The notes under the pieces are model-generated. The model was not told the origin of the DNA. It searched no databases and saw only the letters and a list, made by a program, of their open reading frames with translations. DNA of 64,000 nt from Pseudomonas sp. MPC6 (GTDB lineage: Bacteria; Pseudomonadota; Gammaproteobacteria; Pseudomonadales; Pseudomonadaceae), in NCBI RefSeq assembly GCF_006094435.1, contig NZ_CP034783.1, positions 4,739,001-4,803,000 of the forward strand, read 5' to 3'. Made by a program: the position numbers and the translations under genes. Of this stretch, positions 1-64,000 are shown one piece after another. How positions within the stretch are numbered: position 1 is the first letter of the stretch; each line of letters opens with the position of its first letter.

Positions 1-155
1 CGGGTCACCAGGTCGAACGCGACCATGCTGCGGCCGTGGCCAATGTGGCAGTAGTCGTACACGGTCATCCCGCAGACGTACATGCGCACATTGTTGCCAT
101 CGAGCGGCTTGAAGACTTCTTTGCTCTTGGTGAGCGTGTTGTAGATCGTAAGCAC
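1..155 (-). CDS. cysS: cysteinyl-tRNA synthetase, N-terminal fragment
   Basis: Only the first 51 or so codons lie in the window; the gene runs off the left edge. The translation carries the class I synthetase HIGH signature (CHIGHGRSM) and the CysRS zinc/cysteine-binding context [16 protein letters not shown], which charges tRNA-Cys in the cytoplasm. The start is read as GTG at 155 because a strong AAGGAG lies about seven bases upstream on the minus strand. It follows glnS on the same strand with a 25-bp gap, so the two synthetases are probably cotranscribed. Identification is secure; the remaining part of the gene cannot be judged. Confidence 0.93.
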
Positions 156-180
156 TGAGTGCTCCTTCCTTAACGCTGAA

Positions 181-1878
181 TCACTGGCCCCACGAATCAC
201 GCAGGGTCACGGTACGGTTGAACACCGGACGACCGGGTTTCGAGTCCTTGATATCCGCGACGAAGTAACCTTCGCGCTCGAACTGGAAACGGTCTTCCGG
301 CTGTGCATTGCCCAGCGAAGGCTCGGCACGACAACCGCTGAGGACTTGCAGCGAGTCAGGGTTGATGTTGTCCAGGAAACCGGCGCTGTCTTCGGCTTTC
401 TCAGGGTTCGGCGAGCGGAACAGGCGATCGTACAGACGCACCTCGCACTCGACGCTGGCCGCAGCCGGTACCCAGTGCACCACGCCTTTGACCTTGCGGC
501 CTTCAGGGTTCTTGCCCAATGTTTCTGGATCGTAGGAGCAACGCAGTTCGACGATGTTGCCATCGGCGTCCTTGATCGCTTCGTCGGCACGGATCACGTA
601 GCTGCCGCGCAGGCGCACTTCGCCATTCGGCTCCAGGCGCTTGTAGCCTTTTGGCGGCTCTTCCATGAAGTCTTCACGGTCGATGTAGAGCTCACGGGCG
701 AACGGCAGCACGCGCACGCCCATGTCTTCTTTCGGGTGGCACGCCAGTTCGAGGTTCTCGACCTGGTTTTCCGGGTAGTTGGTGATCACGACTTTCAGCG
801 GACGCAGCACGCACATGGCACGCGGGGCGCTGTGGTCGAGGTCGTCACGGATGCTGAACTCGAGCATGCCGAAGTCGACCACGCCGTCGGAACGGTTGGT
901 GCCGATCATTTCGCAGAAGTTGCGGATCGATTTCGGCGTGTAGCCACGGCGGCGGAAGCCGGACAGCGTGGACATGCGTGGATCGTCCCAGCCATTGACG
1001 TGTTTCTCGTCCACCAGCTGCTTGAGCTTGCGCTTGCTGGTGATGGTGTAATTCAGGTTCAGGCGGCTGAACTCGTACTGACGCGGGTTCGCTGGAACCG
1101 GCAGGTTCTCCAGGAACCACTCGTACAGTGGACGGTGGCTTTCGAACTCCAGGGTGCAGATCGAGTGGGTGATGCCTTCGATGGCGTCCGACTGACCGTG
1201 GGTGAAGTCGTAGTTCGGGTAGATGCACCACTTGTCACCGGTCTGGTGGTGGTGTGCGTGACGGATGCGATACATGATCGGGTCGCGCAGGTTCATGTTC
1301 GGCGAGGCCATGTCGATCTTGGCCCGCAGCACCCGTGCGCCGTCCGGGAACTCGCCGGCGCGCATGCGGGCGAACCAGTCGAGGTTTTCTTCCACGGAGC
1401 GATCGCGGAACGGGCTGTTCTTGCCCGGCTCGGTCAGGGTGCCGCGGTATTCCTTGGCCTGTTCCGGGCTGAGGTCGTCGACGTAGGCCTTGCCGGCCTT
1501 GATCAGTTCGACGGCCCAGTCGTGCAACTGGTCGAAATACTGCGAGGCATAGCGCACTTCACCGGACCATTCAAAGCCCAGCCATTTGACGTCGCTTTCG
1601 ATCGCGTCGATGTATTCCTGGTCTTCCTTGGCCGGGTTGGTGTCGTCGAAACGCAGGTGCGTGACGCCGCCAAATTCCTGGGCCAGGCCGAAGTTCACAC
1701 AGATCGACTTGGCGTGACCGATGTGCAGGTAACCGTTGGGCTCGGGCGGGAAACGGGTGACGATCTGCGTGTGCTTACCCGAGTCCAGGTCCGCCTGGAT
1801 GATCGGGCGCAGGAAATTGACCGGCACGGCAGGGCCGGTCTTGGAATTCGAGGTAGGGTCGACAGTGGGCTTGCTCAT
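181..1878 (-). CDS. glnS: glutaminyl-tRNA synthetase
   Basis: 565-residue class I synthetase charging tRNA-Gln. The translation shows [15 protein letters not shown] with the HIGH motif at residues 52-55 and the KMSKS-equivalent TITSKRK at 278-284, followed by the GlnRS anticodon-binding beta-barrel region ([10 protein letters not shown] onward). Length fits the bacterial family (about 550-570). The frame stays open to 2001, but the ATG at 1878 ([10 protein letters not shown]) is preferred because homologous proteins begin there and the upstream residues look non-protein-like. Same strand as cysS, 25 bp upstream of it. ppiB is transcribed divergently from the other side. Confidence 0.96.
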
Positions 1879-2155
1879 AGGATCCTTGAACGTACAAGTG
1901 CGCGGCCAGTTGGCCAAATCAAAGCGGCGGTTAAAACAAAGGGGCTTATCATAGCCGATGCCGTCAAGTCGCTGACAGAGCAGGCCCGAAAACGGCTGCA
2001 TTTAATCGGATGCAAATGAAAAACAGCCTCGAAATTCGCGCCCGGCACGCTAAACTGCGCACCTTGGCCAACATTGGCCGGACCGGTTGAGGGCTGCACA
2101 GCCCCGAAACCCGCGAATTCCCAGAAAACGCTTTACCTCATTAAGAGTACCGATC

Positions 2156-2659
2156 ATGACCCAAGTCAAACTGACCACCAACCATGGCGACATCGTCCTG
2201 GAACTGAACGCTGAAAAGGCACCGCTGACCGTTGCCAACTTCATCGAGTACGTCAAAGCCGGTCACTACGAAAACACTGTTTTCCACCGCGTCATCGGTA
2301 ACTTCATGATCCAGGGCGGCGGTTTCGAGCCAGGCATGAAAGAAAAGAAAGACAAGCGCCCAAGCATTCAGAACGAAGCCGACAACGGCCTGCCGAACGA
2401 GAAGTACACCGTCGCCATGGCCCGCACCATGGAGCCGCATTCGGCTTCCGCCCAGTTCTTCATCAACGTGGCTGACAACAGCTTCCTCAACCACAGCGCC
2501 AAGACCACCCAGGGCTGGGGCTACGCGGTATTCGCCAAAGTCGTTGCCGGCACCGACGTCGTCGACAAGATCAAAGGTGTTTCCACCACCATGAAGTCCG
2601 GCCACCAGGACGTGCCAGCAGAAGACGTGATCATCGAGAAAGCCGAGATCATTGAGTGA
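2156..2659 (+). CDS. ppiB: peptidyl-prolyl cis-trans isomerase B (cyclophilin)
   Basis: 167-residue single-domain cytoplasmic cyclophilin with no signal peptide. It shows the family landmarks [10 protein letters not shown], the catalytic [13 protein letters not shown] segment (Arg in FHR) and the [13 protein letters not shown] motif. The start ATG at 2156 follows a purine-rich AAGAG. The gene catalyses proline isomerisation during folding. Its TGA overlaps the GTG start of the next gene, lpxH, so the two are translationally coupled. This ppiB-lpxH arrangement downstream of a divergent glnS is common in Pseudomonas. Confidence 0.95.
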
Positions 2660-3408
2660 TACTGCTGATTTCAGACTTGCATCTGGAAGAGGAGCGCCCG
2701 GACATTACCCGGGCGTTTCTGGATTTGCTTGCCGGGCGTGCCCGCTCGGCGAGTGCGTTGTACATCCTGGGCGATTTTTTCGAGGCGTGGATTGGCGACG
2801 ATGCCATGACCGCCTTCCAGCGTTCCATCTGCCAGGCCCTGCGCGACCTCAGCGACAGCGGCACGGCGATTTTTCTGATGCACGGCAATCGCGACTTCAT
2901 GCTCGGCCAGGCCTTCTGTAGACAGGCCGGCTGTACGCTGCTGAAGGACCCGAGTGTCGTGCAGCTTGCAGGCGAGCCGGTGCTGTTGATGCACGGCGAC
3001 AGCCTGTGCACCCGTGACGAAGCCTATATGAAGCTGCGTCGTTATCTGCGCAATCCCGTTACCTTGTTCATCCTGCGGCATCTGCCCTTGGGCACCCGGC
3101 AGAAACTGGCGCGCAAGCTGCGCAGTGAAAGCCGTGCGCAGACGCGAATGAAGGCCAACGACATCGTCGATGTCACGCCAGACGAGGTGCCGCGGGTGAT
3201 GCAGGCCCATGGCGTGAAGACCTTGATCCATGGCCATACCCATCGCCCCGCCATCCACAAGTTGCAGATTGGCGAGCAGGCGGCCAGGCGCATTGTGTTG
3301 GGGGATTGGGATCGTCAGGGTTGGGCGTTGCAGGTGGATGAGAATGGGTTTGCGTTGGCGCCGTTCGACTTTGCCCCGCCACCACAATTGGCAGCACCCG
3401 CGAACTAA
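2656..3408 (+). CDS. lpxH: UDP-2,3-diacylglucosamine diphosphatase
   Basis: 250-residue calcineurin-like metallophosphoesterase of lipid A biosynthesis. It hydrolyses UDP-2,3-diacylglucosamine to lipid X and UMP at the inner face of the inner membrane. Metal ligands are visible in order: DLH (7-9), [11 protein letters not shown] with D40, GNRDF (77-81), HGD (113-115) and HGHTHRP (192-198). Length fits LpxH of gamma-proteobacteria (about 240-250). The start is a GTG at 2656 that overlaps the ppiB TGA (GTGA), indicating translational coupling. Confidence 0.95.
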
Positions 3409-3428
3409 CTACCGAACACAGCCCCCCC

Positions 3429-3513
3429 TGTAGGAGCTCGGCTTGCCAGCGAAGGCGTCTCCATGGGCGATGCATGGCTTGAGGCCGCCTTCGCTGGCAA
3501 GCCAGCTCCTACA
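3429..3513. repeat. REPIN (inverted REP pair)
   Basis: Left arm TGTAGGAGC..GGCTTGCCAGCGAAGGCG and right arm CGCCTTCGCTGGCAAGCCAGCTCCTACA face each other around a 28-bp spacer. It lies between the convergent lpxH and emrB genes. Confidence 0.92.
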
Positions 3514-3581
3514 TGATCAGCGGTGTACAGAAGAATGGCCTGTCACCGATGTACAGGCCTATTGCGAAAAACGCCAAACCC

Positions 3582-3665
3582 TGTAGGAGCCGGCTTGCCG
3601 GCGAAGGCGTCTTCATGGGTGATGCATGGCTTGAAGCCGCCTTCGCTGGCAAGCCAGCTCCTACA
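3582..3665. repeat. REPIN (inverted REP pair)
   Basis: Second REPIN of the same intergenic region. The left arm has the GCCGGCTTGCCGGC core, the right arm GCTGGCAAGCCAGC. The spacer (tcttcatgggtgatgcatgg) is clearly related to that of the REPIN at 3429, so the two are recent copies of each other. Confidence 0.92.
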
Positions 3666-3688
3666 GTGGGATTGTCGGCAATCCTGGC

Positions 3689-5218
3689 TTAATGACCGGC
3701 GGCCGCAGGCCCCGCCTTCGCCGCAAACGGCGGTTTCGCCAGCCACACCAGCAGGATCAAGCCCATGAACCCCCACCCCAGCAACGTGAAGTAATCCACG
3801 GTGGAGAGCATGTACGCCTGGCTGGTCAGCACATGGTCCAGCTGCGCATAGGCCTGATTGCTCGCCCCGCCCAGCGCATTCAACGCATCCCGTGTCGCCG
3901 GCTCGTAGGTGCTGATGCTTTCGCTCATATAGGCATGATGCTGGTCCGCCCGGCGAATCCAGATCCAGGTGGTCAGCGACGCTGCAAAACTGCCGCCCAG
4001 GGTCCGCAGGAAGGTCGCCAGGCCGGCGCCGTCGGCGATCTGGCTCGGCGGCAGGTCCGACATCAGAATGCTCAAGGTCGGCATGAAGAACAGCGCCACG
4101 CCAATGCCCATGAACAGTTGCACCAGGGCGATGTGCTGGAAGTCCACTTCATTGGTGAACCCGGCCCGCATGAAGCAACTCAGGCCGATGCACAGGAACG
4201 CGCCGCCGGCCAGCAGCCGCAGGTCGAACTTGTGCGCGTACTTGCCGACAAACGGCGACATCAGCACCGGCAGAATGCCGATCGGTGCCACCGCCAGACC
4301 GGCCCAGGTCGCCGTATAGCCCATCTGGGTCTGCAGCCATTGCGGCAGGATCAGGTTGATGCCGAAAAACCCGGCATAGCCGAGCACCAGCACAATGGTG
4401 CCGATACGAAAATTGCGATACGCAAACAACCGCAGGTTGACCACCGGGTGCTTGTCGGTCATTTCCCAGATCACGAACACCGCCAGCGCAATCACCGAAA
4501 TGGCCGCGCCGACGATGATGAAATTCGACTCGAACCAGTCCAGGTCGTTGCCTTTGTCGAGGATCACCTGCAACGCACCGACGCCGATGATCAAGGTGAT
4601 CAACCCGACGTAATCCATCGGCTGATAACTGGTCACCACCGGCCGCGCCTTGAGTTGCGCACGCACCACCATTACCGCAAAAAACCCGATCGGCACGTTG
4701 ATGAAGAAGATCCACGGCCAGCTATAGCTGTCGGTGATCCAGCCGCCAAGGATGGGACCTGCAATCGGCGCCACCACCGTGACCATCGCCAGCAGCGCCA
4801 GGGCCATGCCGCGCCTGGCGGGCGGATAGACTGCGATCAGCAGCGTCTGGGTCATCGGGTACAACGGACCGGCCACCAGGCCTTGCAGTACCCGAAAGCC
4901 GATCAACTCAGGCATGGAAGTCGAAATGCCGCAGAGAAACGAGGCCAGCACAAACAGAATGGTCGCCCAGAGAAACAGCTTCACTTCCCCGAAACGCCGG
5001 CTGAGCCAACCGGTCAACGGCAGCGCGATCGCGTTGCTCACCGCGAACGAGGTGATGACCCAGGTGCCCTGCTCCGAACTCACGCCGAGGTTGCCGGAGA
5101 TCGTCGGCAGCGCCACGTTGGCGATGGTGGTGTCGAGCACCTGCATGAAGGTCGCCAGCGACAGGCCGATGGTGCTGAGCAGCAGGCTGGGCGGCGTGAA
5201 AGACGCGTTATTGCTCAT
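3689..5218 (-). CDS. emrB: DHA2-family MFS multidrug efflux permease, EmrB-like
   Basis: 509-residue inner-membrane protein with about fourteen predicted membrane segments, the DHA2/EmrB/QacA arrangement. The first helix carries the family motif FMQVLDTTIANVALPTISGNLG. The loop after helix 2 carries GWLSRRFGEVK (motif A), and motif C is seen as APIAGPILGGWI. It would export drugs by proton antiport together with the EmrA-like adaptor and the NodT-like outer-membrane factor encoded upstream on the same strand. The 155-bp gap to emrA holds a REPIN, which may uncouple permease expression from the rest of the operon. Substrate is not predictable. Confidence 0.9.
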   Translation of the reverse strand: MSNNASFTPPSLLLSTIGLSLATFMQVLDTTIANVALPTISGNLGVSSEQGTWVITSFAVSNAIALPLTGWLSRRFGEVKLFLWATILFVLASFLCGISTSMPELIGFRVLQGLVAGPLYPMTQTLLIAVYPPARRGMALALLAMVTVVAPIAGPILGGWITDSYSWPWIFFINVPIGFFAVMVVRAQLKARPVVTSYQPMDYVGLITLIIGVGALQVILDKGNDLDWFESNFIIVGAAISVIALAVFVIWEMTDKHPVVNLRLFAYRNFRIGTIVLVLGYAGFFGINLILPQWLQTQMGYTATWAGLAVAPIGILPVLMSPFVGKYAHKFDLRLLAGGAFLCIGLSCFMRAGFTNEVDFQHIALVQLFMGIGVALFFMPTLSILMSDLPPSQIADGAGLATFLRTLGGSFAASLTTWIWIRRADQHHAYMSESISTYEPATRDALNALGGASNQAYAQLDHVLTSQAYMLSTVDYFTLLGWGFMGLILLVWLAKPPFAAKAGPAAAGH

Positions 5219-5273
5219 CGCGAATCCTTTGAAACCTGATGGGCGCAGCGCCCGTTACGGACGCAGCTGCCCT

Positions 5274-5363
5274 TGTGGGAGCGGGCTTGCTCGCGAAGGC
5301 GGTTCTCTATTCAGCATCTCTGTTGACTGAACCACCGCCTTCGCGAGCAAGCCCGCTCCCACA
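5274..5363. repeat. REPIN inside an operon, GTGGGAGCGGG class
   Basis: Inverted pair TGTGGGAGCGGGCTTGCTCG..CGAGCAAGCCCGCTCCCACA. It sits between emrA and emrB, so it would be transcribed as a large hairpin in the operon mRNA. Confidence 0.92.
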
Positions 5364-5373
5364 GGGTAGGGTG

Positions 5374-6576
5374 TCAGCGTTGCACGGTCTTGCTGACCGC
5401 GGCGCTGTTGTCGTGGATCAACTGAGTGATCATCGCGTCGGCCTCGACCAACTGACGGTCGTAGACGCTGGTGCTGAACGAAGCCTTTTGCGGCGGCTGT
5501 TGTGCCAATACCGGGCCGCTCTGGTCATGCAGGTTCACATTGACCTGGGTCGACAGGCCGACCCGCAATGGATGTTTTGCGAGCTCTTCGGCGTTGATGT
5601 GGATCCGCACCGGCACCCGCTGGACGATCTTGATCCAGTTGCCGGTAGCGTTTTGCGCCGGCAACAGGGCAAAGGCGCTGCCGGTGCCGGCACCGAGGCT
5701 GTCGATGGTGCCGCTGTATTTCACGTCGCTGCCGTACAGGTCGGCTTCGATGTCCACCGGCTGGCCGATGCGCATGTCACGCAGCTGGGTCTCCTTGAAG
5801 TTGGCGTCGATCCACAGTTGATCCAGTGGAATCACCGCCATCAACGCCGTGCCCGGCTGCACGCGCTGACCGAGTTGCACTGTGCGCTTGGCGACATAAC
5901 CGGTGACCGGCGCGATCAAGGTGCTGCGTGCATTGTTCAGATAAGCCTGACGCAATTGCGCGGCAGCAGACATCACATCCGGATGCGACGACACCACGGT
6001 GTCATCCACCAGGGCGCTGGTGGTTTTCAGCTGCTGCCGGGCGTTGGCCAGGGCGTTTTGCGCCGAGGTCAGGTCGTCGCGAGCGTGGGACAGTTCTTCC
6101 TGGGAGATCGCGCCGCCGGCCGCCAGGTTCTTGCGGCGATTGAAGTTGTCCTGGGCCTTTTGCACCTCCGCCTGCTGCGCATTGACCTGGGCTTTCATGC
6201 CGTCGACGTTGCTGTACAAGCCGCGCACCTGGCGCACGGTGCGAGCGAGGTTGGCCTGGGCACTCTGCAAACCGACCTGGGCGTCGTTCGGGTCGAAGTT
6301 GATCAGCACCTGGCCTTCATGGACCAGGTCGCCATCGTCGGCGCCGATGCTGACGACGGTGCCGGTGACCAGCGGGGTGATTTCCACCACGTTGCCGTTC
6401 ACATAGGCGTCATCGGTGCTTTCGTTCCAGCGCCCGTAGAGTTCGTGATAACCCCAGACACCCAGAGCGGTGAGTATCACCAGCAGCGCCAGGACCACCA
6501 GCATGACTTTGCGCTTGCGCTGATTGCTCGCGTCTTGTGGGGTGTCAGGGGCTTGGGTTGTATCGGCAGTAGCCAT
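5374..6576 (-). CDS. emrA: EmrA-like membrane fusion protein (HlyD family)
   Basis: 400-residue periplasmic adaptor anchored by one N-terminal transmembrane helix (about residues 22-42, VMLVVLALLVILTALGVWG). It is followed by TDDAYVNGNVVEITPLVTGTV, the typical start of the lipoyl/barrel-sandwich half. A central alpha-helical hairpin (about 95-210) is rich in Ala, Gln and Asn, and the second half-motif APVTGYVAKRTVQLGQRV closes the lipoyl domain. It links the EmrB-like permease to the outer-membrane factor. It starts 15 bp after the OMF gene, in the same operon. Confidence 0.9.
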   Translation of the reverse strand: MATADTTQAPDTPQDASNQRKRKVMLVVLALLVILTALGVWGYHELYGRWNESTDDAYVNGNVVEITPLVTGTVVSIGADDGDLVHEGQVLINFDPNDAQVGLQSAQANLARTVRQVRGLYSNVDGMKAQVNAQQAEVQKAQDNFNRRKNLAAGGAISQEELSHARDDLTSAQNALANARQQLKTTSALVDDTVVSSHPDVMSAAAQLRQAYLNNARSTLIAPVTGYVAKRTVQLGQRVQPGTALMAVIPLDQLWIDANFKETQLRDMRIGQPVDIEADLYGSDVKYSGTIDSLGAGTGSAFALLPAQNATGNWIKIVQRVPVRIHINAEELAKHPLRVGLSTQVNVNLHDQSGPVLAQQPPQKASFSTSVYDRQLVEADAMITQLIHDNSAAVSKTVQR

Positions 6577-6591
6577 GACGAATACCTTGAA

Positions 6592-8061
6592 TTAGTTGTG
6601 CTGCGTGGCTGGGATTGGATTGGCTGCGGTCAGGGTGTCGCCCTGAAAACCGCCTCCCAGCGCCTGCATCAGTTGAATCGACAGATCGATCTGCTCGGCA
6701 TTCAGGCTTGCCAGCTGGCGCTGGGCCTGGAGCAATTGCTGCTCGATGCTGAGCACGTCGAGGTAGTTGCCGATCCCGGAACCGTAGCGCTGGACCACGG
6801 TGTCGTATGACTGCTGGGCAATGTCGGTGGCGTGTTGCTGGGCACCGATCTGCCGGCCGATATCGCGCAGCTGGTTAATGGTGTCGCTGACATCGGCCAG
6901 GGCATTGACCAGGCTTTTGTTGTACTGCGCCACCGCGAGGTCGTAATCGGCGTCGCGGGCATCGAGGTCGGCACGCAGGCGGCCGCCGTCGAAAATCGGC
7001 ACGGAAATCGTCGGCGCAATGTTGAAGAAACGACTCGCGGAACCAAACATCGCATCGCCCAGCAACGACTCGGCACCGGCCGCGGCGCTCAGGTTGAGGT
7101 TGGGGTAGAAGCGGGTTTTGCCGGCGTCGATGTTCTTGCTCGCCGCCTCGACCCGCCAGCGCGCCGCCACCAGGTCCGGACGCCGCCCGAGCAGCTCGGC
7201 CGGCAGCACCGATGGCAGTGCCACGGCACTGGCCTGGAGGATGTTCGGCCGGGCGATGTCATTCCCGCGATCAGGCCCTTTGCCGAGCAACACGGCCAAG
7301 GCGATTTTCGCGCTTTGCAGGCGTTTTTCGGCGTCGATCAGGCTGGCTTGGGAGGTGGCCTCCAGGCTTTCGGTCTGCTGGAACTGGTACTGGCTGTCGA
7401 TCCCCGAACTCAAGCGCCGCTGGCTCAGGTCTAGCATTTGTCGGGTGCGCTTGAGGTCTTCGCTGGCCAGGTCATGGACGATGTGCGCCTGCCCCAGATC
7501 GCTGTAGGCGCGGGCGACGTCGGCCGCCAGCGTCAACTGCGCCGCCTGCCGGTCGACTTCGGCGGCACGGGCCTGGCCCAAGGCGGCTTCCCAGGCGTCG
7601 CGCTGGCCGCCCCAGAGGTCGAAGTTGTAATTGAAACTGGCGCCGATGTTGCGCACGGTGGAGTAGGCATCACCCTGCCCCTGCGGGTCTTGATCGCGGG
7701 CCAGACGCGAACGGCTGACGCCGGCGCTGGCATCCAGCGTCGGCATCCGCTCGGCGTCGGCGGCGTAAGCGGCGGCGCTGGCCTGATGGGCGCGGGCGGC
7801 GGCGATTTGCATGTCCGGGCTGTCGTGCAGGGCTTCGCGGATCAGGCCGTCGAGCTGCGGGTCGCCGAGGCTTTTCCACCAGTTGCTTTTCGGCCAGGCC
7901 GCCGGCGACAGGATCACGCCGCTGAGGGATTGTCCGGCCTTGAGGTTTTTCGCCTCGAGGCTGACGCCTTCGGTGTCCAGGCCGCTGTAGCTGGCGCAAC
8001 CGGCCAGGGTCATGGCCAACAGCACCAGGCTGAGGCCGGTGCGCAAGGTTCTACTGTTCAT
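6592..8061 (-). CDS. NodT-family outer-membrane efflux lipoprotein
   Basis: 489-residue TolC/OprM-like outer-membrane channel. The N-terminus is a lipoprotein signal with lipobox LAGC (Cys22). Two OEP repeats follow, with the conserved RRPDLVAARWRVEAA segment and a C-terminal QQLLQAQRQLASLNAEQ helix. It supplies the outer-membrane exit duct of the tripartite pump with the emrA and emrB products. Its ATG overlaps the marR stop codon by four bases (ATGA), so the regulator and pump are translationally coupled. Confidence 0.9.
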   Translation of the reverse strand: MNSRTLRTGLSLVLLAMTLAGCASYSGLDTEGVSLEAKNLKAGQSLSGVILSPAAWPKSNWWKSLGDPQLDGLIREALHDSPDMQIAAARAHQASAAAYAADAERMPTLDASAGVSRSRLARDQDPQGQGDAYSTVRNIGASFNYNFDLWGGQRDAWEAALGQARAAEVDRQAAQLTLAADVARAYSDLGQAHIVHDLASEDLKRTRQMLDLSQRRLSSGIDSQYQFQQTESLEATSQASLIDAEKRLQSAKIALAVLLGKGPDRGNDIARPNILQASAVALPSVLPAELLGRRPDLVAARWRVEAASKNIDAGKTRFYPNLNLSAAAGAESLLGDAMFGSASRFFNIAPTISVPIFDGGRLRADLDARDADYDLAVAQYNKSLVNALADVSDTINQLRDIGRQIGAQQHATDIAQQSYDTVVQRYGSGIGNYLDVLSIEQQLLQAQRQLASLNAEQIDLSIQLMQALGGGFQGDTLTAANPIPATQHN

Positions 8062-8531
8062 TTGTCACCTACCCGCAGCAGGGTGATCGAGTCACCGGCG
8101 GCCACCAGGATTTTCTTGAGGATCTGTTCCAGGGTGTTCAGTTCTTCCGGGGTGATGGCCCCGGCCAGCTCATTCATGGCGTCGGCGCCGATATGTGGCA
8201 GGCGGTCGGCGAGCTTCAGCCCCTCTTCAGTCAGCACCAGCTGCACCTGACGGCGGTCCGCCGCGGAGCGTTGGCGGGCGAGGAAGCCTTTCTGTTCCAG
8301 ACGGTCGAGCATGCGGGTCATCGAACCGCTGTCCAGGGACAGGTGGCGACAGAGCTCGGCCGGGGTATCGACGCCGAACTGGGCCATGATGATCAAGACC
8401 TTGAACTGTGCGGACGTGATGCCATGGGGTTCCATATGGGTGTCGATGATCCGGTCCTTGAGCAGCGCCGCGCGCCCGAGCAGGAGGCCGAGATGGCACG
8501 TGTGGAATTCGTCCGGGGTGAAATGTTTCAT
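8058..8531 (-). CDS. MarR-family transcriptional regulator of the efflux operon
   Basis: 157-residue winged-helix regulator. The recognition region reads GVDTPAELCRHLSLDSGSMTRMLDRLEQKGFLARQRSAADRRQVQLVLTEEG, the classic MarR helix-turn-helix followed by the DRR wing. It is the first gene of the operon and is followed by the pump genes, the usual autoregulated, ligand-released repressor design (compare EmrR/MprA). Two identical palindromes lie 16-60 bp upstream of its start. The inducing ligand is unknown. Confidence 0.92.
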   Translation of the reverse strand: MKHFTPDEFHTCHLGLLLGRAALLKDRIIDTHMEPHGITSAQFKVLIIMAQFGVDTPAELCRHLSLDSGSMTRMLDRLEQKGFLARQRSAADRRQVQLVLTEEGLKLADRLPHIGADAMNELAGAITPEELNTLEQILKKILVAAGDSITLLRVGDK

Positions 8532-8546
8532 CTGACCACCAATTAG

Positions 8547-8591
8547 CTGCCTAGGCAGAGAATGTATGTCGAGATGTTACTGCCTAGGCAG
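8547..8591. promoter_or_regulatory. duplicated palindromic operator upstream of marR
   Basis: Two perfect copies of the 12-bp palindrome CTGCCTAGGCAG occur at 8547-8558 and 8580-8591. Their centres are 33 bp apart, about three helical turns, so they face the same side of the DNA. Both lie immediately upstream of the marR start at 8531. They are the obvious binding sites for the MarR dimer, by analogy with other MarR repressors of efflux operons. Binding itself is inferred. Confidence 0.75.
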
Positions 8592-8710
8592 CGAATGTCA
8601 ATGAAATAGTTAGGCTGCTTTCTATTTCACAGATAAATGGAGTTTTGCTGTTGTGTTTGGCGGGGCTGATAAATGGGGTTTTGCAGGTGGGTTGGGGGGG
8701 TTGATAGATT

Positions 8711-8806
8711 GCTTTCGCTGGCAAGCCAGCTCCTACAGGGGATCGTGTCGATCACATGGATCGCGCGACACACACCTGTAGGAGCTGGCTTGCCAGCGAA
8801 GGAAGC
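8711..8806. repeat. REP pair in reversed (outward) order
   Basis: Here the TTCGCTGGCAAGCCAGCTCCTACA arm comes first and TGTAGGAGCTGGCTTGCCAGCGAA second, the reverse of the usual REPIN order. About 39 bp separates the arms. The rest of 8601-8831, between marR and the 3' end of tamB, shows nothing else recognisable. Confidence 0.88.
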
Positions 8807-8831
8807 GACTCGGTATCGAGGGAACGCGGGC

Positions 8832-11800
8832 CTAGAAATCCCGCTTGTAGAAGATATCCAGCGAACTGGCCACACCACCTGCAGCCTCGAGGTAGACCTT
8901 CTTGCTCAGCTTGTAGCGCAAGGCAATGGTGTTGGCCGGCTCAAACACGCCAACCCCGTAACGCAGGCTGAGTTTCTCGGAGATATTGCCGCTGGCCACC
9001 ACACTGGTTTCGTTGCCGCTGCCCTCGGTATCGAGCTGGAAGTCTTGAATACCCAGGCTCTTGGCCAAGCCGCTGGTCACCCCCGAACTGCCCATCAGGC
9101 CCAGCCCGAGCGCCGCTTGAGCCAGCATGTTGTTGTCCTCGCCGGTGGTGCTCAGCGGACGGCCCAGCACCAGATAGGACAACGCCTGTTCCTGGCTCAT
9201 GGCCGGCTCTGAGAAGATTTGCGTGGTCGGCTGCTCGGCGCTGCCGCTCAGGCGAATCCCGGCGATCACGTCATCGGTCTGGCGAATCGCTTCGATGTCC
9301 AGGTAGGGCTGGTCAATGGGCCCGGCAAACAGCAGACGTGCGCGGCGCACTGTCAGCCGCTGGCCGTAGGCGCGGTAACGCCCGTCGTTGAGCCAGAGCT
9401 CGCCGCGGGTGTCCATGTTGTCGCCGATGTGCACATGCCCTTGCAGGTTGGCGGTCAGGCCAAACCCGGCAAAGCTGAGTTTTTCTTCGCCGACCACCAC
9501 ATCGATGTCCATCGCCATGGCCATCGGCGGTTTGCCCTCTTCGGTCTGTTGGCCGATGATCACCGTGTCATCGGAGACCTTGACCGTCGACGGCGGCAAC
9601 TCGCGCACGGTGATTTCACCCTTGGGCACCCGCACTTTGCCGGCAACCGACAGTTTGTCGTCCTTCATCGAGATCTTCAGGTCTGGCGCCATTTCCAGCT
9701 TGGCATACGGCTCGACGTTCACCGGCAACTGCGAGCCCTTGAGCACCAGGTCCACCACCAGCGCCTGGCCCCAGGCGATGTCGCCATTCAAGCTGCCCTG
9801 TCCGGCCTTGCCGCTTTTCCAGCTGCCCTCCAATTGCACGGTTTCGCCGGCAATCAGCGCCCGCACCTGCAAGGCTTCAAGGTCCATCGGCAGTTCAGCC
9901 CCGGAAATCTCACCGTCGCTGAGCAGCACACTGCCATTGACCTGAGGGGCCAGCAGTGCGCCGGAAATCGTGCCGCTGCCATTCAAGCGCCCGGTGATTT
10001 TCTCGACCATCGGCACAAACGGCCGGGCCACGGACAGGTCCAGCCCGCTCAAACGGAAAGACCCGGTCAGCGGCTTGTCCTTGGGCAACGGATTGATCTG
10101 GGCCTGCACCATCAGTTCGCCGAGCTTGCCGCCCACGAAGTTGAGGTCGGTGTCGATGCGCTTGGGCGTGAGTTTGCTGGTCAGTTTCAGGGTCTGGTAC
10201 GGGAAGTCCAGCCACTGGTCTTTCTCGCGCACGCGCAGGGTGCCGCCGCTGGCATCGATGCTGATCTGACCGTTCGGGCCGCTGGCGGGCATGTCCAGTT
10301 GCAGGTCAGCATTGAGCCGGCCCTTCCAGGCGAAATCCTTGGGCAACCACTGCGCCAGGCTGTCGATCGGGAATTGCTTGAGGTGATAACGCAGCTTCGG
10401 CTCCGGCATCAGGCGCTGGTCTTCACCGCACAGGCTGGCCGGGCCGGACATCCAGCAATGGGCGCCGAAGTTGACCTTGCCGTCCGCCAGCCGCTCGAGC
10501 TTCGCCGGGCCTTGCAGCTTCCAGTCCTGGCCACCGGCCTGGATATCGCCGCTGGCCAGGCGTCCGCGCCAGTTGCCTTGGTCCAGCGCACCGTCAAAGC
10601 CCAGCGCCAGTTTCAGCTGGGGTCCTTGCAGATCCAAGGTCAGCTTCTGCTTCTTGATATCGCCCTGGCCACTGGCGGTCAAGGTCCCCAACGAGGTGTC
10701 GCCGGCCTGGATGCCGCGGCCCTTGAGATCGATTTTCGCCCGTTGCGCGCTGTCGAGCGTCGCATCCAGGTTCAGGCTTTGCAGACGATTGTCTTCGAAC
10801 GCCAGCTGCGTACCTTGCAGCCCGAGCTTGCCTTGCGGTGCCTTGAGCGTGCCGGCGACATCGACCCGGCCGTTGAGCTGCCCGCGCAATTGCGGCCAGA
10901 GCTGCGCCAGGCGCGTCAACTTGATGTCGATCTGGCCGGTCAGTTTCTGTTGCAGGCTGCCCTTGCCATTGATGCTGTTGTCGCCCAGGCGAATCTGCAG
11001 GGCGCTGAGGTTCCATTGCTCGCCGCCGCCGTCGGCCTTGGCCTGGATCACTGCCGGTTGGCCGCGCAGCTTGCCCTTCAGGTCCAGGTCGGCATTCAGG
11101 CTGAGTGTTTCATTCTTCAGCTCGCCTTTGCTGCGTAACGGTCCGGCCAGGGTGCCCGGCAACTCTGCGACCCAGTACGCCGGATTGATGGCCGACAGGT
11201 CCAGCGCGGTGTCCCAGGCAATGCCATCGGCGAATTGCAGGTTCAGGTGACCCTGGGCTTTGCCCTGCCCGGCTTCGAGCTGGATTTGTTGCAGGTAGAT
11301 TTTCGTCAGGTCGCCGGCGAACGGGCTGTTCAGGCTGAAGGCCCCGGCCGGGCCATCCAGCGCGGCCTTGAAGTTGCCGAGGTACTTGCCGTCGGTGTAG
11401 GAGACTTCACCGTTGAAACTGCGCAAGGCCACTTCCGGTTCGTCGATCAGCGGATAGAGACGGTGCCAGGGGAAATCCAGCCAGTCGATTTTCGCCTCGG
11501 CACTCAGGCCTTTGCTCCAGTCCAGGTGCCCGGTGAGTTTGAGGCTTTGCTTGTCGTTGGCCGTCAGGTCCAGCCCGGCGATCTGCGCGCCATTGGCGTC
11601 GACCTTGCCTTGCAGCAACAATGCGACCGGGCCTTGCTCGGCGGGCAGCGTGGCCTTGCCGAGCAGTTGGTAACCCTGTTTCAGGTCGCCGTCGCCGGTG
11701 AGCTCCAGCTGGTCGAGTTGCAGGGTGTCCGGCAGGTCGGCGCTGGCCTTGAAGCCATCGGCGGTGATGCGCACCTTGGCCGGCAGGTTTTCCACCAGGG

Positions 11801-12506
11801 GTTGCAGTTCGCCAGTCAGTTGTCCGTTCAGATAGCCGCTGCTGGCGGCTTTCAGGTTCAGGGTCTTCAGCAGGTCGCCGTCGACCTTCAGCGCCAGCGC
11901 CCACGGCTCGGTGCCCGGCGATGGCAGGGTCAGTCTACCCTCGGCCTTGAGCGGCCAGTTGCCGCTGGGTTGCAGCAGGCCGGACAGGTTCAGGCTCAGC
12001 TCGTCACGCTGCAACTGCACGGAATCAATCTGCAAACCTTTATCGGTCCAGTGCGCCGCCAGTTGCAGGCCCTTGAGCGCTTCGCTGCCGTTGAACAAAA
12101 GGCTGCCGACCTTGATGTCACCCAACTCTATTGCCAGGGGCAATTGCACGTCCGGCAGGGTGATCGGCCCGCTGCTCTCTTCTTCCGCGCCCGGCGGGAA
12201 TTGCAAGCTGACCTGGTCGGCCTGCAATTGCTCGATGCACAGGGTCATGCGCGTCAGGCACAGCGGCGACCAGGCAAAAATCACTTTGCTCAGCTCGACC
12301 TGGCTGCTGTCCTGCTGCCACAACAGATGGTCGGCGCTCCACTGCCCGCCCAGGCGCCCCTGGAAATTCTCCACGGTCAGGCCCGGGACAAACCCGAGAG
12401 CCCAGCGACTGCCCGTCACCGTGCCCAATACCGTGGCCAGGGTCAGGACGACCAGCATCAACAGCGCCAGGATCGCCAGCAGCGTTACTTTCAAACCACG
12501 CTTCAC
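8832..12506 (-). CDS. tamB: translocation and assembly module protein TamB
   Basis: 1224-residue inner-membrane-anchored periplasm-spanning protein of the AsmA-like/TamB family. It has one N-terminal transmembrane helix (about residues 7-28). A very long repetitive beta-rich region follows, and the conserved TamB C-terminal domain (DUF490) ends near GVASSLDIFYKRDF. With TamA it helps outer-membrane protein assembly and probably phospholipid transport to the outer membrane. The start is GTG at 12506, overlapping the tamA TGA by four bases (GTGA), as expected for a tamAB operon. Confidence 0.94.
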   Translation of the reverse strand: MKRGLKVTLLAILALLMLVVLTLATVLGTVTGSRWALGFVPGLTVENFQGRLGGQWSADHLLWQQDSSQVELSKVIFAWSPLCLTRMTLCIEQLQADQVSLQFPPGAEEESSGPITLPDVQLPLAIELGDIKVGSLLFNGSEALKGLQLAAHWTDKGLQIDSVQLQRDELSLNLSGLLQPSGNWPLKAEGRLTLPSPGTEPWALALKVDGDLLKTLNLKAASSGYLNGQLTGELQPLVENLPAKVRITADGFKASADLPDTLQLDQLELTGDGDLKQGYQLLGKATLPAEQGPVALLLQGKVDANGAQIAGLDLTANDKQSLKLTGHLDWSKGLSAEAKIDWLDFPWHRLYPLIDEPEVALRSFNGEVSYTDGKYLGNFKAALDGPAGAFSLNSPFAGDLTKIYLQQIQLEAGQGKAQGHLNLQFADGIAWDTALDLSAINPAYWVAELPGTLAGPLRSKGELKNETLSLNADLDLKGKLRGQPAVIQAKADGGGEQWNLSALQIRLGDNSINGKGSLQQKLTGQIDIKLTRLAQLWPQLRGQLNGRVDVAGTLKAPQGKLGLQGTQLAFEDNRLQSLNLDATLDSAQRAKIDLKGRGIQAGDTSLGTLTASGQGDIKKQKLTLDLQGPQLKLALGFDGALDQGNWRGRLASGDIQAGGQDWKLQGPAKLERLADGKVNFGAHCWMSGPASLCGEDQRLMPEPKLRYHLKQFPIDSLAQWLPKDFAWKGRLNADLQLDMPASGPNGQISIDASGGTLRVREKDQWLDFPYQTLKLTSKLTPKRIDTDLNFVGGKLGELMVQAQINPLPKDKPLTGSFRLSGLDLSVARPFVPMVEKITGRLNGSGTISGALLAPQVNGSVLLSDGEISGAELPMDLEALQVRALIAGETVQLEGSWKSGKAGQGSLNGDIAWGQALVVDLVLKGSQLPVNVEPYAKLEMAPDLKISMKDDKLSVAGKVRVPKGEITVRELPPSTVKVSDDTVIIGQQTEEGKPPMAMAMDIDVVVGEEKLSFAGFGLTANLQGHVHIGDNMDTRGELWLNDGRYRAYGQRLTVRRARLLFAGPIDQPYLDIEAIRQTDDVIAGIRLSGSAEQPTTQIFSEPAMSQEQALSYLVLGRPLSTTGEDNNMLAQAALGLGLMGSSGVTSGLAKSLGIQDFQLDTEGSGNETSVVASGNISEKLSLRYGVGVFEPANTIALRYKLSKKVYLEAAGGVASSLDIFYKRDF

Positions 12507-14230
12507 AGCTCAGGCCCCATGGAAAAGTGCAGTCGAATGCCGCCGTCGTCGTCCATCGCGTGAGCCAGGTCGAGGCGGATCGGCCCCACCGGCGACACCC
12601 AGCGCACGCCGATGCCGACGCCGGTCTTGAGGTTCGGCAATTCAAGTGTATTAAAGGAGTTGCCCTGGTCGATGAAGGTCGCCACCCGCCATTTTTCGGC
12701 GACGGCGTACTGATACTCGACGCTGCCGGCCACCATGTAACGACCGCCGATGCGGTCGCCGTTGGAGTTTTCCGGGGACAGGCTCTGATAATCGTAACCG
12801 CGCACGCTCTGATCGCCACCGGCGAAGAACCGCAACGACGGCGGCACCGATTTGTAGCCGTTGGTCGCGCTGCCGCCGACCTGTACCCGACCGAGCAATC
12901 GGTGTTTGTCGAAGACCGTGGTCAAGCCCTTCACCAGTGCCGTGCCATAGAGCAGATTGTTGTCGGACCCCAACCCTTCCTTGGCGACCTTGGTTTCGAA
13001 GGCCAGGCGATAACCATTGTGCGGGTCGATACGGTTGTCGCTTTTCAGATAGGAATAACTGACGCCGGGCATGAGCAAGGTGCTGAGCCCCGAGTCGTCG
13101 CCGAGTCGGTACTCTTCCCGTTGCCATTTGAGCGACACCACCCGTTGCCAGCCGCTGGGCAACTTGCTGTGCCACTCGGGACCGAGGGTCAACAGCTTGC
13201 TCAGGCTGTCCTTATCGGCGATTTCTTCATACTGATAGCCGCCGGCGAAACGCAGTTTGTCGGTCAGCGGCGGGTCCAGCGGAATGTCGTAGAACAGCCC
13301 GACGTTTTGCCGTGGCACCGAGACTTCGGTTTCCCAGCCGTAGCTGTGCCCCTGGGGATTGACCCAATGCCGGGTCCAGTTGGCCTTGACCCGTGGGCCG
13401 ACGTCGGTCGAGTAACCCACGCCCAGGCCCATGGTTCGCGGCTTGCGGGTGTCGAGCTTGACGTCCACCGGGATCACATTGGCCTTGGACGCGGTCGGTG
13501 CCGCATCGACCCGCACCCCCTCGAAATAGCCGCTCGATTGCAGCGCCTGGTTGAGTTCGGCGATCAGTTCGGAGTCATAGGGTGCGCCCGCCTTGAACGG
13601 CACCATGCGTTGCAACAAGTCTTCGTCGAAGGGCGTGTCGCCTTCAAAGCTGACCTTGCCCAGGGCATAACGCGGGCCGCTGTTGTAGACCAATTCGATG
13701 TCGGCCACGCCGGCCCGCGGGTCTACCGCCAGCTTCTGGCTGGTAAAGCGCCCGCTGAAGAAGCCATAGCGCGAGGCCTGGTTCTGGATCAGGCGCTTGG
13801 CATCTTCGTAGTGACCATGATTGAGCACCGCGCCGGTCTTGAGTGCGGCGCCCTTGGGCACGCGAAAGGATTTCAGGGAGGCTGCGGGCCCCTCGACGCG
13901 AATGGTGACGTTGCGCAAATGCACCGGCTCGCCGGGATCGATATTCAGCACCAGGCGCGGCGTCTTGCCGCCCTTCACGTCGCTGTCGATCTGCGGCTGG
14001 TAATAGCCCAGGGCCTGGGCGGCCTTGCGCGCCTGCTCCTCGGCGCCACGACTGAAGCGCAGCAAGGCTTCCTCATCGCGATCGCCGAGGCTGCCGATAT
14101 AGCCCTCTATATTGGCTTTGAGTTCATCGTTGGACGGTTTGATCCGCACATCCAATTCACTTTGCGCCAGCGCCGCGCAGCTGGTAATCAGCATCAGCAT
14201 GGCGCTGGTAAATCTTCCTGAAAACTTCAT
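12503..14230 (-). CDS. tamA: outer-membrane assembly factor TamA (Omp85 family)
   Basis: About 575-residue Omp85 protein with a signal peptide (cleavage near SCAALAQS), three POTRA domains in the first half and a 16-strand barrel in the second. The barrel carries the L6 motif seen as DQSVRGYDYQSL, and the protein ends in LHFSMGPEL. It acts with TamB in the outer membrane. An upstream in-frame ATG at 14248 exists, but the start at 14230 (MKFSGRFTS) gives a proper signal peptide and is preferred; no strong ribosome site is visible for either. Confidence 0.93.
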   Translation of the reverse strand: MKFSGRFTSAMLMLITSCAALAQSELDVRIKPSNDELKANIEGYIGSLGDRDEEALLRFSRGAEEQARKAAQALGYYQPQIDSDVKGGKTPRLVLNIDPGEPVHLRNVTIRVEGPAASLKSFRVPKGAALKTGAVLNHGHYEDAKRLIQNQASRYGFFSGRFTSQKLAVDPRAGVADIELVYNSGPRYALGKVSFEGDTPFDEDLLQRMVPFKAGAPYDSELIAELNQALQSSGYFEGVRVDAAPTASKANVIPVDVKLDTRKPRTMGLGVGYSTDVGPRVKANWTRHWVNPQGHSYGWETEVSVPRQNVGLFYDIPLDPPLTDKLRFAGGYQYEEIADKDSLSKLLTLGPEWHSKLPSGWQRVVSLKWQREEYRLGDDSGLSTLLMPGVSYSYLKSDNRIDPHNGYRLAFETKVAKEGLGSDNNLLYGTALVKGLTTVFDKHRLLGRVQVGGSATNGYKSVPPSLRFFAGGDQSVRGYDYQSLSPENSNGDRIGGRYMVAGSVEYQYAVAEKWRVATFIDQGNSFNTLELPNLKTGVGIGVRWVSPVGPIRLDLAHAMDDDGGIRLHFSMGPEL

Positions 14231-14295
14231 AGGCGCGGATGCTATCACGAGCTTGGGAGCGTGATAGAGCCTCGCTATGAAAGAAAGTTCTACCG

Positions 14296-14946
14296 TTAAG
14301 CCGTTGCTGTTTGTAACACCTGAGGATTGGCGTGGAAAAACACGTGTTCGCGGATCGGTCCTACGGCCACCTCGCCGATTTCCTCATAGCCTTGACGCTT
14401 ATAGAACTCCAGATAACGAGGATTCCCGGTATCGAGGACCACGCCCTGGGAGTGTTCATCCACCGCGCACCAGTTATGCACCGCTTGCAGCAGCTGTTCG
14501 CCGAAGTGCTTGCCTTGAAATTGTGGATGAATTCCCAGCAAAGGCAGCAGGTGCACCTCGTCGGACGGCACGCACGCCATCACCGCATCGTGATATTCGA
14601 GGTAGCGGCGGGTGCAGCGAAAGCCGGTGCTGAGCACCATGCGCAGGCGCCAGGCCCAGCTGTCGGTGATGCCCAGACGCCGTTGCGGCGGCGCGATCAG
14701 GGCGATGCCGATCAACCGGTCGTTGACCAGCAGGCCGATGGCCGGCAAGTCCTGCAGAAAATGTTGCTTGACCAGTTCGCGCACGGTGGCGCGGACCCGT
14801 TGTTCGTAACCGGGGCGTTCCGCTTCGAACAGGTAACCGAAGGTCGGTTCGTGCCGATAAGCCTGGTACAGCAAGGAGCGGGCTTCGCGGGAATAGCCGC
14901 TGTCGAGCATGTGGATATCGGCGATGGCGGTCGAGGTTTCGGGCAT
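14296..14946 (-). CDS. GNAT-family N-acetyltransferase
   Basis: 216-residue protein with a recognisable GNAT fold. The acetyl-CoA-binding segment reads LLPLLGIHPQFQGKHFGEQLLQAVHNW, equivalent to the Q/RxxGxG/A motif A. It is followed by the C-terminal LDTGNPRYLEFYKRQGYEEIGE segment typical of the family. ATG at 14946 is chosen because GGAGAG lies about ten bases upstream; an earlier in-frame start at 14976 lacks one. It precedes tamA on the same strand with a 65-bp gap, so it may share its transcript. The substrate is unknown. Confidence 0.85.
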   Translation of the reverse strand: MPETSTAIADIHMLDSGYSREARSLLYQAYRHEPTFGYLFEAERPGYEQRVRATVRELVKQHFLQDLPAIGLLVNDRLIGIALIAPPQRRLGITDSWAWRLRMVLSTGFRCTRRYLEYHDAVMACVPSDEVHLLPLLGIHPQFQGKHFGEQLLQAVHNWCAVDEHSQGVVLDTGNPRYLEFYKRQGYEEIGEVAVGPIREHVFFHANPQVLQTATA

Positions 14947-15060
14947 AACGGCTGATCTCTCCGGGGCGCAGCTCAAAAGGCCGCGTTCTTATGGGTACGA
15001 ACCTGGCAGCGCAGGCACAGTTCCGTGCTGATCCGAAATCAGTGGCGGTGCATGAGCCGT

Positions 15061-15230
15061 CTTCGCGAGCAAGCCCGCTCCCACAAGGTATAGACCAGAC
15101 TGGAGAAATCATTGGGTCCATGTACAAACCCCCTGTGGAGAAACTACTGGGTCCATGCACAAACCCACCGTGAGAGAAAATACTGGATCCATGCACAAAC
15201 CCACTGTGGGAGCGGGCTTGCTCGCGAAGA
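15061..15230. repeat. outward REP pair with three degenerate 35-bp repeats between arms
   Basis: A CTTCGCGAGCAAGCCCGCTCCCACA arm (15061-15085) and a TGTGGGAGCGGGCTTGCTCGCGAAGA arm (15205-15230) are in reversed order. Between them lie three imperfect direct repeats around GTCCATGCACAAACCCAC, starting at 15116, 15151 and 15187 (period 35-36 bp). The region 14947-15337 between the divergent GNAT and xthA genes holds no gene. Confidence 0.85.
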
Positions 15231-15337
15231 GGCCGGAACAGACGACACAGGACAAACAAGGAAGACGAATAGCCTCCCCAAGCTAGCCCCATTCCTCCAT
15301 GTCAGCTAGCATCGCCCTTTTGCCAGGACTGCCGACC

Positions 15338-16150
15338 ATGAAGATCGTCTCCTTCAACATCAACGGGCTGCGCGCTCGCCCGCATCAGCTGGCGGCGCTG
15401 ATCGAGAAGCACCAGCCTGACGTGATCGGGCTGCAGGAAACCAAGGTCCACGACGAACAATTCCCCCTGGCCGAGGTTCAGGCCCTGGGCTATCACGTGT
15501 ATTTCCATGGGCAAAAAGGCCACTACGGTGTCGCCCTGCTCTCGCGCAAAGAACCGCTGGCGCTGCACAAAGGTTTCGCCACCGATGACGAAGACGCCCA
15601 GCGCCGCTTCATCTGGGGCACGTTCGCCGACGCCAATGGCGTGCCGGTAACCATCATGAACGGCTATTTCCCCCAGGGCGAAAGCCGTGACCACCCGACC
15701 AAATTCCCGGCCAAGGAGCGTTTCTACGGCGACTTGCAGCAGTTGCTGGAAAGTCAGTTCAGCAATGATCAGCCGCTGGTGGTGATGGGCGACGTGAACA
15801 TTTCGCCGGAAGACTGCGACATCGGCATTGGGGCGGACAACATGAAACGCTGGCTGAAAACCGGCAAATGCAGCTTCCTGCCCGAAGAACGCGAGTGGAT
15901 GGCGCGCCTGAAGAACTGGGGCCTGGTGGACAGCTTCCGTCACCTGAACCCGGACGTGGCCGACCGCTTCAGCTGGTTCGACTACCGTAGCCGTGGCTTT
16001 GAAGACGAGCCCAAGCGCGGGCTGCGGATCGATTTGATCATGGCGTCCCACGGCTTGTTGCCGCGGGTGAAGGATGCGGGCGTGGATTATGAACTGCGCG
16101 GGATGGAAAAACCCTCGGACCATGCACCGATCTGGCTGGAGTTGAGCTAA
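15338..16150 (+). CDS. xthA: exodeoxyribonuclease III
   Basis: 270-residue Exo III/AP endonuclease that incises abasic sites and degrades 3' ends in base-excision repair. Catalytic landmarks are all present: the N-terminal [15 protein letters not shown] (Glu metal ligand), [13 protein letters not shown] (Asp-Asn pair) and the C-terminal [10 protein letters not shown] (Asp-His). Length matches the family. The ATG at 15338 ([10 protein letters not shown]) is the conserved start; the longer in-frame reading from 15299 is not. A hairpin with a T-run follows the stop. Confidence 0.96.
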
Positions 16151-16169
16151 AAGCAAACGACAGCCCAGG

Positions 16170-16193
16170 AAAAACCGCCGAATGGCGTTTTTT
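16170..16193 (+). terminator. intrinsic terminator after xthA
   Basis: AAAAACCGCC-GAAT-GGCGTTTTTT forms a short GC stem with flanking A and T runs, 20 bp past the xthA stop. The left side has one bulged C. Confidence 0.7.
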
Positions 16194-16278
16194 GCGTGCT
16201 ATCTGCCGCTTTCCGCCTTGCTCTGCGCGCCCGGGTCTACGATTCTTCAAGAACAACGACAACACCTGAGAAACCGCC

Positions 16279-16719
16279 ATGAAAACCGTCGCCCAACTGC
16301 TCAAGTTAAAGGCCCAGCAAAATCAGGAAGTCCATACCATTGCGCCTCATCAAATGGTGCTGGAAGCGCTGATGGTCATGGCCGCGAAAAACGTCGGCGC
16401 ATTGCCGGTGGTGAAGAACGGCGAGGTCATCGGCATCATCAGCGAGCGTGACTATGCGCGCAAACTGGTGCTCAAGGGCCGTTCGTCCGTCGGTACGCCG
16501 GTCGAGGACATCATGGTCTCGCCGGTCATCACCGTGGACACCCATCAGACCGTGGAAACCTGCATGGGTATCATGTCCGACAAACGCCTGCGGCACCTGC
16601 CGGTGGTGGAAGGCGGTGTGCTGATCGGCTTGCTGTCGATCGGCGACCTGGTCAAGGAAGCCATTGCCGAACAGGCCGAACTGATTCGGCAGCTGGAGCA
16701 GTACATTCGCGGGGAATAA
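16279..16719 (+). CDS. tandem CBS-domain protein
   Basis: 146-residue cytoplasmic protein made almost entirely of two CBS domains. One covers about residues 10-65 (VLEALMVMAAKNVGALPVV..GIISERDY) and one about 73-130 (VSPVITVDTHQTVETCMGIMSDKRLRHLPVV..GLLSIGDLV). Such stand-alone pairs (Bateman modules) bind adenine nucleotides. The target of this one is unknown. The gene stands alone between xthA and a convergent GST gene. Confidence 0.9.
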   Translation: MKTVAQLLKLKAQQNQEVHTIAPHQMVLEALMVMAAKNVGALPVVKNGEVIGIISERDYARKLVLKGRSSVGTPVEDIMVSPVITVDTHQTVETCMGIMSDKRLRHLPVVEGGVLIGLLSIGDLVKEAIAEQAELIRQLEQYIRGE

Positions 16720-16741
16720 CTCACTGACACCGCATTCCCCA

Positions 16742-16831
16742 TGTAGGAGCTGGCTTGCCAGCGAAGACGATACATCAGCTAATACATGTGTCGGCTGACA
16801 CGCCGCCTTCGCTGGCAAGCCAGCTCCTACA
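16742..16831. repeat. REPIN (inverted REP pair)
   Basis: TGTAGGAGCTGGCTTGCCAGCGAAG and its complement flank a 40-bp spacer between the convergent CBS and GST genes. It could act as a bidirectional terminator. Confidence 0.92.
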
Positions 16832-16848
16832 GGGGGATAGCAGTGTTC

Positions 16849-17472
16849 TCAGGCTGGCCAATGCCGGGCGAAGACCGGTGCCAGCGTCGGGTGCCGGTCG
16901 ATGCGTTCCAGCCACGTGAAAAACCCTGGCCGGGTACTGCGCAAATGCTCCCGGCTGCCCGCCCACCGACTGACCACCGCCGCCAGCACATCCAGGGCTC
17001 TGGGGGTTTCATCGCCCAGGTACAACTCGCCCGAGAACTGATCGGCAAACACCTCCCAACTCCAATGCAGGCGCTTGCGCGCGCCGGCCATGAGGTTGTG
17101 CCTGGACGCTTCATCCGCCTGGGCCAACCAGCGTTCGGGGTAATCGATGATGCCGATGGCCGCGTAGCAATTGGTGACGATAAACGCCAGGCCGCGGATG
17201 GCCTGATCGCGCTCCGCAGCCTTTTCCGGCAGCAGCTTCGAATGGGGAAAGGTGAGCCCCAGGTGAATCAGGATCGCCGCACTCTCGGTGAGAATGCTGC
17301 CGTCGGGCAGTTGCAAGGTCGGGATCTGTTTCAGCGGGTTGAGTTTCTCCAGCGCCATGGCGTCCTGCGGGGACGACTCGACATCGATGAAGCGGTAAGG
17401 GATCTCGCAAAGTTCGAGTGCTGCTTCGATCGCAGCGGCGCCGGAGTTCTGGTGTCCGTAGAGCTGGTACAT
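16849..17472 (-). CDS. glutathione S-transferase family protein
   Basis: 207-residue cytosolic GST. The N-terminal thioredoxin-like domain starts MYQLYGHQNSGAAAIEAALE and carries the cis-proline/glutathione-binding segment KQIPTLQLPDGSILTESAAILIHLG (about 47-71). An all-helical C-terminal domain follows. The ATG at 17472 is preferred over a longer in-frame extension because the extension reads through intergenic REP sequence. No functional partner is adjacent, so the substrate is unknown. Confidence 0.88.
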   Translation of the reverse strand: MYQLYGHQNSGAAAIEAALELCEIPYRFIDVESSPQDAMALEKLNPLKQIPTLQLPDGSILTESAAILIHLGLTFPHSKLLPEKAAERDQAIRGLAFIVTNCYAAIGIIDYPERWLAQADEASRHNLMAGARKRLHWSWEVFADQFSGELYLGDETPRALDVLAAVVSRWAGSREHLRSTRPGFFTWLERIDRHPTLAPVFARHWPA

Positions 17473-17621
17473 GGTGCGGCTCCCCTGGCGAGACAGGAAT
17501 ATAGTCAGTAGAGGCGCGCTCACCCGCCCTCGTTCCACTGCATTGAGCAAACAATGCCCGCTGACAGTGTAGAAGTGCCCGGGGATGCCGGCAATAAACC
17601 GGGACTCGGGCGGTGATCCCC

Positions 17622-17705
17622 TGTAGGAGCTGGCTTGCCAGCGAAGGCGGCCTAAAGCCATCCAGCACCCTTGAAGACGCCTTCGCCAGCAAGCCGGCTC
17701 CTACA
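17622..17705. repeat. REPIN, first of a near-identical pair
   Basis: Chimeric REPIN: left core GCTGGCTTGCCAGC, right core GCCAGCAAGCCGGC. It is repeated almost exactly 131 bp downstream (17753). The 17473-17831 gap between the GST and DUF1615 genes holds only these two elements. Confidence 0.9.
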
Positions 17706-17752
17706 TGGGGATTTGGCGCTGACCACAATTCATCGGTACGCAGGTGATTCCC

Positions 17753-17835
17753 TGTAGGAGCTGGCTTGCCAGCGAAGGCGGCCTAAAGCCATCCAGCGCC
17801 CTTGAAGAAGCCTTCGCCAGCAAGCCGGCGCCTAC
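17753..17835. repeat. REPIN overlapping a stop codon
   Basis: Near-identical copy of the 17622 element. Its right arm (..GCCGGCGCCTAC) runs into the end of the DUF1615 gene, and the TAG stop at 17832-17834 is the TAG of the REP motif. Confidence 0.88.
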
Positions 17836-18920
17836 CGCCGCGCCATACACCGCTGATAACGTTCATCGACCCGTTTGGCGAACCACGCTGTGGTGAGTTT
17901 GCGGGTGATCTTCGGGCTCTGCAGCACGATCCCCGGCAACACCGCCCGTGGCAATGAACGCCCCTCGGCCTGTTCGGCCAGTTCGAAGACTCGCCGATAG
18001 AGTTCGCTGTCCTCGAACTCGAGGCTTTTACCCTCCTCCAGCTGATTACGGATAGTCGGATTACGCATGCCCAGTTGCTTGCCGAGGGTGCGCACCGCCA
18101 GTTCCGTGGTGCCGGGCATGATCGAATCGTAACGGACCAGGTCGCCATCCAGCGCCAGCGGGATGCCCGTGGCACGGCTCACCGCGTTCTGGAACGCGGC
18201 ATTGCGGCTGGCGTACCACCCGGCATTGAAATCGGCGAAGCGGTACAGCGGCTGCTGGTAGCTCACCGGATAACCGAGCAAGTGCGCGATGCCGAAATAC
18301 ATGCCGCCGCGACGGCTGAACACTTCCCGACGAATCGAACCGTCCACCGGGTATGGATAATCCCGCGCCTGCTCCTGGGCAAAGTCGATGCTGACCTGCA
18401 TCGGCCCGCCGGTGTGCACCGGGTTGAAACCGGCGAACAACGTGCGGCCCATGGGCACCCTGCCGATGAAATCATCGAAGATCGCGCTGAGCTCTTTTTC
18501 GCTGCGGGCGGCTTGCAGGCGGTCGCTGTAGCTTTTGCCATTGCTGGAGCTCACCTGCAGCGCACCGCTCACCAGCAGACCGGGGATGTGGGCCTTGGCG
18601 GCGCGGCGGTCGATTTCCTCGCGGGCGATCTTGCCCAGGCCCGGCACCGGTGGGTCCACCTGAAAGGTCGACTCCTGCTCGGTCACCGCCAGTACCGAAC
18701 ACAGGTTTTGCGTGGAGGGGTAGATGTTCTGGGCGGCAAACGCTGCATAAATGTCGGTGGCCCATCCTTGACGGTCGACGGTCTTGGCCGGCAGCAGACG
18801 CACGATCTCGGCCCTGACCTCGGCAGGCTTGCGCACCGGTGGCTCCTGGATGCGTTGAGTGCCGCAACCGGCCAGGACCAGCAACGCGGCGATACCCATG
18901 ATCAATCGATTGGCTTGCAT
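17832..18920 (-). CDS. DUF1615 family lipoprotein
   Basis: 362-residue predicted lipoprotein: the signal peptide ends in the lipobox LAGC (Cys at about 19). The mature part carries the DUF1615 hallmarks CSVLAVTEQESTFQVDPPVPGLGKIA and the MQVSIDFAQEQARDYPYPVDGSIRREVFSRRGGMYFG block. The ATG is preceded by GGAGCATC. The family is uncharacterised but looks lysozyme-like around the TEQES segment, so a cell-wall role is only inferred. The C-terminus (CMARR) ends at a stop codon supplied by a REP element, so the native tail may have been altered. Confidence 0.85.
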   Translation of the reverse strand: MQANRLIMGIAALLVLAGCGTQRIQEPPVRKPAEVRAEIVRLLPAKTVDRQGWATDIYAAFAAQNIYPSTQNLCSVLAVTEQESTFQVDPPVPGLGKIAREEIDRRAAKAHIPGLLVSGALQVSSSNGKSYSDRLQAARSEKELSAIFDDFIGRVPMGRTLFAGFNPVHTGGPMQVSIDFAQEQARDYPYPVDGSIRREVFSRRGGMYFGIAHLLGYPVSYQQPLYRFADFNAGWYASRNAAFQNAVSRATGIPLALDGDLVRYDSIMPGTTELAVRTLGKQLGMRNPTIRNQLEEGKSLEFEDSELYRRVFELAEQAEGRSLPRAVLPGIVLQSPKITRKLTTAWFAKRVDERYQRCMARR

Positions 18921-19123
18921 GATGCTCCATCAAATCCGTTGAGCCGGGTTAACCATACGATCAATGGCATGGCGCAGGCTATGACTGCCCGAACGATGCA
19001 CTGTTCCTTCCACTGGCACAAACCTGCGGGAGCTGACCTGTGTGGGGCCTCCATTGGGCAGCCAGCCTGCCCCCATGCCCGGACTGAACCATACTTGCTC
19101 CACACATCGAGGAGCACAGGCCC

Positions 19124-20659
19124 ATGAACCGTAGCGACGTCCTGATCATCGGTGCCGGCCCGACCGGACTGGTACTGGCGCTGTGGCTGAGCAAACTGGG
19201 AATCCGCGTGCGGATCATCGACAAGGCGTCGAGCCCCGGCACCACGTCGCGGGCGCTGGCGGTGCAGGCGCGGACGCTGGAGTTGTATCGCCAGCTCGAC
19301 CTCAGCCAGGCCGTGGTGCAGAACGGTCATCGAGTCGCTGCGGCGAACTTCTGGGTCAAGGGCGAAGCCGTGGCGCGCTTGCCTTTGAGCACGATTGGCG
19401 AGGGCCTGACGCCCTATGCATTCCTCGAAATCTATCCCCAGGACGAGCATGAACGGCTGCTGATAGAACGCCTGGAAGCCTTTGGCATCAGGGTCGAACG
19501 CACTACCGAGCTGGAGGGTTTCGAGGAAACCGGCGACAGCATCACCGCCCGCCTGCGCTTGCCCGATGGCCAGCTGGAAATCTGCCAGACCTGCTACCTG
19601 GCCGGTTGCGACGGTGCCCGGTCGATCGTGCGCAAAACCCTGGACACCGGATTCCCCGGCGGCACTTATCAGCAGATTTTCTACGTGGCCGACGTGCAAG
19701 GCAGTGGGCCGACGTTCAATGGCGAACTGCACGTGGATCTCGATGAAGCGGATTTTCTCGCGGTGTTTCCGTTGGCCGGCGAAGGACGTGCCCGGCTGAT
19801 TGGTACGGTGCGCGATGAACGCGCCGAGCGCGCCGAAACCCTGCGTTTTGAAGACGTCAGCAGCCGGGCCATCGAGCACATGAAGGTGCAGATCGATCAG
19901 TTGAACTGGTTCTCGACCTATCGCGTGCACCATCGGGTGGCGGATCACTTCCGCACCGGGCGCGCGTTTCTGTTGGGTGATGCGGCCCACGTCCACAGCC
20001 CCGCCGGCGGCCAGGGCATGAATACCGGAATTGGCGATGCGATCAATCTGGCCTGGAAACTCGCAGCGGTATTGAGCGGCGGTGCCCAAGCCCGACTGCT
20101 CGACAGCTACGAACCCGAGCGCATCTCGTTTGCCCGCAAACTGGTGGCCACCACCGACCGGGTGTTCAGTTTCGTCACCGCCGAAGGACGCCTGGCCGAC
20201 TTGCTGCGCACGCGGCTGGCGCCGTTTCTGCTCCCCAAGGTGGCGTCACTGGAAACCAGCCGCGAGTTTCTGTTTCGCACGGTGTCGCAAATGACCCTCG
20301 ATTATCGCGGGATGCCGCTGAGCAAAGGCGTTGCCGGGCACGTGCATGGCGGCGACCGCTTACCCTGGGCCCACGACGGCGAGGGGGACAATTTCGAATC
20401 GCTGAAGTGCCTGACCTGGCAGGTGCATGTGTATGGCGACACCAGCGATGAAATGATTGCCTGGTGCAACGAACATCATTTGCCATTGCATGTGTTTGGC
20501 TGGCGTCCGGCGTTTGAAGCGGCGGGCCTGGGGCGTAGCGGGTTTTATCTGTTGCGGCCGGATACTTATGTGGCGGTGGCCGAGACGTGCTCCGATCCGA
20601 AGGTGATCGAGCGGTATTTCCGGGATCACGGGATCAGGCCGTTTTTCGGATCGCCCTGA
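19124..20659 (+). CDS. FAD-dependent aromatic monooxygenase (PheA/TfdB-like)
   Basis: 511-residue flavoprotein hydroxylase of the group A monooxygenases. It shows the Rossmann GxGxxG as VLIIGAGPTGLVLALWLS (residues 5-22) and the DG motif as AGCDGARSIVRK. The second FAD motif reads FLLGDAAHVHSPAGGQGMNTGIGDAINLAWKLA. A thioredoxin-like C-terminal domain typical of phenol hydroxylases seems short but present. It uses NAD(P)H and O2 to hydroxylate an aromatic or polyketide substrate that cannot be inferred here. GAGGAG lies before the ATG. No catabolic partner genes adjoin it. Confidence 0.87.
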   Translation: MNRSDVLIIGAGPTGLVLALWLSKLGIRVRIIDKASSPGTTSRALAVQARTLELYRQLDLSQAVVQNGHRVAAANFWVKGEAVARLPLSTIGEGLTPYAFLEIYPQDEHERLLIERLEAFGIRVERTTELEGFEETGDSITARLRLPDGQLEICQTCYLAGCDGARSIVRKTLDTGFPGGTYQQIFYVADVQGSGPTFNGELHVDLDEADFLAVFPLAGEGRARLIGTVRDERAERAETLRFEDVSSRAIEHMKVQIDQLNWFSTYRVHHRVADHFRTGRAFLLGDAAHVHSPAGGQGMNTGIGDAINLAWKLAAVLSGGAQARLLDSYEPERISFARKLVATTDRVFSFVTAEGRLADLLRTRLAPFLLPKVASLETSREFLFRTVSQMTLDYRGMPLSKGVAGHVHGGDRLPWAHDGEGDNFESLKCLTWQVHVYGDTSDEMIAWCNEHHLPLHVFGWRPAFEAAGLGRSGFYLLRPDTYVAVAETCSDPKVIERYFRDHGIRPFFGSP

Positions 20660-20674
20660 TCCACCACAGCCCCC

Positions 20675-20833
20675 TGCAGGAGCCGGCTTGCCGGCGAAGG
20701 CGGAGTCTCAGTCGACACCTATATCGACTGACCCACTGAACCCTGTAGGAGCCGGCTTGCCGGCGAAGGCGGAGTGTCAGTCGAAGCATGTATTGACTGA
20801 CCCACCGCTTTCGCCGGCAAGCCGGCTCCTACA
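20675..20833. repeat. three-unit REP cluster
   Basis: A single GCCGGCTTGCCGGC-type REP (20675) is followed by a complete REPIN (20744-20833). The single unit and the left arm are followed by the same spacer text (CGGAGT.TCAGTCGA), so it looks like a REPIN that lost one arm beside an intact copy. Confidence 0.9.
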
Positions 20834-20847
20834 GGGGTTGTGGTGAT

Positions 20848-20970
20848 GTCAGATCCCGCCTGCGCCAGGTCCATTGCAAATAGTGATCGTCAGATCCCGC
20901 CTGCGCCAGGTCCATTGCGAATAGTGATCGTCAGATCCCGGCCAAGGCCAGGTCCATTGCGAAGTAGGTG
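20848..20970. repeat. 41-bp direct triplication of the hemB 3' end
   Basis: Three tandem copies start at 20848, 20889 and 20930 (exact 41-bp period) with the shared text GTCAGATCCCG..CCAGGTCCATTGC. The third copy is the true 3' end of hemB, including its TGA. The first two are non-coding copies that agree with each other better than with hemB. Confidence 0.88.
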
Positions 20971-21905
20971 AAGATCAGATCCGCCCCCGCCCGCTTGATC
21001 GCCCCCAGGCTTTCACGCACCACCCGATCCTCGTCGATCGCCCCGGCCTGTGCGCCGAACTTGATCATCGCGTACTCGCCGCTCACCTGATAGGCCGACA
21101 GTGGCAGGCGCGACACTTCGCGGATGTCGCGGATGATGTCCAGGTACGCGCCGGCCGGTTTGACCATCAACGCATCGGCGCCTTCCTGCTCGTCCATCAA
21201 CGATTCGCGCACGGCTTCGCGGCGGTTCATCGGGTTCATCTGATAGCTTTTGCGATCGCCCTTGAGCGCACTGCCACCGGCCTCGCGGAACGGTCCATAG
21301 AGCGCCGAAGCGAACTTGGTCGAATAGGCGATGATCGCGACCTGACTGAAACCCGCCTCATCCAGCGCCCGGCGAATGGCCCGGACCTGCCCGTCCATGG
21401 CGGCTGACGGGGCAATCACATCGGCCCCGGCCCGGGCGGCGGCCACGGCTTGTTTGCCGAGATTGACCAGCGTCTGGTCATTGTCGACTTCGTGGTTGTG
21501 CAACACACCGCAATGACCGTGGTCGGTGTACTCGCAAAAGCAGGTGTCGGACATCAGGATCATTTCCGGCACCGCATCCTTGGCAATCCGCGCCATGCGC
21601 GATACCAGGCCGTTATCGCTCCAGGTGTCGCTGCCGCTGGCATCCAGGTGATGGGACACGCCGAAGGTCATCACCGACTTGATCCCGGCCCGGGCATAGC
21701 GCTCGATCTCGCCTGCCAGCCTGGATTCCGGAATACGCATCACCCCGGGCATGCTTTTGATCGGCACGAAGTCATCGATTTCTTCCTCGACGAAAATCGG
21801 CAACACCAGGTCGTTCAAGCTGAATTCGGTTTCCTGGAACAGGCTGCGCAGGCTCGCATTGCGGCGCAGACGGCGTGGACGTGCTTCGGGGAACTGACTG
21901 GACAT
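20931..21905 (-). CDS. hemB: delta-aminolevulinic acid dehydratase, zinc-type
   Basis: 324-residue porphobilinogen synthase condensing two 5-aminolevulinate molecules in tetrapyrrole synthesis. Active-site lysines are seen in [13 protein letters not shown] (K197) and [11 protein letters not shown] (K249). It has the triple-cysteine zinc site [14 protein letters not shown] (C122, C124, C132). From recollection, the usual Pseudomonas HemB is magnesium-dependent and has an Asp-rich DVALDPFT..HGQDG segment there instead. This is therefore probably a second, zinc-dependent isozyme rather than the housekeeping enzyme. The last 40 bases are triplicated downstream. Confidence 0.92.
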
Positions 21906-22047
21906 GGGGCTTCCTGAAAAATCGGCGGGTGAGACAAAAGTCGTAGGGGGCGAGAGCTTAAGCCCTGCGAGGCGCAGCGCACAAACGTCGAACGTTCAAG
22001 ACTGCGTTACCGGAGCGGCAACAATCATTGGCATCGACACAAAACCC

Positions 22048-22137
22048 TGTAGGAGCCGGCTTGCCGGCGAAGGCGGAGTGTCAGTCGACACATGTATCGG
22101 CTGACCCACCGCCTTCGCCGGCAAGCCGGCTCCTACA
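22048..22137. repeat. REPIN, GCCGGC class
   Basis: Perfect inverted pair TGTAGGAGCCGGCTTGCCGGCGAAGGCGG and its complement. It sits between the hemB start and the 3' end of the next GST gene. Confidence 0.92.
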
Positions 22138-22148
22138 CAGGTCCGGGA

Positions 22149-22859
22149 TCAATTTGAGATCGGTTTAGGGATTTCCAGCCCGCGTATCACCGCCGGCCGT
22201 GCCAGGAAACGCTCCAGCACTCGCGTGACGTTGGCGAAGTCCTTGATGCCCACCAGATCCCCGGCCTCATAGAAGCCGATCAGGTTGCGTACCCAGGGGA
22301 ACGTCGCAATGTCGGCGATGGTGTAGCGCTCGCCCATGATCCAGTCGCGCCCTTCCAGACGTTGGTCGAGTACCTTGAGCAGGCGTTTGCTTTCTTCAAC
22401 GTAGCGGTCCCGCGGTCGCTTGTCCTCGTAGTCCTTGCCGGCGAATTTGTTGAAAAAGCCGAGCTGGCCGAACATCGGCCCGATACCACCCATCTGAAAC
22501 ATCAGCCACTGGATCGTCTCGTAACGAGCGGCCGACTCCTGGGCCAGCAATTGCCCGCTCTTGTCGGCCAGGTAGATCAAAATCGCCCCGGACTCGAACA
22601 GCGGCAGCGGTCGGTCGTCCGGGCCATGGGGATCGAGGATGGCGGGAATCTTGTTGTTGGGGTTCAGCGAGAGGAATTCGGCGGACAGCTGATCATTGGT
22701 ATCGAAGCCCACCCGATGCGGCTCGTAGGGCAGCCCGATCTCTTCGAGCATGATCGAGACCTTGACGCCATTGGGGGTCGGCAAGGAGTACAACTGGATC
22801 CACTCGGGGAATTGCGCCGGCCATTTGCGGGTGATCGGGAACGCGGACAGATCGGTCAT
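22149..22859 (-). CDS. Nu-class-like glutathione S-transferase (YfcG/YghU type)
   Basis: 236-residue GST. The N-terminal domain reads IQLYSLPTPNGVKVSIMLEEIGLPYEPHRV, with the T-P-N-G motif characteristic of YfcG/YghU disulfide-bond oxidoreductases. NNKIPAILDPHGPDDRPLPLFESGAILIYLADKSG then gives the cis-Pro and Glu-Ser glutathione site. The C-terminal helical domain has WLMFQMGGIGPMFGQLGFF, also typical of this group. It likely has GSH-dependent disulfide reductase activity. It stands alone. Confidence 0.88.
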   Translation of the reverse strand: MTDLSAFPITRKWPAQFPEWIQLYSLPTPNGVKVSIMLEEIGLPYEPHRVGFDTNDQLSAEFLSLNPNNKIPAILDPHGPDDRPLPLFESGAILIYLADKSGQLLAQESAARYETIQWLMFQMGGIGPMFGQLGFFNKFAGKDYEDKRPRDRYVEESKRLLKVLDQRLEGRDWIMGERYTIADIATFPWVRNLIGFYEAGDLVGIKDFANVTRVLERFLARPAVIRGLEIPKPISN

Positions 22860-23210
22860 GGGGGGGAATCCACGGCAAAATTGAGACCGTTGATCATAAT
22901 GCAGGCGCTGGCGAAGGCTACGAACTTTTGGCGTTATCGATATTGCTGATGAGCAAGATCAAAGGATCGCCGCGTTCGCAGCCGCCATCACCTGTACCCT
23001 GTCCATAAATCCGCAACATCCTGTTGATAACCTTTGCCCCAATCCGCTCAAGGTTGCCGCTAAAGTGCTGCGCTCGCTCGGATCGAACCAAATGGGCCCG
23101 GGAGACTCCAAGGAACCTGCCCCATGACATGGAAAAACACCGCAGCCGGGCTGCTCGCGGTGTAGAGGTTTGTCAGCCTTAACCGAATGCGCCGAAGATC
23201 ACCTATCCAC
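22860..23210. other. 351-bp intergenic region with a hairpin and possible leader ORF
   Basis: Divergent promoter region between the GST and histidine phosphatase genes. At 23124-23165 a 13-codon ORF starting MTWKNTAAG follows AAGGA and contains the hairpin ACACCGC..GCGGTGT (23137-23163). Nothing else was recognised. Confidence 0.5.
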
Positions 23211-23885
23211 ATGATGAACCCTTTGAAATTCGCCAAACGTTTTAAACATCGCGCGTACATTTTCCTGCCCTCACTGCTGGCAGTGAGCGCGCTGTTCCTG
23301 TCCCTGGAATCCAGCGAAAGCCGCGCCCAACCGGCGGATGGCACCCAGACGCTGGTATTTTTGCGCCACGCGGAAAAACCCGCCGGCGGCCTGGGCCAGC
23401 TCAATTGCCAGGGCTTGAACCGCGCCATCGATCTGGCCACCTTGCTGCCGGAAAAATTCGGCAAGGCCAATTACGTGTTTGCCGCCAACCCGACGCGCAA
23501 TGTCGAGGAAGGCGAGCTGGACAATTCCTACAGCTATATCCGCCCCTTGATGACCATCAGCCCCAGCGCCATCAAGCTCGGTTTGCCGGTGAACATCAAT
23601 TTTTCAGCCAACGATACCAGCGACCTGGCTGATGAACTGCTGCACGACAAGTACCACAACTCGGTCATCTACACCGCCTGGTCCCACGGCTACCTGCCCG
23701 AGCTGATCAACAAGGTCGCTGGCGAAGCCGTCGGCAAGAAACAGAACATCACCGATGACTGGGAGTCCAGCGACTTCGACACGTTGTACGTGCTCACGCT
23801 GACCTGGCACAACGGCAAGGCCAGTGTGGTGAGCCACAGCTACAAGCAAGGGCTGGATAATGGTCAGGAGACCTGTCCGACCTGA
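23211..23885 (+). CDS. exported histidine phosphatase family protein
   Basis: About 224 residues. A hydrophobic N-terminal segment (AYIFLPSLLAVSALFLSLESSESRAQ) looks like a signal peptide with cleavage near SRAQPAD. The catalytic RHG-type motif is LVFLRHAEKPAGG (Arg-His), and the second half has TAWSHGYLPELINKV with the second histidine. It is a phosphoglycerate mutase-like phosphatase, probably periplasmic; the substrate is unknown. The start is uncertain: ATG codons at 23187, 23211 and 23214 share the frame, and 23211 leaves the best signal peptide. Confidence 0.8.
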   Translation: MMNPLKFAKRFKHRAYIFLPSLLAVSALFLSLESSESRAQPADGTQTLVFLRHAEKPAGGLGQLNCQGLNRAIDLATLLPEKFGKANYVFAANPTRNVEEGELDNSYSYIRPLMTISPSAIKLGLPVNINFSANDTSDLADELLHDKYHNSVIYTAWSHGYLPELINKVAGEAVGKKQNITDDWESSDFDTLYVLTLTWHNGKASVVSHSYKQGLDNGQETCPT

Positions 23886-23943
23886 GCATCAGTGAGTCGG
23901 GCGGGGCGGTATTGATTCAAGGTTTGTAGCGTCTGCGAGGGCC

Positions 23944-23969
23944 CCTTCGCGAGCAAGCCCGCTCCCACA
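23944..23969. repeat. single REP followed by the REP-linked spacer
   Basis: CCTTCGCGAGCAAGCCCGCTCCCACA stands alone. The text after it (GCGTCGTACACAAATTTCGTGTCC, 23977-24000) is the spacer that elsewhere joins REPs. A truncated second REP (TGTGGGGTGGG) follows near 24014. Confidence 0.8.
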
Positions 23970-24036
23970 GATGATCTGCGTCGTACACAAATTTCGTGTC
24001 CATTGAAGATCAAATGTGGGGTGGGCAAAAACACCA

Positions 24037-25140
24037 TCAACCTCGCAAATTCACCCGCTCGCGCAAATACTCAAGCACAGCCCCCCGCTCCCCCGCAAAC
24101 TCGATCCGCGCGCCCTTCTTCTCCCGCTGAAACGCATACATCGGGTCGTAATACTCGCTCAACAACCCTTCGATCCAGCCCCGGTGCAGATCCACCGCCC
24201 CACTGTTCGCCTGCTCCGCCAGGGCATCTTCCATCAAGATCAGCATCCGCCGGTGGCGCTCGCCGCCCAGGCGCTTCTGCACATTATTCAGGCTCGCCAG
24301 CAACCGCTCGGAAAACAGCCCGAAGCCTTCGTCGCCATGCACCCCCATGAACTCGGCGCACAGATCCACCACGTAGTCGCGCAGGATCCGCTCCACCCGA
24401 CCTTCCAGGCTGTCTTCCAGCCACACCATGGGAAACTGCTGCATGCCCTGATACAGCGGCAACGGCAGCGCGCAACTGCCGATCGCGCGGCTCTCGTCTT
24501 CCAGCACGAACTGCTCGATACCACGGGCACGCTTCTTCAGCACGTCCACGGCGAGGCGGTTTTCAAAGTCGATGTTGGAAGGTTGACCGGTGGCGCGCTT
24601 GCCGAAACTGGAACCGCGATGGTTGGCGTGGCCTTCAAGGTCCAGCCCGTTGCTCAATTGGGTGAGCACCTCGGTCTTGCCGGTGCCGGTCATGCCGCCC
24701 AGCAACACGAAATCGCACTGGGCAATGGCTTGATCGACCGTGTCCAACAGGAACGTGCGCATCGCCTTGTAGCCGCCACCGACCCGCGGATAGTCGATCC
24801 CCGCCTCGTCCTTGAGCCATTGCTGGACGATCTGCGAGCGCAAGCCGCCACGAAAACAGTACAAATACCCCTCGGGATGCGCCCGGGCAAAATCGGCCCA
24901 GGCCCGAATGCGCTCGGCCTTGATATCGCCGGATACCAATTGATGCCCCAACGTAATGGCGGCTTGCTGACCGTGCTGCTTGTAGCAGGTGCCGATCCGC
25001 TGCCGCTCGTGGTCATTCATCAGCGGCAGGTTGACCACGCCGGGGAATGAACCCTTGAGGAATTCGACCGGCGCGCGGGCATCCAACATTGGCCGGTCGT
25101 TGAGAAAGATGTCGCGGTAATCGGTGCAGTCGAGTGACAT
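24037..25140 (-). CDS. selU: tRNA 2-selenouridine synthase
   Basis: 367-residue enzyme (YbbB/MnmH) that replaces sulfur by selenium in the wobble 2-thiouridine of tRNA, using selenophosphate. The N-terminal rhodanese domain has the catalytic-loop cysteine in [11 protein letters not shown] (C95). A P-loop domain follows with [11 protein letters not shown] (149-159). Length fits the family (about 360-370). The ATG at 25140 shares its A with the TGA of selD (TGATG), so the synthase is coupled to the gene that makes its selenium donor. Confidence 0.95.
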
Positions 25141-26174
25141 CAAAACACCTCGACCGCGTTAGTCTGTCGCTCGATCAATTCGCCGATCGGCTCAAGGTTC
25201 AGGCCCAGCCCGGCGGCCACTTCGAGAAATTGTGCGTTGCCTTCAGGGGTGACCGCAACCAGCAGGCCGCCGCTGGTCTGCGGGTCGCAGAGCACGCGTT
25301 TGTGCAGCTCCTGCAGGCGTCCGAGCTTGCTGGCGTAGCTGTCGTAGTTGCGCAGGGTGCCACCGGGCACGCAACCCTGTTCAAGGTAGTACTCGACACC
25401 CGGCAGGCGCGGTACCCGGTCGTATTCGATGCGCGCGGTCAGCTGGCTGCCATCGGCCATTTCCACCAGATGGCCCAACAGGCCAAAACCGGTGACGTCG
25501 GTCATCGCGGTCACGCCATCGAGCTTGCCGAAGCGGCTGCCGGGTTTGTTCAGGGTGCACATCCAGTCACGCGCCAGGCCGATGTCTTCGTGGCGCAACT
25601 TGCCCTTCTTCTCCGCGGTGGTGAGGATACCGATGCCCAGGGGCTTGGTCAGGTAGAGCAGGCAACCGGCGGTGGCGGTGTCGTTGCGCTTCATGTGGCG
25701 CTTTTGCACCAGCCCGGTCACGGCCAGGCCGAAGATCGGCTCCGGCGCGTCGATGGAATGCCCGCCAGCCAACGGTATCCCCGCCTCATCGCACACCGAG
25801 CGTCCGCCGCGGATCACTTCCCGGGCAATCTCCGGCGCCAGTACATTGACCGGCCAGCCGAGGATGGCGATGGCCATCAGCGGATCGCCGCCCATGGCGT
25901 AGATATCGCTGATGGCATTGGTCGCAGCGATGCGGCCGAAATCGAACGGATCGTCGACGATCGGCATGAAGAAGTCGGTGGTCGACACCACGCCCCGCTC
26001 TTCATCGATGGCATACACCGCCGCGTCATCGCGTGAGGCGTTGCCGACCCAGAGTTTCGGATCAAGGTTCTGCGCGCCGCTGCCGGCCAGGATCACCTCC
26101 AGCACCTGGGGCGAAATCTTGCAGCCACAGCCTGCGCCGTGGCTGTATTGGGTCAGACGGATCGGCTCGCTCAT
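25140..26174 (-). CDS. selD: selenide, water dikinase (selenophosphate synthetase)
   Basis: 344-residue enzyme making selenophosphate from selenide and ATP. The active-site region reads GAGCGCK with Cys16, Cys18 and Lys19, so this is the cysteine form rather than the selenocysteine form. The AIRS-like nucleotide-binding segments [48 protein letters not shown] are intact. The start at 26174 ([13 protein letters not shown]) matches the family; an earlier in-frame ATG at 26198 adds eight unlikely residues. It is operonic with selU. No selenoprotein or SelAB genes lie in the window. Confidence 0.95.
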
Positions 26175-26317
26175 GGGGAAATCATCTCGTGAAGTCATAA
26201 CCCAAGAGTCTACAACAACCCCGATTTTCAGGCGCTGCCACAGCCGTCCGACAATCCGAATGAATTTTCCGCAGCCCCGATGATCCCTCTATTACCACAG
26301 GGAGGAATACGGGCTAT

Positions 26318-26545
26318 ATGAACAATGCAAAACTTTTCGTCATTGAATACACCCTTCATGGCGCTCCCAAGTCTTTCATTATCCGCCTGGAAAAAATGGA
26401 TAACGCGGAGGCCTGGCATTGGGCGAGCTGCGACGCCGGCGTGGGTCGGATCCCGCGCTTCGGCCGGGAAAAGGTGCAAAAGACCAGCAAGCCGATGGCG
26501 GAGAAATTTGGCGTGGAGAACGTCAAGTGGCGGCCGGCGAGTTGA
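26318..26545 (+). CDS. small conserved hypothetical protein (DUF6555-like)
   Basis: 75-residue basic soluble protein, MNNAKLFVIEYTLHGAPKSFII..MDNAEAWHWASCDAGVGRIPRFGREKV. The prefix GGGAGGAAT a few bases upstream of the ATG is a good ribosome site, and codon use looks like its neighbours. I recall short Pseudomonas proteins of this kind being grouped as DUF6555, but that is from memory. No function is known. It reads toward the next small gene, 52 bp away. Confidence 0.75.
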   Translation: MNNAKLFVIEYTLHGAPKSFIIRLEKMDNAEAWHWASCDAGVGRIPRFGREKVQKTSKPMAEKFGVENVKWRPAS

Positions 26546-26597
26546 CGGTCGCGCCCCGCTTTGGACATTGAGAGGGGACATTGGGAGGAATCAGTGC

Positions 26598-26876
26598 ATG
26601 ACCACGACACCACTCACCAGCATGGCTCACATCGACTACGGCCTCGATACGCTGTTCGGGCGGGTCACTAAAAGCGCCGAATGCCTGGTCGCGCTTGAAC
26701 AAGTCGAAAATGATCCCAGCCGCTTCGCCCTGCGCGTGCAGGCGCCCGTGCCCGAGGATCTGGAACAGGCGAAGACGCTACTGGTGAAAGTTGAAGGACG
26801 AAAGCTCAGCGGCGTCGTCCGCAATACTGAACGACTGGACGATGAAAGCCTGAAACTGGAAGTGGAGCCTGACTAG
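26598..26876 (+). CDS. small hypothetical protein
   Basis: 92-residue acidic soluble protein (MTTTPLTSMAHIDYGLDTLFGRVTKSAECLVALEQVENDPSRF..) without signal peptide or membrane segment. GGGAGGAATCAGTGC precedes the ATG at 26598, a strong ribosome site. I do not recognise the family. It follows the 75-residue gene on the same strand and both carry AGGGGACATTGGGAGG-like leaders, so they may be cotranscribed. Its stop codon lies in the loop of a perfect 8-bp hairpin. Confidence 0.68.
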   Translation: MTTTPLTSMAHIDYGLDTLFGRVTKSAECLVALEQVENDPSRFALRVQAPVPEDLEQAKTLLVKVEGRKLSGVVRNTERLDDESLKLEVEPD

Positions 26877-26886
26877 GCTCCACTTT
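26862..26886 (+). terminator. hairpin overlapping the stop codon
   Basis: GTGGAGCC-TGACTA-GGCTCCAC is a perfect 8-bp stem followed by TTT. The loop contains most of the TAG stop of the 92-residue gene. It probably ends transcription between two convergent genes; the T-run is short. Confidence 0.6.
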
Positions 26887-26897
26887 ACCGGGATGAG

Positions 26898-27065
26898 CTA
26901 TTTGCCGTGGGCACACTTGCAACCTTTGCTGGCGCATTCTTCGCCGTGTTCATGGTGCTTGGCGCAGGCTTCGCAGCAATAGTGCTTGCCGTGACGTGCG
27001 ATCGGATGTTCGCCTAGCTTGCAGGAGCATTTGGGGCAGTCGCAGATACTTTCACTGTCGATCAT
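26898..27065 (-). CDS. bacterial metallothionein
   Basis: 55-residue cysteine- and histidine-rich metal-binding protein. Ten cysteines occur in the bacterial metallothionein pattern: CDCPKCSC near the N-terminus, YCCEAC in the middle and CASKGCKC near the C-terminus, with several histidines (GKHY, KHHEHGE). It binds zinc or cadmium in a four-metal cluster fold related to SmtA/BmtA and the characterised P. fluorescens proteins. ATG at 27065 is the conserved start; an upstream 15-residue in-frame extension is not. Confidence 0.93.
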   Translation of the reverse strand: MIDSESICDCPKCSCKLGEHPIARHGKHYCCEACAKHHEHGEECASKGCKCAHGK

Positions 27066-27131
27066 GAGTCTGACTCCATAGGTATGGTTGTCCGGCGCTG
27101 GACTGCGCACCGTAATACCAGTGTAGGAGCG

Positions 27132-27587
27132 TCATGCCTGCCGTGTAGTGCTGCGGTACATGAACAGCAAGGCCAGGGCGAGTAGCAGCATCGCCAATAC
27201 CCGACTGCCGGACAGCTCGATCTGCGGGTTGCCCAGCCAGCCGAAGTGATCGATCAACATCCCCATGCCCAGTTGCCCGACGATCACGGCGACCGTTGCC
27301 ACCGCTGTGCCCACCCGGGGTACAGCGCCGACCATCACCATCATGTAGACCACGCCGAACAACGCCCCGCCGAGCTGCCATTTCGGCACGTCCAGCAGGC
27401 TCATGGCATGGGCCGGTTCGAAAAACAGGATCAACAACCCGGTGAGCACGGCGCCCACCACGAACGTCAGCAAACTGCTGCGCAATACGCCGACCGTTTC
27501 GCCCAGTCGCCCGTTGATCGCCGCCTGGATACTCAGCACCGCACCGGCGGCCACGACCACCACCAACAATATAATCAGATTCATCAT
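27132..27587 (-). CDS. YdcZ-family (DUF606) DMT transporter subunit B
   Basis: 151-residue membrane protein with about five hydrophobic segments and the family GQLGMGMLIDHFGWLG motif. It starts MMNLIILLVVVVAAGAVLSIQAAINGRLGE. Its ATG at 27587 shares the A of the preceding gene's TGA (TGATG), so it is translationally coupled to a second, homologous protein of the same family. The pair probably forms a heteromeric exporter of the drug/metabolite superfamily. Substrate unknown. Confidence 0.87.
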   Translation of the reverse strand: MMNLIILLVVVVAAGAVLSIQAAINGRLGETVGVLRSSLLTFVVGAVLTGLLILFFEPAHAMSLLDVPKWQLGGALFGVVYMMVMVGAVPRVGTAVATVAVIVGQLGMGMLIDHFGWLGNPQIELSGSRVLAMLLLALALLFMYRSTTRQA

Positions 27588-28081
27588 CAACCCCGAGCGA
27601 TCAGAACAAGTGCCGCGACAATCAGCAGCAAGGCCAGCCAACGTTCACCGTTGACCTTCTTGCGGGTGGTGCCGAACCAGCCGAAGTGGTCGATCAACAC
27701 GCTTTTGCCGACCTGGCCGGAGAGGATCGCGATCATGGTCATGGCGATACCAATGTGCGGTGTGGCCAGGGTCAGCACCACCACGTACACCGGCCCGAGG
27801 AAACCGCCGAGCAACTGCCAGCGCGGCAACTCGCTGAAAGCCGGCCCCTGTTGCGGGCCGCTGAGCAGCAACAGGAAAAACAGAATCGCCGAGCCGACGC
27901 CGAAGATGCTGAAGGTGGCCCACAGGTGACCGACCTGAACCCCGAGCGGCCCGAGCAAGCCGGCCTCCACGGATAGGCCCATGCCGGCGAGGATGACCAG
28001 GGGCAGCAGCAATAGCCGCAACCCGGGTTTGGGAGTTGGCGTTGCGACAACATCAACGTTGTCGATTGAAGAAGATTGCAT
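27587..28081 (-). CDS. YdcZ-family (DUF606) DMT transporter subunit A
   Basis: 164-residue membrane protein, paralogue of the downstream gene. The two share W-x-L-x-GxxxGxVYxxxx and GQVGKSVLIDHFGWFG blocks. It has about five membrane segments after a 20-residue polar N-terminus. It is divergent from a LysR gene 239 bp away, so that regulator is its likely controller. The function is export of an unknown small molecule. Confidence 0.87.
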   Translation of the reverse strand: MQSSSIDNVDVVATPTPKPGLRLLLLPLVILAGMGLSVEAGLLGPLGVQVGHLWATFSIFGVGSAILFFLLLLSGPQQGPAFSELPRWQLLGGFLGPVYVVVLTLATPHIGIAMTMIAILSGQVGKSVLIDHFGWFGTTRKKVNGERWLALLLIVAALVLIARG

Positions 28082-28119
28082 CGGGAGTTCCTGGGTAGTC
28101 GATCAAAGCACGAACCCCC

Positions 28120-28209
28120 TGTAGGAGCTGGCTTGCCAGCGAAGAGGCCATCACATCCAACATCACTTTTGCCTGTGCCACCGCCTTCGCTGGCAAGCCA
28201 GCTCCTACA
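28120..28209. repeat. REPIN in a divergent promoter region
   Basis: TGTAGGAGCTGGCTTGCCAGCGAAG and its complement lie between the divergent YdcZ pair and the LysR gene, unusual because most REPINs here sit at gene 3' ends. Confidence 0.9.
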
Positions 28210-28320
28210 GGGGGTTTGCGTTGTCAGTGGGATAGGCGCGCATTATCGGCTGGCGATGCTTTGCGATAAATGGGAGCATCCCGACAACACTTTTGCGTAA
28301 AGCGCACAGCAGGATTGATC

Positions 28321-29256
28321 ATGCACGGCCTCAACGAACTGGGATTCAAGGCACTTCGATTGTTTGTCGCCGTTCTCGACCACGGCAGCTTTTCCGAGGT
28401 GGCTCGCCGTGAGGGCCTGGCGCCCTCTTCGATTTCCCGGCAGATCCAATTGATGGAGCAGGCGCTGAGTCAGCAACTGCTCTACCGCCACACCCGCGCC
28501 GTATCGCCCACTGAAGCCGGGCGTATGCTCGGCCATCACGCGCGCCTGGTGCTGGTGCAACTGGAAGAAGCCGAACAAGCCTTGCAGGAACAGCAAAGCG
28601 AACCCGGCGGGCTGGTACGGATCAATGCGCCGGTGGTGTTTGGTCAACGGCATTTGACGCCGTGGCTAGGGCAACTCTGTGAGCGCTACCCGAAACTGCA
28701 ACTGGATATCCAGCAGACCGACAGCTACATCGACCCGTTGCAGGAAGGCGCCGATCTGTTGTTTCGCATCGGCCCGCTGCACGATTCGAGCATGCAGGCG
28801 CGCATCCTGGCGCCCCAGCGTTTTCAGGTGGCGGCGAGCCCGGCCTACCTGAAACGGCACGGCACACCGCAGCATCCCGACGAGCTCGCGGCGCATCAGT
28901 GCCTCGCCTACAAGGGCGTGGCCGGTCAGCAGCGCTGGTTCTTTCGCCAGGGTCAGCAGGACTGGACGCCTTACTCGGTCAAGGGGCCGATCACCGGCAA
29001 CCATGCCGACACCCTGACCCAGGCTGCCGAGCAGGGCCTGGGGTTGGTGATGTTTCCATCGTGGCTGATTGGCGAAGCGGTGCGCAACGGCACGCTGGTG
29101 CCGGTGCTGAAGGACTATGAGGTGTCCAACAGCCTCGAACCGCAACAGATCGCCGTGCTCTGGCCAGGCAGTCGACGGTTGTCGGTGAAGGTCAGGACGG
29201 TGATCGATTTTTTCGTCGAGTGTTTTGGTGCGGTGCCTTACTGGGACAGGCCGTAA
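28321..29256 (+). CDS. LysR-family transcriptional regulator
   Basis: 311-residue regulator. The N-terminal winged helix reads FKALRLFVAVLDHGSFSEVARREGLAPSSISRQIQLMEQALSQQLLYRHTRAVSPTEAGR (about residues 9-68). A periplasmic-binding-protein-like effector domain follows (GGLVRINAPVVFGQRHLTPWL onward), of the CrgA-like subgroup. It is divergent from the two-gene YdcZ transporter, the likely target. The ATG at 28321 (MHGLNELGFKAL) is the best start. Confidence 0.9.
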   Translation: MHGLNELGFKALRLFVAVLDHGSFSEVARREGLAPSSISRQIQLMEQALSQQLLYRHTRAVSPTEAGRMLGHHARLVLVQLEEAEQALQEQQSEPGGLVRINAPVVFGQRHLTPWLGQLCERYPKLQLDIQQTDSYIDPLQEGADLLFRIGPLHDSSMQARILAPQRFQVAASPAYLKRHGTPQHPDELAAHQCLAYKGVAGQQRWFFRQGQQDWTPYSVKGPITGNHADTLTQAAEQGLGLVMFPSWLIGEAVRNGTLVPVLKDYEVSNSLEPQQIAVLWPGSRRLSVKVRTVIDFFVECFGAVPYWDRP

Positions 29257-29307
29257 AGCCTCTAAACACCGTAATCCTTGTGGGAGCGGGTGTCAGGGAG
29301 GGACGGG

Positions 29308-30624
29308 TTACAAAACCATCGCGGCCACCCAGCCAAACCCCAGCAACGGCAGGTTGTAGTGCAGGAAAGTCGGGACCACGGTGTCCCAGACATGGTGATG
29401 CTGGCCATCGATATTCAGGCCGGAGGTCGGGCCCAGGGTCGAGTCCGAGGCGGGCGAACCGGCGTCACCCAGGGCGCCGGCCGTGCCGACGATGCTGACG
29501 ATCGCCAGCGGGCTGAAGCCCAGTTGCACGCACAGCGGCACGAAAATCACCGCCAGGATCGGCACGGTGGAAAACGACGAGCCGATACCCATGGTCACCA
29601 ACAGGCCCACCAGCAACATCAGCAACGCGCCGATAGCCTTGCTGTGGCCGATCCACGAGGCCGAGGTTTCGACCAGCGTCTGCACCTCTCCGGTGGCTTT
29701 GATCACTTCGCCAAAACCGGAGGCGGCGATCATGATGAAGCCGATCATCGCCATCATCTTCATGCCTTCGGTGAACAGGTCGTCGGTGTCGCGCCATTTG
29801 ACGATGCCCGATGCCGAAAAAATCAGAAACCCTGCCAACGCACCGATGATCATCGAGTCCAGCAGCAACTGAACGATGAACGCCGCGGCGATGGCCAGGC
29901 CGGCCACCATCAGGCTCAGCGGGTTGTACTGCACCGCGACCTGCTCGACCTGTTCGATTTTTTCCAGGTTGTAGACCCGCTTCTTGCGGTAGCTGATAAA
30001 CGCAGCGCCAAGGCCAAACGCCATGCCCAACGCCGGAATGCCCATGGCATGGGTGACGTTGATACCGCTGATATCGACGCCGCTGCGGGCAACGTTGGCC
30101 AGCAGGATTTCATTCAGGAAGATGTTGCCGAAGCCCACGGGCAGGAACATGTACGGCGTGATCAGGCCAAAGGTAATGACACAGGCGATCAACCGCCGGT
30201 CCAGTTGCAGCTTGGTCAGCACATATAACAGCGGCGGTACCAGCAGCGGAATGAAGGCGATATGTATCGGCAAGATATTCTGAGAAGCAATGGCCACCAC
30301 CCACAGCAAGCCAATCAGCAGCCACTTGACCTGTCCGCCACCGCTGGCGTGCTGGCGATCGACCATCGCCAAGGCCTTGTCGGCCAGGGCATGGGCCAGG
30401 CCGGACTTGGCAATGGCCACCGCGAACGCACCCAGCAAGGCGTAGGACAACGCGACCGTCGCCCCGCCGCCGAGGCCGCTGTTGAACGCCTTGAGCGTCG
30501 CGTCGATGCCCAGGCCACCGGTCAGGCCACCGACCAGCGCGCCGACGATCAGCGCGATCACCACATGCACGCGGGACAGGCTGAGTATCAGCATGACGCC
30601 GACCGCGGCAATTACTGCATTCAT
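29308..30624 (-). CDS. Na+/H+ antiporter family protein
   Basis: 438-residue polytopic inner-membrane protein with about eleven hydrophobic segments. The N-terminal block [39 protein letters not shown] and the later [14 protein letters not shown] and [20 protein letters not shown] segments fit the NhaC-like antiporter family. TGAGGTC lies eight bases upstream of the ATG at 30624. It faces the convergent LysR gene and is divergent from the chemoreceptor gene. A similar transporter next to the tlpQ receptor gene is recalled in P. aeruginosa (PA2653-PA2654). The true substrate may be an organic anion. Confidence 0.83.
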
Positions 30625-30781
30625 TATCAAGACCTCAAGACAAACGGAATGAGTCCGGCCGGCAGTCTGCGTGAGCCGCCAGCGGGTTGAAGAATGGGTT
30701 TTATTAGAGGGCGCGCACTGTGCCGGACCGTCGCGGCCTTGTCAAAGCCAATGCCCTCCATGCAGACGGGCCGCCACTCCC

Positions 30782-30881
30782 TGTAGGAGCGAGCTTGCTC
30801 GCGAAGGACGTTAACGATAATGCGTTCTTTCTGAGTGAATGCGTCGTCCTTGAGACCATCGCGAGCAAGCTCGCTCCTACA
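30782..30881. repeat. REPIN, GCGAGC class, in a divergent promoter region
   Basis: TGTAGGAGCGAGCTTGCTCGCGAAGG and its complement around a 50-bp spacer. The rest of 30625-31005, between the antiporter and chemoreceptor genes, shows no gene. Confidence 0.9.
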
Positions 30882-31005
30882 GGGGGGGGCTGTGCAAGGC
30901 ATCAATTTCACACTGGTCTCTTATTCGCCGGACGGCATAAAGAAAGCCGAAACCCTGCCGCTACAGTGCCGAGTCTCAGATAATTATCGAATAAAGGACG
31001 TCTCC

Positions 31006-33153
31006 ATGCCGCTCAGACAACTGTCCATTCAATGGAAGATCACCCTGCTCGCCGGGCTCTGCCTGGCCGGTATCGTGACCCTGCTGGTGGGTCTTTCGCT
31101 GTATCGCATGGAGCACAGCGCCGCGCTGGTGAAAGCCTCGAGCATGGAGATGCTCACCGAAGCCGCCCAGGCCCGGATCGAATCCCAGGGTGAAAACCAG
31201 GCGTTGGAGATTCGCCAGCAGTTCATGGACGCCTATCAATACGGCCACGGATTTTCCCGCCAGGTGCTGTTCCTGCGCGACCAGGCCGAGAAGCGCTTTC
31301 TCGACGCCTTCGACCTGCGTGAAGACCTGACCCGCCAGGTCAAGTCGGCGCTGCAAGCCAACCCGGAACTGCTTGGCCTGTCGCTGGTGTTCGAAGCCAA
31401 TGCGCTGGACGGCAAGGACGATCTGTTTGCCGGCCAGGCGGAGCTGGGCAGCAACGACAAGGGCCGTTTCGCCCTGTATTGGTCGCAACCGACGCCAGGC
31501 AAGGTGACCTCCATGGCACTGCCCGAAAGCGACATGACCGACACCGCCACCGGCCCCAGCGGCGAGCCGGCGAACGCCTGGTTCACCTGCCCGCGCACCA
31601 CGCTCAAGCCCTGCGTGATCGAGCCCTACTTCTATGTGATCGACGGGCAGAAGGTGCTGATGACCAGCATCGTTTTCCCGCTGATGGTCAATGGCAAGGT
31701 CATCGCGTCGCTGTCGGCGGACATCAACCTTAACAGCCTGCAAGCGGTCAGCCGGGGCGCAAGCCAGAAGCTGTATGACGGCCAGACCCACGTCAGCATC
31801 ATCAGCCCGGTCGGTTTGCTCGCCGGCTACAGCCCGGACGCCAGCAAACTCAGCCAGCGCCTGGATACCGTGGACCCGACCGACGGTGCCGAACTGATCC
31901 GCATGCTGGCCACCAGCAGCCAGACCGAAAGCCTGCACAGCAAACAACAGCTGAAAGTGCTGGCGCCGTTCCAGCCGATTCCCGGTGGCAAGCCTTGGGG
32001 CGTGTTGCTCGAGGTGCCGGAAAAAGTGCTGGTGGGCCCTGCCGAAGCCCTGAAGAAACAACTCGATGACAGCAACACCGCCGGCACGCTGATGGAACTC
32101 GGCCTCGGCGCACTGGCGGCGTTGATCGGCCTGTTGCTGGTATGGCTGATGGCCCGCAGCGTGACCAAACCGATTCTCGGCGTGGCGCACATGCTCGAAG
32201 ACATCGCCAGCGGCGAAGGCGACCTGACCCGTCGCCTGGCCTATGACAAACAGGACGAATTGGGCCAGTTGGCCGGCTGGTTCAATCGCTTCCTCGACAA
32301 GCTGCAACCGATCATTGCCGAGGTCAAACGCTCGGTGCAGGACGCGCGCAGCACGGCGGATCAGTCCTCCGCCATCGCCACCCAGACCAGTGCCGGCATG
32401 GAACAGCAATACCGCCAGGTGGATCAGGTCGCGACCGCCTCCCACGAAATGAGCGCCACCGCCCAGGATGTCGCCCGCAGCGCCGCACAAGCGGCACAAG
32501 CGGCGCGGGATGCTGATCACGCCACCCGTCGTGGCCTGACCGTAATCGACCAGACCACCACCAGCATCGACAACCTCGCCGCCGACATGAGCGCGGCCAT
32601 GGTCCAGGTCGAAGGCCTGGCGGCCAACAGCGAGAAAATCGGTTCGGTGCTGGAAGTGATTCGCGCCATCGCCGAACAGACCAACCTGCTGGCCCTCAAC
32701 GCCGCGATCGAAGCGGCCCGCGCCGGTGAGGCCGGACGCGGTTTTGCCGTGGTGGCCGATGAAGTGCGCAACCTGGCACGCCGGACCCAGGAGTCAGTCG
32801 AAGAAACGCGCTTGGTGATCGAGCAGTTGCAGAGCGGCACCCAGGAGGTGGTGGGATCGATGAGCAATAGCCATCGACAGGCTCAAGGCAGCGTCGAGCA
32901 GGTGGGTCAAGCAGTGACGGCGCTGCGCCAGATTGGCGAAGCAGTGACGGTGATCAGCGACATGAACCTGCAGATCGCCAGTGCCGCGGAAGAGCAAAGC
33001 GCGGTGGCCGAAGAGATCAACAACAACGTGGCGACGATTCGGGATGTGACCGAGTCGCTGTCGGGGCAGGCCAATGAATCGGCGCGGGTGAGTCAGTCGC
33101 TGAACAGCCTGGCCAATCAGCAGCAGAGTTTGATGGATCAGTTCCGCGTCTGA
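31006..33153 (+). CDS. methyl-accepting chemotaxis protein, TlpQ-like
   Basis: 715-residue chemoreceptor: transmembrane helix about 12-34, a long periplasmic dCache-type ligand domain to about 360, second helix about 363-387 ([20 protein letters not shown]), HAMP and a cytoplasmic signalling coiled coil. The hairpin tip reads [35 protein letters not shown] (about 558-592). The size and its position beside BqsS/BqsR-like genes match P. aeruginosa TlpQ (PA2654), the polyamine/histamine receptor; ligand specificity here is inferred. The ATG at 31006 follows AAAGGACG. The C-terminus QFRV has no CheR-binding pentapeptide. Confidence 0.88.
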
Positions 33154-33182
33154 CCTGGTTTTTACTGACGACACACCCCCCC

Positions 33183-33272
33183 TGTAGGAGCTGGCTTGCC
33201 AGCGAAAGCGGTAGCACATCCAACACATATGTTGGCTGTCAGGACGCCTTCGCTGGCAAGCCAGCTCCTACA
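33183..33272. repeat. REPIN between convergent genes
   Basis: TGTAGGAGCTGGCTTGCCAGCGAAAGCGG and its complement lie between the chemoreceptor and sensor kinase 3' ends. Confidence 0.92.
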
Positions 33273-33300
33273 GGGGACCGTGTGAACATTAAGATCTGGG

Positions 33301-34614
33301 TCAGCGCCTGGGCAATTCGATCACCACCTTCAACCCGCCCCACTCACTCTCCTCCAACCTCATCAACCCGCCCCACGTATCAACGATGTCGCGCACAATT
33401 CCCAAGCCCAACCCGTGCCCATCCATCTGCTCATCCAGCCGCGTACCGCGACTGAGCACCTGCTCGCGGCGGTCCTCGGGAATCCCCGGGCCATCGTCTT
33501 CCACGCTCAGCTCAAACCCTTGCGCCGTCTCGACCACGCTCAAGCGCACCTCGGCATCCGTCCACTTGCAGGCGTTGTCCAGCAGGTTGCCGAGCAACTC
33601 CAGCACATCCTCCCGATCCCACGGCAACAGCAAGCCCTTGGGCGCTACATAGCTGAGATCCAGGTGTTCACCGTGGATCATGTTCAACGTCGCCAGCAAC
33701 CCCGGCAGTTCCGCATCGCAATCAAACAGCGCCCCCGGTAAGGCGTCGCCGGACAACCGGGCGCGGTTGAGTTCGCGGTTAAGCCGCTGCTGCACGTGCT
33801 CAAGCTGCTGCTGAATCACTTTGCGCAGTTCCGGCTGAGCGTCGAATTTTTCGCTGGAGGCCAGGCTCAACAACACTGCCAGCGGGGTTTTCAAGGCATG
33901 CCCGAGGTTGCCCAAGGCATTGCGCGAACGCTTGAGGCTGTCTTCGGTGTGGGCCAGCAAATGGTTGATCTGCGCCACCAGCGGCTCCAGCTCCACCGGC
34001 ACCTGATCATCGAGTTGCGAGCGCTGGCCCTGCTGCAACTGGGCGATTTGTTCACGGGCCTTTTCCAGCGGCCGCAAGGCGCGGCGCACGGTGATCCGCT
34101 GCAGCAACAGAATCAACAGCAACCCCGCCAGGCCCAGGCCGAGTCCGACCTGTTGCATGCGCAAAAAACTGTCGCGCACCGGGGTGTAGTCCTGGGCGAC
34201 GCTGATGGAAATCGACTGGCCGAGGCGGCGATAGTCCGAGCGCAATATCAGCAGCTGCTGCCCTTCCGGCCCCAGCTGCAGGTTGCTGTGCAGCCCGGGA
34301 TGGTCCAGGCGCGGCAGTTCCTGATCCCACAGCGAACGGGAGCGCCAATGGCTGTCGGCAAAGTCGATGCGGAAATAGTGCCCGGAAAACGGGCGCTGAT
34401 ACGCCGGCGACAGGTGTCGTTCATCCAGCTGCAACCCCTGAGGCCCGCGCACCAGTGCTACCAGCAGGCTTTCACTGTCGTTGCGCAACCCGGCTTCGAG
34501 GTAGCGCTGCAAACCCATTTCGAACAGCCACAGGCTGGTCTGCGCCAGCACCAGGCCGACGATCACCATCACGCTGATCAGGCCCAGGCTCAAGCGGCGC
34601 TGGATCGACCTCAC
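33301..34614 (-). CDS. sensor histidine kinase, BqsS/CarS-like
   Basis: 437-residue membrane kinase. Helix 1 spans about 9-33, the periplasmic sensor about 34-154 and helix 2 about 155-173. The HisKA phosphoacceptor is in [13 protein letters not shown] (H239), and the ATPase motifs are NLLDNACKW (N347), DDGPGIP and GHGLGLGI. The GTG start overlaps the response-regulator TGA by four bases (GTGA). The gene order with two PepSY genes is that of P. aeruginosa bqs/car (PA2656-PA2659). That system responds to ferrous iron and calcium. I do not see the RExxE motif reported for BqsS in the sensor segment, so the signal may differ. Confidence 0.87.
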
Positions 34615-35279
34615 CGGGCTTGCCCGCCGAACAGGTAACCCTGGCCGCGACGGGTTTCGATCACGCTGCGCCCGAGTTTGCGTCGCAGGTGGTTGACGTG
34701 GACTTCCAGCACATTGGAATCGCGCTCGGTTTCACCGTCGTAGAGGTGTTCGGCGAGGTGGCTTTTGGACAGGATCTGTTCGGGGTGCAGCATGAAATAG
34801 CGCAGCAGTCGGAACTCGGCGGCGGTGAGCTGGATGTCGGCGCCGTCGCGGCTCACGCACTGGCGGCCTTCATCCAGATGCAAACCCGCCGCCTTGAGCG
34901 TCGGCTGGTTGGCCTGCCCATGGGAGCGGCGCAACAGCGCCTGGACCCGCAGGTGCAATTCTTCAGGGTGGAACGGTTTGGTCAGGTAATCGTCGGCGCC
35001 GGCCTTGAGGCCCTCGATGCGTTCGGCCCAGGAGCCGCGGGCGGTCAGGATCAGCACCGGTGTGGCCAGGCCGCCGGCCCGCCATTGAGTCAACACTTCC
35101 AGGCCCGATAGCCCCGGCAGGCCGAGGTCGAGAATGATCAGGTCGTAGGGCTCGCTGCTGCCCTGATACACCGCATCGCGACCGTCCGCCAGCCAGTCCA
35201 CGGCGTAGCCCTGGCGGTTGAGGCCGGCCATCAGTTCATCGGCCAGGGGCACGTGGTCTTCCACCAGGAGCAAACGCAT
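34611..35279 (-). CDS. OmpR-family response regulator, BqsR/CarR-like
   Basis: 222-residue two-domain regulator. The receiver has the acidic pair in LLVEDHV, the phosphoacceptor D51 in [10 protein letters not shown], and K101 in LTKPF. The C-terminal winged helix is of PmrA/OmpR type ([52 protein letters not shown]). It is coupled to the kinase by overlap and follows the PepSY genes. A BqsR/PmrA-like box lies upstream of the first gene of the operon. Confidence 0.92.
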
Positions 35280-35282
35280 GGG

Positions 35283-35606
35283 TCAATCTTCCTTGTCTTT
35301 CAGTAACTCGCCAGTGCTGGCATCGAGGTCCAGCTCACGGACCACACCGTCGGTGGTCAGCAGCTCGACTTCATAAATGTAGACGTCATGTTTTTCCTCG
35401 AGCTCGGCTTCCAGCAGCTTGGCCCCGGGATAACGGTCCAGCGCCTGCTGCAACAGTTGCTCCAGCGGCAGGATCACCCCTTGTTGGCGCAGGCGCAGGG
35501 CTTCGTCCTGATCCAGGTCCCGGGCCATCGCCATCGAGCAAAAAACCAGCAGCGCCAGGGCCAGCCGGCTGCCGGCGCGCCGATTTGCAATACAAAGCAC
35601 CTTCAT
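35283..35606 (-). CDS. exported PepSY-domain protein (second of two)
   Basis: 107-residue periplasmic protein with a signal peptide (ANRRAGSRLALALLVFCSMAMARD) and a PepSY domain ending ELDLDASTGELLKDKED. It is a paralogue of the gene before it; both share DEALRLR and the YIY-VE-DG block. The ATG shares the A of the upstream TAA (TAATG). It ends three bases before the response-regulator start. Its equivalents (bqsPQ) belong to the BqsRS regulon in P. aeruginosa, from recollection. The role is unknown. Confidence 0.87.
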   Translation of the reverse strand: MKVLCIANRRAGSRLALALLVFCSMAMARDLDQDEALRLRQQGVILPLEQLLQQALDRYPGAKLLEAELEEKHDVYIYEVELLTTDGVVRELDLDASTGELLKDKED

Positions 35607-35914
35607 TACGTATCCTGATGATCCTTGAGCACCTGCCCGCTGACAGCGTCCAGTTCCAGGTCCCAATCGATCCCTTGTGGGTCACGCATTTCCACCTGAT
35701 AGATGTACTTGCCGTACTCTTCTTCCAGTTCGGTTTCGGTGATGGTGGAACCTGGGTGTTTGGTCAATGCGGTGGCGTTGAGCTTCTCGAAAGACACAAT
35801 GGTACCAGCGTCGCGCAACCTCAGGGCTTCATCGGGGCCGAGGTCGCGAGCCTGGGCAATGCCGGCGGTCAGGGTGATGAGGGTGGCGGTGAACAGGGCA
35901 GTCAAGGTTTTCAT
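35606..35914 (-). CDS. exported PepSY-domain protein (first of two)
   Basis: 102-residue periplasmic protein: signal peptide MKTLTALFTATLITLTAGIAQA, then a PepSY domain (RDLGPDEALRLRDAGTIVSFEKLNATALTKHPGSTITETELEEEYGKYIYQVEMRD..) ending GQVLKDHQDT. GGAGACACCC precedes the ATG. It opens a four-gene operon (PepSY, PepSY, regulator, kinase) in which each gene overlaps or touches the next. Very acidic, so it could bind metal, but that is inference. Confidence 0.87.
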   Translation of the reverse strand: MKTLTALFTATLITLTAGIAQARDLGPDEALRLRDAGTIVSFEKLNATALTKHPGSTITETELEEEYGKYIYQVEMRDPQGIDWDLELDAVSGQVLKDHQDT

Positions 35915-35968
35915 GGGTGTCTCCGTATTTTTATGTGTTGCTTACGGCGGCCACTGTAGCGATATCAA

Positions 35969-35984
35969 CTTAACTGAAACTGAA
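35969..35984 (-). promoter_or_regulatory. BqsR/PmrA-like box
   Basis: On the minus strand the text is TTCAG-TTTCAG-TTAAG. This is one mismatch from the TTAAG-N6-TTAAG direct repeat I recall for BqsR. It lies 55 bp upstream of the first PepSY start, where an activator overlapping the -35 would sit, with TACAGT further downstream as a weak -10. Confidence 0.5.
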
Positions 35985-36099
35985 TTGCCATCATTGACCC
36001 TTTAGTCAGTGTTTTCCCGCAAGCCCAAACGCAAACTGTTAAACTCGCCCCCTGCCCACATCGCCGCGGCGATCGCCACCTGACAGAGCTCAAACCACT

Positions 36100-36456
36100 G
36101 TGGAAATCTTCAAAGAATTTACCTTCGAATCCGCCCATCGCCTGCCCCACGTCCCGGACGGGCACAAGTGCGGCCGCCTGCACGGTCACTCGTTCAAGGT
36201 GGCGATTCATTTGAGTGGCGATCTTGATCCGCATACCGGCTGGATTCGCGATTTTTCGGAGATCAAGGCGATCTTCAAGCCGCTGTATGAGCGGCTGGAT
36301 CATAACTATTTGAATGACATTCCGGGGTTGGAGAATCCGACCAGTGAAGTGCTGGCCAAATTCATCTGGAAAGAATTGAAGCCCCTGCTGCCGGAACTCA
36401 GCGCGATCCGCATCCACGAAACCTGCACCAGCGGCTGCATCTATCACGGCGAATAA
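36100..36456 (+). CDS. queD: 6-carboxytetrahydropterin synthase
   Basis: 118-residue QueD/PTPS-like enzyme of queuosine synthesis, converting dihydroneopterin triphosphate to 6-carboxytetrahydropterin. Zinc histidines are seen in SAHRLPH and GRLHGHSF. The catalytic Cys is in [11 protein letters not shown] and the pterin-anchoring Glu in IHETCTSGC. Length matches the short QueD group. The start is GTG at 36100 with only a weak ribosome site. It is divergent from the PepSY operon, 185 bp away. Confidence 0.94.
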
Positions 36457-36474
36457 ACCAGACAACACATTTCC

Positions 36475-36576
36475 TGTGCAGGAGCTGGCTTGCCAGCGAA
36501 GGTCGTTAACGATAACGCGTACATTCAGGATAAACGCGGCGCCTGGGAGTCCTTCGCTGGCAAGCCAGCTCCTACA
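36475..36576. repeat. REPIN with one arm base inserted
   Basis: Left arm CTGTGCAGGAGCTGGCTTGCCAGC carries extra bases relative to CTGTAGGAGC. The right arm TTCGCTGGCAAGCCAGCTCCTACA is normal. It lies after queD. Confidence 0.85.
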
Positions 36577-36605
36577 CGGGGCATGCGTTTCGTCAGTGAA
36601 TGATC

Positions 36606-36631
36606 AAACCACCTTTAGCGGTGGTTTTTTT
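36606..36631 (+). terminator. intrinsic terminator
   Basis: AAACCACC-TTTAGC-GGTGGTTTTTTT is an 8-bp stem with a seven-T tail, 150 bp past queD and after the REPIN. It ends queD transcription before the hydrolase gene. Confidence 0.85.
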
Positions 36632-36673
36632 ATGCCTATGCTTTTTCGCTCGCACACGCAAGAGGACGCACCC

Positions 36674-37504
36674 ATGACTGACTGGCCGCTGGCTCAGACC
36701 TTTCGTTTCAACGGGCACTCCGTGCGCTTCGCCGTCCGGGGCGACGGCCCGCCGCTGGTGTTCGTGCATGGCACGCCCTTCTCTTCTTACGTGTGGCACC
36801 GGATTGCGCCGCATTTCATCACCACGCACCGGGTGCATTACTTCGACCTGCTGGGGTATGGGCTGTCCGATAAAGTCGAGGGCGACGTGTCCCTGGGTGT
36901 GCAGAACGAACTGCTGGCCCGGCTGCTGGAGCATTGGGGCCTGGATTGCCCGGATGTGGTGGCCCACGATTTCGGTGGCGCTACCGTGTTGCGTGCGCAT
37001 CTGCTCAATGGCAAGGATTACCGCAGCCTGACGCTGATCGACCCGGTGGCGCTGACGCCCTGGGGGTCGCCGTTCGTGCAGCATGTGCGCCAACATGAGG
37101 CAGCGTTCAGCGCACTGCCCGATTACATTCAACAGGCGATCGTACCGGCCTATATCCGCGGGGCGATCAAACGTGACATCCCGGACGAAGAGCTCGCCCC
37201 TTATGTACAGCCTTGGCTGGGTGATCCGGGGCAAGCGGCGTTTTATCGGCAGATCGCGCAGATGGATGAGCGTTATACCCGCGAAGTCGAGGGGCAGTAC
37301 CCGACCGTTCGCTGCCCGGTGCAGATTCTTTGGGGCGAGGACGATCAGTGGATTCCCGTCGAGCGTGGGCGGGCGTTGCACCGGATGATGCCGGGGTCGC
37401 AGTTTCATCCGATTGCGAATGCCGGGCATCTGGTTCAGGAAGATGCGCCTGAAGCCATCGTCGCGGCGTTGCTGCGGTTTTTGCCACTACACAAATCCCC
37501 CTGA
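36674..37504 (+). CDS. alpha/beta hydrolase with Asp nucleophile
   Basis: 276-residue alpha/beta-fold hydrolase. The oxyanion HGTP segment is VFVHGTPFSSYVW (30-41). The nucleophile elbow reads VAHDFGGATVL, giving Asp99 rather than Ser as in haloalkane dehalogenases and epoxide hydrolases. The acid is in WGEDDQWIP and the base in NAGHLVQEDAPE. AGAGGA lies nine bases before the ATG at 36674; an earlier ATG at 36632 adds 14 residues and cannot be fully excluded. It could act on an epoxide or ester. It precedes codBA but is separated by a REPIN and promoter. Confidence 0.85.
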   Translation: MTDWPLAQTFRFNGHSVRFAVRGDGPPLVFVHGTPFSSYVWHRIAPHFITTHRVHYFDLLGYGLSDKVEGDVSLGVQNELLARLLEHWGLDCPDVVAHDFGGATVLRAHLLNGKDYRSLTLIDPVALTPWGSPFVQHVRQHEAAFSALPDYIQQAIVPAYIRGAIKRDIPDEELAPYVQPWLGDPGQAAFYRQIAQMDERYTREVEGQYPTVRCPVQILWGEDDQWIPVERGRALHRMMPGSQFHPIANAGHLVQEDAPEAIVAALLRFLPLHKSP

Positions 37505-37522
37505 AGAAACCCATTATCCCCC

Positions 37523-37611
37523 GTAGGAGCTGGCTTGCCAGCGAAGGCGGTGGCTCAGTGAACACTTGTATTGGCTGACACACCGCCTTCGCTGGCAAGC
37601 CAGCTCCTACA
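37523..37611. repeat. REPIN (inverted REP pair)
   Basis: CGTAGGAGCTGGCTTGCCAGCGAAGGCGG and its complement between the hydrolase gene and the codB promoter. Confidence 0.9.
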
Positions 37612-37695
37612 GGGTTATGCGTTCCTTCAGATAGTTCGCGCCCTCTGCCGAACCAAACGCCCGCTCTCGTCTATAAATAACAACACCTGCCCCGC

Positions 37696-37711
37696 TTGGC
37701 ACGACCGCTGC
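37696..37711 (+). promoter_or_regulatory. sigma-54 (RpoN) promoter of codBA
   Basis: TTGGCACGACCGCTGC has the -24 GG and -12 GC exactly ten bases apart. It differs from the TTGGCACGnnnnTTGC consensus only at the first T of TTGC. The predicted start is about 27 bp before the codB ATG. Nitrogen control of cytosine use through NtrC would make biological sense. Confidence 0.75.
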
Positions 37712-37749
37712 AACACCCTCGCGTCCTCCCATCCCGCAAGGAACGCCCC

Positions 37750-39021
37750 ATGACGCAGAACGCTCCCGGCAACGACTACCCCCTCAGCGAAGTGCCGATG
37801 CATGCCCGCAAAGGCCTGGCCTCCACAGCCATGGTGCTGCTGGGTTTCACCTTTTTTACCGCGACCATGTTTGCCGGCGGCAAGCTCGGGGTGGCGTTCG
37901 GTTTCGGCGAGATGATGGCGGTGATTGTCGTCGGCAATCTGCTGTTGGGGATCTACGCCGCAAGCCTGGGCTACATTGCGTTCAAGAGTGGCCTCAATTC
38001 GGTGCTGATGGGACGTTTCTGCTTTGGTGAAATCGGCAGCCGGCTCAGCGACCTGATCCTCGGCTTCACCCAGATCGGCTGGTACGCCTGGGGCACGGCG
38101 ACTGCGGCCGTGGTGTTGGGCAAGTATTTCGAATTGAGCGAAGGCCCAGTACAGGGCCTGATGGTGCTGTTCGGCCTGATGTTTTGCGCCACGGCCTATG
38201 TCGGTTATCGCGGGCTGGAAATCCTGTCGTACATCGCGGTGCCCGCCATGATGGTGTTGCTGATGCTGTCGATGTGGGTCGCCACGACCAAGGTCGGCGG
38301 GCTCGATGGCTTGCTGGCGGTCGTGCCGACGGCCACCCTAGATTGGTCGACCGCCATCACGCTGGTGTTCGGCACCTTTGTCAGTGGCGCGACCCAGGCG
38401 ACCAACTGGACGCGCTTTTCGCGCTCGGCCAGGGTCGCCGTGCTGGCAAGCCTGATCGGTTTTTTTATCGGCAACGGCCTGATGGTGTTGATCGGCGCCT
38501 ACGGCGCCATCGTCTACCAGCAACCGGACGTGGTCGAAGTGTTGCTGTTGCAAGGCTTCGCCATGGCCGCGATGGCGATGTTGCTGCTCAACATCTGGAG
38601 CACCCAGGACAACACCATCTACAACTTCGCCGTCGCCGGCTGCAACCTGTTGCGCACCGGCCGGCGCAAAACCGTGACCCTGGCCGGCGCGGTGATCGGC
38701 ACGCTGCTGGCGCTGCTGGGCATGTACGACTATCTGGTGCCCTACCTGATTCTGCTGGGCACGGTGATTCCGCCGATCGGGGGCGTGATCATGGCGGACT
38801 TTTTTTATCGCTACCGCGGTCAATATCCACGCCTGGCCGATGCCCGGTTGCCGGCGTTCAATGGCTCAGGCCTGAGTGCTTATGCGGTCGGCACCGTTGC
38901 TGCGTTCAGCTCGCCATGGGTCGCGCCGCTGGCAGGGATTGCCGCTGCCGCGCTAACGTATGTGATATTGACCGGGGTACTCGGCACCCGTACCGCCAAC
39001 GCGCCACTAGAAGATCTATAA
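37750..39021 (+). CDS. codB: cytosine permease
   Basis: 423-residue NCS1-family membrane transporter with about twelve membrane segments. It opens MTQNAPGNDYPLSEVPMHARKGLASTAMVLLGFTFFTATMFAGGKLGVAFGFGEM, and the family-specific GWYAWGTATAAVVLGKYF and TQATNWTRFSRSARVA segments follow. It imports cytosine across the inner membrane by cation symport. AAGGAACG precedes the ATG at 37750. It is followed after 13 bp by codA, so import and deamination are encoded in one transcript. A sigma-54 promoter lies just upstream. Confidence 0.93.
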   Translation: MTQNAPGNDYPLSEVPMHARKGLASTAMVLLGFTFFTATMFAGGKLGVAFGFGEMMAVIVVGNLLLGIYAASLGYIAFKSGLNSVLMGRFCFGEIGSRLSDLILGFTQIGWYAWGTATAAVVLGKYFELSEGPVQGLMVLFGLMFCATAYVGYRGLEILSYIAVPAMMVLLMLSMWVATTKVGGLDGLLAVVPTATLDWSTAITLVFGTFVSGATQATNWTRFSRSARVAVLASLIGFFIGNGLMVLIGAYGAIVYQQPDVVEVLLLQGFAMAAMAMLLLNIWSTQDNTIYNFAVAGCNLLRTGRRKTVTLAGAVIGTLLALLGMYDYLVPYLILLGTVIPPIGGVIMADFFYRYRGQYPRLADARLPAFNGSGLSAYAVGTVAAFSSPWVAPLAGIAAAALTYVILTGVLGTRTANAPLEDL

Positions 39022-39034
39022 AAGGATTCGCCCG

Positions 39035-40282
39035 ATGCACATCATCAACGCCCGCCTGCGCAACCAAGAAGGGTTGCATGAGTTGCACCTGGAAAACGGT
39101 CTGATCAGCAATATCGGCCGACAGACCGAGGCGCCAACCCTGGGGCCCGATGATCTGGACGCCGGCGGCAATCTGGTGATTCCACCCTTCGTCGAGCCGC
39201 ATATCCACCTTGATGCGACACTGACCGCCGGCGAGCCGCGCTGGAACATGAGCGGCACGCTGTTCGAGGGCATCGAGTGCTGGAGCGAGCGCAAGGTGAC
39301 GATCACCGCGGAAGACACCAGGAACCGCGTCAGGAAAACCCTCCAGAGCCTCGCCGCCCATGGCATCCAGCATGTGCGCACCCACGTCGACGTCACCGAC
39401 CCGCAACTGACGGCGCTGAAGGCGATGCTCGAACTGCGCGAAGAAAGCCGACACCTGGTCGACATGCAGATCGTCGCCTTCCCCCAGGAAGGCATCGAGT
39501 CATACCGCAATGGTCGGGAGCTGATGGAAGAAGCGATTCGCATGGGCGCCGATGTGGTCGGCGGCATTCCGCATTTCGAGTACACCCGGGACCAGGGGGT
39601 GAGTTCGGTGAAGTTTCTCATGGACCTGGCCGAGCGCACCGGCTGCCTGGTAGACGTGCACTGCGATGAAACCGACGATCCGCATTCACGCTTTCTCGAG
39701 GTGCTGGCCGAAGAAGCCCGCAGCCGCGACATGGGCTCTCGGGTCACCGCCAGCCATACCACGGCCATGGGCTCCTATGACAACGCCTACTGCGCCAAGC
39801 TGTTTCGCCTGCTCGGGCATTCCGGGATCAGTTTTGTCTCCTGCCCCACCGAAAGCATCCATCTGCAAGGGCGCTACGACAACTTCCCGAAACGCCGCGG
39901 CGTGACCCGCGTCAACGAGTTGCTCGAAGCGGGCATGAACGTGTGTTTCGGCCAGGACTCGATCGTCGACCCGTGGTACCCGCTGGGTAACGGCAACATC
40001 TTGCGGGTGCTCGAAGCCGGCTTGCACATCTGCCACATGCTCGGTTACCGCAACCTGCAAAGCGCGCTGGACTTGGTGACCGACAACAGCGCCAAGGCCA
40101 TGGCCCTGGGTGATCGATATGGACTGGAACGGGGGCGGCCGGCGAATTTGCTGATTCTGTCGGCGGACAGCGATTACGAGGTGATTCGCAGCCAGGGTTT
40201 GCCGTTGTATTCGGTGCGGGCGGGCAAGGTATTGATGAAGCGGCAGATGCCGGTGGTGGAGCTTTTCGGCGATCAGGGCTGA
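39035..40282 (+). CDS. codA: cytosine deaminase
   Basis: 415-residue amidohydrolase converting cytosine to uracil and ammonia. The metal-binding motifs are FVEPHIHLDATLTAG (two histidines), VDVHCDETDDPHSR (His, Glu) and FGQDSIVDPWYPLGNG (catalytic Asp). AAGGATTCGCCC precedes the ATG. It is the second gene of the codBA operon. The length fits E. coli CodA (about 427). The enzyme releases ammonia, consistent with the nitrogen-type promoter. Confidence 0.94.
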   Translation: MHIINARLRNQEGLHELHLENGLISNIGRQTEAPTLGPDDLDAGGNLVIPPFVEPHIHLDATLTAGEPRWNMSGTLFEGIECWSERKVTITAEDTRNRVRKTLQSLAAHGIQHVRTHVDVTDPQLTALKAMLELREESRHLVDMQIVAFPQEGIESYRNGRELMEEAIRMGADVVGGIPHFEYTRDQGVSSVKFLMDLAERTGCLVDVHCDETDDPHSRFLEVLAEEARSRDMGSRVTASHTTAMGSYDNAYCAKLFRLLGHSGISFVSCPTESIHLQGRYDNFPKRRGVTRVNELLEAGMNVCFGQDSIVDPWYPLGNGNILRVLEAGLHICHMLGYRNLQSALDLVTDNSAKAMALGDRYGLERGRPANLLILSADSDYEVIRSQGLPLYSVRAGKVLMKRQMPVVELFGDQG

Positions 40283-40302
40283 ATCTTGCGTTGACTGGGC
40301 TG

Positions 40303-40400
40303 ACGCCATCGCGAGCAAGCTCGCTGCCACAGGTTTTGCGTCGTGTACAAGTGTTGTGAACGACATGAATCCTGTGGGAACGAGCTTGCTCGCGATGGCG
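40303..40400. repeat. outward REP pair with REP-linked spacer
   Basis: A CGCCATCGCGAGCAAGCTCGCTGCCACAGG arm and a CCTGTGGGAACGAGCTTGCTCGCGATGGCG arm surround TTTTGCGTCGTGTACAAGTG, related to the spacer of the 42724-43430 array. It sits between convergent codA and the DapF-like gene. Confidence 0.88.
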
Positions 40401-40409
40401 ATCTATCAA

Positions 40410-41402
40410 TCAACCAATCAATCGAGCCGTACCGAACAAGCTGACCCGACTCAACGCCCCCTGCTCTTCTTCCAGCAAAATCGGCGCCGTGCCGCCAGGC
40501 ATGACGACTTTCACTTCACCCGCCGCAACCCACCCCACCCGCCATGCCGCACACGCCACCGCACTGGCGCTGGTCCCCGACGACGCCGTCGGCCCTTCGC
40601 CCCGTTCGAACACCCGGGCCACGATCCGCCCCTCGGACTCAAGCATCGCCCATTGCAAATTGACCCCGGCCGGACACGGCACGCCTGCCCCGGTCGGCAT
40701 GGCATAGGCGATCCGCGTCAGCCCTTCGGACAACTCCGGTTGACGCATCTGCTCATTGCTCGGCAAGGCCGCAGCAGCATCCACAAGGGTCACGCAGTGC
40801 GGATTGCCAACCCGCGCGAACTGGCTTCGCGACCATGCGGCATTGAGTGACGACAACGGCTGCACATGGCTGAGTTCGCGTCCCTTGAAGGCCACGCTCT
40901 CAACCCCCTGGGCACTGACCGCCCCCGGCCCGAACGATGGTTTGCCCAGGTCCAGCCAGAACCCGCGCACATCTTCGACCTGCGCCGCTTTCACCGAGGT
41001 CTCCCCTGGTGAATCCACGTCGGCCTTATCGTGATGAACCCTGAGCAGACACGCCTGGCCTGCAGGCCAAAGCCCCTGGTCGCTCAACGCCTGGGAAAAA
41101 ATCGTCAGCCCGTTGCCACTGCGCTCGGCCAGGGTGCCGTCGGTGTTGACGATCAGCAGATCAAAAGGCTGCGATGACTGGAACGGGCCGACCAGCAAAC
41201 CATCGCTGCGATGGTCCTTGCTGCCGGAGGGTTGTGTGCCGGGGGCCCATCCACAGTAAGCCTCGATGGCTGCCAACGCCCATGCCTCGCGGGTTTGCAC
41301 GGCCTGGTCGGCCTGATCGGGCAAGTCGATACCGTCGCGGCGCATCTCCTCAGGCGCCACCACTACGTAAATATTGCCGCGTGCATCGTACATCCGCGCC
41401 AT
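40410..41402 (-). CDS. DapF-fold epimerase-like protein lacking both catalytic cysteines
   Basis: 330-residue protein with two recognisable DapF-type half-motifs. The first is FDLLIVNTDGTLAERSGNGLTIFSQAL and the second ARVFERGEGPTASSGTSASAVACAAW. In diaminopimelate epimerase these contain the catalytic pair as CGNG and CGTG; here both are serine (S95 and S275). So cysteine two-base racemisation looks impossible, and the protein is not dapF. GAGGGGG precedes the ATG at 41402 (MARMYDARGNIYVVV), and the frame is open further upstream. It is divergent from an MFS transporter 167 bp away, a likely functional partner. Function unknown. Confidence 0.75.
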   Translation of the reverse strand: MARMYDARGNIYVVVAPEEMRRDGIDLPDQADQAVQTREAWALAAIEAYCGWAPGTQPSGSKDHRSDGLLVGPFQSSQPFDLLIVNTDGTLAERSGNGLTIFSQALSDQGLWPAGQACLLRVHHDKADVDSPGETSVKAAQVEDVRGFWLDLGKPSFGPGAVSAQGVESVAFKGRELSHVQPLSSLNAAWSRSQFARVGNPHCVTLVDAAAALPSNEQMRQPELSEGLTRIAYAMPTGAGVPCPAGVNLQWAMLESEGRIVARVFERGEGPTASSGTSASAVACAAWRVGWVAAGEVKVVMPGGTAPILLEEEQGALSRVSLFGTARLIG

Positions 41403-41569
41403 GGCGCCCCCCTCTGAAGGAATCGATTCGGGCACAACATATCGCGAAACAGCACTTGGCTGTGCAAGGATGTCACCCTGCCTGAACGCGATTGCATCGA
41501 GACGCTGATAGAACCCCACCGGTGCGTCACTGTCCCTTGCAGACGCGACGTTTTTTGCCAAGGATTGAT

Positions 41570-42721
41570 ATGACCAACCTCAACACCCGGGCCTCATTCG
41601 TTCCCGGTCGCCTCGAACAGATGTCCACGCGCATCGCCTTTTTCATCGCCGGGGCAGGCATCGCCGCGTGGGCGCCGCTGGTGCCTTACGCCAAGACCCG
41701 GGCCGGGCTGGATGAAGGCACCCTCGGTTTGCTGTTGTTGTGCCTGGGGGTGGGCTCGATTCTGGCGATGCCGCTGGCGGGGATCCTGGCCACACGCTTC
41801 GGCTGTCGCCGGGTGGCGGTCGGCGGAACGTTGCTGATCTGCCTGGCCCTGCCGTTGTTGGCGACGGTGTCCTCGATTCCGGCGCTGATCGCCGCGTTAT
41901 TTCTGTTCGGCGCCGGGCTGGGCACGGTGGATTCGACGGTGAACCTGCAAGCGGTGATCGTCGAGCGGGCCAGCGGCAAGACCATGATGTCGGGTTTTCA
42001 TGGCCTGTTCAGCCTTGGCGGAATCGTCGGGGCGGCGGGCGTCAGCGCCTTGCTGGGCTTGGGCGTGTCTCCACTGGGGGCGACGCTGGTGGTGAACGTG
42101 ATGCTGCTGATCGCGCTGTGCAAGGCCGCGCCGCACCTGTTGCCCTACGGCAGCGAAAGTTCGGGACCGGCATTTGCCGTGCCCCACGGCATCGTGCTGT
42201 TCATTGGCGGGATGTGTTTCATCGTCTTCCTCGCCGAAGGCGCGGCCCTGGACTGGAGCGCGGTGTTCCTGGCGCAGGAACGCGGGATCGACACCGCCTA
42301 TGCAGGGCTGGGTTATGCGGCGTTTGCACTGACCATGACTGTCGGCCGCCTGACCGGGGACGCGATCGTGCGGCGCCTGGGCGCCACCCGGGTGATTGTG
42401 TTCGGTGGGCTGACGGCCGCTGCGGGGCTGTTCCTGGCGACGTTCGCGCCAAACTGGGAGATGGCGCTGGTGGGGTATGCGCTGCTCGGGGCGGGTTGTT
42501 CGAACATTGTCCCGGTGCTGTACACCGCGGTGGGAAAACAGACGGTCATGCCCGAAAGCATCGCGGTGCCAGCCATTACCACCCTGGGTTATGCCGGGAT
42601 TCTTGCGGGGCCTGCGTTGATCGGGTTCATCGCCCATGGCAGCAGTTTGAGTTTTGCCTTTGGGTTGATGGCGATGTTGCTGGTGGCGGTGGCGATTGGC
42701 GGGAAGGTGTTAAAAGTTTAA
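41570..42721 (+). CDS. MFS transporter, YbjJ-like
   Basis: 383-residue twelve-helix major facilitator protein. Motif A appears as AGILATRFGCRRVAVGG after helix 2, and the segment GTVDSTVNLQAVIVERASGKTMMSGFHGLFSLGGIVGA is typical of the YbjJ/fucose permease-like branch. AAGGATTGAT precedes the ATG at 41570; an earlier in-frame ATG at 41492 overlaps the divergent promoter. It is divergent from the DapF-like gene, so it may export or import that enzyme's substrate or product. Confidence 0.87.
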   Translation: MTNLNTRASFVPGRLEQMSTRIAFFIAGAGIAAWAPLVPYAKTRAGLDEGTLGLLLLCLGVGSILAMPLAGILATRFGCRRVAVGGTLLICLALPLLATVSSIPALIAALFLFGAGLGTVDSTVNLQAVIVERASGKTMMSGFHGLFSLGGIVGAAGVSALLGLGVSPLGATLVVNVMLLIALCKAAPHLLPYGSESSGPAFAVPHGIVLFIGGMCFIVFLAEGAALDWSAVFLAQERGIDTAYAGLGYAAFALTMTVGRLTGDAIVRRLGATRVIVFGGLTAAAGLFLATFAPNWEMALVGYALLGAGCSNIVPVLYTAVGKQTVMPESIAVPAITTLGYAGILAGPALIGFIAHGSSLSFAFGLMAMLLVAVAIGGKVLKV

Positions 42722-42723
42722 AA

Positions 42724-43430
42724 GCTTCGCGAGCAGCTCCCGCGAAGGCTGCTTTCCTGCCGATAAAGATGCCGCCTGATACACCGCTTTCGCCAGCAAG
42801 CCGGCGCCTACAGTTGATCCGTGTCGTGCACAGATGTTGTGTCCGCTGGAGATCCCAGTAGGAGCAAGCTTGCTCGCGAAGGCTGCTTTCCTGCCGATAA
42901 CGTTGGCGCCTGATACACCGCTTTCGCCAGCAAGCCGGCGCCTACAGTTGATCCGTGTCGTGCACAGATGTTGTGTCCGCTGGAGATCCCAGTAGGAGCA
43001 AGCTTGCTCGCGAAGGCTGCTTTCCTGCCGATAACGTTGGCGCCTGATACACCGCTTTCGCCAGCAAGCCGGCGCCTACAGTTGATCCGTGTCGTGCACA
43101 GATGTTGTGTCCGCTGGAGATCCCAGTAGGAGCAAGCTTGCTCGCGAAGGCTGCTTTCCTGCCGATAACGTTGGCGCCTGATACACCGCTTTCGCCAGCA
43201 AGCCGGCGCCTACAGTTGATCCGTGTCGTGCACAGATGTTGTGTCCGCTGGAGATCCCAGTAGGAGCAAGCTTGCTCGCGAAGGCTGCTTTCCTGCCGAT
43301 AAAGTTGGCGCCTGATACACCGCTTTCGCCAGCAAGCCGGCTCCTACAGTTGATCCATGTCGTGCACAGATGTTGTGTCCGCCGGAGATCCCTGTAGGAG
43401 CAAGCTTGCTCGCGATGGATTCACCGCGGT
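42724..43430. repeat. tandem array of a 134-bp REP cassette, five units
   Basis: Right arms end in CCTACAGTTGATCC at 42811, 42945, 43079, 43213 and 43347, an exact 134-bp period. Left arms GTAGGAGCAAGCTTGCTCGCGA start at 42858, 42992, 43126, 43260 and 43394. Each unit is a chimeric REPIN plus the linker GTGTCGTGCACAGATGTTG. The first unit is degenerate and the last is a half unit. Inner copies look almost identical. It fills the gap between convergent genes. Confidence 0.95.
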
Positions 43431-43438
43431 CTGGTCTA

Positions 43439-45862
43439 TCAGAACCCCACACTGGCCTGCACAAAGAACGTGCGTGGCGCGCCGACGTACATGCCCGAGT
43501 TGTTGTCGCTGGAGCGGGTGAAGTACTGCTTGTCGAAGATATTCTTCACCCCGGCCCCGACTTTCAGGTTCGACAGGGTCGGGCCGAAGTCATAACCGCC
43601 GCGCACGTTCCAGGTGACGTAACCCGGGATATCGCCGTACTGGCCATCTGCGGTGCCTTCGGTGATGTAATTGCCGCTGAAGCTGCCATCGGCGTTCACC
43701 GCAACGCCCGGCGAGCGCTGTTTGGACTGGGCGAAGGCATCGAGGTTGTAGGTCCAGCGGTTGATGTCATACCGCAGGCCGGCGGTCGCTACCTGGCGCG
43801 AATAGAACGGCAGGTCACGGCCCTTGAACCCTGGAATCTCCCCTTCATAGACCGCGCGGGTGTAGGTGAACCCGGCGTTGGCGGTCAGGCCATCAAGGCG
43901 TGGGTCCAGCGCTGCCATGTCGTAGTGCACCGACGCCTCGATGCCCTGGTGCGTGGTCGCGCCGAGGTTGGTCCAGCCCGCGTCGTTGCTGATGTACTGC
44001 AATTCTTTATCGAAGTCGATGTAGAACAGCGTCACTTCACCGCCCCACACATCATCGTTGTAGCGCGTGCCGACCTCATAGGTCTTGGCCTTTTCCGGCT
44101 CCAGGCCATTGGCGGTTTCGTCACCCGCGCCCCCCTGGCCGAGCTGGAAATACTGCAGGCTGCCGAACGAGGTTTCGTAATTGGCGAACAGCTTCCAGGC
44201 ATCGGACAGGTGATACATCACGCTCAGGGCCGGCAGCGGCTCGTTGCTTTCGATGCTGCGGCGCTTTTCCGGCACCGGCCGGCCTGCGGTGTCGAGCACG
44301 GGGCGATCGTGCCAGTCGGTGCTGATGTGTTCAAAGCGGATGCCCGGGGTGATGGTCCAGTTACCGACATCGATCTTGTTGTCGACATACACCGAATTGG
44401 CTTCAGTGCCGCCGGTACGATCCTGGTACACGTGCCCGTCCGAACCCGGACGCACCATCGGCTCGTTGTTGACCAGCGCCAGGCGGCTGGCCTCTTCGTG
44501 CATGGCTTCCTTGAGGTAGCGATAGCCGACACTGACTTCCTGGGTGGTCGGGCCGACGTCGAACACACGGGACACCCGCGGCTCGATGCCAAAGGTGTAG
44601 TAGGTGCGCGGGAACGAGCCCAGGGTCTTCTGGTCGCGAGCGGCGATGTTGCTGCCCCGGAAGCTGTCGGTGTAATAGGTCAGCACTTCGGCCTGGGTGC
44701 GGTCGTCGATCTGCCGGGTCCATTTGAACGACACGTCCTTGCGGCGCCCGCTGAAATTGTCATTGTTGCGGTCCGACTGAAACGGATTGGCGTCGTACTG
44801 CGCCTGGGTCAGGCCGCCGGGCATGTCGGCGCTGGCGTCGTAGTAGTGAAAGTTGAGGCTGAAATCGTCGACATCGGTGGGCGCCCAGTGGGTCTTGAGC
44901 AGCACGTCGTCGATGTCGTTGCCGTGGTTGCGTTCGCGGTAACCGTTGCCGTTCACGCCCGAGTACAACAGCGCCATGCCGATGCCATTGTCCGCGGTGC
45001 CGCCGACGAAGGCCGTGTCGATATGCTTCCAGCCACCGTGCTGCGAGGTTTCCAGGGTGCTGCCGATTTCAGCGGAGGCTTTCTCCGGGATCGCGCGGGT
45101 CACGAAGTTGATCACGCCACCGACGTTCTGCGGTCCGTAACGCACGGAACCGGCTCCGCGAACCACGTCGATGCTGTCGAGGTTGCCGGAGGAAATCGGC
45201 GCCATCGACAGTTGTGGCTGGCCGTAGGGGGCGAACGCTGCCGGCACGCCATCGATCAGCACGGTGGAGCGTGGCGACAGGCGCGAGGTCAGGCCCCGCA
45301 CGCCGACGTTCAGGGAAATATCGCTGCCGCCGGTGCCGTTGGCTTCCTGCACTTGCACACCGGGCACGCGCGTCAACACGTCGCCGACATTCATCGCGCC
45401 TTGCTCGACCATCGCCTCGCGGCGGATCACCGTACGGGCGCCAGGGTGGTTTTGCACCACCGCGGCATCCGCGTCACCGAGCCAGTCGCCGACCACCTTG
45501 ATGTCCGTCACGCCCAGTTCCAGCGGACCATTGGCAGCGGCACCGGGTGCAGGCAGCAAAGTCACCGAACCTTCGTCGATCTGGTAATGCAGACCGCTGC
45601 CTTGCAGCAGCTGGCGCAGCGCGTCCTCGGGCGAGAGGTTGCCGTCCACCGCCGGGGCCTGTTTGCCGGCGACCAGCTCAGGGCTGAAAAACACCTGCAG
45701 CGAGGTTTGCTGGCCCAGTTCACTCAGGGCCTGACCCAGGGGTTGCGCCGGAATGTGAATAGCCTCGGCGGCAAAGGCCTGGGGCAGCGCAACGTTGACC
45801 GCCAGTGCGAGGACCAGGGGCAACCAAGGGAGTTTGTTGTTGTTAGCGGTGGTTTTTTTCAC
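43439..45862 (-). CDS. fecA: TonB-dependent ferric citrate-type receptor
   Basis: 807-residue outer-membrane transducer-type receptor. After a signal peptide (cleavage near AFAAEAI) comes an STN signalling domain (about 34-90, IPAQPLGQALSELGQQTSLQVFFSPELVAGKQ). The plug (SDISLNVGVRGLTSRLSPRSTVLIDGVPAAFAPYGQPQLS, the FecA-specific block) and a 22-strand barrel ending VQASVGF follow. It takes up ferric citrate and signals through FecR to FecI. The start is GTG at 45862. It is third in the fecIRA order, 97 bp after fecR. Confidence 0.92.
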   Translation of the reverse strand: MKKTTANNNKLPWLPLVLALAVNVALPQAFAAEAIHIPAQPLGQALSELGQQTSLQVFFSPELVAGKQAPAVDGNLSPEDALRQLLQGSGLHYQIDEGSVTLLPAPGAAANGPLELGVTDIKVVGDWLGDADAAVVQNHPGARTVIRREAMVEQGAMNVGDVLTRVPGVQVQEANGTGGSDISLNVGVRGLTSRLSPRSTVLIDGVPAAFAPYGQPQLSMAPISSGNLDSIDVVRGAGSVRYGPQNVGGVINFVTRAIPEKASAEIGSTLETSQHGGWKHIDTAFVGGTADNGIGMALLYSGVNGNGYRERNHGNDIDDVLLKTHWAPTDVDDFSLNFHYYDASADMPGGLTQAQYDANPFQSDRNNDNFSGRRKDVSFKWTRQIDDRTQAEVLTYYTDSFRGSNIAARDQKTLGSFPRTYYTFGIEPRVSRVFDVGPTTQEVSVGYRYLKEAMHEEASRLALVNNEPMVRPGSDGHVYQDRTGGTEANSVYVDNKIDVGNWTITPGIRFEHISTDWHDRPVLDTAGRPVPEKRRSIESNEPLPALSVMYHLSDAWKLFANYETSFGSLQYFQLGQGGAGDETANGLEPEKAKTYEVGTRYNDDVWGGEVTLFYIDFDKELQYISNDAGWTNLGATTHQGIEASVHYDMAALDPRLDGLTANAGFTYTRAVYEGEIPGFKGRDLPFYSRQVATAGLRYDINRWTYNLDAFAQSKQRSPGVAVNADGSFSGNYITEGTADGQYGDIPGYVTWNVRGGYDFGPTLSNLKVGAGVKNIFDKQYFTRSSDNNSGMYVGAPRTFFVQASVGF

Positions 45863-45959
45863 GTCGAACCTAGTCCTGTGGATCGCAAGAGTGTGCGTTT
45901 GTTAATGCAAACCAGTTGCAGTTGGACTAGAAGACGATGAACTCGAAAAAAACCTGAAT

Positions 45960-46943
45960 CTATTTTGAAATTATTTGCTGGCTGCCGTCATCGAGGGTCC
46001 GCACGGCCACCGGCAGAATGCTCGGCAAGGCCTTGAGCAGTGCGTCGGTGTTGTCGGATTTGAACACGCTGGTCAGGCGCAGATTGCCCACTTTATCGTT
46101 GCCGACGGTCAGCGGTTGCTCCCGATAGCGCGACACTTCTTCGGCGACGTCGCGCAGGCTGGCGTTGTTGAACACCAGTTTGCCGCTGCGCCAGGCGGTC
46201 AGTTCCGCAGGATTGACCGCATAGGCGGCGGCCACTTTGCCCTGGGCATCGACCCGCGTCCCCAGGCCCGCGGTGAGGCTGATGAATTCACTGTCGCCAG
46301 CCTCGCGGCCTTGAACCTTGACGGTGCCCTGCTCGACCACGACCCGGGTTTCAGTGGCGCCGCGACGCACGTCGAAGCGGGTGCCGGTGACCGTGACCTT
46401 GCCACTACCGGCCTCGACCACGAACGGCCGGCGGGTATCGTGTTCGACGCTGAACATCGCTTCGCCCTGCAGCAACTCGATGCGGCGCCGGTCCTGTTCA
46501 TAGTGCACCTGGACGCGGCTACGGCCGTTCAGGTCGATCACCGAACCGTCCGGCAATGCCACCTGCTGTCGCTCGCCCAGGGCCGTGGAAAACTCGGCGG
46601 TGTAGATCGCCGGCTGATGCAACTGGCTGAACACGCCCAACCCGACCGCCACGGCCATCACACCGGCGGCCACCGCATAACGCACCAGCGGGCGACGTTT
46701 GCCGCGGGCCGGCGGGCTCTCGCACAAGGCCTGCAGACGCGCCGCAGGCAGCAGATCAGCCGCCGTCCACAGTCCCTCGAGCAATTGAAACTCGTCGCGA
46801 TGCTGGGGATGCTCGTGCAGCCAGCGCTCGAAGCGTCGACGCTCTTCGACGTCCACCGCCGGCTCCTGCAAACGCACAAACCAGCGCGCCGCCTCGTCGC
46901 GAACCGTCGTTTGCCCGCACGCGCAATCACGAGTATCCATCAT
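45960..46943 (-). CDS. fecR: FecR-family anti-sigma/transmembrane regulator
   Basis: 327-residue inner-membrane protein passing the receptor signal to FecI. It has an N-terminal cytoplasmic DUF4880 region (AARWFVRLQEPAVDVEERRRFERWLHEHPQHRDEFQ) and one membrane helix about 88-107 (RYAVAAGVMAVAVGLGVF). The periplasmic FecR domain follows (LPDGSVIDLNGRSRVQVHYEQDRRRIELLQGEAMFSVEHDTRRPFVVEAG). Two adjacent ATGs occur at 46943 and 46940. It lies between fecI and fecA. Confidence 0.94.
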   Translation of the reverse strand: MMDTRDCACGQTTVRDEAARWFVRLQEPAVDVEERRRFERWLHEHPQHRDEFQLLEGLWTAADLLPAARLQALCESPPARGKRRPLVRYAVAAGVMAVAVGLGVFSQLHQPAIYTAEFSTALGERQQVALPDGSVIDLNGRSRVQVHYEQDRRRIELLQGEAMFSVEHDTRRPFVVEAGSGKVTVTGTRFDVRRGATETRVVVEQGTVKVQGREAGDSEFISLTAGLGTRVDAQGKVAAAYAVNPAELTAWRSGKLVFNNASLRDVAEEVSRYREQPLTVGNDKVGNLRLTSVFKSDNTDALLKALPSILPVAVRTLDDGSQQIISK

Positions 46944-46983
46944 GGAAGTTCCTGTCTGGCCGGGGATGAGAAGGCGCGGCCGA

Positions 46984-47484
46984 TCATGGTTGCAACCCGT
47001 CCAGACGGTCGCGCAAATGCCGCAGGGTGCGGATCATATACTTTTCCACCATGTTCTTGGACAGCCCCAGGCGTTCGGCGATTTCGGCCTGGGTCAGGCC
47101 TTCGATCTTCTGCCAGACGAACACCTTGCGGCAGTTGACCGGCAGTTCGCTGAGCGCCCGCTCGATGGAATCAGCCAACTGGATCGCATGCATGAAATGC
47201 TCCGGGTCGCCGGACGACGACACACTGTGATCGATCGCCTCCGACTCCATGGCGCCCCGCCGATCCTCACGCCGGTAACCATCCACCGCGATATTGCGCG
47301 CGGTCTGGTGCAAGTACGCCCGGGGTTGCTCCACCGCGGCCGAATCGGACTCAAGCACCCGCACGAAGGTGTCGTGGGCCAGGTCCTCGGCCTGCTGACG
47401 ATTTCTCAGGCGACGGGTCCAGGTGCCAACCAACTCTTCGTAATGCTCGAAAAAGCCGTGTCTGCGGGGCAGCTTGGGGGTCAT
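46984..47484 (-). CDS. fecI: FecI-family ECF sigma factor
   Basis: 166-residue ECF sigma factor. Region 2 reads LRNRQQAEDLAHDTFVRVLESDSAAVEQPRAYLHQTARNIAVDGYRRE, and region 4 reads ALSELPVNCRKVFVWQKIEGLTQAEIAERLGLSKNMVEKYMIRTLRHLR. It directs transcription of fecA after the FecA-FecR signal. A Fur-box-like palindrome lies 28 bp upstream of the ATG. It is first in fecIRA, and the tpsA stop codon is 164 bp upstream on the same strand. Confidence 0.95.
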   Translation of the reverse strand: MTPKLPRRHGFFEHYEELVGTWTRRLRNRQQAEDLAHDTFVRVLESDSAAVEQPRAYLHQTARNIAVDGYRREDRRGAMESEAIDHSVSSSGDPEHFMHAIQLADSIERALSELPVNCRKVFVWQKIEGLTQAEIAERLGLSKNMVEKYMIRTLRHLRDRLDGLQP

Positions 47485-47511
47485 TGCGGCGTGCTGTGAA
47501 GACGGGGCGTG

Positions 47512-47530
47512 AATAGTAATGCTTCCTATT
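47512..47530 (-). promoter_or_regulatory. Fur-box-like palindrome upstream of fecI
   Basis: AATAGTAATGCTTCCTATT is a 19-bp imperfect palindrome (AATAG..CTATT arms) 28 bp before the fecI start. It resembles the Fur consensus in size and AT content and lies where iron repression of fecIR would act. The match is partial. Confidence 0.45.
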
Positions 47531-47648
47531 AACTGGAAGCAATGGATTCCAGACAGGTGCTGGTAAGGCCAATTCCGGTTATCCGCAAAAAATGACGGGC
47601 AGCGAGTTGTGGCTCGTCTGCCCGCCCAAGGGGTTACACGGTGCTGAC

Positions 47649-50600
47649 TTATCCCTTGTTCTCGTCAATCCCCGATTGCAACGTTTGCCTGTCGAAACGA
47701 CCACCAAGGTTCCCGGGGCCGAATTTGATACCAAGCTCATCGACAATCGAGATCTCGGGTTTGCTGCCCTCGGTCCCCGGTTTTTGCGGCAGGTCGAATC
47801 CGCCCTTGACGCTGTAATCCAGGTTGCTCAAGGTCGTTGTACCAACCCCCGAGTCACCCAAACCGACACGGCCTTCGGCTGATGCAATCCGTGCTCCCGT
47901 CAGTTGCGTCGTGCCGCCGACGTTGAGATTCACTCCCTGTGTACCGCTGATGCCGGAAGCCTGGCCCACGCTGTCCTTGTACGCATAGGCGCCATCGAAC
48001 TTGAGGGTAGGCTTGTAATCGAGCGCTTTGAATCCGCTGTTTTGCGCCAGTTTGTCCTGCTCGACCGGCGTTGCTTTTTTGCCGGTCAGCCCCAGGTCAA
48101 GATCAGCCTTGGTCGTGGTCTGGTGGTCCTGACGGCTTTCGACGCTCAGATTGCCGGCGACCGTGCCACCGACCTTCCCGGCATCGATCCGCGCCCCCGC
48201 CAATTGCACATCGCCTGCGCTGTTGAGCTCGACACTGTCCGCGGTGATCCGGCTGTTCTGCTCAGTCGTGCGGTTGAGCTGATCCACCCCGAGCTTGGCG
48301 CCGGCGTTCAACCCATAGTCAGTGGTCGCGACGCCTTCGGTGGCAGTGGCGGTGGGGGTGCTGCTGCCAAGGTTGCCCCCGGCCTTGAGTTCAAGACTCC
48401 TGTTGTTGCGGTTCTGCGTGGATTGGGCGGATTGCGCCTGGATCCCGCCCCCCCGTGCATCGAGACGCACATGCGGGGCGTCCGCCCGGGTGCCTTGCAG
48501 GTAGATCGAATCGCCGCCGAGACCGATCCTGTCCTGGCTCTTGAGCTGGACGCCCGTCAAGGTCTGCGCCGACTCATCAACCCGACCGGCATTGAAGTTG
48601 ATGCCGAGGGTGCCGGTCTTGGCGACGCTGTTTTCGGTGCTGGTTTTGCTGCCGCCCAGATCCAGGCCGCCGCCCAGATTGCTGCCCTTGACCAGGTGGG
48701 TGTCGCTGGCCGCTTGCAGACCGAGTTTGCCGCCGGCCTTGAGGTCTATCGCACCCGGTGTGTCGATCCGGGTCCCTTGCAGCAGCAGATCGCCACCGCT
48801 GCTCAGTTCTACCGGGCCTTGACCCTGGATATCGGCGACACGGGCCTGGCTGTCCCGGACCTGACTGCCTTTATGATCGAGCTGCACACCGGCACCGACA
48901 GTCGCATTGGTGGCGTTGGTGCCCGGCAGAGTGCCGACGTTCAGCGAGGCCTTGCCGCGCAGGCTGGATGTGTCACTGTCCTGACGGTCGTTGGCCTGAT
49001 TCAGCGCCAGTTCGCCCCCGGTCTTGATCGTCACGCCGCCCTCCCCGCCATCGAACCGGCTGCCCTCGAACTGCCCGTCGCGCCCCAGGTTAATGTTCAC
49101 CCCCTGGCTTCCGGCGTAACTGCCGACCACCGCGGTGGACGTGTTCTTCTGTGTCTGACGGCTGCCACCCTCACCGCTGCCCGCAACGTTCACATCCTGG
49201 CCGGTCTTGGTGTAGACCCGCACGTCAACCTTGGCGTCCAGCGCCCGATCGATGCTGCCTTCGGTGATGCTGGCGGCGTTGGCGATCAACCGGTCGGCGC
49301 TGATATTGACCTTGCCGGCGCTGGCTTCGTACCGGGTGCCCTGGTCTTGCAACGTGCCGGCGACCTTGACGTCTACCGTGCCGCCCTTGAACTGGCTGAC
49401 CACATCGCTGCCGCTGCGCACCTGGCGGTCGGCATTTTGATGACCGATGGCGGCGCTGACCCCGACATCAGGCTGACCGAGCTTGCCCAATGCGCCCACG
49501 TCCGGGATTTTTGCATCGATGGCGCTTTTGGCGGCGTCGGCGATGGGACGGGCGATGTCCTTGTACGCGAGATCGATGCCGACGCCTGCCTGCCAGTTGC
49601 TTTCCTTGTGTGTACTGCTGTCCGTGTCCTGCGCCACCCGGTTGTCGATTTCACCGGCGTCGACCGCCAGGCCTTTGCCGGCACTGACTTGCGCCCCTTC
49701 AGTGATCAGTTTGTCGGCAGTGATGTTCAGGTTGCCGTTGCTCTGGACCTTGCTGGTTTGGGCAGTGGTGGTGTCGCGGGTGTCCCGGACCGTCGAATTC
49801 GCGAAGTCCAGGCCACTGCCTATCCGATCAAGGCCGCCGGTGTAGTTGAAACCGCCGCTGGTGTTGCGCCGGTCCGTCGAGGTGTGTTGACTGTCCTGTT
49901 CGGCCAGCAGTGCCACGGTTTTGCCCGTCAGCGACGTATCGCCCGCGGTGGCCGTGACCTCGGCACCCTTGAGCGTCAGGTCGCCACCTGCCGTCAATTG
50001 CACGTCAGACCCGGCGAGGCTGGAGCCTTGCTGGCGCACTGCGTTGTCGGTCAGGGTTTGCGTCTTGTCTTCATAACGCACACCTGCGCTGTACTGGCCG
50101 GCCGCCGGCGTATTCTCCCTGGCGTAGGCATCCAGGCCGCGGCTGGCCGTGGTATTGCTGCTGTCGACGGAGTCCTGCGCCGAATGCACATTCAGATCGC
50201 CCGCCGCATCTGCCTTGAGCGCACCACCCGCCTTGACCGTGGAGCCCGCCACTTCGATGTCCCTGGCGCTCTTGAGGGTGAGGTTGGTGTCCGACGCCAA
50301 CTCGCTGCGCACCGTGGTGTTGTCCCGGGTGTTTTCGCGAGTTTCATTGTTGCTGATGCCGAAGAATTTGCTGTCCTTGTTGTGGCTGTTGAGATGGGAA
50401 GTGTCCTGCACCCCATCGATGATCAGCGAACCCTTGTCGCTGATGACGCTGGCCTCTGTGCCGCCGCGCACCTGGCTACCGCTGACGCGAACGTCGTCGG
50501 CCTTGACGATCAATTTGCCGGCGGCATTGATCGCGCTGCCCTCGTGCCGGGTGTTGCCCTGATCCGTATCGCCGGTCTTGCCAAAGAACCCGCCGCCGAC

Positions 50601-52160
50601 CAGATCGCCGGAATAATTCTTTTTACGTATGAGTCCGATGCTGGGGACACCGGTGACTTCCACCTGTTTGGCGGCGATGTGGATATCCTGCTCGGCGGTC
50701 ACTTGTGCGCCTTCAGTGCGCAGCAACCCGGCTGTGGTCAATGCGACGGTGTCGCCCTTCAACTGGGTGGTGACGTTACGTTGCTCTTCAGTGCGGTTAT
50801 CCCAGCTTTCTTTCCACAGGTGTTTGCGGCGTTTGCCCTGCTCGGATTTCGTTGGGGTTTCGATGGCTGCGGTGAGGTGCAGATCGCCGCCGCTCTGCAC
50901 CCGCAGGTCTTTCGCCGCCTCGACCCGGGCGCCTTTGAGTTCGGTGTCGCCGCCCGAGGACAGATCAACGTCACGGCGGGCAATAATCTGGCTGCCGTGC
51001 TGCTGCGAATCGCTCTCGCTCTGGGCCTGCTCGTAGGTTTCCCAGGTAATGCCCAGGGTCTTTTTTCTCCAGTCGTCGCGTTTTTCCTGGAGCTTGCGGC
51101 TTTCGACGGTGGTCAACCTCAGGTTGCGGCCGGCGCCGACCTTGACGTCACGGCCACTGACATCGGCCGCCGCCAGAATCAGGTCCTTGCCGCTGTGCAA
51201 GCTGACATCGCCCTGGCTGCTGTGCACGCCAGCGCGCACCACCTCGAGGCTGTCCGGCACGGCATCGCCGCTGATGACGAGATCGCCGGCCGAACGAATC
51301 CGCACGCCGTCCCGACCGGCCACCTGCACCGGGCCGATTCGCACGCCCGCGCCTTCTGCGGTGCTGATAATGTTGATGCGCCCGGCCTGCATGGCGCCGA
51401 ACAGGCGGGCGTCAATGCGGCCGTCGCCGCTGTCGCCGCTCGGGTCGACGTACCGCACCTGCCCGCTGGCGAAGTCCACGGAGTTGCGCCCGACCGTGAG
51501 GTTCAAGTCATCGCGGGCGCCAATTTTGCCCTCGCTGTCGATACGCGGAGCAATCAGGTTGATCGAGCCTTCACTGTTCTGAAGACCCGCGCCCCGGATG
51601 CTCAGCTCCCCCGTGGCCTCACGGGTGCTCAGGGCGAGCAGCTTGCCCTCGTTCAGCTCGGGGCGCCCGACCAGGAGATGGGCGTTCGGGGTGTTGATGA
51701 AACCGGCGCCATTGAGCGATATGCCATTGGGGTTGGCCAGCACATAGTCGGCGCCACGGCCGAAGATTTCCTGGACACCATTGATGGCCGAGGCGTTGCG
51801 GCTGATCACTTCGTTGAGGATCACGCTCGCCGCCTGTCCCTGGAACTGCGGGTTGGCGGCCAGTTGCCCGGCGAGTTGCGACTGCCCGGCTTCCAGGGCG
51901 TTGTTCAGGACCAGGCCCTGGCGGTCGACGTTGTAGTCGAGGAACTGGTTATGGGACAGGCCGGAGCCGTTGGGCGCAACGATATTGACGATGGGCACGC
52001 CGTCCCGGGTTTGCAATTGCGCGGTGCCCCCGGGCCCGGGAGCGACCACGACGCCCGTCGCCAGGGCATTTGGCACAGGTGCAAGGAGAAACAGGCTGGC
52101 AATCGCCCAGCGCAATTTGCCACCGGGGGCGAGATGGAACACCAAGGGTTTTGCTGACAT
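47649..52160 (-). CDS. two-partner secretion exoprotein, haemagglutinin type (TpsA)
   Basis: 1503-residue secreted beta-helix protein. After a signal peptide (LFLLAPVPNALATG) comes the TPS secretion domain with the NPNGI motif (YVLANPNGISLNGAGFINTPNAHLLVG, about 135-165). Hundreds of residues of haemagglutinin repeats follow (ARDLNLTVG, GKDLILAAADVSGRDVKVGAG and similar). No VENN motif or recognisable toxin domain is present; it ends ..LGGRFDRQTLQSGIDENKG. It is exported by the TpsB encoded 90 bp upstream. TGAGGTTCTT precedes the ATG at 52160. It probably works as an adhesin. Confidence 0.88.
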   Translation of the reverse strand: MSAKPLVFHLAPGGKLRWAIASLFLLAPVPNALATGVVVAPGPGGTAQLQTRDGVPIVNIVAPNGSGLSHNQFLDYNVDRQGLVLNNALEAGQSQLAGQLAANPQFQGQAASVILNEVISRNASAINGVQEIFGRGADYVLANPNGISLNGAGFINTPNAHLLVGRPELNEGKLLALSTREATGELSIRGAGLQNSEGSINLIAPRIDSEGKIGARDDLNLTVGRNSVDFASGQVRYVDPSGDSGDGRIDARLFGAMQAGRINIISTAEGAGVRIGPVQVAGRDGVRIRSAGDLVISGDAVPDSLEVVRAGVHSSQGDVSLHSGKDLILAAADVSGRDVKVGAGRNLRLTTVESRKLQEKRDDWRKKTLGITWETYEQAQSESDSQQHGSQIIARRDVDLSSGGDTELKGARVEAAKDLRVQSGGDLHLTAAIETPTKSEQGKRRKHLWKESWDNRTEEQRNVTTQLKGDTVALTTAGLLRTEGAQVTAEQDIHIAAKQVEVTGVPSIGLIRKKNYSGDLVGGGFFGKTGDTDQGNTRHEGSAINAAGKLIVKADDVRVSGSQVRGGTEASVISDKGSLIIDGVQDTSHLNSHNKDSKFFGISNNETRENTRDNTTVRSELASDTNLTLKSARDIEVAGSTVKAGGALKADAAGDLNVHSAQDSVDSSNTTASRGLDAYARENTPAAGQYSAGVRYEDKTQTLTDNAVRQQGSSLAGSDVQLTAGGDLTLKGAEVTATAGDTSLTGKTVALLAEQDSQHTSTDRRNTSGGFNYTGGLDRIGSGLDFANSTVRDTRDTTTAQTSKVQSNGNLNITADKLITEGAQVSAGKGLAVDAGEIDNRVAQDTDSSTHKESNWQAGVGIDLAYKDIARPIADAAKSAIDAKIPDVGALGKLGQPDVGVSAAIGHQNADRQVRSGSDVVSQFKGGTVDVKVAGTLQDQGTRYEASAGKVNISADRLIANAASITEGSIDRALDAKVDVRVYTKTGQDVNVAGSGEGGSRQTQKNTSTAVVGSYAGSQGVNINLGRDGQFEGSRFDGGEGGVTIKTGGELALNQANDRQDSDTSSLRGKASLNVGTLPGTNATNATVGAGVQLDHKGSQVRDSQARVADIQGQGPVELSSGGDLLLQGTRIDTPGAIDLKAGGKLGLQAASDTHLVKGSNLGGGLDLGGSKTSTENSVAKTGTLGINFNAGRVDESAQTLTGVQLKSQDRIGLGGDSIYLQGTRADAPHVRLDARGGGIQAQSAQSTQNRNNRSLELKAGGNLGSSTPTATATEGVATTDYGLNAGAKLGVDQLNRTTEQNSRITADSVELNSAGDVQLAGARIDAGKVGGTVAGNLSVESRQDHQTTTKADLDLGLTGKKATPVEQDKLAQNSGFKALDYKPTLKFDGAYAYKDSVGQASGISGTQGVNLNVGGTTQLTGARIASAEGRVGLGDSGVGTTTLSNLDYSVKGGFDLPQKPGTEGSKPEISIVDELGIKFGPGNLGGRFDRQTLQSGIDENKG

Positions 52161-52250
52161 AAGAACCTCAAAATTCAAGTGCGATATCACGGCGCGCGGG
52201 AAGGACTGCCGTGGCTGGCGCGCACAGCACCCTCGGCAGTTTTGTTGGGT

Positions 52251-53975
52251 TCATAGTTGCAATCCCACGCGCATCAGCCAGGTCGGTGGCTCGTGCTTGA
52301 ACTGGCTGGGCAGGCTGAAGCTGCGTTGGTAATCGAGGTCGACTTGCAGGCTTTTCCAGCTGAGGTTGACCCCGACGCTGCCCCCGCTCAGGCGTTGACT
52401 CGGGGCACCGCGATCGGCCTGGACCACACCGCTGTCCAGCCCCAGGCGCGGGGTGATCTGCACCGGCAAGTCGCTGCGCAACGGCAGGCGAAGGGTGTTG
52501 CGCCAGACCGCCCCGCTGGCGCCGGACGCGCCGTTGATACGAAATCCGCGCACCGCCGAATCGTCGGTGACCAGCAGTTGCTCGATGGCCGGCAATGGGT
52601 CAGGGCTGTATTGCACATTGAGTTGGCTTTGCCATTGCCAGGCCTGCTGGCCCAACCGGCCGTTGCGCCACTGACCGAGGCCGGCGCGGTACTTGCGAAA
52701 CTGCGCCTTGGGCTCGCGGTAGAGCCGGCGCTCGGCATCATCGTCCGCGCCAAACCACCGCAGGCCCTGGGCGTAATTGACGTCCAGGTTCCACACCGCA
52801 CTGTCGAGCCAGAACAGATTCAGCCCGGCTTCGGCCACGGTCAGGGTCGGGCTCTGAATTCTCAGATGCGAGCCCCCCAGGTGGCTGTCGACCTCTTTGT
52901 GGGCCAGTTGCAGATTGGCGCTGAGTTGATGGCCCTGGCCGCGCCATAACACCCGATCGGCGCGCAGGCTGAGCTGATCGGTCGTGCCGATACTTTGTAA
53001 CGCCAGGTAGCCCAGCTTGAATGGCGCCCGATATTCCCCGTGGCTGGCAAAGACACTCCAGGTCCAGTAGCCGTAAGGAATGCTGTAATACAGGCTGGCG
53101 CTGCGGCTGTAGCGATCGCCCTGGTTGAGGGTGTCGCTGACGCTGACATTGAACACATCATTGATTTGCAGCGGCGAATCGAGTCCTAGATTGAGCGTAT
53201 GACGATTGCGCCCGGTGATGGCGCTGCCGAGATTGTCCAGCCCCAGGTTCAACGCCCAGCGCGATTGATCGCGGGTGCGCGAGCGCAAGATGATCCGCGA
53301 GGCGCCAGGCTCGCTGCCGGGTGCGATGTCGGCGCTCAGGTCCACGGAGCGCAGGCGGTTCAATTGATCCAGACCTTGCTCCAGGTCCCGCAGGTTCAGC
53401 GCCTTGCCGAGCATCCCGGGAAATGCTCCGCCGAGGGCAACGGGCAGGCTCGGGTCGGCCAGTTCGATGGACTCGACGTAGCCTTCATCCACCAGGATAT
53501 CCAGCGACTGCCCGGCCTCTGGTGTCGTACCGAGGTAGGGCCGACTGGCGATGTAACCCGCCTGCACATAGAGCTCGGTGATGGTCGCCAGCGCTTGGTT
53601 GATCTGGTTTACGCCCATGCACGGCGACAATGTCGGGTTGAGGCGCAGGTCGAGTGTCTTGCGGCTGATCAGCGTGACGCCACCGACGCGCACCTCGCTG
53701 ACGGCCCAGCAGCGCTCATCGACAGCCAGTGTGTCGGCTGCCGCTGGCGCGGTCGCCGCGCCACTGAAACTGCCGCGTTCAAGTTGTCGGCGGCGTTGTT
53801 CCAGTTGCATCTGCTGCAGGTCGCGTTGTTGCTGTTGTTGCTGGCGTAACACTTCTTGCCCTGGGGCGGAAGACTCGGCGGCATAGAGCGGTGAAATACT
53901 CAAACCCAGCAATAAAGCCGGCAACGGTGAGCAAATTAGGGGACGACGAGATACAACACGAACAGTATTCGGCAC
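52251..53975 (-). CDS. two-partner secretion transporter, ShlB/FhaC family (TpsB)
   Basis: 574-residue Omp85-superfamily outer-membrane exporter. The signal peptide ends near LYAAESS. A Gln-rich helix follows (QQQQQQRDLQQMQLEQRRRQLERG), then POTRA domains (about 95-260) with WAVSEVRVGGVTLI. The 16-strand barrel carries the conserved loop motif as DSAVRGFRINGASG. It exports the TpsA encoded downstream. The start is GTG at 53975 with AGGAAGCCAG just upstream. A 397-bp leader with repeated GTAGGAA motifs precedes it. Confidence 0.9.
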   Translation of the reverse strand: MPNTVRVVSRRPLICSPLPALLLGLSISPLYAAESSAPGQEVLRQQQQQQRDLQQMQLEQRRRQLERGSFSGAATAPAAADTLAVDERCWAVSEVRVGGVTLISRKTLDLRLNPTLSPCMGVNQINQALATITELYVQAGYIASRPYLGTTPEAGQSLDILVDEGYVESIELADPSLPVALGGAFPGMLGKALNLRDLEQGLDQLNRLRSVDLSADIAPGSEPGASRIILRSRTRDQSRWALNLGLDNLGSAITGRNRHTLNLGLDSPLQINDVFNVSVSDTLNQGDRYSRSASLYYSIPYGYWTWSVFASHGEYRAPFKLGYLALQSIGTTDQLSLRADRVLWRGQGHQLSANLQLAHKEVDSHLGGSHLRIQSPTLTVAEAGLNLFWLDSAVWNLDVNYAQGLRWFGADDDAERRLYREPKAQFRKYRAGLGQWRNGRLGQQAWQWQSQLNVQYSPDPLPAIEQLLVTDDSAVRGFRINGASGASGAVWRNTLRLPLRSDLPVQITPRLGLDSGVVQADRGAPSQRLSGGSVGVNLSWKSLQVDLDYQRSFSLPSQFKHEPPTWLMRVGLQL

Positions 53976-54372
53976 CTGGCTTCCTGGCGGTTTTGAAAGG
54001 GCGCGATGCCGTTTCGTCTATGCCACCGATCATTGGAAAGTTGCCGACTTCTTGCAATAGGGTGATGACAACTACTTCAACGCCTTGATCCTGTTAGTGC
54101 AACTAGCGGCTTACTTTTACTTGATCTTTCTTACTTCCAACTACTTGCTTCCTACCTCTTTATTCAACTGACCAGGTTTCGTTTCCTACTTGCTGCTGAG
54201 TTTTTTCTGACTTTTCCTACAAGGCCGCGTGGCCCTTCCGACACTCCTTGCTTTTTCCGCAGTTCGGCTTCCTACATCCAACCTGACGACTGGCAGCAAA
54301 AAAGATTTGCAACGAAATATTACATGCATCATATTACGATCGTAATAACAAATTTACGACAGGCCCTCCACC
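53976..54372. other. 397-bp divergent regulatory region with GTAGGAA repeats
   Basis: Intergenic DNA between divergent tpsB and emrA. From about 54080 to 54280 the plus strand is pyrimidine-rich and holds four TTCCTAC copies (54149, 54183, 54214, 54269), so a tpsB leader RNA would carry four GUAGGAA. The palindrome at 54332 lies near the emrA side. No gene was found. Confidence 0.7.
54332..54347. promoter_or_regulatory. perfect 16-bp palindrome, operator candidate for emrA
   Basis: TATTACGATCGTAATA is a perfect inverted repeat 26 bp upstream of the emrA start. A related half site TATTAC occurs at about 54319 and TTTACG at about 54353. A dimeric regulator encoded outside the window, perhaps TetR or MarR type, would be the likely binder. 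Confidence 0.6.
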
Positions 54373-55494
54373 ATGACCAGCATGCCCAGCCTTGACTCCG
54401 ACCTTGCGCTCCCCGTGAAATCCCCCAGGCCTGCCCTGCTCAAGCGTCTGTTACTGTTGAGTGCCGCCATTGCCGGCCTGGTAATCGCCGGGCTGTACGC
54501 GACTCACTGGTGGGCCGCCGGCCGTTTCATCGAAGAAACCGACGATGCCTACATTGGCGGCGACGTGACGGTGATCGGGCCAAAGGTCGCGGGTTATATC
54601 GAAGAAGTGCTGGTCACCGACAACCAGCAGGTCAAGGCCGGCGACGTATTGATACGGCTCGATTCCCGTGACTACCGCGCCCACCTGGCCAAGGCCGAAG
54701 GTGCGGTGGCTGCCGAGCAAGCGTTACTCGCCAACCTCGACGCCACCGAACAACTGCAACACGCGGTGATCGGCCAGGCCCGTGCCGGAATCGATGCCGC
54801 CGGCGCCGAAACCGCGCGGTCACGGGACGACAATGCGCGCTACAAACGCCTGGTGAGCAGCAATGCCGTCTCGGTGGAAAGTGCCCAGCGCGCCGACGCC
54901 ACCTTCAAGACGGCCCAGGCATTGAGCGCCCGGGCCCAGGCCGAACTGCTGGCCGCACAACGCCAGCTGGCCGTGATAGACACCCAAAAACAACAAGCCC
55001 GCGCCGCGTTGATGCAGGCCCGGGCCGAGCGTGACCTGGCGCAACTGAATGTCGGCTACACCGAGCTGCGGGCGCCGATCGATGGCGTGATCGGCAATCG
55101 TCGCGCGCGCGCCGGCGCTTATGCCCAGGCCGGTTCACAACAACTGTCGGTCGTGCCGGCCCGCGGGCTGTGGGTCGACGCCAACTTCAAGGAAGATCAA
55201 CTGGCACGCATGACGCCAGGTCAGCGGGTGATCATTCATGCCGATGTGCTCTCGGGACAGGAATTCCACGGCCACCTGGACAGCCTCGCCCCGGCCAGCG
55301 GCTCGCAATTCAGCGTGCTGCCACCGGAAAACGCCACCGGCAACTTCACCAAGATCGTGCAGCGGGTGCCGGTGCGGATCCTGCTCGACCCGGCCGACGG
55401 CGTGCTTGGCCATCTTCGTCCGGGCCTGTCGGTGACCGCTGAAGTGGACACCCGCCAAGGGCCTGAAACCCCGGCCGTGGCCAGCGCACCATGA
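54373..55494 (+). CDS. EmrA-like membrane fusion protein (HlyD family), second pump
   Basis: 373-residue adaptor. The N-terminal membrane helix is about 25-46 (LLLLSAAIAGLVIAGLYATHWW). The lipoyl half-motif TDDAYIGGDVTVIGPKVAGYI, a helical hairpin (about 98-205), and APIDGVIGNRRARAGAYAQ follow. It overlaps the MFS gene by four bases (ATGA). It pairs with that permease as an EmrAB-type pump, but no outer-membrane factor is encoded here. A palindromic operator candidate lies upstream. Confidence 0.88.
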   Translation: MTSMPSLDSDLALPVKSPRPALLKRLLLLSAAIAGLVIAGLYATHWWAAGRFIEETDDAYIGGDVTVIGPKVAGYIEEVLVTDNQQVKAGDVLIRLDSRDYRAHLAKAEGAVAAEQALLANLDATEQLQHAVIGQARAGIDAAGAETARSRDDNARYKRLVSSNAVSVESAQRADATFKTAQALSARAQAELLAAQRQLAVIDTQKQQARAALMQARAERDLAQLNVGYTELRAPIDGVIGNRRARAGAYAQAGSQQLSVVPARGLWVDANFKEDQLARMTPGQRVIIHADVLSGQEFHGHLDSLAPASGSQFSVLPPENATGNFTKIVQRVPVRILLDPADGVLGHLRPGLSVTAEVDTRQGPETPAVASAP

Positions 55495-57083
55495 GCCGCG
55501 CCCTCGCCGCCCCCGCAGCACCCTTCGATGCCGCGAGCATGGCGACGGCGACCAAGGTCTTCGCCTTCGCCAGCATGTGCATCGGCATGTTCATCGCCCT
55601 GCTGGATATCCAGATCGTCTCCGCCTCGTTGCGCGACATCGGCGGCGGACTTTCGGCCGGCACCGACGAAACCGCGTGGGTGCAGACCAGTTACCTGATC
55701 GCCGAAATCATCGTGATCCCGCTGTCCGGCTGGCTGTCCCGGGTGTTCTCGACCCGCTGGCTGTTCTGCGCCTCGGCGGTGGGTTTCACCCTGGCCAGCC
55801 TGTTGTGCGGCGTGGCCTGGAACATCCAGAGCATGATCGCCTTCCGTGCCCTGCAGGGGTTTCTCGGTGGCTCGATGATCCCGCTGGTGTTCACCACCGC
55901 GTTTATCTTCTTCAGCGGCAAACAACGGGTGATCGCTGCTGCAACCATCGGCGCGGTGGCCTCGCTGGCACCGACCCTCGGGCCGGTGATCGGTGGCTGG
56001 ATCACCGACATTTCGTCCTGGCACTGGTTGTTCTACATCAATTTGATCCCGGGGATTTTCGTCGCGGTGGCGGTGCCGATGCTGGTGAAGATCGACCAGC
56101 CGGAACTGTCGTTGCTCAAAGGCGCCGACTACCTGAGCATGCTGTTCCTCGCGCTGTTCCTCGGCTGCCTGGAATACACCCTCGAAGAAGGCCCGCGCTG
56201 GAACTGGTTCAGCGACAGCACGATCCTGACCACCGCCTGGATCAGCGGCCTGGCCGGCCTCGCCTTCATCGGCCGCACCCTGCACGTGGCCAACCCGATC
56301 GTCGACCTGCGCGCCTTGAAAGACCGTAACTTCGCCCTCGGCTGCTTCTTTTCGTTCGTCACCGGGATAGGCCTGTTCGCCACTATTTACCTGACGCCAC
56401 TGTTTCTCGGCCGGGTGCGTGGATATGGCGCGCTGGACATTGGCCTGGCGGTGTTCTCCACCGGCGTGTTCCAGATCATGGCGATTCCGCTGTACGCCTT
56501 CCTGGCCAACCGCATCGACCTGCGCTGGATCATGATGACCGGCCTTGGGCTGTTCGCCTTGTCGATGTGGGATTTCAGCCCGATCACCCACGACTGGGGG
56601 GCCAAAGAATTGATGCTGCCCCAAGCCTTGCGCGGGATTGCCCAGCAACTGGCGGTGCCGCCCGCCGTCACCCTGACCCTCGGCGGCCTGGCACCCTCGC
56701 GGCTCAAGCATGCTTCGGGATTGTTCAACCTGATGCGCAACCTGGGGGGCGCCATCGGCATCGCTGCGTGCGCGACCATTCTCAATGACCGCACCAACCT
56801 GCACTTCACCCGGCTGGCCGAAAACCTCAACAGCAGCAACGAAGCCTTGAACCAGTGGCTGACCCAGGTCGGCACCAACTTCGCCGCCCTGGGCCAGAGC
56901 GGCGACGTCGGCGTCACCGCCAGCCTGCGTCAACTCTGGCTGCTGACCTACCGCGAAGCCCAGACGCAAACCTACGGCGACGCGTTCCTGATGATCATGG
57001 TCGGCTTCATCATCGCCACGGCGATGGTGCCCTTGATGCGCAAGGTGCAACCACCGGCCGCGCCGAGTGTGGATGCTCATTGA
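55491..57083 (+). CDS. DHA2-family MFS transporter, second EmrB-like pump
   Basis: 530-residue permease with about fourteen membrane segments. The first helix is FIALLDIQIVSASLRDIGGGLSAGTDETAWVQTSYLIAEIIVIPLSG, motif A appears as GWLSRVFSTRW, and the motif C-like segment is ASLAPTLGPVIGGWI. It is translationally coupled to the adaptor gene. The last 84 bases are duplicated as a diverged copy at 59206-59283, downstream of the inserted transglutaminase gene. Confidence 0.88.
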   Translation: MSRALAAPAAPFDAASMATATKVFAFASMCIGMFIALLDIQIVSASLRDIGGGLSAGTDETAWVQTSYLIAEIIVIPLSGWLSRVFSTRWLFCASAVGFTLASLLCGVAWNIQSMIAFRALQGFLGGSMIPLVFTTAFIFFSGKQRVIAAATIGAVASLAPTLGPVIGGWITDISSWHWLFYINLIPGIFVAVAVPMLVKIDQPELSLLKGADYLSMLFLALFLGCLEYTLEEGPRWNWFSDSTILTTAWISGLAGLAFIGRTLHVANPIVDLRALKDRNFALGCFFSFVTGIGLFATIYLTPLFLGRVRGYGALDIGLAVFSTGVFQIMAIPLYAFLANRIDLRWIMMTGLGLFALSMWDFSPITHDWGAKELMLPQALRGIAQQLAVPPAVTLTLGGLAPSRLKHASGLFNLMRNLGGAIGIAACATILNDRTNLHFTRLAENLNSSNEALNQWLTQVGTNFAALGQSGDVGVTASLRQLWLLTYREAQTQTYGDAFLMIMVGFIIATAMVPLMRKVQPPAAPSVDAH

Positions 57084-57118
57084 GCGCGCCCGTGGGTCTA
57101 CACGTCAGATCAATATCA

Positions 57119-57138
57119 CTGGAGGCTGCGCGGCCTCC
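57119..57138. terminator. GC hairpin after the MFS gene
   Basis: TGGAGGC-TGCGC-GGCCTCCA forms a strong stem between the convergent MFS and transglutaminase genes. There is no T-run, so a terminator role is only likely. Confidence 0.4.
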
Positions 57139-57206
57139 AATCAACCAGTCAATAACGACGCACCCTCTTGAACCGGCCCTGTTGTGACACCTGGAACCCG
57201 ACAACC

Positions 57207-59069
57207 CTATTGAACCTGAACCACGATCTGTGATTTCAAATCGCTCACCATCGAACCAATCACTGAACTCATGCCTTTGAAATCATCAGGACTGCACAAC
57301 GCACTGGGGTTGTAAAACTTTAAGTATCGACGAACGACCACTGCGCCTGGCTCTTTTGAGTAATTGGAGATGTACTCAAACTTTTGATGGCGCAAGGTCA
57401 TCGACTTAGGCACCGCGACAATACTGACCTCTTTTGCAAACTCAAAACGCGCCTGCTCTTCAGTCTCTCCCGAGATGCAGGTAAAGGCCTGACCACGATC
57501 GCTCTCCGCTGCGAACGTAAAAACGTTCTGCGCAATACCTCCAGCGAAGCTGCTCATAGTGAAAACGCCCGTAGGCCCGGGAAAGCCAACCAGATTCTCC
57601 GCCAGACCGACCACTTTTATTGAAAGTTCGTTAGTGCCAGCCTCAAGTTGGGTGGCGCTGAACTCTCCTTTACCCGTCTGTCCGTAGCTCGCCAGGACTT
57701 GTTGCACCCACTGGTTTCTATCAACGGCGCTCATGGAGTTAATAGCGTAACGATTGGGTTCTGCTGCCCAACCTGTGATTTGGGATGAGTGAGTAAAGTC
57801 GGCGTCACCGTTTTCGCGAACCTTGAACACCGTGGTGCTCTCAATCTTTCCGTCCTGTGTGGAAGGTGTACGTCCCAGCGCTCCTGACTTGCTGAAAACG
57901 ACAGGTTTATCCAGATTGAAAATAGGCAGATAACCGCCCGCAACTCCTTCTGCGGTCGAGTCCAGATAAAGGTCCAAGGTCGGAATATAGGTAATTACAT
58001 GATTGATCACACCCAGGGTTGGCACCTTGGGCAAGGTATAGGCATTCTCGGCGTTAAGCAGCGCAGGCGTGCTCTCTATAGCCACTGCCGCGAGCAATGA
58101 CTCCAACAACACTACGTGATCTTTGCAGTCGCCATAGCGATTGGCCAGAATCGTTTCGACCGGATTAGGCACGACACTGCCCGCCCCCACATAGACTGCG
58201 ACATAGCGGATATTTTTTCGTACCCAATCATTCAGGGCAATCGCTTTGTCCCGAGGGTCAACCAGATGGGCGGTTATCGTTTGTGCCAACTGACTGATGT
58301 CTGCTGTTACACGACTCTTCGCCCGGGCATCGTAAGCCTGGGCAAAGGCCTGGAAGTCAGGAAATGTAGAAACTGCCAAATACTGACCGTAATCCTAGTA
58401 AGCGACAGAGCCATGTTCGATACGAGCTTTTTTGTCAGGGATATTGTCCCACCGGTAAATTGTCCGTCCCGCCATAGTGACAGGATCGCTGGCCTTGAAG
58501 CCTCGAGCATCGGCGTACAATGGCATGCTCTGCGGCAAGTCATAAACAAGCGTGTACCGCTCGGTTGGGTGAAATGTGGGATGCGATAACGACTCGAAGT
58601 GCTGCGGGAACAATGCAGTGTTGCGATGAGTTTTGTATCGAATGGAAAGACGGTCACCCACGGCGACGTCGGGAAAGATGACCACCTTGACCAATGTATC
58701 CTGAAACATTGGTGCGTCCGCTGAACCGCGCTCTTGCTGCTCTTTGATCTGGTCAGGCTTGACCACAAACTTTCGACCATCCGGCTTTTGTGTGAATGCC
58801 TCGACGACCTCCAGGCTTTCCAAGGTGCGGTTGTAGCTCAAATGATGCTGTGCATAAACGTTAATGGCGCGTTCTTCGTTAATCAAGATCACTATGTCAT
58901 TGGTAGCCATGAAGCTGCCGTCTGCGTTAATGACATGCTTGCGAATATCTTTTTCGATGGTGATCGAGGTGTCTGTGCCATCGTTGTTGGCCAACGCGGA
59001 CGTTACTGCCATAAGACAGCAGGCGATAAAACCAAGTAATCGCACACACTGGAAGATATAAAGTCGCAT
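57207..59069 (-). pseudogene. DUF3857/transglutaminase-like gene broken by one in-frame amber codon
   Basis: One continuous frame encodes a signal peptide (LLGFIACCLMAVTSALANN), a DUF3857 domain (about 40-220) and then a transglutaminase-like core. The frame is stopped only by a TAG at 58395-58397 (codon 225, ..HGSVAY*DYGQYLAVS..) and continues intact from 58394 to the stop at 57207. The catalytic triad lies after the TAG and is complete: RYGDCKDHVVLLESLL (Cys), INHVITYIP (His) and LYLDSTAEG (Asp). Homologous proteins are single chains of this size. It could be a recent nonsense mutation, a read-through gene or a sequencing error. The DNA is visibly lower in GC than its neighbours. Confidence 0.85.
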
Positions 59070-59205
59070 ATGAACACACTTGATAAATTAGATGTGTTCG
59101 CAATATACCGCAGCATTACATCGAAAAGTGCGCCCCCTCGACGCTGAAAGCAGAATCAGAACACTCCTACATAGGTCCTACAGAAACGTCCTTCAGAGGT
59201 CCGTA

Positions 59206-59283
59206 GTCCGTTTCATCCTCGCCACGGCGATGATGCCCTTTACAAGTAAGATGCAACTACGGGCCGTGGCGAGTGTTCATTGA
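59206..59283 (+). repeat. diverged partial copy of the MFS gene 3' end
   Basis: Aligned by hand to 57000-57083: 63 of 78 compared bases match and there is one 6-base gap. The copied frame reads VRFILATAMMPFTSKMQLRAVASVH with the same TGA. Everything between 57084 and 59205 appears inserted relative to an ancestral arrangement. Confidence 0.85.
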
Positions 59284-59293
59284 ACGTTGCGTG

Positions 59294-59734
59294 TTACTCC
59301 TGAGGCATCTTGCGAAAACCAACCGCCAACCGGTTCCAGCTATTGATGGTGGAAATCGCCACGGTCAGGTCGACCATTTCCTTGGGCGTGAACTGGGCCG
59401 AGACCAATTCATAGTCTTCATCCGGCGCGCGGGTCAGGCTCAGTTGAGTCAGGGATTCGGTCCAGGCCAGGGCGGCGCGCTCGCGGGGGCTGAAGAACGG
59501 CGTCTCGCGCCAGGCGGTCACGGCGAACAGGCGACGCGGGGTTTCACCTCCCTTGATTGCATCGGCGGTGTGCATGTCGATGCAGAAGGCGCAGCCGTTG
59601 ATCTGCGAGGCGCGCAGCTTGACCAGTTCGATCAGCGACTGTTCCAGCGGCAGCTTCGACACTGCGGTCTCCAGGGCGATCATGGCTTTGAGGGCGTCGG
59701 GGGAAGCCGTGTAGAAATCGATACGAGGTTGCAT
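59294..59734 (-). CDS. AhpD/carboxymuconolactone decarboxylase-family protein
   Basis: 146-residue alkylhydroperoxidase AhpD-core protein. The redox motif is INGCAFCIDMHTADA with Cys48, Cys51 and His55, preceded by the conserved Glu in LIELVKLRAS. It is likely a small peroxidase or thiol-disulfide protein. The ATG at 59734 (MQPRIDFYTASPDAL) follows GGAGCCCACC, so the earlier in-frame ATG at 59752 is less likely. It stands alone. Confidence 0.9.
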   Translation of the reverse strand: MQPRIDFYTASPDALKAMIALETAVSKLPLEQSLIELVKLRASQINGCAFCIDMHTADAIKGGETPRRLFAVTAWRETPFFSPRERAALAWTESLTQLSLTRAPDEDYELVSAQFTPKEMVDLTVAISTINSWNRLAVGFRKMPQE

Positions 59735-59869
59735 GGTGGGCTCCGGTAACAAAGGATGTGGCGCTACGTTAATCCCGCACCGGCATGCAGCAAATAGCCA
59801 ATTATTGGGAAGTCGAGGATGCCAATGGCGGCCTACTCGATTGCAGCCGCCAGCGTGATCTTCGAACCC

Positions 59870-61312
59870 CTACGTCCGATTGCGCAACCATTGCAGGAAA
59901 CCCCTCTTCGCCTCGACCTTAGGCACTTCCTGGGTGAGCGTGCGCGCCTTGTTCAAGCGGAAATCCAGCAGCGCTTTCATCGCCTCGCTGATGTCATGCC
60001 GCGCATCCAGGCAGGGTTTGAGGTATTCCTTCTCGATCCGGTACAGGCTGCAGAAGGTCTTGGCGGTGAATTGCGCCGGGAGCGCCGTATCGGACACTAT
60101 CCCGCCCTCGCCGATCACCTCGCCCGGCCCCATGCGTCCGGACTCGAACATCACGCCGCCACGGCTCAGCTCCACCGAGACCACGCCGGATTCGATGATC
60201 AACAGATGATCGCTGACCTCCCCTGCCGCCAGGATCAGTTCCCCGGCGCGGAAGGTTTGCAGGGTCATGTTCTGGCTGAAGGTTTCCTTCTCTTCCTGAC
60301 GCAGGGTCGAGAAGATGGTCGAGGTATCCAGCAATGCCCGTGGCCGTGACAGGTTGACCGGGGCATTCGATTCGACGCTCGACAACAGGCTGACGCCGCA
60401 GGCATGCAAGTGCCGGAACGCCAGGTCGAACAGCTGGTTGCGCACCATGCGTTTCTGATCCATGGACTCGACGAAACCGCTGATTTCGTATTCCATCCCG
60501 GCGCTGCTGGCGCTTTTCAACGAGACGCTGGGCGCCGGTTTGCTCAACAACTGGCGGCAGCCCTGCATGGCCCGTTCCAGGGCTTCGATCACCGTGTTCG
60601 GTCGCGCATGGGGGCTCAGTTGCAGGCTGATCGAGACGCCGAAAATGTCGCTCGGGCGGCTGAAGTTGATGATCTTGGCCTTGGCCGCCAGCGAATTGGG
60701 GATCACCGCCATGCTGCCCTGGGCGGTTTGCAGGCGCGTGGCGCGCCAGTCGATATCGGTGACCCGGCCTTCGGTGCCGTCGATGGAGATCCAGTCATCC
60801 AGTTGATAGGGTTTGGTGGTGTTGAGGACGATGCCGGAGAACACGTCACTGAGGGTGCTTTGCAGGGCCAGGCCGACGATGATCGCCAACGCGCCGGACG
60901 TGGCCAGGACGCCCTTGACCGGGAGTTCGAGCACGTAGGCCAGGGCGGCGATGACGGCGATCAGAAAGATCACCGCGCCGAGTAAATCCTGCAACAGCCG
61001 CCCGGTGTGCCCGACCCGCTGCATCATCGCCGCGCCGATCAGCACCGTCAGGGTTCGCGCGGCGAACAGCCACCAACCGATCTGCAAACCGACCGCTGCC
61101 AGGTGCAGCGGGATGTTGTCAGCCCAGGGGGCCGGCTCCAGCGGGTTCAGGCCTTCGTTGAACAGCACGACGCTGAACAGCGAGAAAATCACCAGGCGCA
61201 CCACCAGTTTCCAATGACTGCCATTGGCACTGATCAACCGCCACAGGCCAAGATCGATCAGGACCAGGGCCAAGGCGCAGAGCAAGGGGTGATCGGTGAG
61301 CAGGGACAACAT
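59870..61312 (-). CDS. MscS-superfamily channel with cyclic nucleotide-binding domain (bCNG)
   Basis: 480-residue membrane channel. It has four to five N-terminal membrane segments, then the MscS pore-lining helix and beta domain (LATSGALAIIVGLALQSTLSDVFSGIVLNTTKPYQLDDWISIDGTEGRVTDIDWRATRLQT, about 160-220). A C-terminal cNMP-binding domain follows (about 345-460, FRAGELILAAGEVSDHLLIIESGVVSVELSRGG..GPGEVIGEGG). The architecture is that of bacterial cyclic nucleotide-gated channels. The ATG at 61312 is used; an earlier in-frame start at 61384 overlaps a REP. Confidence 0.89.
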   Translation of the reverse strand: MLSLLTDHPLLCALALVLIDLGLWRLISANGSHWKLVVRLVIFSLFSVVLFNEGLNPLEPAPWADNIPLHLAAVGLQIGWWLFAARTLTVLIGAAMMQRVGHTGRLLQDLLGAVIFLIAVIAALAYVLELPVKGVLATSGALAIIVGLALQSTLSDVFSGIVLNTTKPYQLDDWISIDGTEGRVTDIDWRATRLQTAQGSMAVIPNSLAAKAKIINFSRPSDIFGVSISLQLSPHARPNTVIEALERAMQGCRQLLSKPAPSVSLKSASSAGMEYEISGFVESMDQKRMVRNQLFDLAFRHLHACGVSLLSSVESNAPVNLSRPRALLDTSTIFSTLRQEEKETFSQNMTLQTFRAGELILAAGEVSDHLLIIESGVVSVELSRGGVMFESGRMGPGEVIGEGGIVSDTALPAQFTAKTFCSLYRIEKEYLKPCLDARHDISEAMKALLDFRLNKARTLTQEVPKVEAKRGFLQWLRNRT

Positions 61313-61384
61313 CGAGCGACTCCAGACACGTGCGGATGGGCACAGTGTAGGAGGATTTGATGCCTTCAGAACAACACAAAACAC

Positions 61385-61473
61385 TGTAGGAGCAAGCTTG
61401 CTCGCGATGGCGGTCTGACAGTCACTGATTCGGTGACTGCTCTACCGCTATCGCCAGCAAGCCGGCTCCTGCA
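61385..61473. repeat. REPIN, mixed arms
   Basis: TGTAGGAGCAAGCTTGCTCGCGATGGCGG on the left, CCGCTATCGCCAGCAAGCCGGCTCCTGCA on the right. The arm types match those of the 134-bp array. Confidence 0.9.
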
Positions 61474-61494
61474 GAGGGCGATGTGTGTCAGGGG

Positions 61495-62121
61495 TTACTT
61501 GCTGTTGGTCAGCGCGTTATAGCTGGTAAACAGGTTGCGATAGTCCGGGATGTGGTTGGAGAACAAGGTGCCCAGGCCTTCCACGTCGTTGCGCCAGTCG
61601 CGATGCAGCTCGCACGCCAGGCCGAACCAGGTCATCAATTGCGCACCCGAGGACGACATGCGGTCCCAGGCCGATTGCCGGGTCAGTTCGTTGAACGTAC
61701 CGGAAGCGTCCGTCACCACAAACACGTCGAAGCCTTCAGCCAACGCCGAGAGTGCCGGGAACGCCACGCACACCTCGGTCACTACGCCCGCGATGATCAG
61801 TTGTTTCTTGCCGGTGGCCTTGATCGCCTTGACGAAGTCTTCGTTGTCCCAGGCGTTGATCTGGCCAGGACGGGCGATGTACGGCGCATCCGGAAACAGC
61901 GCCTTGAGCTCGGGCACCAGCGGGCCGTTGGGGCCGGTTTCGAAACTGGTGGTGAGGATGGTCGGCAACTTGAAGTACTTGGCCAGGTCGGCCAGGGCCA
62001 GCACGTTGTTCTTGAAACGGTCCGGTTCGATGTCGCGCACCAGAGACAGCAGGCCCGCCTGATGATCCACCAACAGAACGGCGGCGTTATCCTTGTCGAG
62101 ACGTTTGTAAGAAGTAGTCAT
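61495..62121 (-). CDS. ycaC: isochorismatase-family hydrolase, YcaC-like
   Basis: 208-residue cysteine hydrolase. The catalytic triad is placed at Asp19 (LLVDHQAG), Lys in the KAIKATGKKQLIIAG region and Cys118 (GVVTEVCVAFPAL), as in YcaC. The substrate is unknown. It lies in a same-strand run with pirin, 126 bp downstream of it, and could be cotranscribed. Confidence 0.87.
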   Translation of the reverse strand: MTTSYKRLDKDNAAVLLVDHQAGLLSLVRDIEPDRFKNNVLALADLAKYFKLPTILTTSFETGPNGPLVPELKALFPDAPYIARPGQINAWDNEDFVKAIKATGKKQLIIAGVVTEVCVAFPALSALAEGFDVFVVTDASGTFNELTRQSAWDRMSSSGAQLMTWFGLACELHRDWRNDVEGLGTLFSNHIPDYRNLFTSYNALTNSK

Positions 62122-62247
62122 GGGGAAATCCTCGCTTTTTAATCGATGCCTGAAGTGCAGGCGTGAGTGAACTCTGTTTTTTCGTCAAATGCGGTCCGGC
62201 AAGCGTAGTCAGCCAAACCTGGCCCGCCACAGCGATGTCGCATTGAT

Positions 62248-63117
62248 TCAACCGTGCATCTGGCCGAAGCGGCCGGATTGGAAGTCGGCGAACGCCTGGT
62301 GAATCTCCTGCTCGCTGTTCATCACGAACGGACCGTGACCGACGATCGGCTCGTCGATCGGTTCGCCACTGAGCAACAACACCACGGCGTCGTTGTTGTT
62401 GGCTTCCAGGCTGAGCTGATGGCCGTCGCGTTCGAACAACGCCAACTGCCCTTCCCGCACCGGCTCCCGCCCGTTGACCTGAACCGTGCCGCGCAGCACC
62501 ACCACGGCGGTGTTGCGCCCTTCGTGCAGGTCCAGGGTCAGCAACTTGCCGGCGTTCAAGCGAAGGTCCCAGACATCGATCGGCGTGAAGGTCCGCGCCG
62601 GGCCGGTGTGGCCGTCGAACTCGCCGGCGATCAAGCGCAGGCTGCCGGCGTTGTCTTTGAGCGGGATGCTCGGGATGTCGCCATCGAGGATCGTCTGGTA
62701 GCCGGCGTCGGCCATTTTGTCCCTGGCCGGCAGGTTGACCCACAGCTGCACCATTTCCAGGGTGCCGCCGGTTTTGGCGAATCCTTCGGAATGGAACTCT
62801 TCGTGGAGAATCCCCGACGCCGCGGTCATCCACTGCACGTCGCCTGGGCCGATCTTGCCGCCGCTGCCGGTGGAGTCGCGGTGCTCCAGCTCGCCCTTAT
62901 AAACGATAGTCACGGTTTCGAAGCCGCGGTGCGGATGCTGACCAACGCCACGACGTTCGGTGGTCGGGGTGAAATCAGCGGGGCCAGCGTGATCGAGCAG
63001 CAAAAACGGGCTGATGTGTTTGCCCAGGTTGTCGTAGGAAAACAGCGTACGGACCGGGAAGCCGTCGCCGACCCAATGGGGGCGTGGGCTGGTGTAGATA
63101 CCGATGATGTTTTTCAT
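62248..63117 (-). CDS. pirin family protein
   Basis: 289-residue bicupin. Metal ligands of the N-terminal cupin are seen in VGQHPHRGFETVTIV (H61, H63) and SGILHEEFHS (H105, E107). The second cupin region follows to FGQMHG. Pirins bind iron, and some have quercetinase activity; the role here is unknown. It is divergent from the LysR gene 105 bp away, which may regulate it. Confidence 0.9.
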   Translation of the reverse strand: MKNIIGIYTSPRPHWVGDGFPVRTLFSYDNLGKHISPFLLLDHAGPADFTPTTERRGVGQHPHRGFETVTIVYKGELEHRDSTGSGGKIGPGDVQWMTAASGILHEEFHSEGFAKTGGTLEMVQLWVNLPARDKMADAGYQTILDGDIPSIPLKDNAGSLRLIAGEFDGHTGPARTFTPIDVWDLRLNAGKLLTLDLHEGRNTAVVVLRGTVQVNGREPVREGQLALFERDGHQLSLEANNNDAVVLLLSGEPIDEPIVGHGPFVMNSEQEIHQAFADFQSGRFGQMHG

Positions 63118-63222
63118 CTTGCCTCCGAAATCTGTGGTGTGATGCGATGGATAAAGCTTAAATCCAGCGCCTTTGATGCACTAGACTGCAAAAATCAGCC
63201 TTAGCGTTCTATCTGGAGAACG

Positions 63223-64000
63223 ATGGTGGAAGACCTCAACACCCTCTACTACTTCACCCGAGTGGTGGAACACGGCGGTTTCGCCCCGGCCGGACGGGCG
63301 CTGGACATGCCCAAGTCCAAGCTCAGCCGGCGCATCGCCGAGCTCGAAGAGCGCCTCGGGGTGCGCCTGCTGCACCGCACCAGTCGGCAATGTTCGCTGA
63401 CCGAAATCGGCCAGGCCTATTACCAGCGCTGCCTGGCCATGCGCGTGGAAGCGGAAAGCGCCGCCGAACTGATCGAACGCAACCGCTCCGAACCCCAGGG
63501 GCTGGTGCGCATCAGTTGCCCCACCGCGCTGCTCAATTCCTGGGTCGGGCCGATGTTGACCCGCTATATGCTCAAGTACCCCTTGGTGGAATTGTTCATC
63601 GAAAGCACCAACCGCCGGGTCGACCTGATCCACGAAGGGTTCGACATCGCCCTGCGGGTGCGCTTTCCGCCGCTGGAAAACACCGACATGGTGATGAAGG
63701 TCCTGGGCAACAGCACCCAGAGCCTGGTGGGCAGCCCGGCGTTTTGCGAACGCCTGTCGGCACCCGCGGCCCCGGCCGACCTCAGCGGTCTGCCAAGCCT
63801 GCATTGGGGCGCGGCGCAGCGCGAGTATCAATGGGAACTGTTTGGCACCGACGGCGCCAGTGCGGTGATTCGGCATGCGCCGCGGATGGTCACCGATGAC
63901 CTGTTGGCGCTGCGTCACGCGGTGCTCGCGGGGATCGGCATCGCCCACCTGCCCAACGTGGTGGTGCGCGATGACATCGCCGCCGGACGCCTGGTGAAGC
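63223..64000 (+). CDS. LysR-family transcriptional regulator, 3' end outside the window
   Basis: The first 259 codons are present and the frame runs off the right edge. The N-terminal winged helix reads LNTLYYFTRVVEHGGFAPAGRALDMPKSKLSRRIAELEERLGVRLLHRTSRQCSLTEIG. The effector domain begins near LVRISCPTALLNSWVGP, typical of the CrgA-type subgroup. CTGGAGAACG precedes the ATG at 63223. It is divergent from pirin and is the likely regulator of pirin and the ycaC-like gene. Confidence 0.9.
   Translation, partial: MVEDLNTLYYFTRVVEHGGFAPAGRALDMPKSKLSRRIAELEERLGVRLLHRTSRQCSLTEIGQAYYQRCLAMRVEAESAAELIERNRSEPQGLVRISCPTALLNSWVGPMLTRYMLKYPLVELFIESTNRRVDLIHEGFDIALRVRFPPLENTDMVMKVLGNSTQSLVGSPAFCERLSAPAAPADLSGLPSLHWGAAQREYQWELFGTDGASAVIRHAPRMVTDDLLALRHAVLAGIGIAHLPNVVVRDDIAAGRLVK

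Follow-up and report, generated by a model that had tools for sequence, protein, structure and literature searches.

We analyzed a 64,000-nucleotide stretch of DNA from Pseudomonas sp. MPC6 (the window). An emrA-like gene for a periplasmic adaptor (54373..55494, plus strand), which matches HlyD families and scores below the cut-off of NCBIfam TIGR00998, lies immediately upstream of an emrB-like gene for a DHA2 efflux protein (55491..57083, plus strand; TIGR00711 above cut-off). The other flank is an ahpD-like gene of the CMD family (59294..59752, minus strand; PF02627 and TIGR00778). Between these flanks lies an inserted segment of lower GC content (57084..59205), which we delimited by aligning four carriers and which is absent from 107 of 132 distinct loci. 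A preliminary description of the window had noted GC-poor DNA beyond emrB, and this was borne out. The GC content of 57084-59195 is 51.1%, compared with 61-64% in the flanks (63.7% in emrB and 61.5% on the ahpD side, 59284-61384) and 61.5% in the window. The only gene recognized in the insert carries DUF3857 and Transglut_core domains (57207..59069, minus strand; Pfam-type matches) and is referred to here as the transglutaminase-like cargo gene. In the window a TAG stop at 58395-58397 breaks its reading frame, and it is a single open frame in four other carriers. The TAG could mean that the gene has become a pseudogene, or it could stem from an error in sequencing.

The 3' end of emrB is repeated beyond the cargo gene. 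The last 84 bases of emrB (57000-57083) align with 59206-59283 with one 6-base gap, and 64 of the 78 aligned bases are identical; the preliminary description had counted 63 of 78, and the recurrence it reported is real. Ungapped similarity reaches further upstream, with 73 of 100 bases identical between 56971-57070 and 59177-59276. A BLAST comparison of the emrB tail against the insert gave an E value of 3e-17, and the local score of the tail pair was 46, whereas 300 shuffled versions of the insert reached 17 at most. Based on the alignment of the two tails, the intact repeat copy, which is the emrB 3' end itself, spans 56971..57083 (plus strand). The displaced and decayed second end spans 59177..59283 (plus strand), with its strong part at 59206-59283, as judged from the alignment of carriers. 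The two tails form a direct repeat, so that imperfect repeats stand at both ends of the cargo. The displaced tail ends at 59283, and the convergent ahpD gene begins ten bases further.

Codon usage in the emrB tail showed some regularities of its own. Codons 503-525 correspond to 56998-57065, and synonymous diversity across codons 511-525 is 0.133, compared with a gene mean of 0.308. Codon 521 is CCA in 116 of 120 full-length genes. The case for the tail as a specially constrained DNA element is weak, since codons 226-240 have a lower diversity still (0.099). We also found six terminator-like sites within 57000-59350, where 2.0 were expected.

We examined the same junction in related genomes. 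The best 80 of 377 Pseudomonas matches, together with loci from further genomes, yielded 160 emrB loci, of which 132 were distinct. The further strong matches were fetched in 71 of 72 cases (G230, at a contig start, was dropped), and L196 and L197 were not used in the analysis. A set of 20 weaker matches served only to show what comes after emrB, and ahpD was close behind in two of them. In this sample, which includes the best 80 of 377 matches, fewer than 200 bases separate emrB from ahpD in 107 of the 132 distinct loci. Among these empty loci the spacing is 35 bases or less in 76 and more than 100 bases in 26. Filled sites, with more than 500 bases between emrB and ahpD, account for 17 of the 132 loci, two have small gaps of 349 and 377 bases, and the remaining six reach a contig end or have no ahpD in reach.

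The transglutaminase-like insert was found in five loci (the window, L003, L004, L006 and L092). These carriers form one clade in a tree of the emrB body (100/99) with the empty locus L008 as its sister, so a single ancestral insertion is the simplest reading. Across the same tree, filled loci are scattered among empty ones. The preliminary description had proposed an insertion that should be recognizable from empty sites with one tail directly adjoining ahpD, and the 107 empty loci, L008 among them, have this structure. None of the five carriers has the transglutaminase-like gene at this place without a second tail, an arrangement that would have spoken against the proposal. This insertion polymorphism among relatives supports the insertion reading.

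The emrB-ahpD junction is a recurrent hotspot at which several unrelated cargos occupy one site. We distinguished at least seven cargo kinds among the 17 filled loci, with one to six genes per insert. Besides the transglutaminase-like gene, these include an M60-like peptidase that also carries a Mucin_bdg module (Pfam matches in L085 and L037/L093; L145 is 57-60% identical to them) and Rhs proteins (L131 by Pfam; L130 is 86% identical to L131). Rhs genes also lie beyond emrB in loci that were not counted as filled (L020 and L058 by Pfam; L133 at 92% to L131). The largest cargo is a locus of about 8 and 11 kb with OEP, HlyD, family 2 glycosyltransferase and GGDEF genes in L083 and, at 86-94% identity, in L084. 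Other inserts code for small proteins: one of 145-146 residues in L011 and L066 (43% alike), without a Pfam match, and one of 75-76 residues common to L017 and L029 (38%). In L017 the latter lies beside a 101-residue ORF that looks bacteriocin-like; neither has a Pfam match. L055/L161 carry a 473-residue ORF, likewise without a Pfam match. No integrase or transposase was found among the cargo ORFs of at least 250 residues in the 17 filled loci, the 473-residue ORF of L055/L161 being without a family; of the smaller cargo ORFs, some were covered as well.

Filled sites share their left boundary and, in most cases, a second emrB tail. The emrB stop marks the beginning of the cargo in every carrier of the transglutaminase-like gene and in all 20 filled or Rhs-bearing loci compared. 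A second tail past the cargo is present in 12 of the 17 filled loci and with five cargo kinds (the five transglutaminase-like carriers, L011, L066, L029, L017, L085, L083 and L084), although the second tail of L017 is only 18 bases long. The displaced copy, its stop and the following spacer resemble the empty-site junction of relatives. By eye, the similarity of the tail copies starts at varying points, from about 56976 to 57023 in the register of the window; decay could shift the apparent start. Also by eye, the right end of the L029 insert is common with that of the transglutaminase-like insert. The inserts of L003/L004/L006/L092 and of L083, which hold unrelated cargos, agree in the eight bases that directly follow the emrB stop and are similar beyond them, as if they had come from source sites with the same spacer.

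We consider it probable that cargo is inserted or exchanged by crossover inside the repeated emrB end, through host recombination and without a dedicated recombinase. The incoming molecule would bring its own emrB tail next to the cargo and could be circular or a chromosomal stretch with the order tail-cargo-tail. In the window, a crossover within the emrB 3' end would have inserted 57084-59205 and given emrB its present end, displacing the older one to 59206-59283. The host's own recombination would suffice for this step, with no integrase required. The displaced tail would then be free to decay, and the direct repeat of tails would permit later excision or a further exchange of the cargo. 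The data show the insertion polymorphism, the unrelated cargos at one junction, the displaced tails and, in two lineages other than the window's, replacement of the emrB end; that a crossover was at work, what form the incoming DNA took, that cargo can be excised and in which order things happened in the window are inferred. Our more tentative suggestion is that the emrB 3' end could be a common docking sequence into which tail-cargo or tail-cargo-tail modules insert by host recombination alone. As part of that suggestion, the modules would carry enzymes, Rhs proteins, small bacteriocin-like genes and the glycosyltransferase/export locus.

Alleles of the gene end indicate where crossovers may have fallen. 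The comparison covered 120 loci with a full-length, 1593-base emrB and, of the empty ones among these, the 92 with a nearest relative at a level of at least 90%. Codon 526 is AGT or AGC in 93 of the 120 full-length genes and TCN in 27. In L083 and L084 emrB ends with AGT, whereas the close empty relatives (L166/L061, L060 and L182/L065) have TCA. The displaced copies in L083 and L084 are also TCA, and over 83 bases they match the empty locus L061 at 98.8% and 97.6%, respectively. A nine-base sequence located 99 bases ahead of the stop, present in 3 of 132 loci, is common to L083 and L166/L061, and the allele switch therefore lies inside the tail. L085 shows the same allele pattern, and its empty sister L040 has a TCA end. 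These alleles show that in L083/L084 and in L085 incoming DNA replaced the emrB end, the native one being left on the far side of the cargo. In the tree, the empty locus L182 is sister to L083 (100/93) and L084 lies outside (97/24, weak), an order that clean excision or two gains would fit.

Other loci are less favorable to a crossover in the tail. In the window's clade the emrB end differs from that of L008, but the displaced copies are also of the AGT type; this counts against the crossover model, and with both tails AGT no direction of replacement is readable there. The preliminary description had seen in the window the footprint of a foreign segment that replaced or recreated the end of its target gene. 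The insertion stands and end replacement appears in L083/L084 and L085, whereas for the window's own clade the direction does not follow. The absence of an allele switch in L066, L011 and L029 also counts against the model, as does the failure to find a second tail in 5 of the 17 filled loci (L145, L093, L161, L130 and L131). L161, one of these five, nevertheless has an end allele that differs from that of its nearest empty relative. Overall, the end allele differs from that of the nearest empty relative in 4 of 7 duplicated-tail lineages, compared with 10 of 92 empty loci (Fisher p 0.007, in a test chosen after the data were seen and with empty emrB loci, rather than the whole genome, as the baseline). 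A further point against the model is that the empty loci L031 and L160 are 98.3% alike in the emrB body and differ in their end alleles. Because both are empty, allele switches are not confined to filled sites; the difference is perhaps an insertion-excision footprint, or plain recombination. The displaced copy of L003 agrees with the copies of its siblings at 43-45 of its first 46 positions, whereas the rest matches intact tails at 58-63 of 65 positions (eight compared) and the siblings' copies at 47-52 of 63-65. This copy is a mosaic with a break inside the tail. The tail is exchanged in filled and empty sites alike.

We compared the emrB-ahpD junction with known systems, as described in the available portions of four papers. 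Oliveira et al. (2017; PMC5635113) describe hotspots without recognizable mobile elements, for which recombination at flanking core genes was inferred. The emrB-ahpD site resembles these in having one core-gene pair, several unrelated cargos and no integrase found, and differs in that a gene end of 60-107 bases is repeated past the cargo and that end alleles place exchanges inside it. The microcin H47 island of Escherichia coli lies between imperfect direct repeats of 148 and 144 bp, has no recombinase of its own and has natural empty sites; PCR revealed its excision, which was independent of RecA (PMC5426353). The window's insert and 11 others of the 17 likewise lie between imperfect direct repeats, with empty sites and no recombinase of their own found, but the H47 site holds one cargo type (PMC5426353), whereas the emrB-ahpD site has many, its repeat derives from a coding gene's end, and excision is a prediction. 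Prophage e14 enters the 3' end of icd in E. coli, supplying a new end and displacing the old one (165 bp; PMC11148124). The restored end of a protein-coding gene and the displaced old end have their counterparts in the structure of the window and in the alleles of L083/L084 and L085. Unlike e14, a prophage with a putative integrase gene (PMC11148124), the emrB-ahpD inserts hold one to six genes, with no integrase found. The core defence hotspots of P. aeruginosa have a median size of 26 kb and anti-phage content, and transfer through their flanks was suggested (PMC10250203). They share with our site a Pseudomonas core-gene pair and variable cargo not obviously belonging to one mobile-element group; their flanking genes are different, their regions are much larger and the available passages mention no repeated gene end (PMC10250203). 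The emrB-ahpD hotspot is not named in the titles or abstract openings of the open-licence literature searched. The filling of integrase-less hotspots is, in the parts of these papers available to us, still argued from population signals, with flank recombination inferred in PMC5635113 and suggested in PMC10250203. A displaced gene end with distinguishable alleles records the place of a crossover, so that at this small locus the mechanism can be read from the sequence and put to the test in a laboratory strain.

Other routes to the same structure have to be weighed against a crossover in the repeated end. Recombination between chromosomes could have run through long flanks only, with the tail duplicated by accident, once or a few times, and playing no role in transfer. 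The five filled loci that lack a second tail suit this account, as does L017, where the allele is switched on both sides and import of the whole region fits better, and recombination at flanking core genes is how the available text of PMC5635113 explains known hotspots. We nonetheless think it unlikely, because L083/L084 and L085 switch alleles inside the tail with native sequence past the cargo, and the mosaic copy of L003 places an exchange within the tail. The emrB end could instead be an attachment site for a tyrosine recombinase, as icd is for e14, if the inserts have lost their integrase or if one acts in trans. Restoration of the gene end with displacement of the old one (compare PMC11148124) and the constant start of the cargo at the emrB stop would both be expected of such a site. 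Against it stand the lack of an integrase among the larger cargo ORFs, the apparently varying points at which the similarity of the copies starts and the phage searches, in which the tail occurred in 0 of 50,697 records and IMG/VR gave no match to its exact 20-base core. In addition, L055/L161 duplicated ahpD sequence instead, in a mirror image of the emrB tail duplication: 200 bases from within ahpD recur, at 95.5% identity, as a displaced piece between two related small ORFs (in L161 the pieces are at 1998-2197 and 2747-2946 after the emrB stop). Pieces of either flank can therefore be duplicated, which fits flank-driven recombination better than one attachment site, and we regard an attachment site as improbable.

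It is very improbable that emrAB itself is the newcomer, with the tail by ahpD left over from a previous emrB and the intact emrAB acquired later, when the cargo was already present. Four of 398 genomes (L086-L089) do keep about 49-63 bases of an emrB tail next to ahpD, although the 11 kb fetched for each contain no match to emrB. L087-L089 have one arrangement and may represent one event, emrB beside ahpD prevails, the body tree puts filled loci among empty ones, and the emrB body of L083/L084 groups with its own empty relatives. Several further candidates were rejected. An insertion sequence or transposon would have a transposase, which we did not find, and terminal inverted repeats, of which the self-complementary tail itself was the only instance; nor did the window contain a tRNA to which an island could be linked. 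Phage or plasmid as the source of the tail was rejected on the phage, plasmid and IMG/VR searches; the plasmid hits (4 of 72,556 records) came from Cupriavidus, Variovorax and a Hyphomicrobiales, and one of them had a DHA2 transporter annotation while the other three had no listed feature. Homologues of the transglutaminase-like gene occur in 47 of 398 genomes, and a donor site elsewhere with an emrB tail was rejected because, of 30 homologue loci (about 4 kb each), the tail was present only in the three at this junction (the window, G252 and G208).

Some smaller features of the junction varied among relatives. The tails without emrB in L086-L089 lie at 5.4-5.8 kb in each locus. ORFs beside them read tentatively as sigma-factor-, anti-sigma- and TonB-receptor-like in L087-L089 and as a toxin-antitoxin-like pair in L086. 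The spacers of L030, L041, L054, L059, L070, L072-L076, L080 and L081 are about 60-380 bases long and consist of inverted-repeat sequence, which we take to resemble Pseudomonas REP elements, and the spacer between emrB and ahpD in L059 consists of three tandem inverted-repeat units.
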